Shown here one piece after another: positions 1-38,494 of a stretch of 38,494 bases of DNA. Every line of letters begins with the position of its first letter. Position 1 is the first letter of the stretch. Position numbers and translations under genes: made by a program. The notes below the pieces were generated by a model. That model did no database searches and was not told the origin of the DNA. It worked only from the letters and a program-made list of their open reading frames with translations. Origin of the DNA: Desulfobacula sp. (GTDB lineage: Bacteria; Desulfobacterota; Desulfobacteria; Desulfobacterales; Desulfobacteraceae); NCBI GenBank assembly GCA_013792075.1, contig VMSR01000002.1, forward strand, positions 1 to 38,494, given 5' to 3'.

Positions 1-4
1 ATGT

Positions 5-59
5 CCTAATTTGCGTTATTCTATATAAATATCTTGTTTCCTTGTCAAGACAAATTAGG
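5..59. repeat. 9-bp inverted repeat at window start
   Basis: CCTAATTTG at 5-13 is matched by its exact reverse complement CAAATTAGG at 51-59, enclosing an AT-rich spacer that holds a TATAAA-like hexamer. This could be an operator or promoter region for a gene beyond the window edge. There is not enough context to say which. Confidence 0.35.
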
Positions 60-118
60 GATAAACCCATGAATCTCACCATTATTAAAGCTTCGGATGG
101 CAGGCTTACCCTGCATGC

Positions 119-158
119 AAAAAAGGACCTGTCTTTGATTAAAGACAGGTCCTTTTTT
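119..158. terminator. strong bidirectional rho-independent terminator
   Basis: A perfect 18-bp inverted repeat (119-136 and 141-158) has a GATT loop. Its outer ends are A6 and T6, so it gives a U-run when read on either strand. It lies downstream of the 3' end of ccsB (minus strand) and probably ends the recD-resB-ccsB transcript, as well as any plus-strand transcript entering from the left. Confidence 0.85.
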
Positions 159-238
159 CTCATCATTTTAACGTATAAGACCGGCGGTCTGCCCAAGCTT
201 AAAAAATGATGTCTAACCCAAAATTATTGTATCCATTT

Positions 239-1078
239 TTATCCATAGCTGTGAAGACCGGAAAGCAGATAATTCACCCCAAAATAGGTAAAGAGAACGG
301 CCAGAAAACCGACAATTGAGACAAGGGCCAAGCGTGTGCCGTGCCAGCCCCGCATCATCCGCAAATGCAAAAAAATGGCATAGACAAACCAGGTGATCAA
401 AGACCAGGTTTCCTTGGGATCCCAGGACCAGTACTTGCCCCAGGCGGAATTGGCCCACACAGCGCCTGTGATAATCCCAATGGTCAGAAATAAAAATCCA
501 AATACAATCATCTGATAGGTCAGTTCATCAATCATTTCCCAGGAGGGTAGCCGGGCAAAAACAGAAGTGCTTTTCGGATCCTTTGGTTTGAAAAAATAGA
601 TAAAACTAAATCCAAATGCCAGGGCAAACCCGGCATACCCCAGAAAACAGGAGATCACGTGGGCAATGAGCCAATTGCTTTTCAGGGCCGGAATCAACGG
701 ACTGATTTTGGAACTCATGTTGGGATCAAAAGAGGCATAGGCAATGGCCAGAAATATCAGGGGGGAGACAAAAACCCCGATACTGCTCTCCTTGTACTTG
801 ATTTCGACAAAAATATACAGAACCGCCAGGGTCCAGGAAAAAAATACAAGGGATTCATACATATTGGAAAAGGGTGCATGCCCGTACCCCATCTGATAGG
901 ATTCCACCCAACGAAGCAGTATCCCTGTTGTATTGCCGATCAAGCCGATAACAATAACCCAGAAACCTGCTTTGGCCAGTATTTGTTTCTTAAATGGAAA
1001 CGACCCGATATAAAAGACCGTAGCCAGGGCGTAGATAAATGTGGTGGATGATAATATTAGAGAACTGTTCATTGACAT
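239..1078 (-). CDS. ccsB: cytochrome c biogenesis protein CcsB/CcsA family (System II)
   Basis: Integral membrane haem-handling subunit of System II cytochrome c maturation. With ResB it moves haem across the cytoplasmic membrane and attaches it to apocytochrome CXXCH motifs. The 279-residue protein has about eight hydrophobic segments and the family's tryptophan-rich signature (WGKYWSWDPKETW, about residues 215-227), which binds haem on the outer face. Candidate axial histidines are seen in LIAHVIS and FLHLRMMRGWHG. It begins at the last base of the resB stop codon (TAATG), so the two are almost certainly translationally coupled. Length fits the family. Function is known from the family; naming as CcsB or CcsA varies between annotations. 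Confidence 0.93.
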   Translation of the reverse strand: MSMNSSLILSSTTFIYALATVFYIGSFPFKKQILAKAGFWVIVIGLIGNTTGILLRWVESYQMGYGHAPFSNMYESLVFFSWTLAVLYIFVEIKYKESSIGVFVSPLIFLAIAYASFDPNMSSKISPLIPALKSNWLIAHVISCFLGYAGFALAFGFSFIYFFKPKDPKSTSVFARLPSWEMIDELTYQMIVFGFLFLTIGIITGAVWANSAWGKYWSWDPKETWSLITWFVYAIFLHLRMMRGWHGTRLALVSIVGFLAVLFTYFGVNYLLSGLHSYG

Positions 1079-2460
1079 TATTTATCCTTTAATAGGGTTA
1101 CAAATTTCTTTATTTTCAACGTCATGCCATAGCTGTTACGATTGGCTTTCCCCGAGACCAGAACACTTGTTGTCTTCTGATCCGTCTTTTCGATCTCAAT
1201 GAAATAACATTGGTGGGAGATAAAAAAGGTAATCCAGCACCCCAGAATCATCAGGATAAACCCTGCATACACATACCAGATCCCCGGATCCTTTGTGACC
1301 TGAAGACCTGTATAATACCGCTGCTCGAAGTCTTTCACAACAAAGGTGAACTGACCTTTTCTCATTTTATCAAAGGTGGGAAATTTTGTGGGGAGCGGTA
1401 TTTGAAATCCCTCCTTGCCTTTTAAGGTTACCTTCCCGAAAAAAGCCTCTCCCAGGTTATGCTCTCTGAATTTAAAATTGGGCAAAAACCCTTCGAATTC
1501 AAATATTCCCGCATCCCGGGGCAGCTGTGCTTTTTCTCCGACTTTAAGGCGAATGGTGATGCTTTTCTGGGTGGTATTGTCCAAAATCTCAAACAGGGCA
1601 TTGTCCGGAGCTGCCGTACCATAGGAGGACTGAAAAATATTGATCCCTTTGTATCTCAACGGATGGTTCACCCGGATATCCTGGGTAAAGCTTTCCTTTC
1701 CATTTTCAATAATGGTCAGATTGGAACGGAACTCCTCGGGCGCACCTGTGTCGTAGAATCGAACCTCAAACTCATTGCATTGAATGGCAAAGGGAAGTTG
1801 TATGGATGTCCTGGATTTGGTGGTAAAAAGGGTGTCGGCCTTGGCCCCTTCGTCCAGTCTCAGGTCTCCTTTGAAACCAAAAACAGCGCCGATCAATGCT
1901 CCGAGCACCAGCAGGATAATACTGGCATGGACCACATAAACCCCCATGCGGGTCCACCGTCCTTTTTCAGCATACATGACACAGCCCTTTGATGTTTCCT
2001 CATAAAGGACAGGACCTACCCGTTTGGATAGAATCGCCTGAAATTCACTTGCCAGTGTTTTGAACTCTTTGTTTGTGGTAAATATCTCCTTGTTTTTAAG
2101 GGTTCTGAATCGATCGGGATTAAACCCAACTTTTTTTGGAAAAATGGTTTTCCAGGTCAAAGAGAGTCTTTCGATAGAACAAACAATAATATTGATACAC
2201 AAGAGCAGCAGCAGAAAAAGAAACCACCATGCATGGTACATATCATCAAGCTTCAAGACCTTTATCAGGTTGTAAAAACCGTTGCCGTAAAGCGTTACAT
2301 ATTGCTGGGGAGAACCGTTCTGGAGAACGACGGTTCCAATGATGGAGGTGGTTGCCAGAAGGACCAGTGTATAAACGGTTAGTTCAACTGAACAAAAAAA
2401 CATCCATATTTGGTTGGGTATACTTTCTTTTTTTTTCAAATTTTTTCTTCCACTAATCAT
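1078..2460 (-). CDS. resB: cytochrome c biogenesis protein ResB
   Basis: Partner of CcsB in the System II cytochrome c synthase. The 460-residue protein shows the ResB layout: two N-terminal membrane segments (about residues 18-48 and 78-96), a third near 170-193 carrying a conserved His (VVHASI), a large extracytoplasmic domain (about 195-395), and a last membrane helix near 395-415 followed by a short cytoplasmic tail. It starts directly after the recD stop codon and overlaps ccsB by one base. Many sulfate reducers have abundant multihaem cytochromes, which would need this system. An operon with a DNA-repair helicase subunit is unexpected and may be chance packing. Confidence 0.92.
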   Translation of the reverse strand: MISGRKNLKKKESIPNQIWMFFCSVELTVYTLVLLATTSIIGTVVLQNGSPQQYVTLYGNGFYNLIKVLKLDDMYHAWWFLFLLLLLCINIIVCSIERLSLTWKTIFPKKVGFNPDRFRTLKNKEIFTTNKEFKTLASEFQAILSKRVGPVLYEETSKGCVMYAEKGRWTRMGVYVVHASIILLVLGALIGAVFGFKGDLRLDEGAKADTLFTTKSRTSIQLPFAIQCNEFEVRFYDTGAPEEFRSNLTIIENGKESFTQDIRVNHPLRYKGINIFQSSYGTAAPDNALFEILDNTTQKSITIRLKVGEKAQLPRDAGIFEFEGFLPNFKFREHNLGEAFFGKVTLKGKEGFQIPLPTKFPTFDKMRKGQFTFVVKDFEQRYYTGLQVTKDPGIWYVYAGFILMILGCWITFFISHQCYFIEIEKTDQKTTSVLVSGKANRNSYGMTLKIKKFVTLLKDK

Positions 2461-4218
2461 TTATTTGTTACGGCAAAGCCTGTGTTCCAACAAAGCGGTC
2501 ACATTGGATGTGTGGCCAAGGGTAAGGGTCATGGCCTCTTTAATCACATCAAGGCTGCCCACAATAATTGCTTTTTTCCTTGCCCGTGTTACCCCTGTAT
2601 ACAGCAATTGCCGTGTGATAACGGGGGATAGTTTTTCAGGAATAATGATCAGAACCGAATCAAATTCCGAACCCTGGCTTTTGTGAATTGTCACGGCAAA
2701 GGCAGTATCGTGGGCCGGAAGATCCAGGTATCGGTATTGCCGAATACTGCCCATGGAATCTTTGAACCCCGCTTTGATAACCTTGTTGTCTTCATGAACA
2801 ATCCCTGTATCACCATTAAACAATCCCCTATGATAGTCATTTGTACGGATCATCACAATTTTTTTAAAAAATTGCCCTGTTATATCAAAATTAGCGTGTG
2901 ACCGCAAAATCTTTTCGCAAAGATGATTAATTTGTAATGTTCCGCTCTCTCCTTTGTTGTGGGCGCACAGAATTCTAAACCGGTCCAGAATTTCCAGGCC
3001 GTCTTCAAGCCGGGTCTTTTCCATCAACGGGGCATACCCCTGGAGAATATAGTCTTCAATGATCTGGTCAAGGCGGACTCCTTTTCCAGTATCTACAAAC
3101 CCGATATCCGGATATTGGGTACCGGATAAAATAGTTTCCATTGTTCGGACATCATTTTGGTTAATGGCCCGGGCCAGATTTTCAATGCCTGTTTTCCCCC
3201 TGGACCTAAAATTATACTCCAAAAAAACAAGATGGGAACCAAGTCCTTTTACCAGGCAGAGATCCGTAAACACAGCGCCTGCCTGTACCGGGGACAACTG
3301 ATTTTTATCCCCCAGCAGGATCACCTTGGATTCAAGGGGAATGGCTTCCAAAAGGCGCGTCATCAAAGCAATATCGATCATGGACGCCTCATCAATAATC
3401 ACCACATCCGCCCGGAGGGGATTGTCCTTGTTATGCAAAAACCCGGTCCTCCCTTTTAAGGGCTTTAAAACAGAATGAATGGTGCGCCCATCCTTAAGTC
3501 TGGAGGCCGCCTTTCCCGTTGGCGCCACAGACAGGATTCTTGGCAATGGGATTTTACATGATTCGGCATATTGATCCAGAAGGGTCTTGATCCTTGTCGT
3601 GATATATGTTTTTCCGGTACCCGGGCCGCCTGAAATCACTACAAAATTCTGGACCAGGGCCTTCTTTATTGCCTCTTTCTGTTTTTCTGCCTGTTGGAAA
3701 TTCTGTCCGGAAAAAAGAATATCCAGATGTTTGTCGGCAAAGGCTTCATCCATTGGCACAGGTGATGCGGCTATTCGGCAGCCTATATTATTTACCAGAC
3801 GTTTCTGAAGATCATAATATCGGGACAGATAAAGATTACCGGACGAATCCAGAACCAGGGGGAAGTTTCTTTCCGGCCCTGGTTCTTCAGAATCCCCTGA
3901 ATTTGCGAGTCCTGTGTCGGCAATTTTTTGGCCCACCATTGAAGATTCGGTCAGGGTTTTCTCCCATTCACCAAAGGGGGGAAGCGTGAGAAAGACCTCT
4001 TGTTCTAAATTTGTCAGACAGGAGCCGGCTGCTTTTTTAAGATCCAGGCAAATATGCCCGTCGGCCAAAGCCTTTGACACCAGGGCACAAGCCACAAGAA
4101 CCATAGACCCATCTTCATGGAATGCATCGGCCATGGTTCTTGCAAAATAATAATCCAGATGGGAAATCAATTGATGGTCGTGCAAGCAAGTGAGGTCAAA
4201 TTTTATCTGGCGTGTCAT
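2461..4218 (-). CDS. recD: exodeoxyribonuclease V alpha subunit RecD
   Basis: 5'-3' superfamily 1 helicase subunit of the RecBCD double-strand-break repair nuclease. The 585-residue protein has the RecD N-terminal domain (LDYYFAR, GHICLDL around residues 22-60), Walker A GGPGTGKT at 197-204, Walker B VVIIDEAS near 270, the LLGDKNQLSPVQAG motif, and C-terminal motifs TIHKSQGSEFDSV and LLYTGVTRARKKA. Length and the LDL region fit RecBCD-type RecD rather than the longer RecD2. An AAGGA lies 7 bases before the ATG. RecB and RecC are not in the window; they may lie elsewhere or the protein may act alone. It is the first gene of a run with resB and ccsB. Confidence 0.92.
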   Translation of the reverse strand: MTRQIKFDLTCLHDHQLISHLDYYFARTMADAFHEDGSMVLVACALVSKALADGHICLDLKKAAGSCLTNLEQEVFLTLPPFGEWEKTLTESSMVGQKIADTGLANSGDSEEPGPERNFPLVLDSSGNLYLSRYYDLQKRLVNNIGCRIAASPVPMDEAFADKHLDILFSGQNFQQAEKQKEAIKKALVQNFVVISGGPGTGKTYITTRIKTLLDQYAESCKIPLPRILSVAPTGKAASRLKDGRTIHSVLKPLKGRTGFLHNKDNPLRADVVIIDEASMIDIALMTRLLEAIPLESKVILLGDKNQLSPVQAGAVFTDLCLVKGLGSHLVFLEYNFRSRGKTGIENLARAINQNDVRTMETILSGTQYPDIGFVDTGKGVRLDQIIEDYILQGYAPLMEKTRLEDGLEILDRFRILCAHNKGESGTLQINHLCEKILRSHANFDITGQFFKKIVMIRTNDYHRGLFNGDTGIVHEDNKVIKAGFKDSMGSIRQYRYLDLPAHDTAFAVTIHKSQGSEFDSVLIIIPEKLSPVITRQLLYTGVTRARKKAIIVGSLDVIKEAMTLTLGHTSNVTALLEHRLCRNK

Positions 4219-4284
4219 ATCCCTATCCTTGATGGTAAAAGCTTGGTTTTACTACCAGCCTTTTTATAAAAACAAAAGCGCTGT

Positions 4285-4320
4285 ATTGGTCCTGGTTCCC
4301 GGGGCCAGTAAAAATCCAAT
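4285..4320. repeat. nested inverted repeat in the recD/regulator intergenic region
   Basis: ATTGG (4285-4289) pairs with CCAAT (4316-4320), and CTGG (4292-4295) with CCAG (4305-4308), around a CCCGGG core. It sits between the divergently transcribed recD and TyrR-like genes. It could be a regulator-binding site or an RNA hairpin; the stems are short and nothing else supports it. Confidence 0.25.
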
Positions 4321-4442
4321 ATAAAACATGGTAATTTTCCTTGATTCATTTCATCGGATTTATTACCATCCCGTACAAATATCAGTGACCCATGACCATT
4401 ACCGGCAACATTTTTAATGCTTAACCCCAACTGAATGTAACA

Positions 4443-6044
4443 ATGATCATCCTGAAACTCAAACTTCTTTTTACGGATCGAAAACAGATTGTAGAAGACA
4501 TTACAAAAGTCATCAGTCGCAACGATCTGAACATAATTTCCATGGAAGTGGAAAATAAAGACCGTCAAACCCAGGTCTATATGGAGACCAGAAGTTCTCC
4601 CCTATCGCCTTCCTCCGGAAAAATCATTGAGACGCTTGGGCAGATCCCGGATCTCATTGCCATTTCCCGTATAAATTCCATGCCCCTTGAAATCAGGGAA
4701 AAGCGTCTGAAAGTTGTCCTTGACAGTATCAGCGACGGCATTATTTCCATTGACCAAAACCAGTATATCACCTTCATCAACCAAGTGGCAAAACAAATGT
4801 ATGGATGGGATCTGCCAAGGCTAACCGGAAAAAAAATCACAGATTTGCCCATGGAAAACCGTGACCTGCTGGACTGTCTTAATGGCAGAGCCTTTCACAA
4901 TAAAAAGCGCAATATCATAACCCCCAAGGGCCGGTTTCAGTTTTTTTCAGACGGCATTCCAATTACGGACAGCACAGGTGAGATAACCGATGCCATAGAA
5001 GTAATGCGGGACATGAAACAAATCAAAGCATTGGTCAATGAAGTGACATCTCCGTCCCAGTTCACCTTCAGCGATATTATCGGCACCAGTAGTCCTATCA
5101 TGGACGCCATTTCCTTTGCCCAGAAGATTGCTGTCAGTTCATCGGTTGTTTCCATCCGAGGGGAAAGCGGAACCGGCAAAGAATTGTTTGCCAAGGCTAT
5201 CCACGCAGAAAGCAGACGGTTCGGAAGGTTTGTGGCAGTCAATTGCGCAGCCCTGCCCGAGTCCCTGCTCGAAACAGAATTGTTCGGATATGAAAAAGGC
5301 GCCTTTACCGGTGCTGAAAAAAAAGGAAAACAAGGGCTCTTTGAAATTGCCGACAAGGGGACCCTTTTTTTAGATGAAATTGCCGACATGCCCCTGGGCG
5401 CCCAGGCAAAGATATTGCGGGTGATCCAGGAAAAAAGTGTCAGACGAATCGGCGGAATACTCGAGATACCGGTGGACACAAGGATTATCACAGCCACCAG
5501 TCGACCAATAGAAAGAATGATCAAAGAAAAAAAATTCAGGGAAGATCTCTACTACAGGATCAATGTGCTTCCCATCCACGTTCCCCCTTTAAGAAATCGA
5601 TATGAAGACATCCAGGCCCTGACAGATCATTTTTTATCACGAATTGCCAAACAGGTGGGAAGCATCGCAAAAAAACTATCCGAATCCGCCATGGACAAAC
5701 TGCTTAGCCACAATTGGCCCGGAAACATCAGAGAATTGAAAAATGTGATTGAACGGGGATCTATTATTTCTGATCAGGAGACCATTGATGCCAATGCCAT
5801 AGTGTTCGGCCATGAAATTGAGAAAACCATCAGGGAATTAAGATCATCCCCTGGGGATTGCCTGGAAGCTGTGTCCTTAAAAGAAAAAGTGGGACTATTT
5901 GAGAAAAAGATTATAGAAACTGCCCTGTCCCAATATCCGAGTATTCGAAAGAGTGCCAGGGCCTTGAAAATTTCCCATACCGCCATGATCAATAAAATCC
6001 GAAAATATGGCATCTTAACACAAGACAATCACTCCGGCCTCTAA
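4443..6044 (+). CDS. TyrR-like sigma-54-dependent transcriptional regulator (ACT-PAS-AAA-HTH)
   Basis: Bacterial enhancer-binding protein that would activate RNA polymerase carrying sigma-54. Order in the 533 residues: N-terminal ACT-like domain (about 1-75, a small-molecule sensor), PAS domain (about 88-190), central AAA+ domain with Walker A GESGTGKE near 239, the sigma-54-contacting loop GAFTGA near 285 and FLDEIADM Walker B region, then a C-terminal TyrR-type helix-turn-helix (about 490-528, RKSARALKISHTAMINKIRKYG). The intact GAFTGA loop argues that it is a true sigma-54 activator, unlike E. coli TyrR. No clear ribosome binding site precedes the ATG, so the start is uncertain. Its ligand and targets cannot be read from the sequence; an aromatic amino acid is a guess from the domain layout. 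Confidence 0.9.
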   Translation: MIILKLKLLFTDRKQIVEDITKVISRNDLNIISMEVENKDRQTQVYMETRSSPLSPSSGKIIETLGQIPDLIAISRINSMPLEIREKRLKVVLDSISDGIISIDQNQYITFINQVAKQMYGWDLPRLTGKKITDLPMENRDLLDCLNGRAFHNKKRNIITPKGRFQFFSDGIPITDSTGEITDAIEVMRDMKQIKALVNEVTSPSQFTFSDIIGTSSPIMDAISFAQKIAVSSSVVSIRGESGTGKELFAKAIHAESRRFGRFVAVNCAALPESLLETELFGYEKGAFTGAEKKGKQGLFEIADKGTLFLDEIADMPLGAQAKILRVIQEKSVRRIGGILEIPVDTRIITATSRPIERMIKEKKFREDLYYRINVLPIHVPPLRNRYEDIQALTDHFLSRIAKQVGSIAKKLSESAMDKLLSHNWPGNIRELKNVIERGSIISDQETIDANAIVFGHEIEKTIRELRSSPGDCLEAVSLKEKVGLFEKKIIETALSQYPSIRKSARALKISHTAMINKIRKYGILTQDNHSGL

Positions 6045-6307
6045 AGAATGATATCCTCACGGGTGCCGGATTTTCTTCTGCTTCCAGATACATTTCTCCG
6101 GTCCCGGACCTTCCGCCGATTGCTCCTAAAAGACAGACTGACGATCACCCCATCCCGAACACTCTTTCTTCTGTCATATTTGCTTTTGCGCCTATCCCTT
6201 GTGAGTTTCCTGCTAACGGTTTTTTTCCGCCTGGCAAAACCGCGTATCTCATAGGGAGAATCGACAGCTTCATTCTGAATTGGCACTATTTTATAGTCAA
6301 ATACCAT
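6041..6307 (-). CDS. small Arg-rich protein with DRR repeats
   Basis: Unrecognised basic protein of 88 residues. An acidic/neutral start (MVFDYKIVPIQNEAVD) is followed by a run of short repeats of the form DRRKS/DRRKSV and NRRKVRDRRN, with about one residue in four being Arg or Lys. The ATG at 6307 is preferred over an upstream in-frame TTG at 6319 because a GGA lies 7 bases before it. Its stop overlaps the 3' end of the convergent regulator gene by 4 bases. It follows the bacteriohemerythrin gene by about 70 bases and may share its transcript. A similar DRRNIRDRR motif occurs in the protein at 11623-12168. Possible nucleic-acid or polyanion binding is inference only. Confidence 0.55.
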   Translation of the reverse strand: MVFDYKIVPIQNEAVDSPYEIRGFARRKKTVSRKLTRDRRKSKYDRRKSVRDGVIVSLSFRSNRRKVRDRRNVSGSRRKSGTREDIIL

Positions 6308-6379
6308 TGTTAGTTCCAAGCGTTAACGTTATTATTAATTCGCACCTGACTATAATATCGTCATTCGGGATGCGCGACT

Positions 6380-6817
6380 TTAATTTTTTTGATTTTTTTC
6401 ATCAATATATTGGTGAATTCTTAAAAAAGGGACATAGAGAGAATCACATGTCTCTATGTGACGGATAAGCCAATCCCTCAATTCCAGTATGGCTTCCAGT
6501 GTCAGATTGTTCGTATCTTCAGCAATCTCTCTTCGCAGACTTATGGAGCTTCTTATAAATTGGCGATGTGCCTTGGTATGGCTTTCAAAGTCAGGATATC
6601 CTCTTTTCCTCAGGATTTTTTCTTCTCTGGAGAAATAGAGTTTGCTCTGGTCATTGATATCGGAAATCATATTGCCATATATTTTTGGATCTGCATCTAT
6701 ATTTTTCATATCAATGAGTTCGTTAAACATATCAAACATCTTTTTCTGGTGGATGTCTATTTCCTCAACATCCACACTGTATTTGGGGTCCCATTCTATT
6801 TTTTCTATCTGTGTCAT
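6380..6817 (-). CDS. bacteriohemerythrin with one altered iron ligand
   Basis: Non-haem diiron oxygen-binding protein family, four-helix bundle, used by anaerobes for O2 sensing, storage or delivery. In the 145 residues the expected ligands are His23 (IDIHQKK), Glu65 (FSREEK), His80 and His84 (SHTKAHRQF), His120 and Asp125 (IRHIETCD). The ligand normally written HFxxEE, the His four residues before Glu65, is Tyr61 here (codon TAT, one base from CAT). Six of seven ligands are therefore kept. A good AGGAGA lies 5 bases before the ATG. It follows the small membrane protein gene by 13 bases. Oxygen binding may be lost or changed; it could be sensory or structural. Confidence 0.9.
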   Translation of the reverse strand: MTQIEKIEWDPKYSVDVEEIDIHQKKMFDMFNELIDMKNIDADPKIYGNMISDINDQSKLYFSREEKILRKRGYPDFESHTKAHRQFIRSSISLRREIAEDTNNLTLEAILELRDWLIRHIETCDSLYVPFLRIHQYIDEKNQKN

Positions 6818-6830
6818 TCTTATCTCCTAT

Positions 6831-7019
6831 TTAACTATTTTTCTTTTTACCAACCCATAGGGTTCCCAGAACAGCTATGGAAATCACCACAGCCGTAATA
6901 ATCGTAAATCTTAATCCATTACTGCCATATCTTGGGTATATCACAAAAGGAACCAGGTACATATATAAAAACATATGAAAAACACCAATGCCAACAATGC
7001 GGGGCCATACTTTTCTCAT
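6831..7019 (-). CDS. small two-helix membrane protein
   Basis: Unrecognised 62-residue protein with two hydrophobic stretches (about residues 7-27 and 38-56) and a basic tail (GKKKN). Its ATG overlaps the mpl stop codon (ATGA), a sign of translational coupling and the main reason for calling it a real gene. It lies between mpl and the bacteriohemerythrin gene. No function can be assigned; membrane location is inferred from hydrophobicity. Confidence 0.6.
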   Translation of the reverse strand: MRKVWPRIVGIGVFHMFLYMYLVPFVIYPRYGSNGLRFTIITAVVISIAVLGTLWVGKKKNS

Positions 7020-8413
7020 TCAAGACTCGCAAGAAGCCTGTTGTGGATATTCTCAAACCCGCCGTTTGACATGATCAACACAAGGTCATTCTCCCTTAAT
7101 TCTGGAACAAGATACGCAAGCACCTGGGATGGGGTCTCAAAATGGTAGGCGTCTCCCCCCTTTTTTATTATATCCGCCACCAGTTGCTCTGTGGAAAACC
7201 GCTGTTCTTCGGGAATATTTTTTTTCACACAAGGGTTGCAGATCAAAACCTTGTCTGCGGCCAGGAAGGCATCCGGATAGTCTTGCTGGAAAAACTGGCG
7301 CATACTGGTATTGGTTCTGGGTTCAAACACGGCCATAATCCTGCCCTTCCCATAAAAAGGTTTTACCGCAGCAATGGTTTCCCGGACAGCAGACGGATGA
7401 TGGGCAAAATCGTCCATCACCGTGATACCTTTCCGAATACCCCGTATTTCCTGACGCCGCTTTACCCCGGAAAAACTGGCAAGGGCTTTTTGGACCATCG
7501 TATCAGAAATACCCAGTTTACTTGCCGCAGCAATGCAGGCAAGCGTATTCATCAGGTTATGCCGGCCCACAAGCCCTGTTTCAATACTAAATTCTTTGCC
7601 CGGTCCCTGGATACTTGCCTGGGTGAGGCCAGCCCTTTGCGTATGATCTGAAAACCGCCAATCCCCGCCCTGTCCATAGGTTTCAACAACAGCCGTGCAC
7701 CCCGTCAGGACCTGGTTCAGATTTTCATTGTCCAGGCAGGCAATGATATGGCTCTGGGCCTCTATTTTCCGGACAAACGCAGAAAATATTTCCTTAATAT
7801 GATCAATATCCCTGAAAATATCGGCATGGTCAAATTCCACCCCAGTCATGATGGTGATATATGGGTCATAGTGCATGAACTTTGGGCCTTTATCAAAAAA
7901 AGCCGTATCATATTCATCCCCTTCTATAACCATATAATCGCCTGAACCGATCTGAAAGCTGGAATTAAAATCCCTTAAAATCCCCCCCACCAGAAAAGAG
8001 GGAGAAAGACCGGCTGTTTCAAGCAGGTGTGCCATGATGGATGAGGTGGTTGTCTTGCCGTGGGTTCCTGTGACAAGGATAATCTTCTTGCCCCGGGCAA
8101 CAAATCGATTCACGGCCTGGGGCATGGACAAATAGGGAATTTGCTGGTCCAGAACAGCGCGGGCTTCCGGATTTTCCCGGGAAACCGCGTTGCCAATGAT
8201 CACTAAATCTGGCCCATAGGCCAGGTTTTCAGGATCAAATCCTGAAAAAAGCCGGATCCCCTTTTCCGCCAGAAAATTGCTCATGGGCGGATAAACATTC
8301 TGATCCGATCCGGTTACCGGATGCCCCATTTCCTTTAAAATGCAGGCAAGGGTCCCCATACCGGTTCCGCAGGCGGCAACCAGATGTATTTTTTCTTTTT
8401 TCACCTTTCCCAT
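7016..8413 (-). CDS. mpl: UDP-N-acetylmuramate:L-alanyl-gamma-D-glutamyl-meso-diaminopimelate ligase
   Basis: Murein peptide recycling ligase of the Mur ligase family. It joins recovered tripeptide to UDP-MurNAc in the cytoplasm, using ATP. The 465-residue protein has the N-terminal UDP-binding region with the Mpl-type stretch GSDQNVYPPMS (about 35-45), the P-loop GTHGKTTT at 116-123, the Mur central domain motif EGDEYDTAFFDK, and the C-terminal ligase domain with DDFAHHPSAVRETI. The YPPMS motif and GDEYD distinguish it from MurC. It overlaps the hemL stop by one base (TAATG) and the following small membrane gene by four. Confidence 0.93.
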   Translation of the reverse strand: MGKVKKEKIHLVAACGTGMGTLACILKEMGHPVTGSDQNVYPPMSNFLAEKGIRLFSGFDPENLAYGPDLVIIGNAVSRENPEARAVLDQQIPYLSMPQAVNRFVARGKKIILVTGTHGKTTTSSIMAHLLETAGLSPSFLVGGILRDFNSSFQIGSGDYMVIEGDEYDTAFFDKGPKFMHYDPYITIMTGVEFDHADIFRDIDHIKEIFSAFVRKIEAQSHIIACLDNENLNQVLTGCTAVVETYGQGGDWRFSDHTQRAGLTQASIQGPGKEFSIETGLVGRHNLMNTLACIAAASKLGISDTMVQKALASFSGVKRRQEIRGIRKGITVMDDFAHHPSAVRETIAAVKPFYGKGRIMAVFEPRTNTSMRQFFQQDYPDAFLAADKVLICNPCVKKNIPEEQRFSTEQLVADIIKKGGDAYHFETPSQVLAYLVPELRENDLVLIMSNGGFENIHNRLLASLE

Positions 8414-9696
8414 TAAAGCGCTGCCATGACCGACACGGCAGCCTCAATGGTGGTATCAATATCCGTGTCTGTATGGGCCGAAGAAACAAAACAGGCCTCA
8501 AACTGGGAAGGCGCCAGATACACCCCACGGGCCAGCATGCCCTGGTAAAACCTGGAAAAGCGATCTAAATCACAGGTTTTGGCATCCTCAAAATTATACA
8601 CCTCCCTGTCGGTAAAGAAAAAGCCTGCCATGGATCCCACATGGCAGGTTTTAAAGGCAATACCTGCATCATCTGCTGCTGCCTGCAGTCCTTTAACCAG
8701 ACGATCTGTTTTCCGGTCCAGCTCTGCATACACAGTATCGTCCTGGAGGGTTGTCAAGGTCGCAATCCCGGCTGCCATGGCCAGAGGGTTGCCCGACAGG
8801 GTCCCTGCCTGGTATACAGATCCCACCGGTGCGATCTGGTCCATGATCTCTTTTCTTCCCCCGTATGCGCCTACGGGCAGCCCGCCACCTATGACCTTGC
8901 CAAAACAGGAAAGATCCGGTGTGATCTTGAAATACCCCTGGGCAGACCCTTTGGACACACGGAACCCGGTCATCACCTCATCAAAGATCAAGACAGATCC
9001 GTGTTGGGTTGTCATCTTGCGCAGGCTTTCAAGGAAACCCTCTTTCGGGCAGACCATTCCCATATTGCCGGCAATGGGTTCTACAATCACCCCGGCAACC
9101 CGATCTCCCTTTTGGGCCATGAGTTTTTCAAACCCTTTAATATCATTGTAGGGCAAAGAGTATGTATTGGAAATAACGGCATCCGGTATGCCCGGGCTCC
9201 CCGGTATGCCGAGGGTCGCAACTCCTGACCCGGCTGCCACCAGCAAGGTGTCGGCATGGCCATGGTAACACCCGTCAAATTTGATAATAATATCCCGGCC
9301 CGTGTAGCCCCGTGCCAGTCGAACTGCGCTCATGGTGGCTTCTGTACCGGAATTGACCATGCGAATCATGTCCACAGAGGGTACCCTGTCAACCACCAGC
9401 TGGGCCAATTGGGTTTCAAGGGCAGTGGGTGCACCGAAACTGGTCCCGATCCCAAGCACATGTTCAAGGGCCTTGATCACTTCAGGCGGCCGATGCCCGA
9501 GTATTAAAGGCCCCCAGGACAATACATAATCAATATAGGCATTTCCATCCACGTCATAGAGACGGCTTTTATCGCCTCTCTCAATGAAAATAGGTTGCCC
9601 CCCAACAGAACCGCAGGCCCTGACCGGAGAGTTCACACCACCCGGAATAAGTGCTTTTGCCGCATTAAAAAGCGCAGTAGATTTTGAAATTGCCAT
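8413..9696 (-). CDS. hemL: glutamate-1-semialdehyde 2,1-aminomutase
   Basis: PLP enzyme that converts glutamate-1-semialdehyde to 5-aminolevulinate in the C5 haem/sirohaem/corrinoid pathway. The 427-residue protein has NSGTEATMSAVRLARG, the cofactor-binding FDEVMTGFRV stretch, and the PLP lysine in CFGKVIGGGLPVGAYGG near residue 265. The ATG at 9696 is chosen because AGGGAAGG lies just upstream; a longer reading to 9726 adds ten residues foreign to the family. It is the first gene of a run hemL-mpl-small membrane protein-bacteriohemerythrin. Demand for haem, sirohaem and cobalamin is high in sulfate reducers. Confidence 0.95.
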   Translation of the reverse strand: MAISKSTALFNAAKALIPGGVNSPVRACGSVGGQPIFIERGDKSRLYDVDGNAYIDYVLSWGPLILGHRPPEVIKALEHVLGIGTSFGAPTALETQLAQLVVDRVPSVDMIRMVNSGTEATMSAVRLARGYTGRDIIIKFDGCYHGHADTLLVAAGSGVATLGIPGSPGIPDAVISNTYSLPYNDIKGFEKLMAQKGDRVAGVIVEPIAGNMGMVCPKEGFLESLRKMTTQHGSVLIFDEVMTGFRVSKGSAQGYFKITPDLSCFGKVIGGGLPVGAYGGRKEIMDQIAPVGSVYQAGTLSGNPLAMAAGIATLTTLQDDTVYAELDRKTDRLVKGLQAAADDAGIAFKTCHVGSMAGFFFTDREVYNFEDAKTCDLDRFSRFYQGMLARGVYLAPSQFEACFVSSAHTDTDIDTTIEAAVSVMAAL

Positions 9697-9747
9697 ATAC
9701 CCTTCCCTTGCATATTTGCATGCCAATATATATCCCTAAAAAGTCTG

Positions 9748-9777
9748 AATATACCAGACCTGTCTTTAAGGGGTCAA
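9748..9777 (-). promoter_or_regulatory. candidate sigma-70 promoter for hemL
   Basis: Reading the minus strand, TTGACC (9777-9772) is followed after 18 bases by TATATT (9753-9748), about 50 bases before the hemL start. Position and match suit the housekeeping consensus. Confidence 0.5.
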
Positions 9778-9815
9778 CCGGTTTATTGATCCATTCCGGA
9801 AAAGATAAAAAAACA

Positions 9816-9844
9816 TTGACATACGGCCTGATCACTGTTATTTT
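9816..9844 (+). promoter_or_regulatory. promoter for tRNA-Lys
   Basis: A perfect -35 box TTGACA (9816-9821) is separated by 17 bases from TATTTT (9839-9844), ending 18 bases before the tRNA. Confidence 0.7.
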
Positions 9845-9862
9845 TCCTGGCGTTTAATTAAT

Positions 9863-9938
9863 GGGCCGTTAGCTCAACTGGTAGAGCAACTGACTCTTAA
9901 TCAGTAGGTCCCGGGTTCGACTCCCTGACGGCCCACCA
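9863..9938 (+). tRNA. tRNA-Lys (anticodon CTT)
   Basis: A 76-base cloverleaf. Acceptor stem GGGCCGT (9863-9869) pairs with ACGGCCC (9928-9934). The D arm is GCTC/GAGC. The anticodon stem ACTGA/TCAGT closes a loop with CTT, reading AAG lysine codons. The T loop is TTCGACT, and 3' CCA is encoded (9936-9938). One T-stem pair is C opposite T (second pair of the stem), a mismatch that is unusual for a tRNA. A promoter and a terminator flank it, so it is a single-gene transcript. Confidence 0.97.
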
Positions 9939-9948
9939 TTAAAATAAT

Positions 9949-9982
9949 AAGGTTTTCAACTTATCGTTGAAAACCTTTTTGT
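9949..9982 (+). terminator. rho-independent terminator of tRNA-Lys
   Basis: AAGGTTTTCAAC (9949-9960) pairs perfectly with GTTGAAAACCTT (9966-9977) around a five-base loop and runs into T residues. It begins 11 bases after the tRNA CCA end. Confidence 0.88.
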
Positions 9983-10155
9983 TTTTATAAAATTCTTATC
10001 CGTCTTCCGCCAATCAAAATTCAAATAGACGAATGCCCCTTATTGGAAATGTAAAAAAATAGGGTCGCATTTTTTGCCTCTTTTTTTAAAAAATGAAGGA
10101 TGAGAAACAAATAAAATATTGCTTTAATAAATAAAAAGTATAATTAAGATTAAAA

Positions 10156-10530
10156 ATGTCATTTTTTATTAAAGGAGTTAAGATATCAGTGGTTAAAAAC
10201 TTTGCAAATGAAAAGTACATTGAGTTTCGCAACAACACCAGAACCAAAAACCCAAAAAATGCCAGCGTTGAGTTTACACCCGGAAATGATTCAATGGCCT
10301 ATCATTTCAGACTAAAAGATTTTTCTTCAGAAGGATTTGGCATATTGGTCCGCAAAGATTCAAAAGTGCTTGTAAACATCAAGCCGGGGGATGTTCTTAT
10401 CATGAAATATCATCCGGACATTACAACCACCACCCCTGTTCTCCATCGTACAAAAATAAAACATATCTCAGAACCAGAGCCTGGGAAATACCAGGGCCAT
10501 ATGGTGGTCGGACTTTTGATTCTTGACTAA
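10156..10530 (+). CDS. PilZ-like domain protein
   Basis: Small protein of up to 124 residues. It resembles a PilZ domain, the family that binds cyclic di-GMP: an Arg-containing N-terminal stretch (EFRNNTRTK) is followed by beta-rich sequence with the D-x-S-x-x-G motif (LKDFSSEGFGI, about residues 55-65) and a final strand MVVGLLIL. The start is uncertain. The ATG at 10156 has no ribosome binding site, whereas an in-frame GTG at 10189 has GGAG 11 bases upstream and would give 113 residues. It lies in an AT-rich stretch with no operon partner. Cyclic di-GMP binding is plausible but the first arginine motif is loose, so this is a fold-level call. Confidence 0.65.
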   Translation: MSFFIKGVKISVVKNFANEKYIEFRNNTRTKNPKNASVEFTPGNDSMAYHFRLKDFSSEGFGILVRKDSKVLVNIKPGDVLIMKYHPDITTTTPVLHRTKIKHISEPEPGKYQGHMVVGLLILD

Positions 10531-10653
10531 ATTTATTTTTCAATTATTGGTAAAAATGATCCCACCCATTAAAAATAAGCCTTGACATGGGATCTGTTTC
10601 CCCGATAGAGGTTTAGCGTATCCCTAACAAAAATCAAATCAGGAATGATACCT

Positions 10654-11316
10654 ATGCCGGACTCATCCGAACCCAAAACCCGGGTTTCCGAATTTCTCCC
10701 CTATGTGGTGCCCTTTATCGTTTTTGCCGGTTTTACCTACCTGGTGCCGGTGTTCAACCTGTCAAAGGCCTTGGTGTATCCGGCCAAAACATTGTCCGTC
10801 ATGGCATTGCTGTTTTTTTACTGGCCCAGGATCAAACATGAAATCACGATAACTCCTGATTTACTTGCAGTTCTGGCAGGCATTGCCGTTTTTATCGTCT
10901 GGGTGGGGCTTGAAAATTTTTATCCGAAAATCGGCCCCGAGTCCAGCTTTAACCCCTATGAACTTTCCCAGGGCACCCATGCCCACCTCTTGATCGGAAC
11001 CCGCCTCTTTGGTGCAGTCCTGGTTGTCCCTGTCATGGAAGAATTGTTTTGGCGATCTTTTGCCCTAAGATTTCTCATTGATACCAATTTTAAACGATAC
11101 CCCCTTGGTGCGTTTACCTGGTTTTCATTTATTTTTGTTTCCATTGCCTTTGGATTGGAACACCACCGGTGGCTGCCGGGTATAATTGCAGGCCTCGTTT
11201 ATGCCGTTCTTGTGTACAAAAGAAAGAATCTGTTCTCGCCAATCCTGGCCCATGGGGTCACAAATCTCCTTCTCGGGATTTATGTGATTGCAAACAATGA
11301 ATGGAGATTCTGGTAG
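10654..11316 (+). CDS. CAAX-protease-related membrane protein, PEP-CTERM-associated type
   Basis: Polytopic membrane protein of the CPBP/ABI glutamic protease superfamily (220 residues). Catalytic-type motifs are the Glu-Glu-x-x-x-Arg stretch MEELFWRSFALRFL (near residue 129), a His in FGLEHHRW (near 160) and HGVTNLLLG (near 190). These, with the closing WRFW, resemble the CAAX prenyl protease-related subfamily described alongside PEP-CTERM/exosortase protein sorting. The start at 10654 is preferred because AGGA sits 9 bases upstream; an ATG at 10645 directly abuts that site. No exosortase or PEP-CTERM substrate is seen in the window, so the sorting role is inference from the subfamily. Confidence 0.82.
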   Translation: MPDSSEPKTRVSEFLPYVVPFIVFAGFTYLVPVFNLSKALVYPAKTLSVMALLFFYWPRIKHEITITPDLLAVLAGIAVFIVWVGLENFYPKIGPESSFNPYELSQGTHAHLLIGTRLFGAVLVVPVMEELFWRSFALRFLIDTNFKRYPLGAFTWFSFIFVSIAFGLEHHRWLPGIIAGLVYAVLVYKRKNLFSPILAHGVTNLLLGIYVIANNEWRFW

Positions 11317-11622
11317 ACAATTGGTTTCTTGGATAATATTTTTTGACTTTGGCTGCTGTAATATGCTAAATGTTATGAAAAACCCTAAGTGATCCATTTA
11401 AAAATTTGTATACAAACGCAATTATTTATAATAATTCACTAATTAAATCCAATGAATTTTTATAAATTATCCATGTGCTTGACTTGGAAGCGAAAAGCAT
11501 ATTAATATGACGAATATTATAAATCGTATTCACTCCCTGAAGTTCATTATTCTGTCTATTTTTATGCAAGAAAAAATAAAAAAATTAATTTAACGGGTGT
11601 AGTTGTATTAGGAGAGAAAGTC
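11317..11622. other. AT-rich intergenic stretch
   Basis: No credible gene on either strand. It holds a candidate promoter at 11479-11508 and an AGGAGAG just before the next ATG. Base composition is clearly AT-richer than the surrounding genes. Confidence 0.6.
11479..11508 (+). promoter_or_regulatory. candidate promoter for the orphan HTH protein
   Basis: TTGACT (11479-11484) is followed by an AT-rich -10 region (TTAATAT, 11502-11508) at 17-18 bases. It lies about 115 bases before the start codon. Confidence 0.35.
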
Positions 11623-12168
11623 ATGAATGATTTTTTAAGAAATATGAGAACCTCCCATAGAAAAGAGGCCCCCCATTCAAAAAAAACCCTTGCCGGCAAT
11701 TTTCATCCACAAACTGACCGGCGGAATATCAGGGACAGAAGAACCATTAACACTTCCGATCCCATGGAAAATATGTCACGGCAATTGGGAGACCTCTTGC
11801 CGGAAATTTTGGAAAATACGACGGTGTTGACCGAACAAGCTGTAAAACTGACCGCAAACAATGAATTGGTAATTGAAGCCAAAATTCGTCAGCACAATGC
11901 GGTTGCAGATTTTTTCAACACCCTGAACAAAATGATGTCAGAAAGCAATAAAACCACCCTTCCTGGGGCATCCCCCCCAAAGGCCACTGCCAGTTATGCG
12001 TCGGGAACCCACTACACAAAGGACGATATCCTGACCATTATCCGGAACATGCGAAAACAGGGCACCACCTATGGGATCATTGCAGATTATCTCAAAGAAA
12101 AAGGCATACCAACCTTCTCCAATCGGGGAGAGTGGCATGCCCAGACAATTCACAGGCTTTGTAAATAG
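11623..12168 (+). CDS. orphan protein with recombinase-like C-terminal helix-turn-helix
   Basis: Unrecognised 181-residue protein with a good ribosome binding site (AGGAGAG). The N-terminus is basic and contains DRRNIRDRR (about residues 32-40), a central part (about 48-105) is predicted helical and may form a coiled coil, a low-complexity linker rich in Pro/Ala/Ser follows, and the last 50 residues read like the DNA-binding 'recombinase' segment of large serine recombinases (RKQGTTYGIIADYLKEKG, then IPTFSNRGEWHAQTIHRL). There is no resolvase catalytic domain. It could be a DNA-binding regulator or the domesticated tail of a recombinase. It ends two bases before the convergent tetR gene. Confidence 0.7.
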   Translation: MNDFLRNMRTSHRKEAPHSKKTLAGNFHPQTDRRNIRDRRTINTSDPMENMSRQLGDLLPEILENTTVLTEQAVKLTANNELVIEAKIRQHNAVADFFNTLNKMMSESNKTTLPGASPPKATASYASGTHYTKDDILTIIRNMRKQGTTYGIIADYLKEKGIPTFSNRGEWHAQTIHRLCK

Positions 12169-12170
12169 GC

Positions 12171-12800
12171 CTATTTCGCTTTCATGCCCTGAATGATAAT
12201 CTTAAATGCGGTTTTCAGGGTGGGTTTTACAAAATCCTTTTGATCGTTGAGGAGCCGTTTGGAATCCACCCAGAGGACAACCCCGGCATAGGAGGCCCAA
12301 AGGACATCGGCCAGGGCCACTGGGTGTTCGTCAATAAAAATACCGGCCTCAATACCTTCCTTGACAACAGCAATGATCGCACCATGGGCCTGGGAAGAAT
12401 ATTTTTTCAACTGCTGCAGAACTTCATCGGAAAGATTGTGAAGCGTCTCCCCTGACTGAAGATGAAAAAGATTGATAAGGATATTGGAATCATAATCATA
12501 GACCTCAATAAAAACATCACGAAATCGCTCGATTTTCTCTTCAACAGAGATGTCCTGGTGTACGACTTTTTGAATTTCCACACCCAGGTGTTTCAAAATG
12601 TTGATGGACAAAGAAGTATGAAGTTCTTCTTTGTTTTTAAAATACAGATACAAGGTGCCCGGACTCAGTTCTGCTGCAGAAGCGATTTCTTCCATTGTCG
12701 CACTATTAAACCCTTTGGCGGAAAACACAGTGCGAGCCGCGTCAATGATGTCTTCTCTTCGTCTTTCTTTTTCCCGTTGTTTACGTTCATATATGCCCAT
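12171..12800 (-). CDS. TetR/AcrR family transcriptional regulator
   Basis: DNA-binding repressor family, 209 residues. The N-terminal TetR helix-turn-helix is clear (IDAARTVFSAKGFNSATMEE and LSPGTLYLYFKNKEEL, about residues 17-62), followed by an all-helical ligand domain. The ATG at 12800 is used because AGAGGT lies 4 bases upstream; the longer reading to 12887 adds 29 unrelated residues. It is divergent from the CoA-transferase/GNAT gene, with an imperfect palindrome between them, so it probably controls that gene and itself. The ligand is unknown; an acyl-CoA would fit the neighbour but is a guess. Confidence 0.92.
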   Translation of the reverse strand: MGIYERKQREKERRREDIIDAARTVFSAKGFNSATMEEIASAAELSPGTLYLYFKNKEELHTSLSINILKHLGVEIQKVVHQDISVEEKIERFRDVFIEVYDYDSNILINLFHLQSGETLHNLSDEVLQQLKKYSSQAHGAIIAVVKEGIEAGIFIDEHPVALADVLWASYAGVVLWVDSKRLLNDQKDFVKPTLKTAFKIIIQGMKAK

Positions 12801-12894
12801 TTTTACCTCTTTATTTTTTGAATATGATTCATAAACTGTATAAATGCTCAGATAGATACAAAAATCTGGAAAAAAGTGCAAGGACAAAGATACT

Positions 12895-12924
12895 AAATCT
12901 GAAATTTAATCACATTTCTGATTT
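12895..12924. promoter_or_regulatory. candidate TetR operator
   Basis: AAATCTGAAAT (12895-12905) and ATTTCTGATTT (12914-12924) form an 11-bp inverted repeat with one mismatch and an 8-base spacer. It lies between the divergent tetR-type gene and the CoA-transferase gene, upstream of the latter's promoter. Confidence 0.4.
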
Positions 12925-12951
12925 TTTTACAGATCTTTTTTTGGTTTTGTA

Positions 12952-12980
12952 TTCACAAAAACTGTTTTTTTTACTATTAT
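12952..12980 (+). promoter_or_regulatory. promoter of the CoA-transferase/GNAT gene
   Basis: TTCACA (12952-12957), a 17-base spacer, then TATTAT (12975-12980), about 50 bases before the start codon. Good spacing and a five-of-six -10 match. Confidence 0.6.
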
Positions 12981-13033
12981 GGCCTATTAATTAAAAGAAA
13001 ACCAACCAAACATAAACAACGAAGAGAGTGGTC

Positions 13034-14950
13034 ATGTCAAAAACAATGTATTGGGCCGACAGTTATGTAGAAAAGCTTTCAAGTGCAAAGGATGCCCTGA
13101 AGATAATTCGCCCGGGTCAAAGGGTTTTTATCGGGTCCTCCTGCGGCGAACCCCAACACCTGGTCAAGGCGCTATCTGAGTCTTCTGCCCGATTCACGGA
13201 CCTTGAAATCGTCCGGCTATTGAGCATTGAAAGCGGCCCCCTAACCTTAATTGCCAATCGGTCCCATTCCCAACAATTCAATATCCGTTCTTTTTACCTG
13301 GGCTCGGCCTCCCCGAAAATAATCAATAAAAACCAGCGGTTCATTACCCCCATTAATCTGTCCCAGATTCCCCGTTTGTTTAAATCAGGGCTTATGCCCC
13401 TGAACGCAGCCCTGATTCAGGCGTCGCCTCCGGATGATTTCGGATGGATGAGTCTTGGCGTGTCCGTGGACATCACCCTGGCCGCCGTTGAGACCGCTGA
13501 TATTGTCATCTGTCAGGTCAACCCCAATATGCCCAGGGTTTTGGGAAGAAGCTTTATCCATGTCAATGATGTGGACTATATTGTAGAGCACGAAGAAGAA
13601 CTGCTCACCATAAACCCCATGCCGGAGCTGGAAACAGCCAATATCATCGCCAAACATATCTCACGGCTTGTCAATGACGGATCTACCATTCAGACAAGCC
13701 TGGGCGTCACCAATGAAGCCACCATGGTCTGCCTGGCAGACAAAAATGATATAGGGGTTCATTCACAATACCTCACCGACAGTATCATGCGGCTTTTTTC
13801 AATTGGGGTGATTACCAACAAAAAAAAGGGATTTAATAATGGAAAGCTTGTGGCAGGAAGTGCCGTGGGGTCCAACCTGCTCTATGAATTTCTGGATGAC
13901 AACCCGTCCATCGAGTTCCACCCCTCGGATTACATCAATAACCCGGCCATCATTGCCCGGCATAATTCCATGGTCTCTCTGAACACGGCCATGGCCATCG
14001 ACCTGACAGGCCAGGTGGCAGCCGATGCCCTACCCTATAACAATTATACTGGGATAAACGGACTGCTTGATTTTACCAGGGGAGCTGCCATGTCCGAAAA
14101 CGGCAAATCCATTCTGATGATGACCTCCACCTCTGACCATGGCAGACAAAGCAGAATCGTCCCCAGCCTGTCTGATATTCCCGTTGTGGTGCCCCGGGGA
14201 GATGTCCAGTTTGTGGCAACAGAGTACGGGGTGGTAAACCTGTTTGGAAAAACCCTCCAGGAAAGGGCCCTGGCTTTGATCAGCATTGCCCACCCGGATT
14301 TTCGGGACGAACTCTTTTCAAAGGCCAAAAAACTGGATCTGATTGATGTGGAACGCAAATTCAAACAGGCCATCAAAGGGATTTATCCCCTTAAATACGA
14401 AGAAACCATTGAGATCAATGGAATTCCCATCACCTTCCGGCCTGCAAAACCCGTGGATCAAAGGGGAATTCAAGAACACTATTATACCATGAACCGGGGA
14501 GATATCGTCTCCCGTTTTTTCCACGAAAAGAAAAGCTTTGTCCATGATCAGATTGAAACCACCTATGAAATTGACTATATCAATGACCTGACCATTGTGG
14601 CCACCACCGGAGAGCTGGGATTCGAAAAAATCATTGCCGTGGGTGAATATTTTAGGAATACCATCATCAATATGGCAGAGGTTGCCTTTTCCGTATCACG
14701 GGAATACCAGGGTATGGGTATTGCCCGGATACTTCAGGAAAAACTTGCCTCAGCAGCCAAGGACAACGGCATCAAAGGACTTATTGCCTATACCTCCCCC
14801 CAGAACAAAGGGATGATACGGCTGTTTAACAAACTGCCCTATGGTATCAGTTCTGAAAAGGATGAAGACATGATTATCCTAAATTGCCTGTTTGCAGAAC
14901 CGGTGGACAAGGAAAAGCCGGGCAAGGACACGGAAATCTCCATGGGATAA
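13034..14950 (+). CDS. acetyl-CoA hydrolase/CoA-transferase fused to a GNAT domain
   Basis: Two-part protein of 638 residues. Residues about 10-430 match the acetyl-CoA hydrolase/4-hydroxybutyrate CoA-transferase family: N-terminal RPGQRVFIGSSCGEPQHLV, and the C-terminal half with the signature VATEYGVVNLFGKTLQERA, which carries the Glu that forms the CoA thioester in this family. Residues about 455-620 look like a GNAT acetyltransferase with the acetyl-CoA loop QGMGIARIL near 565. The ATG at 13034 (GAGAG 5 bases upstream) is chosen over a GTG at 13028. It is a single gene with its own promoter and terminator, divergent from a TetR regulator. The substrate cannot be read; a carboxylate:CoA exchange with a modifying or self-acetylating GNAT partner is inference. 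Confidence 0.9.
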   Translation: MSKTMYWADSYVEKLSSAKDALKIIRPGQRVFIGSSCGEPQHLVKALSESSARFTDLEIVRLLSIESGPLTLIANRSHSQQFNIRSFYLGSASPKIINKNQRFITPINLSQIPRLFKSGLMPLNAALIQASPPDDFGWMSLGVSVDITLAAVETADIVICQVNPNMPRVLGRSFIHVNDVDYIVEHEEELLTINPMPELETANIIAKHISRLVNDGSTIQTSLGVTNEATMVCLADKNDIGVHSQYLTDSIMRLFSIGVITNKKKGFNNGKLVAGSAVGSNLLYEFLDDNPSIEFHPSDYINNPAIIARHNSMVSLNTAMAIDLTGQVAADALPYNNYTGINGLLDFTRGAAMSENGKSILMMTSTSDHGRQSRIVPSLSDIPVVVPRGDVQFVATEYGVVNLFGKTLQERALALISIAHPDFRDELFSKAKKLDLIDVERKFKQAIKGIYPLKYEETIEINGIPITFRPAKPVDQRGIQEHYYTMNRGDIVSRFFHEKKSFVHDQIETTYEIDYINDLTIVATTGELGFEKIIAVGEYFRNTIINMAEVAFSVSREYQGMGIARILQEKLASAAKDNGIKGLIAYTSPQNKGMIRLFNKLPYGISSEKDEDMIILNCLFAEPVDKEKPGKDTEISMG

Positions 14951-14963
14951 TCCCATGGGAAGT

Positions 14964-15009
14964 ATTAAAACGGCAAAGGGTTCCCAGTAATCCCCTTTGC
15001 CGTTTTAAT
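14964..15009. terminator. bidirectional terminator between CoA-transferase gene and rlmD
   Basis: ATTAAAACGGCAAAGGG (14964-14980) pairs exactly with CCCTTTGCCGTTTTAAT (14993-15009), a 17-bp stem with a 12-base loop. Located between two convergent genes, with T-rich 3' arms on either strand. Confidence 0.8.
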
Positions 15010-15021
15010 AATTAAGGGACC

Positions 15022-16410
15022 TTATTTTCGTTTCAACAAAGCCACGGATTCGATGTGGTAGGTGTGGGGAAACATATCCACCGGCGTGATTTCCACCGCT
15101 TCGTATCGGGTACAGAGCATCTCAAGGTCACGGGCCAGGGTGGCCGGATTACAGGAAACATAAACAATTTTTTCCGGACAAAGGGCCAGCACCTGGCTGA
15201 CCACATCCTTGTGCATCCCCACCCGGGGCGGATCAATAATGACCACGTCCGGTTTCTGGGAAAGGGTTGGCAGCACATTTTTAATATCCCCTTCGAGAAA
15301 CTCACAATTTTCGATCTTGTTCAATTGGGCATTCTTTCGTGCATCAATGACAGCTGATGCTACGATCTCAATACCAAAAACCTTTTTGGCATTCCCTGAC
15401 AACCAGATGGGAATCGTACCGGTTCCGGAATATAGATCCAGAACCGTCTCCTTCCCGGTTAGATCTGCATATTCAGCAACCTTGGCATATAATTTTTCGC
15501 AGGACCGGGTGTTGGTCTGGAAAAAAGAGTTGGCCGAGATCTTAAAGACAAACCCACCCAGTTTTTCCGTAATATGATCCTGGCCATGGATCAGCACTTC
15601 TTCTTTTCCCGCTGATACCCCGGATTTTGAATCTGTTATGTTGTTGAGAATAGAATAAATAGCGGGATGTTTTTGGGCCAGACGTTGCCCCAGTTTGGAT
15701 ACCATTTCAAGATTTTTATTTCGGGTAACAATATTGACCATCCAGTGGTCAAGGGCCACTGAATGGCGCAGCATGAGAAACCGCCAGAACCCTTCGTGGG
15801 TTTTAAGGTTATAGGCCGGCAGCCCGGATTCTTTTATAAAGGCCCTGACATCCTCCAGGATAAGATTTCCCAAGGCCGGCATTATTTCACATTGTTTGAT
15901 ATCAATGACCTTGTCAAAGGTGCCGGGTACATGGAGGCCGATACCGAAATCTTTTTTAATGGTCTCGTCTTCAAGTTCCTCGGGCATCAGCCAGCGCTGG
16001 GAAGAACAGGAAAATTCCATCTTGTTCCGGTATTCATAGATCGGGTCAGAGGCAATCACGTCGGTGACGGGAACCCCCTTTAACCTGCCGATGTGCTCAA
16101 TGGAGTCTGTGACATGTCTTTTTTTATATTCAAGCTGAAGCCCATAGGGAATCTGCTGCCACTTGCATCCGCCGCAATAATTGCAATACCGGCATCTGCC
16201 CTCCTGGCGAAGTTCGGATGGTTTTAAAATCTGAATCAGCTTTCCTTCTGCCCAGGATTTTTTCTTTTTGGTTATTTTGACAAACACGGTATCGCCGGGC
16301 ACACACCGATCAATAAACACGGGAAACCCGTCGGGCTTTGCCAGCCCCTTGCCGCCATAGGCAATGTCAATGATCTCAAGTTCATAGGTTTTTCTTTTAT
16401 TTATGGACAT
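15022..16410 (-). CDS. rlmD: 23S rRNA (uracil-5-)-methyltransferase RlmD-type (RumA)
   Basis: S-adenosylmethionine-dependent RNA 5-methyluridine methyltransferase, 462 residues. An N-terminal TRAM RNA-binding domain (about 7-65, GGKGLAKPDGFPVFI) is followed by the iron-sulfur cysteine cluster CRYCNYCGGCKW, an SAM-binding VLDLYSGTGTIPIWL motif, IIDPPRVGMH, and the catalytic cysteine motif YVSCNPATLARDL. The cluster cysteines fit RlmD rather than TrmA. Several RumA-like paralogues are common in bacteria, so the exact target uridine is not certain. Confidence 0.9.
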   Translation of the reverse strand: MSINKRKTYELEIIDIAYGGKGLAKPDGFPVFIDRCVPGDTVFVKITKKKKSWAEGKLIQILKPSELRQEGRCRYCNYCGGCKWQQIPYGLQLEYKKRHVTDSIEHIGRLKGVPVTDVIASDPIYEYRNKMEFSCSSQRWLMPEELEDETIKKDFGIGLHVPGTFDKVIDIKQCEIMPALGNLILEDVRAFIKESGLPAYNLKTHEGFWRFLMLRHSVALDHWMVNIVTRNKNLEMVSKLGQRLAQKHPAIYSILNNITDSKSGVSAGKEEVLIHGQDHITEKLGGFVFKISANSFFQTNTRSCEKLYAKVAEYADLTGKETVLDLYSGTGTIPIWLSGNAKKVFGIEIVASAVIDARKNAQLNKIENCEFLEGDIKNVLPTLSQKPDVVIIDPPRVGMHKDVVSQVLALCPEKIVYVSCNPATLARDLEMLCTRYEAVEITPVDMFPHTYHIESVALLKRK

Positions 16411-16496
16411 AAAGATTTCATTCTTTTAAAAATTATTAGAAGTATTCTGTTTTCAAAAACTTGATATTATACGGGTTTAATGGCATAAAGACAACC

Positions 16497-17245
16497 ATGA
16501 AAACCATAATTAAAAAAATTGATTTTCAGGTGGACGGGCTTACGCTGAAAGGGAATCTCCACCTTCCGGATATCGAAAATCCCCCTCTGGTGGTGGGGTC
16601 CCATGGCCTTGAGGGAAGCAAGTCGTCTGCCAAGCAAATGGTTTTAGCGCGTATTCTACCGGAAAACGGAATGGCATTTTTCCGGTTTGACCACCTGGGC
16701 TGCGGCAAAAGCCAGGGAAATTTTTTAACAGACACCTCCCTTGAACAAAGAACCCGGGACTATCTGGGAGCAATTCGTCACATCTTGAATTTAAACCTCA
16801 CATCTCCCAAACTCGGACTATTTGGTTCCAGCATGGGAGGCGCCACCTGTATAAATGCCTGGGAATCCCTCGGGTCCACGGGCGCCAAGGTTTGTGGAGG
16901 CGTTCTTTGTTCGGCCCCGGTACAAAGCAGGACCATAGAAAATATTCCCGTCCAGGCCAATGACAACCGGCCTGCCCTCCCTTTAAGTTTTTTTGAAAAA
17001 ACCTGCTCTTTGATATCCTGGACAAAACAAGACTGCTTCACCATATATTGATCTTCCACGGAGAGGCAGATGAGGTGGTACCGGTCTCCAACGCCCATGA
17101 TATGTATGCCCGTATCCAGTCTCCCAAACGAAAAATTATCCAAAGGGGCGGGGATCATCAGATGACATCCAAAGAGCACCAGGCAGAATTTTGCAGGGAG
17201 GCTTTGGACTGGTTTGTGTATATTTTCCGATTTTCATCAAACTAA
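16497..17245 (+). pseudogene. alpha/beta hydrolase interrupted by a one-base frameshift
   Basis: Serine-hydrolase-fold protein split over two frames. The first frame (to 17051) holds the N-terminal strands, the oxyanion region VVGSHGLEGSK, the DHLGCGKSQG stretch and the nucleophile elbow FGSSMGGAT. The second frame carries the acid and base of the triad: IFHGEADEVVP and GGDHQM. One extra A in the A6 run at 16996-17001 (next to a T7 run) restores a continuous 249-residue protein reading FFEKNLLFDILDKTRLL across the joint. The ATG at 16497 is used; a TTG at 16461 is less likely. As written the gene is broken, but a homopolymer sequencing error is just as likely. Its 3' end overlaps the convergent CPBP gene by 9 bases. 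Confidence 0.85.
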
Positions 17246-17932
17246 TTTGAAGAGCGATTTGGGAATAACCCCTGCAAAATCAATAAAATTGATCAAAAAA
17301 TGGGCCAGCATAATGGGTGGCAGGGAGCGGGTTTTTAAATAAAAGCCCATGAAAAGAGCACCGATAATTGACGTGACAACAACGGCATGCAGCCCCAGAC
17401 TCCAGTGGATAAGACCAAAGGCAAGGGATGAAATCACGAGGATAGCAAAAAAATTATTAAAGTACCGACCCAAGAATGTGTGTAAAAAACCCCGGAAAAC
17501 CACTTCTTCACATACCCCCACCATGAACAAACCAAAGGTCAGGTCCACCCAATTCCAAAAAGTGTTTCCAATCTGCGGCATACTGCCAAGTGCTTTGTAG
17601 CCTGGGAATGTCGATATCAATGGATAAAAATTTTGGTCGATCAGGGTACCTGCCAGGGTAACAACGACGGCCACAAGGACAAAGGACACAACAGAGGTGG
17701 TTTCCAGACCAAACTGGTTTGCTTTCATTTTTTTGCTATGGATCAACCAGAAGACAAGGGCCAGGGGAAAAAATTTTACACCGGTATAGTCAATAAACAA
17801 CCACCAGGACCAACTTTTGACATACAGGTTTGCAAAATCATTCACATAAAAAGGGCCGGCCAATAAAACAAGCGCCAGGATATACAGGCCATCTTTTCCA
17901 TCTTTTGTATTTTTCCCCATAAACTTTCCCAT
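17237..17932 (-). CDS. CPBP family intramembrane glutamic endopeptidase
   Basis: Polytopic membrane protein of 231 residues in the CPBP/ABI (CAAX-protease and bacteriocin-processing) family. The conserved motifs are present: EEVVFRGFLHTF (Glu-Glu-x-x-x-Arg), FGLIHWS and LAHFLINFIDF. It starts 12 bases after the stop of the RND pump gene and is probably cotranscribed. A second ATG 12 bases in (MGKNTKDG) could be the true start. The substrate is unknown; an operon with an RND pump suggests membrane-protein processing or self-immunity, but this is inference. It is distinct from the CPBP homologue at 10654-11316. Confidence 0.87.
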   Translation of the reverse strand: MGKFMGKNTKDGKDGLYILALVLLAGPFYVNDFANLYVKSWSWWLFIDYTGVKFFPLALVFWLIHSKKMKANQFGLETTSVVSFVLVAVVVTLAGTLIDQNFYPLISTFPGYKALGSMPQIGNTFWNWVDLTFGLFMVGVCEEVVFRGFLHTFLGRYFNNFFAILVISSLAFGLIHWSLGLHAVVVTSIIGALFMGFYLKTRSLPPIMLAHFLINFIDFAGVIPKSLFKLV

Positions 17933-17944
17933 AAAAAAACCAAG

Positions 17945-20900
17945 CTAAGGGTATGTTTTTTTGTTTTCAAAACCAATAACAAAAACCAGAAGGGAGGGGA
18001 TCACAAAAAGGGTAAAGAGTGTTGACATGGCAAGTCCCCCCAGGAGAATTGAGCCAAGGCCCCGATATAGTTCACTTCCGGAACCCGTTGAAATGACCAT
18101 GGGCAGCATGGCCAAAAGACTAGTGGTGGCTGACATGAAAATGGGCCGGATACGGGTTTGAACCGCATCTGATACCGCCTCTTTTCCCACTAGCCCATTG
18201 TACCGGACATTGTTCAATGATTGATGAACAATGAGAATCGCATTGTTCACAACCGTGCCGATGAGAATGATAAACCCCAGCATGCTCAGGACATCAAAGC
18301 CCTGGGGGGCAATATAGGCATTGACCGCCCATAGCCCTGTAAAACCGCCGGCCGCAGCAAGGGGAACGGTAAAAAGAATAATAAACGGATACAAAAAATT
18401 TTCAAACAAGGCCGCCATGAGCAGATAGGTGATGATCAACGCCAGCAGAAGGTTCCACTGAAGGGCTTTCCGGGTCTGGGTCAGTTTATCTGCATTGCCG
18501 CCCACACCCACCTTGACATTCTCAAGCTTTCCCTGGCTTTTTAAGGACGGAATAATATCATTTTCTATACTTTCCATGGCCGCCTGAAGGGGAAGATCTG
18601 CAGGCGGGGTTACCTGGAGGGTAATGGTGCGGTCCCGCTCCAGGTGATTGATCTGGGGCATGCCCTCTCCATAGGAAATGGCTGCCACATCCCGGATCTG
18701 GATCAGATTTCCAAAGCTGTTGGCAATGGTGCTGTTTAAAATATCTTCCGGGGAATTACCGGAAGCGTCCAGGCCTTTGAGTACCAGATCTACCTGTTTG
18801 ATTCCTTCGGGGCGGTATTCTTCAATTTTGCGGCCGTCCATGAGGATATCCACATAAACCCCCAGGTCGCTTGGCGTCAGACCATTGGCCGCAAGTTTCT
18901 CCCGATTGGGGATGATGTTGGCTTCCGGGTAGCTGGCTTCAAGGGACGGCACCGGACGTATCTGGGTGTTTTCCATGCCGGAACCGATGGCCTGGAACAA
19001 GGATAAGGAGGCTTGGATAATATCATGGATATTCTCTCCTGAAATATTGACGTCCACGGTTCTGCCTTTGCCGATACCCGATTCAAAAATCCCGGCCTGG
19101 ATGCTGACCCCAAAAACCCCGGGGATGGAACCCATTATCCGGCTGAAAAGGGGAATCAGCTCGGAAGCACGGGTTTCATGGGTGCTGATCCCGCCAAAAA
19201 GCGTGATGCGGTCGGCTCCCACAAAAAACATATGCTTAATCTGGGGAAACCCGTCCCTGTTATCTTCCATAAAATAGGGCTCGCTTTCCTTGTATATGTA
19301 TTTTCCGATACTTTTGAGTTTTTCCACTGAATACCCCGGCGGGGGAATGAGGATGTTTAAAATAAGATTTCTATTGCCCTGGGGCAAATATTCGGCACTT
19401 GGCAGCAGCCGAAAAATCATACCAATGGAGAGAGCGACAAACAAAAAAACAGTGGTCAGCCGGGTCACAACAGTTTTCATGCACAAATTGCTCAATCTCA
19501 TTAGAACCCCGGCCAGAAAAGGACCGACAATGCTCTTTTGCAGTCCATTGGTAGAGGGGCTTACATCGGTTTCTGCCGCAAACTCGGTCTTTTTCCTATA
19601 AAAAAGATGAAACAGGGTGGGGATAACAGAAACAGAGACAAGGAGGCTTAAAAAAATGGAAGCTGAAATGGCAATGGCAATGTCCCTGAACAATTGTCCT
19701 GCCTCTTCCTGGATAAAAATAACCGGCAAAAAAACAGCCATGGTGGTGGCGGTGGAGGCAAGCACTGCCCCCCATACTTCTTTGGTGCCTTCATAGGCGG
19801 CATTAAAAGCTGTTTTCCCCAGTTTTCGATGCCGGTCAATATTCTCAAGCACCACAATGGAATTGTCCACCAGCATGCCAATGGCAAAGGATATCCCGGC
19901 CATGCTCACAATATTCAGATTTCTTCCCAGAAGCCACAAAAAGACAAAACAGCCGACAGCTGAAATGGGAATGGCAATGCCGGTAATCAGTGTCGCCCGC
20001 AGGCTTCTTAGGAAAATCAACAGGACACAGATGGCCAGCAGGCTGCCAATGAGAATATTGCGTTTCACCAATTGTGTGGCGGTGTTAATATAGGGGCGCT
20101 GGTCATACACTATTTCCAGGCTCAGTTTATTGGGGCCAAGAAGTGTTTTGTTTAAATTGGAAAGCGCTGCTTCCACGGCATCGGTCATATGCAGAACATT
20201 GGCACCTTTTTCCTTTCTGACACCCACCACGATTACCTGAACACCCGTGTGCAGGACCGAAGCCTCTTCTTTTTTATATCCTTTTTCTACCCGGGCCACA
20301 TCCCGCAGATAAACCCGCTTTAACCCATCATCAAAAATCACCACATCCAGAGCATCCTCCGGTATTTGAAACTGGCTGACAGTTCTGATGCGGTAATTTT
20401 TCTTGGCCATTCCGAGAATACCTGCGGAAACATTCTGGTTTGCCCTGCGGACAGCTTCCATTATCTGGTTAATCGTCACATTATACCGGGCCATTTTTTC
20501 GGCATCCAGGATCACTTCCAGGGTAGAATCCGTGCCGCCAAAGACCAGAAGAGAACCAACCCCTTCAATTCGTTCCAGATGCTGTCGGACATTGTCCTCA
20601 AAAAAAGTCTTAAACTGATTAATATGCTGGGGGCTGTCCTTTTGGGTCTTCAAAACCATCCATATGACAGGAGAACTGTTTGCACCCGATGACTCGATGG
20701 TGGGTTTGGTGACATTTTCCGGATAATTGCCGACCTCGGCCATCTTGTTTGACACCCTGAGAAGGGCATCATCAAGGTTTGTGCCGATCTTAAATGACAG
20801 GGTAATGGCACCAAACCCGTTGTAACTGGAACTCTCCATTTCGGTGAGTCCCTGGAGTCCTTTCAGAACCTTTTCCTGTTTTTCAATGATCTCTTTTTCA

Positions 20901-21076
20901 ATTTCATAGGGGGTGGCCCCATACCAGACTGTGTTCACGGTAATCAAAGGGGTTTCCACATCCGGGGTCAGCTGAACCGGAAGTTTTGCAAACCCGATAA
21001 GACCGAACATCACGATCAGGATTACACCCACTGCCACCGTGACGGGCTTATGGATAAAAAAACGAATAATATCCAT
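17945..21076 (-). CDS. RND efflux transporter, HAE1/AcrB-type inner-membrane pump
   Basis: Proton-driven multidrug-type pump subunit of 1043 residues, which works with a periplasmic adaptor and an outer-membrane channel. The N-terminus MDIIRFFIHKPVTVAVGVILIVMFG is the first of 12 membrane helices; large periplasmic loops lie after helices 1 and 7. TM4 reads GMLVDNSIVVLENIDR, so the first proton-relay Asp of AcrB is kept but the second is Asn. TM10 reads GTVVNNAILIVHQ, lacking the AcrB Lys. This VDN/VNN pattern is seen in other HAE1 branches. The adaptor gene ends directly before it (21077). No TolC-like gene is in the window. Confidence 0.94.
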   Translation of the reverse strand: MDIIRFFIHKPVTVAVGVILIVMFGLIGFAKLPVQLTPDVETPLITVNTVWYGATPYEIEKEIIEKQEKVLKGLQGLTEMESSSYNGFGAITLSFKIGTNLDDALLRVSNKMAEVGNYPENVTKPTIESSGANSSPVIWMVLKTQKDSPQHINQFKTFFEDNVRQHLERIEGVGSLLVFGGTDSTLEVILDAEKMARYNVTINQIMEAVRRANQNVSAGILGMAKKNYRIRTVSQFQIPEDALDVVIFDDGLKRVYLRDVARVEKGYKKEEASVLHTGVQVIVVGVRKEKGANVLHMTDAVEAALSNLNKTLLGPNKLSLEIVYDQRPYINTATQLVKRNILIGSLLAICVLLIFLRSLRATLITGIAIPISAVGCFVFLWLLGRNLNIVSMAGISFAIGMLVDNSIVVLENIDRHRKLGKTAFNAAYEGTKEVWGAVLASTATTMAVFLPVIFIQEEAGQLFRDIAIAISASIFLSLLVSVSVIPTLFHLFYRKKTEFAAETDVSPSTNGLQKSIVGPFLAGVLMRLSNLCMKTVVTRLTTVFLFVALSIGMIFRLLPSAEYLPQGNRNLILNILIPPPGYSVEKLKSIGKYIYKESEPYFMEDNRDGFPQIKHMFFVGADRITLFGGISTHETRASELIPLFSRIMGSIPGVFGVSIQAGIFESGIGKGRTVDVNISGENIHDIIQASLSLFQAIGSGMENTQIRPVPSLEASYPEANIIPNREKLAANGLTPSDLGVYVDILMDGRKIEEYRPEGIKQVDLVLKGLDASGNSPEDILNSTIANSFGNLIQIRDVAAISYGEGMPQINHLERDRTITLQVTPPADLPLQAAMESIENDIIPSLKSQGKLENVKVGVGGNADKLTQTRKALQWNLLLALIITYLLMAALFENFLYPFIILFTVPLAAAGGFTGLWAVNAYIAPQGFDVLSMLGFIILIGTVVNNAILIVHQSLNNVRYNGLVGKEAVSDAVQTRIRPIFMSATTSLLAMLPMVISTGSGSELYRGLGSILLGGLAMSTLFTLFVIPSLLVFVIGFENKKTYP

Positions 21077-22156
21077 CTATTTTTCTCCAGATTTATTGTC
21101 CACAATGACAACTGCCTGGCCCGGACGCAAGCGTTCGTTTCCATCCACAACAATGGGCATCCCATCTGTAAAATGGGCATTGTCGGCACCTACCTTGTCC
21201 GGTTGATAGGCCACGATATGAACCGGCAGCCTGACGGCCTTTTTATCCTGAACGGTATAGACAAAATCCTTTCCCTGGAAACGGATCAATGCATCCCTTG
21301 GAATCATTGAAAGCGTTTGCCTGCTGCCCGTGGCAATCTCCACGGTGGCTGACATATTCTGGGCCACCCGGGTTAACATGGGAATTCGTATTTTTAAAAA
21401 AATGTTTTTGGTTTTTGCATCCGCCGTGGGAGACAGATTCTCAATGGTCCCGATCATTTCTTTGTCCAGGGCATTGATCACGACCGGTACGCTTTGGCCG
21501 ATGGAAACAAACCTGAGCAAGGTTTCCGCTATCGGCACCCTTATAAACAGATCATTGACAGATCCGATGTCGATCAATTGCTTTCCCTGGTGAACCCAAT
21601 CTCCTGAATCCACATTTTTTTCAAGAACAATGCCGTCAAATGGCGCATTGATAACACTTTTCCGTTTTTGGATCCATAATTTTTCAAGCAGGGTCTGGGC
21701 AGAAAATTTTTTTAACAGGGCCTCTTGATGAAGAAATCTGGCATCATCATAATCCCGTTCACTGACGGAATTGTTTTTGCGCAGGGCGTCCATTCGGTCA
21801 AAATTCACCTGTGTATGACGGATAGTAAGCCCGGCCAGCTCAATCTGATTTTGCTGAAATATGATTTCCTTTTCCAATATTTCCGTATCCAGATAAACCA
21901 GGGGATCCCCTATATTCACCCGATCTCCGGCCCGGACGTTTATTTTATTTACAAGCCCGGAAACCTCGGAAGAAACATGGCTGATGCGTTCATAATAAAG
22001 GGTGCCGATAAAAGAGTGGCTCTGGGCAATCTTTTCAACAACAATTTTTGAAGTGACCACCCGTGCCAAAGAAGGCTCCCTGGCCTGGAGTATTGAAACA
22101 TGTACCATGGGGCCATGGAGAATGGCCAGAACCAGCAGAGTTTGAAGAATACGCAT
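21077..22156 (-). CDS. RND efflux periplasmic adaptor subunit (membrane fusion protein)
   Basis: Periplasmic adaptor of the HlyD/AcrA type, 359 residues, linking the RND pump to an outer-membrane channel. It has an N-terminal signal sequence (MRILQTLLVLAILHGPMV, possible cleavage after ILQA), a barrel-sandwich (lipoyl-like) half near 60-85 (VSGLVNKINVRAGDRVNIGDPLVYL), a helical hairpin (about 90-145), the second lipoyl half (NAPFDGIVLEKNVDSGDWV), and beta-barrel and membrane-proximal domains. ATG 22156 is chosen because GGGAG lies 7 bases upstream; an earlier ATG at 22171 overlaps the cinA stop. The pump gene follows immediately. Confidence 0.93.
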   Translation of the reverse strand: MRILQTLLVLAILHGPMVHVSILQAREPSLARVVTSKIVVEKIAQSHSFIGTLYYERISHVSSEVSGLVNKINVRAGDRVNIGDPLVYLDTEILEKEIIFQQNQIELAGLTIRHTQVNFDRMDALRKNNSVSERDYDDARFLHQEALLKKFSAQTLLEKLWIQKRKSVINAPFDGIVLEKNVDSGDWVHQGKQLIDIGSVNDLFIRVPIAETLLRFVSIGQSVPVVINALDKEMIGTIENLSPTADAKTKNIFLKIRIPMLTRVAQNMSATVEIATGSRQTLSMIPRDALIRFQGKDFVYTVQDKKAVRLPVHIVAYQPDKVGADNAHFTDGMPIVVDGNERLRPGQAVVIVDNKSGEK

Positions 22157-22170
22157 AAAATAATCTCCCA

Positions 22171-23439
22171 TTATACCATTAATGAGGGGGTATGCCCCAT
22201 AAGATGACGCCTTAATACTTCCAGGGCAAGGGCAGTAAACATTTTTTTGTTTTCCGCCCGGGTTCCAAAATTGAAGGTATAGCGTTTGGCTGTTTCAATA
22301 CCCGGCCCTGCAATACCGATGCAGACCGTTCCCACTGGTTTGTCAGCCGTACCCCCGGAAGGCCCTGCAATACCGGTTGTGGAAATGCCCCAATCCGCAT
22401 TGGATATTATTTTTACCCCCCTTGCCATTTCAAGTGCGGTCTGTTCATGGACAGCACCATGGGCCTCAAGGGTCTTTTGATTGACCTTTAAAATAGTCTC
22501 TTTGGCCCCATTGGAATAGGTAATTGCAGAAAAGAGAAAATAATCCGAACTGCCGGGCACATCGGTTACCAGATTGGAAACCAGGCCGCCGGTGCAGGAC
22601 TCGGCAATGGCCAGGGTATATTTTTTTTCTTTTAAAAGCAGCCCCACTTCCTGCTCAAGGCTTTGGCCGGTAAGGGAAACCACCTTATTTTCAAGGCGTA
22701 AAACCACCCATTCCCGGGCATCTGTCATCTTTTTTCCCAGGCTGTCACAGGCGTTACCTTCCCCTGTGTATATTATCTTTACCTCAATGAAGGGAAAATA
22801 GGCCCGAAACCCAAGACGCATCCCGGGAAACTTGTTTTCAAACCCTTTGAGCAGCACCCCGGCCCGGGATTCGGGCAGCCCAAAAAGGGTAAGCCGTTCA
22901 ATGAAAATTTCGGCTTTCAAGCCAAAGATGTCCAGAAGCCTTGGTTTAACCCCATCTTCAAACATGGATTTCATTTCAGAGGGCACCCCGGGCATAAAAA
23001 AGAACCAGCACTGATCCCAAAACATAAAAAACCCGGGAGCCGTTCCGTTCAAATTGGACAGAACTTTGGCCGATGCCGGCAGCATGGCCTGTTTCTTGTT
23101 GTCCTGGGTAAATTCAAACCCTCTTTTTTTAAAAAAGGCTGTCATGGTTTCAAGGGCCTGGGAATTTAGAACCAGTTTTTGACCCGAAGCCTGGGCACAG
23201 GCAAGGGCTGTCACATCATCCAGGGTGGGCCCGAGACCGCCTGTGACAAGGCAGATATCGGCTCTGCCGGCAATTTTTTCCAGGGTATTGCCGATCTCTG
23301 CCACTTCATCTCCCACCGCCGTAATCTGCCGGACCAAAACCCCCATGTGTTTAAACTGCTCACACAAGAACCGGCTGTTGGTGTCAAGGATATCGCCCAA
23401 AAGGACCTCATCTCCGGTGGAAACGACCTCTGCAATCAT
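22171..23439 (-). CDS. cinA: CinA-family protein (nicotinamide-nucleotide amidohydrolase type)
   Basis: Two-domain protein of 422 residues. The N-terminal MoaB/MogA-like domain (about 1-170: VVSTGDEVLLGDILDTNSR, VTGGLGPTLDDVT) has ADP-ribose pyrophosphatase activity in some relatives. The C-terminal PncC domain (about 255-415: AIAESCTGGLVSNLVTDVPG, STTGIAGPSGG) deamidates nicotinamide mononucleotide in pyridine-nucleotide recycling. GGAGG sits 7 bases before the ATG at 23439, which overlaps the stop of the radical SAM gene (ATGA). A longer reading to 23457 is not favoured. Placement next to an RND pump operon is not obviously functional. Confidence 0.93.
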   Translation of the reverse strand: MIAEVVSTGDEVLLGDILDTNSRFLCEQFKHMGVLVRQITAVGDEVAEIGNTLEKIAGRADICLVTGGLGPTLDDVTALACAQASGQKLVLNSQALETMTAFFKKRGFEFTQDNKKQAMLPASAKVLSNLNGTAPGFFMFWDQCWFFFMPGVPSEMKSMFEDGVKPRLLDIFGLKAEIFIERLTLFGLPESRAGVLLKGFENKFPGMRLGFRAYFPFIEVKIIYTGEGNACDSLGKKMTDAREWVVLRLENKVVSLTGQSLEQEVGLLLKEKKYTLAIAESCTGGLVSNLVTDVPGSSDYFLFSAITYSNGAKETILKVNQKTLEAHGAVHEQTALEMARGVKIISNADWGISTTGIAGPSGGTADKPVGTVCIGIAGPGIETAKRYTFNFGTRAENKKMFTALALEVLRRHLMGHTPSLMV

Positions 23440-24974
23440 TTTACATCCTCCAAACAATTGAACAGCATGGCATGGTTTGATGAAAAAAAGGCGGGATTTT
23501 TCCTAAATTCCGATCCAATGGCCAACTGTTTTTTAAATACCTTGTTTAAAAAATTTTTCACGTTTCGCCGCTCCCAGCCCGTGGGGTGGACAAAATTCAA
23601 ATACAAAGACAGATCCCCGTGGTAAAATTCATAGGTATCCAATTCATCGGCATCTTCACTGAATTTAGGCAAATTGAAAACCGCCAGGTTCAAATAATCA
23701 ATATCCTCCTTGTGACCCTCAATATAATCAAGGGTTTTACGGGCAGCCGTCTCATCTTCGAAACTGGTACCGAACAAAAGGTAGACATAGGTCAGAATCC
23801 CTGCTTGCTTAAGATTTTTAAGGGTCGTAGAAACCATGACAAGATCCGTTCCCTTGTTCATTTGGTCTAGCACATTCTGATCCCCGGATTCAAGACCCAA
23901 TTTGAGCATTTCACATCCGCTTTTCTTTAAAGCATGACAGAAATCAAGACTTAAAAATTCCCGTTCAAACCGCACAAACCCATACCATTTAAAGCCCAGT
24001 TGGGTTTCGGACAATGTTCTTAAAAAGGCCGGGGTAACGGCATTGTCAATAAAATGGACATAATCGGGAGAATATTTTTGGGTCATTTTTTTCAGATCTG
24101 CCAGGACCTTGGCAGCCCGCTGGGTGGAATAGGGACGGGTTTCCGCTTTTTCCGGACAAAACCGGCATTTGCGCCAATAGCAGCCAATGGATGCCCTGAA
24201 GGGAAGAATCGTCCCAGGTGCCAGGTAGGCATGGTTCTTTGCAAATCCGTAATCCGGCACATAGTGTTTTTGCAGGGTGTCAGGAACCCCAAGAAGCGCC
24301 AGAAGCGGTTGCTCGCCCTCCCCTTTGATCATCACGTCAATTAAATCTGAAAAAGGATTGTCACGCCCCCCTCCGAATCCGGGCCGGCTCATCCATGAAG
24401 AAACAAGCCCTCCGCCCATGACCAATTTCTTTTCTTTAAAATTTTGTTTTATCCAGCCGGCAAGGGCAAAACTGACAAGGGCCTGGTTCAAATAACAAAG
24501 GGAAATTCCCACATATTGTGCATCAGAGGCCAAAATCAGGGGCCGGATTTTTTCTTCAAAAAACGGATAAAACGGATTTTCCTCGTAAAAGGCAGCACTT
24601 TTCAGAAGATCCCGGCTATCCACGGACGAGAGTTTGTTATCCGAATAATCACTCAGGCTGATCTTAAACCGGGTTTGATCCACGGCCGTTGCCACAAGTC
24701 TGTTCAGGTCATATACCCGCTGGTGATAGCGGTCCACATTGGTATAAAGCCCAGGGGTTTTCAAATCCGATAAAATGAGGTCCCGGTTCTTCTTTGCACG
24801 CAAAGACCAGGAATCGCATGCATCATGATCCGATTGAATTAAGTACATCAATCCTTCGACACTGGCATCATATACCGTGCAGGGCAATCCGTGATCCTTC
24901 AAAGCTGCGGATAACAATGCCACCCCGGCAGGGGGTTCACAGGGTTTTGCAACCGGGGGAAAGAGTAACAGCAT
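23436..24974 (-). CDS. B12-binding-domain radical SAM protein of unknown function
   Basis: About 512 residues. The N-terminus (LLLFPPVAKPCEPPAGVALLSAALKDHG, about 1-35) resembles the cobalamin-binding fold common in class B radical SAM enzymes. The radical SAM core has cysteines near 265, 270 and 273 (GCYWRKCRFCPEKAE), a CX4CX2C spacing instead of CX3CX2C; this spacing is known in the 'GCPWNKCTFC' branch. A later KLGLESGDQNVLDQMNKG stretch is typical of the SAM domain's beta strands. ATG 24974 starts at the conserved region; an in-frame GTG at 24980 and a longer reading to 25043 are possible. Reaction unknown. It leads the operon with cinA and the RND pump genes. Confidence 0.85.
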   Translation of the reverse strand: MLLLFPPVAKPCEPPAGVALLSAALKDHGLPCTVYDASVEGLMYLIQSDHDACDSWSLRAKKNRDLILSDLKTPGLYTNVDRYHQRVYDLNRLVATAVDQTRFKISLSDYSDNKLSSVDSRDLLKSAAFYEENPFYPFFEEKIRPLILASDAQYVGISLCYLNQALVSFALAGWIKQNFKEKKLVMGGGLVSSWMSRPGFGGGRDNPFSDLIDVMIKGEGEQPLLALLGVPDTLQKHYVPDYGFAKNHAYLAPGTILPFRASIGCYWRKCRFCPEKAETRPYSTQRAAKVLADLKKMTQKYSPDYVHFIDNAVTPAFLRTLSETQLGFKWYGFVRFEREFLSLDFCHALKKSGCEMLKLGLESGDQNVLDQMNKGTDLVMVSTTLKNLKQAGILTYVYLLFGTSFEDETAARKTLDYIEGHKEDIDYLNLAVFNLPKFSEDADELDTYEFYHGDLSLYLNFVHPTGWERRNVKNFLNKVFKKQLAIGSEFRKNPAFFSSNHAMLFNCLEDVK

Positions 24975-25132
24975 AACCACCTTATCCTCTTTAAAATTTA
25001 AAAAATCAGTTGTGAACCTATCATATTTGATTCGAATCCACACTTGAAAATTTATTTTTTATCCCATGGAAATCACAAAAGAAATGGTCTTGTGCCCAAA
25101 GCATTTTGTTTCTACATATAGAAACATTTGTA

Positions 25133-25161
25133 TTGACAAGCCGTCTCAAATCCTTTAAATA
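25133..25161 (+). promoter_or_regulatory. candidate trp operon promoter
   Basis: A perfect TTGACA (25133-25138) is followed by an AT-rich TTAAATA -10 region (25155-25161) at 16-17 bases. Transcription would start near 25167, about 35 bases before the leader peptide ATG. Confidence 0.55.
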
Positions 25162-25201
25162 CTACCCTACCAGTTTACACGATACGAATCAGGGCAATTT
25201 G

Positions 25202-25279
25202 ATGGAACAATTTCAGTCAGAAAACAAAAGGGTTTTTCAGTGGCAAGCCTGGCCGATATGGCGGTTGCTGCTGCTTTAA
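25202..25279 (+). CDS. trpL: trp operon leader peptide
   Basis: A 25-residue open frame starting ATG, with AGGG 7 bases upstream. It has three tryptophan codons (TGG) at residues 14, 17 and 20, within QWQAWPIWR, followed by four Leu codons and TAA. It lies 136 bases before trpE, just ahead of a hairpin set and a T8 terminator. High Trp density in a tiny frame at this position is the hallmark of a ribosome-stalling leader. The peptide has no function besides being translated. Confidence 0.85.
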   Translation: MEQFQSENKRVFQWQAWPIWRLLLL

Positions 25280-25388
25280 ACTCTTGTTTGACCCTCTAAA
25301 CATAAGACATTGCAGCAGCCGATCCAAAAAGCTGTTGCAGTCACCCGGAAAAGGCTGCATACATGAATGACCTGCACGCCTTTTTTTT
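25265..25388 (+). promoter_or_regulatory. transcription attenuator of the trp operon
   Basis: Segment 1 TGCTGCTGC (25266-25274), inside the end of the leader peptide, can pair with segment 2 GCAGCAGC (25312-25319). Segment 2 (GCAGCC, 25315-25320) can instead pair with GGCTGC (25353-25358) in the terminator's left arm. The terminator is AAAAGGCTGCA (25349-25359) with TGCACGCCTTTT (25373-25384), one bulged C, then T8 (25381-25388). A ribosome stalled at the Trp codons would cover segment 1, free segment 2, and prevent termination. A further GCTGTTGCA (25331-25339) can also pair with segment 2. Confidence 0.75.
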
Positions 25389-25415
25389 ATTTATGGACCC
25401 TTTAGGAACGACACC

Positions 25416-26918
25416 ATGATTTTAAAACAATTTCCCGATAAAGAAACATTTATTGAACTTGCAAAAACAGCCAATGTGATTCCGGTCTGTACAAGGGTGC
25501 TGGCGGATATGGATACCCCTGTCACACTTTTGCAAAAATGCTATGACAAAAACAAAGAAAGCTTTTTGCTGGAAAGTGTGGAAGGTGGGGAAAGATGGGC
25601 CAGATATAGTTTTTTAGGGGTATCTGCCTTTGGAAACGTCAAAATATTCAAGGACCATGTGGCGATCACCACCCAAAACAACCAGAAAAAAATCTTCCAT
25701 AACAATGACCCCCTGGGGGTGATGCGGACACTTATCGATGGGTATAGGCCTGCCGATATTCCGGACCTTCCCAGGTTCTGGAGCGGGCTTACCGGATATT
25801 TTACCTATGAGATGGTCTCTTTTTTCGAAGATATCCCGGTCAGCCTGCCCGAGGATACGCCCTATGGACATTTTATCATACCCGATCAGATGATCATCTT
25901 TGACAACATGAAACAGACCCTGACCTGCATAAAAATCTGTTACCTGGCAGATCCATCGGCCCGATCGGGTGATCCGGGGGAAGCCTATGACGCCGCACAA
26001 GCAGACCTTGCAACCCTTGTGGACAAAATCAATCAACCCTTTAAAAAACCCGTTTACGCAAAACAGGAGAATGTCAGTTTTACCCCCCAAACATCGGAAG
26101 CCGAATACCTTTTGGGCGTTGAAACCATAAAAGCGCATATTGTGGAAGGCAATATTTTCCAGGCAGTCTATTCCCAGCCCTTTTCCTGTGACATCCGAAT
26201 AGACCCGATTCTCATCTACAGGGCACAGCGGTATATCAACCCCTCCCCCTATATGTTCTTCATGAATTTTCCCGACCGGGTGATCGCCGGCTCATCCCCT
26301 GAAACCATGGTTCGGCTGGAAAACAAAATTGCCACCCTGCGGCCCATTGCCGGCACAAGGCCAAGGGGAGCAAACGAACAGCAGGACCGCGCCCTGGCCG
26401 ACGAACTCTTGAATGATGAAAAAGAAAGGGCTGAACATGTCATGCTCATTGATCTGGGCCGCAACGATCTTGGAAGGGTTGCCGAAGCCGGAACCGTCCA
26501 GGTCACCGACACCATGGTCATTGAACGCTATTCCCATGTCATGCATCTGGTCTCCAACATCACCTGCGATCTGAAACAGGACTGCGACGCCTTTGACCTG
26601 TTCAAGGCCACCTTTCCGGCAGGCACCCTGTCCGGGGCACCCAAAATACGGGCCATGGAAATCATTTCAGAACTTGAAAACCGCCCCAGGGGAGTTTATG
26701 GTGGGGCGGCCGGGTATATTTCCTTTACCGGAAATATGGATTTTGCCATCACCATCCGCACGGCTGTTATGGAAAATGGAACCCTCACCGTCCAGGCCGG
26801 TGCCGGGATTGTCCATGACTCAGATCCAAAAACAGAGCTTGACGAGTGCAAAAACAAGGCAAAGAGCGTTGAAACCGCTTTAAAACTTGCCCTTTCAAAT
26901 ATTAACGGAGGCAGATAA
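25416..26918 (+). CDS. trpE: anthranilate synthase component I
   Basis: Large subunit that makes anthranilate from chorismate, with ammonia from TrpG. The 500-residue protein has the N-terminal LLES tryptophan-feedback motif (SFLLESVEGGERWARYSF, about residues 48-65), PYMFFMNFP, SSPETMVRL, PIAGTRPRG, DLGRNDLGRV, and the C-terminal TFPAGTLSGAPKIRAMEII and GGAAGYISF chorismate-binding motifs. AGGA lies 8 bases before the ATG. It is the first structural gene after the attenuator. The trpG ATG follows directly on its stop codon. The product is therefore likely controlled both by leader attenuation and by Trp feedback. Confidence 0.97.
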   Translation: MILKQFPDKETFIELAKTANVIPVCTRVLADMDTPVTLLQKCYDKNKESFLLESVEGGERWARYSFLGVSAFGNVKIFKDHVAITTQNNQKKIFHNNDPLGVMRTLIDGYRPADIPDLPRFWSGLTGYFTYEMVSFFEDIPVSLPEDTPYGHFIIPDQMIIFDNMKQTLTCIKICYLADPSARSGDPGEAYDAAQADLATLVDKINQPFKKPVYAKQENVSFTPQTSEAEYLLGVETIKAHIVEGNIFQAVYSQPFSCDIRIDPILIYRAQRYINPSPYMFFMNFPDRVIAGSSPETMVRLENKIATLRPIAGTRPRGANEQQDRALADELLNDEKERAEHVMLIDLGRNDLGRVAEAGTVQVTDTMVIERYSHVMHLVSNITCDLKQDCDAFDLFKATFPAGTLSGAPKIRAMEIISELENRPRGVYGGAAGYISFTGNMDFAITIRTAVMENGTLTVQAGAGIVHDSDPKTELDECKNKAKSVETALKLALSNINGGR

Positions 26919-27488
26919 ATGCAGGTCGCCATTATTGATAACTATGATTCTTTTACATTCAATCTGGTCCACTATGTTCTCCACACAGGCGCCGAAGTTC
27001 AGGTTTTCAGAAATGACAAAATCAGTGTGGAAGCGCTTTTGGCATTAAATCCAGGGGCCATCGTGATCTCGCCGGGACCCGGAAGACCCGAAGATGCAGG
27101 GATTTCCCTGGATGTGGTCAAACAATTGTCCGGTATTATTCCCATTTTAGGGGTATGCCTGGGCCACCAGACCATTGCCCAGAGTTTCGGGGGAACCATT
27201 GTCCATGCCAAACGGATCATGCATGGGAAAACCTCCACTGTGACTGCCGACGGTGAGCACATTTTTTCAGGACTGAAAAAACCCTTTTCCGTGATGCGCT
27301 ACCATTCCCTGGCAGTCCGGGAAGAGGATCTGCCCGATTGCCTTGTGGTTACGGCCAGGACAGAAGACGGCGAGATCATGGGTATCCGCCACAGGTCCCA
27401 CCCCACCCAGGGCGTGCAGTTCCACCCGGAATCCTTTATGACCACCGTGGGAAAGCGGCTGATCCGGAACTTTATCAAAGGAGTATGA
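26919..27488 (+). CDS. trpG: anthranilate synthase component II (glutamine amidotransferase)
   Basis: Class I glutamine amidotransferase subunit that supplies ammonia to TrpE; 189 residues. N-terminus IIDNYDSFTFNLVHY, the oxyanion strand ISPGPGRPEDAG, the catalytic cysteine in LGVCLGHQTIAQ near residue 79, and the His/Glu of the triad in VQFHPESF near 170. The ribosome binding site GGAGG is inside the end of trpE, and the ATG abuts the trpE stop. A PabA role as well is possible, as in bacteria with a shared amidotransferase. Confidence 0.96.
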   Translation: MQVAIIDNYDSFTFNLVHYVLHTGAEVQVFRNDKISVEALLALNPGAIVISPGPGRPEDAGISLDVVKQLSGIIPILGVCLGHQTIAQSFGGTIVHAKRIMHGKTSTVTADGEHIFSGLKKPFSVMRYHSLAVREEDLPDCLVVTARTEDGEIMGIRHRSHPTQGVQFHPESFMTTVGKRLIRNFIKGV

Positions 27489-27489
27489 C

Positions 27490-28508
27490 ATGACATTTAC
27501 CGCCAACCTCAACACCATTATTTCAGGCCAGGACCTTGACCAGGAGCGCATGTCCTCCATGCTCTTCGATATCTTTTCAGGTACGATCACAGAAAGCCAG
27601 ATCGGGGCTTTCATGGTAGCCCTTGCCACCAAGGGGGAAACCTTTGAAGAGCTGGCAGGGGCAGCCCGTGCCATGCGACGAAAGGCCGTCCGCATCCAGG
27701 CCCTGTCCAAAAAGGTGATTGATACCTGCGGCACAGGCGGAGATGCCTCGGGTTCTTTCAATATTTCCACCACCACAGCCTTTGTGATTGCAGGAGCAGG
27801 TGTCACCGTGGCCAAGCACGGCAACAGGAGCATTTCCAGCAAATGCGGCAGCGCCGATGTTTTAGAGGCCCTGGGCGTCAACCTGAACACAGATCCTGAA
27901 ATTGTGGAAGAGGCCATCAACGACATCGGCATTGGCTTCATGTTTGCCCCCATGTACCACGGGTCCATGAAATATGCCGGCAAGGCAAGGAAGGAGTGCG
28001 GTATCCGCAGCATTTTCAATATGCTGGGACCTTTGACCAATCCGGCGGCTGCCTCCTGCCAGATCCTGGGCGTTTATGCCCCGGCTCTCACGGAAATGTT
28101 TGCCAGTGCCCTCAAGCTTCTTGGGTGGAACGCGCCTTTGTGGTCCATGGCCACGACGGAATGGACGAAATCACCACCACCACGCTGACACGGGTATCTG
28201 AACTTAAGGACAATACCATTAAATCCTATGACCTGGATCCGCTGAACTATTTTAACGATTATGCGGATCCCAAGGACCTCAAAGGCGGCGATGTTAACGA
28301 AAATGCCGCCATTACCCGGGCAATTCTAAAGGGAGAAAAAGGCCCCAAACGCGATATTGTCCTGATCAATTCAGGGGCCGGCCTTGTGGCAGCCAATGTT
28401 GCCCAGACCATTGAACAGGGGATCGCCCTTTCAAAGGAAGCCATTGATTCCGGCAAGGCCTTAGAAAAACTTAGGCTTTTGGTCCAATACACACAGGAGA
28501 ACGGCTAG
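27490..28508 (+). pseudogene. trpD: anthranilate phosphoribosyltransferase, interrupted by a one-base frameshift
   Basis: Transfers phosphoribosyl from PRPP to anthranilate. The first frame (to 28188) holds the helical N-terminus and the PRPP motif DTCGTGGDASGSFNIS (near residue 78), KHGNRSISSKCGSADVLEALG and RSIFNMLGPLTNPA. The reading then shifts after ALKLLG. The remaining part (VERAFVVHGHDGMDEITTTT and the rest) lies in the next frame to 28508. One extra G in the GGG at 28123-28125 gives LLGVERAFVV and a 339-residue protein, the family length. As given, the gene would yield an inactive product with a false tail. Because its neighbours are intact, a sequencing or assembly error is a leading explanation. 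Confidence 0.92.
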
Positions 28509-28509
28509 G

Positions 28510-29316
28510 ATGAAAGTGGAAGGATTTTTAAGAAAAATGAAGGCTGTCAAGCAGGAAGAAATAGACCGCCATAGATCGGTCATACCCCTGAAAGTATTGC
28601 GCCGTGATGCCGAACAGACAATGGTTCCGCCAAGTTTTCTGTCTGCCATGGCAAAAGGTTCCAGGGACCATGTGGGAATCATTGCGGAAATTAAAAAAGC
28701 CTCCCCGTCCAAGGGAGATATACGGCCGGATCTGGATGTGGCGACCTATGTTGAACGCTATACCCAATCCGGGGCCAGGGCCATTTCCGTCCTCACCGAA
28801 CCCTGCTATTTCAAAGGCAGCCTCGACGATCTTGCACTTGCCTGCAAGACCACAGACCTGCCGGTACTCAGAAAGGATTTTATCATCCATGAGTATCAGA
28901 TCTTTGAAGGCAAAAAGGCCGGGGCAGCCGCCATTCTGCTGATCACAACCCTGCTCTCAAAAAAGCAGCAGAAAGACTATACCAGCCTTATCCGGGACCT
29001 TGGCATGGAACCCCTGGTGGAAATAAATTCCGAGTGGGAATTTGAACAGGCCTATACCGCAGGCGCCAAGGTAGTGGGCATCAACAATCGGAACCTGCAA
29101 ACCCTTGAAACCGATCCCACCATTGCCCAGCGGGTGGTAAAAATTTTCCCCAGGGATATCATTCCTGTGGAGGCCTCGGGAATTTCAAACAGGCAAGACA
29201 TTGAAAAAGGACTGGACCACACTATTTTTAATTTCCTGGTGGGAGAAAGCATTGTCAGGGCCGAAGATACCAAAGCCTTTATCCGGTCACTTTGCCAGGA
29301 GACAAAACGCGATTGA
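28510..29316 (+). CDS. trpC: indole-3-glycerol phosphate synthase
   Basis: TIM-barrel enzyme that closes the indole ring to give indole-3-glycerol phosphate, 268 residues. Typical segments include IIAEIKKASPSKG (substrate-binding Lys), ISVLTEPCYFKGS, VLRKDFIIHEYQI, GINNRNLQTLETD, and VEASGISNRQDI. It is separate from TrpF, unlike the fused enzyme of E. coli. AGGAG lies 10 bases before the ATG. It begins one base after the trpD stop. The stop codon overlaps the likely TTG start of trpF. Confidence 0.96.
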   Translation: MKVEGFLRKMKAVKQEEIDRHRSVIPLKVLRRDAEQTMVPPSFLSAMAKGSRDHVGIIAEIKKASPSKGDIRPDLDVATYVERYTQSGARAISVLTEPCYFKGSLDDLALACKTTDLPVLRKDFIIHEYQIFEGKKAGAAAILLITTLLSKKQQKDYTSLIRDLGMEPLVEINSEWEFEQAYTAGAKVVGINNRNLQTLETDPTIAQRVVKIFPRDIIPVEASGISNRQDIEKGLDHTIFNFLVGESIVRAEDTKAFIRSLCQETKRD

Positions 29317-29969
29317 AACAACTCACCTTTCACCTTCCCGACCACAGGCCGCTGATCAAAATCTGCGGTCTGACCCGGCCGGAAAATGCCCTGGCCTGTG
29401 CCAAGGCCGGTGCCGATGCCATTGGCCTTGTCTTTTTTGAAAAAAGCCCCAGAAACGTATCAATGGAAACGGCAAGGTCCGTCACCCGGGTCCTTCCCGC
29501 CCATATCCTGACCTGCGGCGTCTTTGTGGATGAATCCTTTGAATTTATCATGGAACGGGTTGAACACTGTGGTTTTTCGGCGGTTCAACTCCATGGACGG
29601 GAGTCCGCAACACTGGTGGAAAAACTGGCAAACCAAAATCTTTTGGTCATCAAGGCCCTGTTTGCGACCCATAAACCGGATCTGTCCGATGCTCACCTCT
29701 ATGAAGCTGCCTCTTTCTGCCTTGTGGAATATGGCAAAGGCATTCTTCCCGGGGGCAATGCCGAAAGCTGGGATTATGGTTTATCCGCAGGGCTGAGCAC
29801 CCGCCTGCCCCTGATGCTGGCCGGCGGGCTTACGCCTGGAAACGTCCAGAAAGCCATCCAGATTGCAAACCCCATGGCAGTGGATGTCTCGTCTGGAGTG
29901 GAAAAAGCCTACGGACTCAAAGATATGAAAAAAGTAACCGCGTTTATTCACAAAATCCGATCTATCTGA
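29313..29969 (+). CDS. trpF: phosphoribosylanthranilate isomerase
   Basis: TIM-barrel isomerase (Amadori rearrangement) of 218 residues. It has KICGLTRPENALACAKAGADAIG with the catalytic Cys, GVFVDESFE with the catalytic Asp, VQLHG, LMLAGGLTPGNV and VDVSSGVEKAYGLKD. The best start is a TTG at 29313 that overlaps the trpC stop (TTGA), with AGGAG 11 bases upstream. Another TTG at 29292 would also fit. It is the last gene in this run: trpB and trpA do not follow, and the next gene is convergent. Confidence 0.93.
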   Translation: MKQLTFHLPDHRPLIKICGLTRPENALACAKAGADAIGLVFFEKSPRNVSMETARSVTRVLPAHILTCGVFVDESFEFIMERVEHCGFSAVQLHGRESATLVEKLANQNLLVIKALFATHKPDLSDAHLYEAASFCLVEYGKGILPGGNAESWDYGLSAGLSTRLPLMLAGGLTPGNVQKAIQIANPMAVDVSSGVEKAYGLKDMKKVTAFIHKIRSI

Positions 29970-30687
29970 CCAGAATATTGGTCCCCGGATAAATCGTGGC
30001 ATCGGGCGACATGTTGTTCAGCTTTCTGATAGTCGCCACACTGGTCTTATACTTTTGGGAAATACTCCAGAGAGTTTCCCCTTTTTGAACCGTATGAAAC
30101 ATGGACGATTTTTTCTCAGGTTTTTCGATAGCTTTTTTGACAGGTGCTTTGGGCAAAGTCCTTTGGGGCGCGGTTTCAGAAGAGACAATCTTGGCCGGTA
30201 AGGGAGCTGTCACCATTTTTTGATCAAGGAGGCTGAGTTCTTTTTCCAAATTTCCCATTCTTTCGGTAAGGGAATCAAATTTGACGGAAACTGAGGTTTC
30301 AATTCTCTGGACTTTTTGCCCAAGCGTCGTCAGTTCTGCCTGGGCTTCAGGCGTGTCCCCGGAGGAAATAGGCCCTTGGGCCTGAAGCTTTTCCAAAACA
30401 GATTCAATGGCTTGGATCCGTTTCTCCATATCAATGGATTCCCCGCCAGTCCCGCTGGGTGAAGAGGTTGAAGGCAGGGCATGGGGTTTGGGTCCGGAAG
30501 ACTTGAAAAAAACAAGAAAAACAATGATGGTGACAACCAAAGCCCCTGCTATAATCATTGTAAATTCATTTTTTTTCAATAGGGAAGATCCCATGTCCAT
30601 GTCCTCAGAACCTCTGGGGTCCCTCTTCTGATTGGTATTGGTCTGTGTGGTGGATATCTTTGACTCTGGTTGGTCTTTTGGTTTCAT
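29962..30687 (-). CDS. membrane-anchored LysM domain protein
   Basis: 241-residue protein with a charged N-terminal tail, one membrane helix (about 43-62, MIIAGALVVTIIVFLVFF), a Pro/Ser linker, a coiled-coil-like stretch (about 88-150), and a C-terminal LysM module (about 197-240, HTVQKGETLWSISQKYKTSV and the following LNNM). LysM binds peptidoglycan N-acetylglucosamine chains, so the C-terminus is probably periplasmic. Its 3' end overlaps trpF by 8 bases. It may anchor the cell envelope or guide a murein enzyme; no catalytic domain is seen. Confidence 0.85.
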   Translation of the reverse strand: MKPKDQPESKISTTQTNTNQKRDPRGSEDMDMGSSLLKKNEFTMIIAGALVVTIIVFLVFFKSSGPKPHALPSTSSPSGTGGESIDMEKRIQAIESVLEKLQAQGPISSGDTPEAQAELTTLGQKVQRIETSVSVKFDSLTERMGNLEKELSLLDQKMVTAPLPAKIVSSETAPQRTLPKAPVKKAIEKPEKKSSMFHTVQKGETLWSISQKYKTSVATIRKLNNMSPDATIYPGTNILVR

Positions 30688-30861
30688 CCTGCAGCTCCTG
30701 TCTAAAGTATTAATCCTTGATCTCCCTTCATATCACCTGGGCACAATTTTTCAAATGGGTAACACAAAATAATATATAAATGCGGTATTGAACACGGGCC
30801 GATGAGTGTGTTAGAGTTCTTGAAGACAAAAACAGGTGATACTCAACGTCAGGATAATGCT

Positions 30862-31725
30862 ATGAAGCAGTATAAAAGCTTGAAATTTCTTCCCCTTGTT
30901 TTCTGGGGTCTTGTTCTTCTTTTTTTACAGGCAGGACTATGCACTGCCCAGGAAATTTATACAAACAAACTGGGTATGCGGTTTGTCCTGATACCGGCCG
31001 GCAGTTTTACCATGGGCAGCCCTGAATCTGAAGAAGGGCGGCAATGGAATGAAACCCAACACCGGGTGGTCATCTCAAATGATTTTTATATGGGGGAAGC
31101 AGAGGTCACCCAGGGAGAGTGGAACCGACTGGTGTCCCCAAATCCCTCCTCATTTAAATTGGGGGACACCTATCCTGTGGATTCTGTTTCATGGGACCAG
31201 GCCATTCAGTTTATCTCTTTTTTAAACAAATGGGAGGGAACCAACCGATACCGGCTTCCCACGGAAGCAGAATGGGAATATGCCTGCAGGGCCGGCAGCA
31301 CCCAAGCCTTTGCCCAGGGTCCCATCACCACTTTCTCCTGCAATGACCCTGAACCTGCCCTGGTGGACATGGCCTGGTATTGTTATACTTCAGGTCTTCA
31401 AGGCCCGGCACGGGATTTCAAACCCCATCCGGTCAAAACCAGAAAACCCAACAAATGGGGGCTTTACGACATGCACGGCAATGTTCAGGAATGGGTTTTG
31501 GATACCTGTGAATGGCGAAATATCTGGAAGGCAAAGGTCGGGGTAATCACAGACACCTATCAGGACAATATTGTTGATCCCCTTGAAAAAAAAGGAAACC
31601 ACCGGATCATCCGGGGCGGGGGATGGTACCAGACAGGAAAATACCAGAGAAGTGCATACCGAAGTTATTATAAGCCCTTTGCAAAAAGAAACAGCCTGGG
31701 CTTCCGCATTGTCCGGATGAAATAG
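30862..31725 (+). CDS. secreted formylglycine-generating-enzyme-like (SUMF1 fold) protein
   Basis: 287 residues. The ATG at 30862 has AGGA 7 bases upstream; a longer reading from 30802 adds 20 residues. A signal sequence (KSLKFLPLVFWGLVLLFLQAGLCTAQE) is followed by an FGE-sulfatase domain: MRFVLIPAGSFTMGSPESEEGR, EVTQGEWNRL, YRLPTEAEWEYACRAGS, YDMHGNVQEWV, IIRGGGWYQTGKYQRSAYR and LGFRIV. The two copper-binding cysteines of true FGE, expected in the RGGSW-x-C region, are absent, so it is likely a non-catalytic binding or structural member. It ends 13 bases before the convergent DoxX-type gene. Confidence 0.87.
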   Translation: MKQYKSLKFLPLVFWGLVLLFLQAGLCTAQEIYTNKLGMRFVLIPAGSFTMGSPESEEGRQWNETQHRVVISNDFYMGEAEVTQGEWNRLVSPNPSSFKLGDTYPVDSVSWDQAIQFISFLNKWEGTNRYRLPTEAEWEYACRAGSTQAFAQGPITTFSCNDPEPALVDMAWYCYTSGLQGPARDFKPHPVKTRKPNKWGLYDMHGNVQEWVLDTCEWRNIWKAKVGVITDTYQDNIVDPLEKKGNHRIIRGGGWYQTGKYQRSAYRSYYKPFAKRNSLGFRIVRMK

Positions 31726-31738
31726 CACCTGTTTTTAT

Positions 31739-32197
31739 CTAAATATTTTTTAAAGTATTGCCCGGCCGCTTAAACTGGGTCCAAAGGTAACCTCCGGCCA
31801 AAAGCAGGAGAAGATCCCGGACCAGAAGCGACCAGGCAGATGCAGTGCCCGGGGTCTCCGAGATAGAAAAACAGCCGCAGTCAAAGGCATGTCCCCGGAA
31901 AAGGTTAAACCCGATCAAGAAAATAAATGCCGCCAGAAGGCCATTAATGATCAATAGGGATGATCTTGGCAGAATTCCTGTGATCAGGCAGGTGCCGGCC
32001 AGAAATTCAACATAGGGAAGTACGATGGCGATAACATTGATGCCGATTCCCGGAAACACCCCATATCCATAAATAATTCTGGCAAACTCCCCTGGATTTA
32101 CTATTTTATGCAAGCTTGCCCAGATGAAGGTCAGTCCGAGCGTAATCCGGATAAGCCAGTGAATCCATGTACGCCATCCCTGTTTGTTATTCTTCAT
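31739..32197 (-). CDS. DoxX/MauE-type membrane protein
   Basis: 152-residue protein with four membrane helices (about 12-30, 52-70, 74-94 and 120-138). The first helix region WLIRITLGLTFIWASLHKIVNP and the FDCGCFS motif (about 105-111) are typical of the MauE/DoxX redox-associated group. The upstream gene is a membrane rhodanese whose end overlaps this start by 11 bases, a pairing often seen for this family. A role in thiol/disulfide or sulfur redox chemistry in the membrane is likely, but the reaction is not known. Confidence 0.82.
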   Translation of the reverse strand: MKNNKQGWRTWIHWLIRITLGLTFIWASLHKIVNPGEFARIIYGYGVFPGIGINVIAIVLPYVEFLAGTCLITGILPRSSLLIINGLLAAFIFLIGFNLFRGHAFDCGCFSISETPGTASAWSLLVRDLLLLLAGGYLWTQFKRPGNTLKNI

Positions 32198-32690
32198 TTT
32201 TTTCTATTTCAAATCCCATTTCCTGCCATTCCCTGAACCCGCCGGCATAGACCCTCACCTGGGTGAATTTAAACGCCAGCAGCTGTCCGGCAAAGGTGTG
32301 ACTATCCGAGCAGTCAATCCCGGAGCAATAGACCAGTATGGCTGACTCTTTTTTTACAAGATCCAAAAGCCTCGGAAAAACCGCGTCAAACTCAGCCAGG
32401 GGGAAGGAAAAGGCTCCGGGAAGATGGCCTGCATCATAGGCGTCCTTTGATCGGACATCCAGAACAACAACCTCCCTGTTGCTGATCATCTGCCGGACCC
32501 GCAAAGGATTGTTGATCTCAATCTCGCTATCCACGGTATCCTGTTTGGATTTTGCCGTGACCACACCCTTTTCCCCGTCCCACTGGCCTATCAATGCAAT
32601 GCCTGAAGAAGAAAAATGGTTCACTCCCAATGAAAGGACAATGGCAATGACCATCAGAATAAGAACCCCGTAATAATCTTTTTTTATCAT
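32187..32690 (-). CDS. membrane-anchored rhodanese-like protein
   Basis: About 167 residues. One N-terminal membrane helix (YYGVLILMVIAIVLSLGV) precedes a rhodanese domain: VVVLDVRSKDAYDAGHLPGAFSFPL, then the active-site loop VYCSGIDCSDS with the nucleophilic Cys, and RVYAGGFREWQEMGFEI. The domain would face the periplasm and carry persulfide sulfur. The ATG at 32690 is used. A long open frame extends to 32894, but that part overlaps the previous gene and does not look like protein of this family. ATG 32705 is an alternative. It is coupled to the DoxX/MauE-type gene. Confidence 0.85.
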   Translation of the reverse strand: MIKKDYYGVLILMVIAIVLSLGVNHFSSSGIALIGQWDGEKGVVTAKSKQDTVDSEIEINNPLRVRQMISNREVVVLDVRSKDAYDAGHLPGAFSFPLAEFDAVFPRLLDLVKKESAILVYCSGIDCSDSHTFAGQLLAFKFTQVRVYAGGFREWQEMGFEIEKNEE

Positions 32691-32694
32691 TGCT

Positions 32695-33033
32695 TCAGCC
32701 GGCATGGCCCCTGAACTGTGATTTGGTTGATTGCACCAGGGCAACTCTTTTTTGCAACACCATGAGCATGAGCCATTGTTCCAGAAGATGCGCCGTTTTT
32801 CCTCCCGGCAGAGGGCTTTCCACTGATTCAAGGGCGTTTGCAGGCGGATTTCCCTGTCTTTGTAGGGCAGCTTCCATCCGGTGCAGTCCGGCATTTATTT
32901 CAGGAACCTTTTCCCGGCTATCCTTTTCCCGGCTCTCCTCTGCAAGGGCCTGGTACATTTCAAAGGCATCCTGAAGATACCCCTGGGCTTCATAAATTCT
33001 GGCAAGTTCCAGGGTGTTAAATTCCTGACTCAT
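32695..33033 (-). CDS. small TPR-like protein
   Basis: 112 residues, unrecognised as a named family. The N-terminus has one helix-turn-helix unit like a tetratricopeptide repeat (LARIYEAQGYLQDAFEMYQAL, about residues 9-29), followed by a charged helix and a less ordered tail. Its ATG overlaps the ftsB-like stop (ATGA), which supports it as a real, coupled gene. A protein-protein contact role is inferred. Confidence 0.68.
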   Translation of the reverse strand: MSQEFNTLELARIYEAQGYLQDAFEMYQALAEESREKDSREKVPEINAGLHRMEAALQRQGNPPANALESVESPLPGGKTAHLLEQWLMLMVLQKRVALVQSTKSQFRGHAG

Positions 33034-33332
33034 GGTTTGGTGTCCTTTCTCTCAGAGGCATTCTTAAAAATAAGCTCATCTGGCTCTGCCATTTCATGTT
33101 CATGTTTGGCCAGGTGTTTAATATAGTTCATATCATGTTTCAAACTATTGATTTCTTTTTCAATTTTCCGGTTTTCCTTTTCCGTCTGGGCTGCCTGTAC
33201 GGCAATTTCTGCTTCTTGTTTTTTCAGGTTGCCATACTCCATGATCCCGTTTTTTGAAAAAAAAATCAGGAGCAGCAACACCAGGGTCAACAGGATACCC
33301 ACGTAAAATCCTGCTTTTTCAAATATGGTCAT
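33030..33332 (-). CDS. FtsB/DivIC-like septum formation initiator protein
   Basis: 100 residues. One N-terminal membrane helix (about 8-26) is followed by KNGIMEYGNLKKQEAEI and a coiled coil (about 33-75), then HMAEPDELIF-like ending (EHEMAEPDELIFKN). This layout matches septum formation initiators that link FtsL and FtsQ in the divisome. The usual 'ARxELGMxxPxE' motif is diverged to AKHEHEMAEPDE. It overlaps murJ by 4 bases (ATGA). Naming it FtsB itself would need comparison with another copy in the genome. Confidence 0.72.
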   Translation of the reverse strand: MTIFEKAGFYVGILLTLVLLLLIFFSKNGIMEYGNLKKQEAEIAVQAAQTEKENRKIEKEINSLKHDMNYIKHLAKHEHEMAEPDELIFKNASERKDTKP

Positions 33333-34873
33333 TGGCTTTGTTCTTTGTTTAATATTTTTTTTATCATTTTAATTTCAGGACTTGCGGTAAGGATACCCGC
33401 CAATAAAAAGAAAACCACACCCAAAAGAATGCAGGCAAGTAATCCGGCCCCAAGCACCCATTTACCGGATTCTTCCGTTAAGATCAATCCAGCAGCCCAG
33501 CGAACAAGAAAAAACATTATAACAGATAAAAAAAGAGCTCTGCAAGCGGAAACAATCAGAGGCTTTCTGGACAGGGTTCCGGCAGAGTAGATGAACAACA
33601 CGCCAAAGCCGGCCATGGAAGCGATTGAAACGGACAATGCAAGGCCTTTAAACCCCATTATCCCCATCAAAAGCCAGGAGAGACAAAAATTAAGAACAAT
33701 GGAAATCAGTCCGGCAACAAAGGGAAGTCTGACAGAGGACAGGGAAAAATGCAGGGTCACAAAAAGCCGGGTCCCGGTGTGGGCCCATAATCCAAGGACC
33801 AGGTAAAAAAGGCACTCAGCGGTATAGCGGACAGCTGCTGCATCAAATGCTCCCTGTTTGAACAAAAACCGAACAATGGGGACGTCCAATGCCATCATCC
33901 CTGCCATGGCCGGGATGGTGACAAAAAATACCAGCATGGCCCCCTTTGTAAATATTGCTGAAACCTCATCTCTTTTCCCCAGCGCAGCCCTCCGGGACAG
34001 GGAGGGCAAAAAAACCGTTGAAAAGGAAACAGCAAACAATGCCAGGGGAAATTGCACCAATCTGTCGGCATAATAAAGAAAGGAAACACTGCCCTGGCTG
34101 AGCTGGGAGGCAAAAAAACCGGCAACCATGATATTGATTTGATAGGAAGCCGCCCCCACCATGCAGGGGATCATTGTTTTCCCAATCCTGACCACCCCCG
34201 GATGGAGCCATGTAAAACAGGAAAGATCGATCATCCCATGGCGGATGAGAAATGGAATCTGCAAAGCCAATTGGGCAATTCCGCCAAGGGTAACCCCCAG
34301 GGCAAGTCCCAGGACCGGCGGATCAAAATAAGAGGAGAAAAAAAATGCGACCAGAATCACCACAAGGTTCAACACAATTGGGGTTGCAGCAGGAACACTG
34401 AAATTTCCAAGGGAATTGAGCAGGCCCATGCAAAGGGCAATAACCAGAATGGTCACAAGATAGGGCAGCATTATTTTCAATAAAATAATGGTGAGGCCGT
34501 GGGCATAAGACCCCGTCACAAACCCTGGAGCGATAATTTTTACCAGAACAGGGGCAAAAATTATCCCAACCACCACCACCAGAACCCCTCCCACAGACAG
34601 GAGAAACAATGCAGATAAAAACATGGCAATTGCCTGGTCTTTTTTTTTATTTTCCAGGTACCGTGAAAAAACAGGCACAAAAGAAATGCTCAGGATGCCG
34701 TCGGAAAACATCTTTCTGAGCAGGTCAAAGGGCCTGAACGCAACAAAGAAAGCATCACTCTGGGCAGAGGTACCAAAGATCATGGCAATCAGCGCATCCC
34801 TGAACACCCCAAGGATTCGGCTGGCAAAGGTTAAAACGCTCACGGATGCAGCGTTTTGAAATATCGATCTCAC
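33329..34873 (-). CDS. murJ: lipid II flippase MurJ (MviN)
   Basis: MOP-superfamily membrane transporter that flips lipid II to the periplasmic side for murein synthesis; 514 residues with about 14 membrane helices. N-terminal SVLTFASRILGVFRDALIAMIFG and ADRLVQFPLALFAVSFSTVFLPSLSR near residue 270 are characteristic. The start is GTG, with AAGGA 6 bases upstream. It leads the run murJ-ftsB-like-TPR-rhodanese-DoxX, where each gene overlaps or nearly abuts the next. It is divergent from rpsT. Confidence 0.94.
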   Translation of the reverse strand: MRSIFQNAASVSVLTFASRILGVFRDALIAMIFGTSAQSDAFFVAFRPFDLLRKMFSDGILSISFVPVFSRYLENKKKDQAIAMFLSALFLLSVGGVLVVVVGIIFAPVLVKIIAPGFVTGSYAHGLTIILLKIMLPYLVTILVIALCMGLLNSLGNFSVPAATPIVLNLVVILVAFFFSSYFDPPVLGLALGVTLGGIAQLALQIPFLIRHGMIDLSCFTWLHPGVVRIGKTMIPCMVGAASYQINIMVAGFFASQLSQGSVSFLYYADRLVQFPLALFAVSFSTVFLPSLSRRAALGKRDEVSAIFTKGAMLVFFVTIPAMAGMMALDVPIVRFLFKQGAFDAAAVRYTAECLFYLVLGLWAHTGTRLFVTLHFSLSSVRLPFVAGLISIVLNFCLSWLLMGIMGFKGLALSVSIASMAGFGVLFIYSAGTLSRKPLIVSACRALFLSVIMFFLVRWAAGLILTEESGKWVLGAGLLACILLGVVFFLLAGILTASPEIKMIKKILNKEQSQ

Positions 34874-34882
34874 AATTTTTCC

Positions 34883-34911
34883 TTGACAAAAATCAAATTT
34901 AAATATATGTT
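34883..34911 (+). promoter_or_regulatory. candidate rpsT promoter
   Basis: TTGACA (34883-34888), 17 bases, then TATGTT (34906-34911), with TATATG two bases earlier as an alternative. It lies about 60 bases before the start and 10 bases from the divergent murJ start. Confidence 0.5.
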
Positions 34912-34973
34912 GTCGTTTTTGAAATATGGCTTGATTTTATCTTTAATTCACTAACACAAGGAGCTAGACCAAG

Positions 34974-35228
34974 TTGGCTAACCATAAATCTGCAAAGAAA
35001 CGGGCGAAACAGAGTCAGGTAAGACGGATGAGAAATAGATCTGCAAAAACAACTCTTAAAAACCTGGAAAAAAGTCTGCGTGCCGCCCAGGAAACTGGTG
35101 CTGACACCAAAGATGAATTGATGAAACAGACACAGTCTGCAATACACAAAGCCGCAAAAAAAGGCATTATTCATAAAAAAACTGCTTCCAGAAAAATTTC
35201 AAGACTTTTCAAACTCGTGACTGCTTAA
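34974..35228 (+). CDS. rpsT: 30S ribosomal protein S20
   Basis: Small basic 16S-rRNA-binding protein, 84 residues. It has the family start ANHKSAKKRAKQSQVRRMRNRSAKT and the C-terminal KGIIHKKTASRKISRL. The start is TTG, with AAGGAG 10 bases upstream and no nearby ATG in frame. E. coli rpsT also uses UUG and represses its own translation, so a similar weak-start control may apply. A monocistronic unit with a promoter and a hairpin terminator. Confidence 0.97.
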   Translation: MANHKSAKKRAKQSQVRRMRNRSAKTTLKNLEKSLRAAQETGADTKDELMKQTQSAIHKAAKKGIIHKKTASRKISRLFKLVTA

Positions 35229-35264
35229 CACACGCGTTTTTTACCCATGTCTGCTGCATATAGT

Positions 35265-35313
35265 AAGACAGGAATTATCCCAGCTGTGAAATCGGCTGCG
35301 TAACTCCTGTCTT
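35265..35313. terminator. terminator after rpsT
   Basis: AAGACAGGAATTA (35265-35277) pairs with TAACTCCTGTCTT (35301-35313) with one mismatch; an inner CAGC/GCTG pair closes the loop. The hairpin is followed by a T-rich stretch and lies between rpsT and convergent lptE, so it may serve both. Confidence 0.78.
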
Positions 35314-35328
35314 TATTATTTTATTCTT

Positions 35329-35835
35329 CTAAAAATTGGCCATCATCTGACTGACGATTCGCTCGGAACATCGCTGGGCAATCTTATCGACGGCCACGCG
35401 CTTATTGGCTTCATCATTGACCGTATCGCTTGCAACCGTATAGGATTCACTGGCGGACAGATTCTTCACAGACCAGATGATTTTTCCATCAGACCCGACC
35501 AATTGCACATCCACCAAGGCTGTCACCTGCCGTTCCACAACCTTTTCCGTGCTTGTTCTGGCCAGAGCGGAAAACGTGATGCTGTTCACCGTTCCCACAA
35601 TCTTACGACTTGCCTTGCCTGAATCCACCACTATGGTATCCGTCTTCTGCTGAATCTCCCGGATCAACTGGTTTGTAAAGCTTATGCCGGCACGGGTTTC
35701 CGAAGTTCTATTCTCAAAAACCGCCACTGACAGACGGGTGATATCCTTATTGACATATCCGCCGCCTTCAAGGTGATACCCACAGGCACCCAGGAAGACC
35801 ATACCCGCCAGTATAAAAAATTCAATTCGTTTCAT
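35329..35835 (-). CDS. lptE: LPS assembly lipoprotein LptE family
   Basis: Outer-membrane lipoprotein that plugs the LptD barrel for lipopolysaccharide export; 168 residues. A short signal sequence ends in the lipobox FLGACGYHLEGG, so the mature protein starts at Cys18. The core SVAVFENRTSETRAGISFTNQLIREI and the C-terminal ERIVSQMMANF region match the LptE fold. It begins one base after the leuS stop, matching the common leuS-lptE order (leuS-lptE-holA in enterobacteria). holA is not next here; rpsT is convergent instead. Confidence 0.9.
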   Translation of the reverse strand: MKRIEFFILAGMVFLGACGYHLEGGGYVNKDITRLSVAVFENRTSETRAGISFTNQLIREIQQKTDTIVVDSGKASRKIVGTVNSITFSALARTSTEKVVERQVTALVDVQLVGSDGKIIWSVKNLSASESYTVASDTVNDEANKRVAVDKIAQRCSERIVSQMMANF

Positions 35836-35836
35836 A

Positions 35837-38446
35837 TCACACCACTATATTAACAAGGGTTTGTTTTTTCCGGATCACAATGATTTTTTTGACCGGTTTT
35901 TCCTGTAAATACTTTTGCACACGTTCATCAGCCATGGCAATTTCCTTAATCTCCGCCTCTTCCACCTGGGCTCCAATGGTAAATTTTGCCCGAAGCTTTC
36001 CATTTACCTGTACCACAACCAGCACTTCATCGGTCTCAAGGGAATCCGTGCGAAAGTCCGGCCAGGCATGCTCCAGGATAGACCCCTTGTTGCCCATTCG
36101 TTCAAACAATTCCTCACAAAAATGGGGAATGATGGGACTTAAGAGCAGCAAAATGTTTTCAAGGCTAAAAAGAAGAACCGATTTCATCTCCCGGTCAGCC
36201 GTGTCGATCTCCACAACGTACATGGCGTTTACAAGCTCCATGACGGCGGAAATGGCTGTATTGAAATGAAAGCTTTTGTCAATATCATCGGTAACCTTTT
36301 TAATGGTCTGGTTGGCTTTGATATACAGCTCTTTTGCGTCCTGGGACTCCAGATCTGAGGCCGCCCCTTTGAAGGGGGCAATGGCGCCGGCATCAATTTT
36401 GTCCATACATTCAATGGCAAGACGCCAGACCCGGTTGACAAACCGGTTACTGCCTTCCACGCCGTCTTCGCTCCATTCAAGATCCCGTTCCGGGGGGGCC
36501 GCAAACAGACAAAAGAGACGGGTTACATCTGCTCCGTATCGTTCAAGAAGCTCATTGGGGTCCACCACATTTTTCTTGGATTTGGACATCTTGATCACCC
36601 GGCCGACTTCAACTTCACTGCCGCAGCGGGTGCAGGCAAGGGCCTCATTGTCCTGCTTTTCTGCTTCTTCGGGAAACAAAAACCCGTGCTCGGGACAGGT
36701 CATGGTTTCCTTACACACCATCCCCTGGGTGAGCAGACGGGTAAAGGGCTCTTTAAAATCGATCAGGCCAAGGGTATTCAAAACCCGCATGAAATATCTG
36801 GAATACAAAAGATGCAGTACGGCATGCTCAACCCCGCCGATGTATTGGTCCACCGGTGCCCAGTATTGAACTGCCGCAGGATCAAACATACCGCCTTCAT
36901 ACCGGGGGGAGCAATACCGCAGATAATACCAGGAAGATTCCACAAAGGTATCCATGGTATCGGTGTCTCTTTTGGCATCCTTTCTGCCGCAGGAAGGACA
37001 GGTTGCTTTGGAAAAATAATCCAGAAAAGGAAGCGGAGACCCTCCTTTTGCCAAAAGGTTGGCCTCTTCGGGAAGCCGAATGGGAAGATCTTCTTCAGGT
37101 ACCGGCACAACCCCGCAGGAAGGGCAGTGAATCACCGGGATGGGCGTTCCCCAATACCGCTGTCTGGAGATACCCCAATCCCTGAGCCGATAGGAAATGG
37201 CCTTTTTCCCGCAGCCTTTTTCTTCCAGCCAATCTGTCATCACCTCCATGGCAGCCTGGCTGTCCATGCCGTCAAACTGGCCGGAATTCACCATCACCCC
37301 GGATCCGGTATAGGCCTCTTCCATCGTTGCGCCATCCAGGTTTTGCCCTTCCGGCTGGACCACCACCCGGATATCAAGACCGTATTTGCGGGCAAAATCA
37401 AAATCCCTCTGATCCCCGGCAGGGACCGACATGATGGCACCAGTTCCATATCCCATCAAGACAAAATTGGCGGTATAAATGGGAATTTTTTCTCCGGTTG
37501 CAGGATTGATACAATGGGCGCCTATAAAGACCCCCTCTTTTTCATATTTTTCAATCCCGTCTGCAGACCGTTCCTGGCTGGAAACCTTTTGAACAAAGGC
37601 ATCAACCGCAGCCTGCTGATCGGTCCCCCTGGACAATGTCTCCACCAAAGGATGTTCCGGTGCCAGACACATGAAGGTTGCCCCGAAAATGGTGTCAGGC
37701 CGAGTGGTAAAGACTTCAAGGTCTTCACCAACGCCGTCAATTTGAAATTTGAGTTCAGACCCTATGCTTTTCCCGATCCAGTTTTTCTGCATCACCGTAA
37801 CCTTGTCCGGCCAGCCGGGCAATTGATCACAATGGACCAACAGGTCTTCTGCATAATCGGTAATCCGGAAAAACCACTGCCAGAGCTTTTTTTGCTGAAC
37901 CACCTGGGAACATCGCCAGCATTTGTCCTGCTCCACCTGTTCGTTGGCAAGAACGGTCTGACATTTTTCACACCAGTTGACAAAGGATTCCTTGCGGTAG
38001 GCCATGCCTTTTTCCAGCATTTTCAGAAACAGCCATTGCTCCCAGCGGTAATATTCCGGCCTGCAGGTGGCAATTTCACGATCCCAGTCATAGGAGAACC
38101 CCATTTTTTTAAGCTGGGCCCGCATGGCCGAAATATTGGCATAGGTCCAGGCGGCCGGATGGGTGTTGTTATCAATGGCAGCATTTTCAGCCGGCATGCC
38201 AAAGGCATCCCACCCCATGGGATGGATGACATTAAATCCCTTCATCCGTTTGTACCGTACCACCACATCCCCGATGGTGTAATTTCGGACATGTCCGATA
38301 TGAATTTTCCCCGACGGATAGGGAAACATTTCTAACAGATAGTATTTTTCCTTTGTGGGATCTTCAGCCACCTTGAAGAGCTCATTTTTCTTCCAATATT
38401 CCTGCCATTTTGGCTCAACAGCACCAGGACTGTACCGTTCCTCCAT
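35837..38446 (-). CDS. leuS: leucine--tRNA ligase
   Basis: Class I aminoacyl-tRNA synthetase charging tRNA-Leu; about 869 residues. The HIGH motif is in [15 protein letters not shown], the KMSKS loop in [13 protein letters not shown], and the CP1 editing domain includes [20 protein letters not shown] and [15 protein letters not shown]. Two Zn-type cysteine pairs occur (CEKCQ with CWRCS, and CPSCG with CPSCGRKD). The ATG at 38446 is chosen because GGAGGA lies 9 bases upstream; ATG at 38455 abuts that site. Directly followed by lptE. Confidence 0.97.
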
Positions 38447-38494
38447 TATATCCATTCCTCCGAAAGCATCCACTATTGATATGATTCATTACCA

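Follow-up and report, generated by a model that had tools for sequence, protein, structure and literature searches.

A probable hairpin-relay attenuator in the trp leader of a Desulfobacula genome

The trpEGDCF operon of a Desulfobacula genome is very probably preceded by a transcription attenuator, in which sequence and modeled folds point to a relay of mutually exclusive RNA hairpins, B:C with D:E against C:D with E:F. The element lies in the window analyzed here, a 38,494-nt stretch of contig VMSR01000002.1 (GenBank assembly GCA_013792075.1). An earlier note on this DNA, made from its letters, had claimed ribosome-mediated attenuation of trpE through a Trp-containing leader peptide. That claim is well supported by sequence comparison and fold modeling: the Trp codons, the terminator, and the B:C pairing all recur in relatives. 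The leader, the complementarities, their recurrence, and the dependence of the predicted folds on ribosome position are supported directly. From these we infer the ribosome footprint, a kinetic (nonequilibrium) choice between folds, and a response of the leader to tryptophan.

The trp leader and its operon

The window's genome (5.3 Mb, 308 contigs) is of the Desulfobacteraceae type, and the closest full-length named trpE loci, 85–86% identical, come from Desulfobacteraceae metagenome-assembled genomes. The features of the locus, in window coordinates, are as follows.

25108..25125, no strand assigned: palindrome GTTTCTACATATAGAAAC just before the −35 box, a candidate TrpR-type operator
25133..25138, + strand: −35 element TTGACA, read from the sequence
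25156..25161, + strand: weak candidate −10 element TAAATA, after a 17-nt spacer
25191..25194, + strand: candidate Shine–Dalgarno motif AGGG of the leader
25202..25279, + strand: trp leader peptide ORF of 25 codons, MEQFQSENKRVFQWQAWPIWRLLLL, with ATG at 25202 and TAA at 25277–25279
25238..25249, + strand: segment A, containing the first Trp codon and predicted to pair with B when no ribosome is present
25262..25274, + strand: segment B, the end of the leader ORF with its Leu codons, pairing with C
25310..25321, + strand: segment C, pairing with B or with D
25331..25342, + strand: segment D, of which 25331–25340 pairs with C and 25336–25342 with E (antiterminator)
25347..25359, + strand: segment E, the terminator 5′ arm, of which 25353–25359 pairs with D
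25373..25386, + strand: segment F, the terminator 3′ arm, running into T8 (25381–25388)
25416..26918, + strand: trpE, anthranilate synthase component I (PF00425 and PF04715)
26919..27488, + strand: trpG, glutamine amidotransferase (PF00117)
27490..28508, + strand: trpD (PF00591), in two reading frames, 27490–28188 and 27996–28508
28510..29316, + strand: trpC (PF00218)
29292..29969, + strand: trpF (PF00697)

Direct reading and re-derivation place the TGG codons of the leader at 25241, 25250, and 25259, which are codons 14, 17, and 20 of a 25-residue frame, just as the earlier note had them. TTGACA stands at the same place in four of five aligned relatives from the genus, and the fifth (L004) also has a TTGACA. 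A consensus scan of 24900–25500 listed neither this promoter nor the −10 candidate nor the terminator. In the operon itself, trpD is split over its overlapping frames, with positions 2–141 of PF00591 in the first and 141–253 in the second, reflecting a frameshift that is either real or an assembly error.

Complementary segments between leader and trpE

The three structural elements that had been reported from the letters, namely a Leu-codon run complementary to a downstream segment, the complementarity of that segment to the left arm of a terminator, and a T8 terminator right before trpE, are all present. Within the Leu run, TTGCTGCTGC (25265–25274) is complementary to GCAGCAGC (25312–25319), and the 71 nt from 25260 to 25330 fold at −22.5 kcal/mol (z −3.65), a value equaled by none of 200 shuffles. 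Against dinucleotide shuffles, the complementarity of leader end and C reaches p ≤ 0.05 in 34 of 45 family leaders; the window itself has p = 0.022. GCAGCC (25315–25320) in C is able to pair with GGCTGC (25353–25358) in E. The E:F terminator (25347–25386; stem −9.8 kcal/mol) leads into T8 just before trpE and is modest on its own, since 25330–25392 folds at −14.3 kcal/mol with z −1.26 and 25 of 200 shuffles do equally well. Folding of the leader, a check that the earlier note had proposed, gives z −1.91 for 25167–25400, with 4 of 200 shuffles equally good. Two further pairings went unlisted in that note: C:D, between 25310–25319 and 25331–25340, and the D:E hairpin, between 25336–25342 and 25353–25359; the palindrome at 25108–25125 is likewise absent from it.

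In the mechanism we propose, the ribosome translating the leader would serve as the sensor of Trp-tRNA. A shortage of Trp-tRNA would halt it at codon 14 or 17, the first Trp codons, leaving B free to pair with C; once B:C had formed, D would fold with E and RNA polymerase would read into trpE. With ample Trp-tRNA, translation would proceed to the stop codon and the ribosome would cover B, so that C:D would form, E would pair with F, and transcription would end at T8.

Predicted folds and ribosome position

The wiring was modeled in 20 leaders from the window's genus (g1) and a Desulfobacter-type genus (g4). Motifs, and not alignment columns, served to anchor the segments and count pairs, because two alignments (A2 and A4) misplace segment D between these genera. 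The ribosome footprint was modeled as −15 to +12 around the A site, with −12 to +10 and −17 to +14 as alternatives; all three footprints gave the same order for the first and last Trp stalls. In the 20 leaders B lies within the last 28 nt of the ORF, and the first TGG is 23–38 nt upstream of the B core. All 20 also have a TGG that precedes the B core by exactly 8 nt, and a stall at this invariant codon mostly predicts C:D and termination.

In the window, stalls at TGG 14 or 17 expose the Leu run, which is thus free to pair with C (B:C 0.95), and D makes the antiterminator (D:E 0.97–0.99). Only a ribosome at TGG 20 or at the stop codon covers the Leu run, with C:D at 0.57 and 0.95, respectively. 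When RNA 5′ and 3′ of the ribosome is allowed to fold, D:E falls to 0.02 at the stop codon, compared with 0.97 at codon 14. Over the 20 leaders, the same procedure gives mean values of 0.82 for B:C and 0.66 for D:E at the first-Trp stall, and 0.93 for C:D and 0.11 for D:E at the last. The stop state is mixed (B:C 0.49, C:D 0.49) because in 15 of the 20 leaders the stop codon lies 28 nt past the start of the B core and B is left uncovered. D:E is weak (<0.25) at the first-Trp stall in 4 of 11 Desulfobacter leaders (L009, L011, L013, and L016).

When this both-sides folding was compared with shuffles in 12 of the 20 leaders, the pairing of E with any partner differed at p ≤ 0.05 in just two, and the window gave p = 0.159. 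Folding of the 3′ RNA only was adopted after that negative result, and its stop state removes B by construction. It gives mean B:C of 0.94 and D:E of 0.80 at the first Trp codon and C:D of 0.94 and D:E of 0.17 at the stop codon, leaving D:E weak in two Desulfobacter leaders (L011 and L016). The change in E pairing then exceeds that of shuffles at p ≤ 0.05 in 16 of 20 leaders; the window alone has p = 0.069, with a stop-state C:D of only 0.43. Thus, an antiterminator whose predicted formation depends on ribosome position is found in silico, marginally so against shuffles for the window by itself, and so is a six-segment relay of the his type (B:C with D:E against C:D with E:F).

With the full RNA at equilibrium the terminator is preferred in most states, its mean being 0.80 even at the first-Trp stall, so antitermination would have to be kinetic. 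In the window its equilibrium probability at codon 14 was 0.87 and 0.64 in two computations, and at the stop codon it was 0.00, because a long-range fold wins once RNA behind the ribosome may pair. Being near 0.9 in many states and oddly 0.00 at the stop, this probability was set aside as a poor measure.

The same folds bear on the wiring that the earlier note had drawn, with the Leu run as segment 1, masked by a stalled ribosome, and with C blocking termination by pairing with the terminator arm E. We regard this four-segment arrangement as unlikely. It can draw on the GCAGCC/GGCTGC complementarity, on a fold of 25310–25365 that forms C:E at −17.4 kcal/mol, and on C:E values of 0.43–0.45 in the window with a stall at TGG 20 or no ribosome. 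However, C:E is at most 0.14 in the 19 other leaders and averages 0.00–0.03 over the 20 at every class of position and with every footprint. The Leu run, the first arm B of the relay, stays exposed when the ribosome stalls at codon 14 or 17, and C:D competes with C:E. In Desulfobacter, moreover, C ends in CAGCTT and E is GGCTGACA, leaving about four Watson–Crick pairs for C:E, whereas a D:E fold is available there with new bases.

The D:E hairpin of the relay can be formed by different bases in the two genera, TGCAGTC:GGCTGCA in the window and GTTGCGG..:GGCTGACAAC in Desulfobacter. Covariation in B:C and C:D is scant in the 20 leaders because these segments are nearly invariant; the pair of B-core base 5 with C-core base 4 is C-G in 11, T-G in 5, and T-A in 4. 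The earlier note is borne out in part: Trp codons, terminator, and B:C complementarity recur in relatives, and its wiring is not supported. An "inverse parity" mechanism, in which the stall leaves segment 1 free, was considered as a novelty and dropped; since the Leu run is the first antiterminator arm, the scheme with segment A counted is ordinary E. coli/his logic.

A candidate TrpR layer upstream of the promoter

The palindrome just upstream of the −35 box may be a TrpR-type operator outside the gammaproteobacteria, a candidate judged from its sequence and distribution. GTTTCTA-N3..5-TAGAAAC has its sole exact site in the window's genome here, and a reversed control has none. Of 84 family genomes, 38 contain the N4 form. 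Exact copies precede trpE in 31 of the 71 family regions read, nine of which lack a leader by our scan, and among 40 genomes of other families two (L151 and L161) have the palindrome before trpE. Of 18 further sites examined, 6 have trpB-like genes downstream, 5 second-TrpB-like genes, and 3 genes for substrate-binding proteins; 1 is again a trpE upstream region (L128), and 3 are without an obvious partner. One partner gene of each kind was verified by family search and the others were read from their N termini; L113 (trpB) and L115 (TrpB-like) score over curated cutoffs, and L121 is a periplasmic binding protein.

Each of the 12 genomes searched carries one TrpR-family gene over the Pfam cutoff (PF01371). 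The copy in the window's genome (L138) passes this cutoff and falls below the NCBIfam TrpR cutoff (50.8 vs. 67.25 bits). An imperfect palindrome with three mismatches lies 20 nt before that gene (1448–1465; ATG at 1486), and because other three-mismatch copies occur in the same loci, it is a weak signal. A survey of proteobacterial regulons (PMC5343134) places TrpR regulons in gammaproteobacteria and describes TrpR as absent from other classes.

These data could be read as meaning that the leader is translated, that a TrpR-type repressor at 25108–25125 is nevertheless the main control, and that the hairpins are only a leaky or constitutive early terminator. The distribution of the palindrome and the single TrpR-family gene per genome speak for a repressor. 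Yet such a repressor leaves unexplained the Trp-rich leader, the register of the leader to B, and the predicted fold switch, and the two layers are compatible, as in E. coli. As a replacement for attenuation we consider it improbable, slightly more so than the four-segment wiring.

Several genomes in which no Trp leader was found keep the palindrome upstream of trpE: L077 and L078 (g9) and L091, L096, L099, L100, and L101 (g3). They suggest control at initiation alone. L004 (G083) and L050/L107 (G043) have promoter and palindrome upstream of trpE and yielded no leader ORF. The L050 promoter almost directly adjoins a T-run hairpin, as though a deletion had removed the leader.

Recurrence in the family and order

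A TrpE-like match (E ≤ 1e-60) was obtained in 79 of 86 family genomes, for some of which it is just a weaker paralogue of ∼35% identity. Among the 71 family genomes whose upstream regions were read, 46 have a short Trp-rich leader upstream of trpE; 45 leaders were analyzed, L019 being dropped as having the same peptide as L017. The leader scan was blank in the other 25: all 9 read from g9 (probably Desulfotignum), all 10 read from g3 (probably Desulfamplus), and 6 more. Across the order, trpE is present in 93 of 116 genomes. Upstream DNA was taken for 40 of the 90 trpE genomes from other families; the choice mostly followed score rank, which biases the set toward nearer genomes. An automatic scan finds a Trp leader in 37 of these 40, a few of them doubtful, such as L160, which has no terminator. 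The Trp leader is thus widespread across the order and is no specialty of the window's lineage.

This recurrence, together with the absence of Rfam hits at gathering score from the leader and from eight related loci, makes it very improbable that another leader-RNA device (T-box, TRAP-like protein, or riboswitch) is at work beside a chance small ORF; no support for any of the three was found, and a scan of 25050–25450 with E up to 10 returned chance-level matches only, none of them RF00513.

Relation to known attenuators

In the E. coli trp attenuator, the antiterminator arm is free during a stall and is covered once the ribosome stands at the stop codon. The window has in common with E. coli trpL (RF00513) a short Trp leader, a coupled ribosome, and a terminator before trpE, and differs from it in having two more segments. 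The RF00513 covariance model gives no hit at gathering score in the window or in eight related loci. The relay layout amounts to one relay step more than the textbook trp switch, and many relatives have two linked stop signals.

The relay logic is that of the his attenuator of Salmonella and E. coli (hisL; RF00514), likewise a relay of exclusive hairpins, B:C with D:E against E:F (PMC4046918). There, A:B is described as the default without translation; the predicted A:B pairing in the absence of a ribosome is strong in the window (0.88), with a mean of 0.31 over the 20 leaders. The his leader senses His and has a run of seven His codons, whereas the window's leader would sense Trp and has three spaced Trp codons before trpE, and, in contrast to his, many relatives of the window have a terminator at C:D. 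Attenuation as a kind is already known; what makes the present case a variant is that a trp leader has the relay layout and that its relatives have coupled tandem terminators.

A literature search, with thin coverage of subscription papers, found no description of a trp attenuator in this bacterial group. Lopatovskaya et al. (2010), cited in PMC4833913 for work outlining "chains of RNA helices," may overlap with the trp relay. A 2013 survey with Rfam models judged a gammaproteobacterial origin of amino-acid attenuators, with few transfers, to be possible (PMC3766115). The trp attenuator described here is widespread yet goes unmatched by Rfam models, an example of what surveys of this type can overlook.

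Tandem terminators and a graded series

Many relatives carry two terminators in succession, as in 27 of the 37 leaders from other families, and in such tandem leaders the 3′ arm of terminator 1 can pair with the 5′ arm of terminator 2. In Desulfobacula-type leaders, C:D is a terminator with its own U-rich tail, and a second terminator is either absent (L029, L031, L049, and L070) or present (L023, L024, L025, L027, L045, L047, L048, L051, and L066). In L030, L057, and L058 there is one terminator only, and its 5′ arm can pair with the end of the leader (p = 0.066, 0.005, and 0.007, respectively). The predicted fold switches with ribosome position in L030; in L057 the terminator-arm pairing is independent of it (0.73 at the first three Trp stalls and 0.77 at the stop).

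The three-segment relatives L029, L030, L031, L049, L057, and L070 resemble actinobacterial trp attenuators, in which terminator and antiterminator share complementary triples after the Trp codons (Seliverstov et al. 2005; available part of PMC1262725) and which, as described there, have neither relay nor tandem terminators. For a corynebacterial comparison, see PMC10272879.

We give even odds to a broader reading, in which a tandem relay spans the order. The 3′ arm of terminator 1 would serve as the antiterminator 5′ arm of terminator 2, so that one stall would open both, and a wobble code would be written into the arms: with A-U in terminator 1 facing G-C in terminator 2, the useful D:E pairing (U-G) would be allowed and the idle C:F pairing (A-C) forbidden. 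The window's lineage would have lost the U-tract of terminator 1 and reached a his-type relay independently. Such a derivation of the window's relay, from a tandem arrangement whose first U-tract was lost, is what the compared leaders suggest. A series from three-segment to tandem to his-type relay within one order would offer a testable evolutionary path to a relay attenuator.

Tandem tests kept 36 loci, namely 26 of 27 from the order and 10 of 12 from the family. Mean D:E in these is −16.3 kcal/mol, near that of the terminators themselves (−19.4 and −17.4 kcal/mol). If terminator 2 merely copied terminator 1, C:F should gain as much as D:E. A locus's own D:E beats foreign combinations in 31 of 36 loci, compared with 22 of 36 for the matched control C:F; counted once per lineage, the figures are 20 and 16 of 25. 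Own B:C beats foreign in only 26 of 36 loci (16 of 25 by lineage). Where the arms of the two terminators differ, 48 positions permit D:E only and 14 permit C:F only; by lineage, 21 of 25 favor D:E, 1 favors C:F, and 3 tie, these lineages not being independent. Much of this signal may be one ancestral A-U/G-C difference. As for ribosome position, B:C before terminator 1 is higher at a Trp stall than at the stop codon in 28 of the 36 loci and lower in 2; the corresponding counts for D:E before terminator 2 are 22 and 6.
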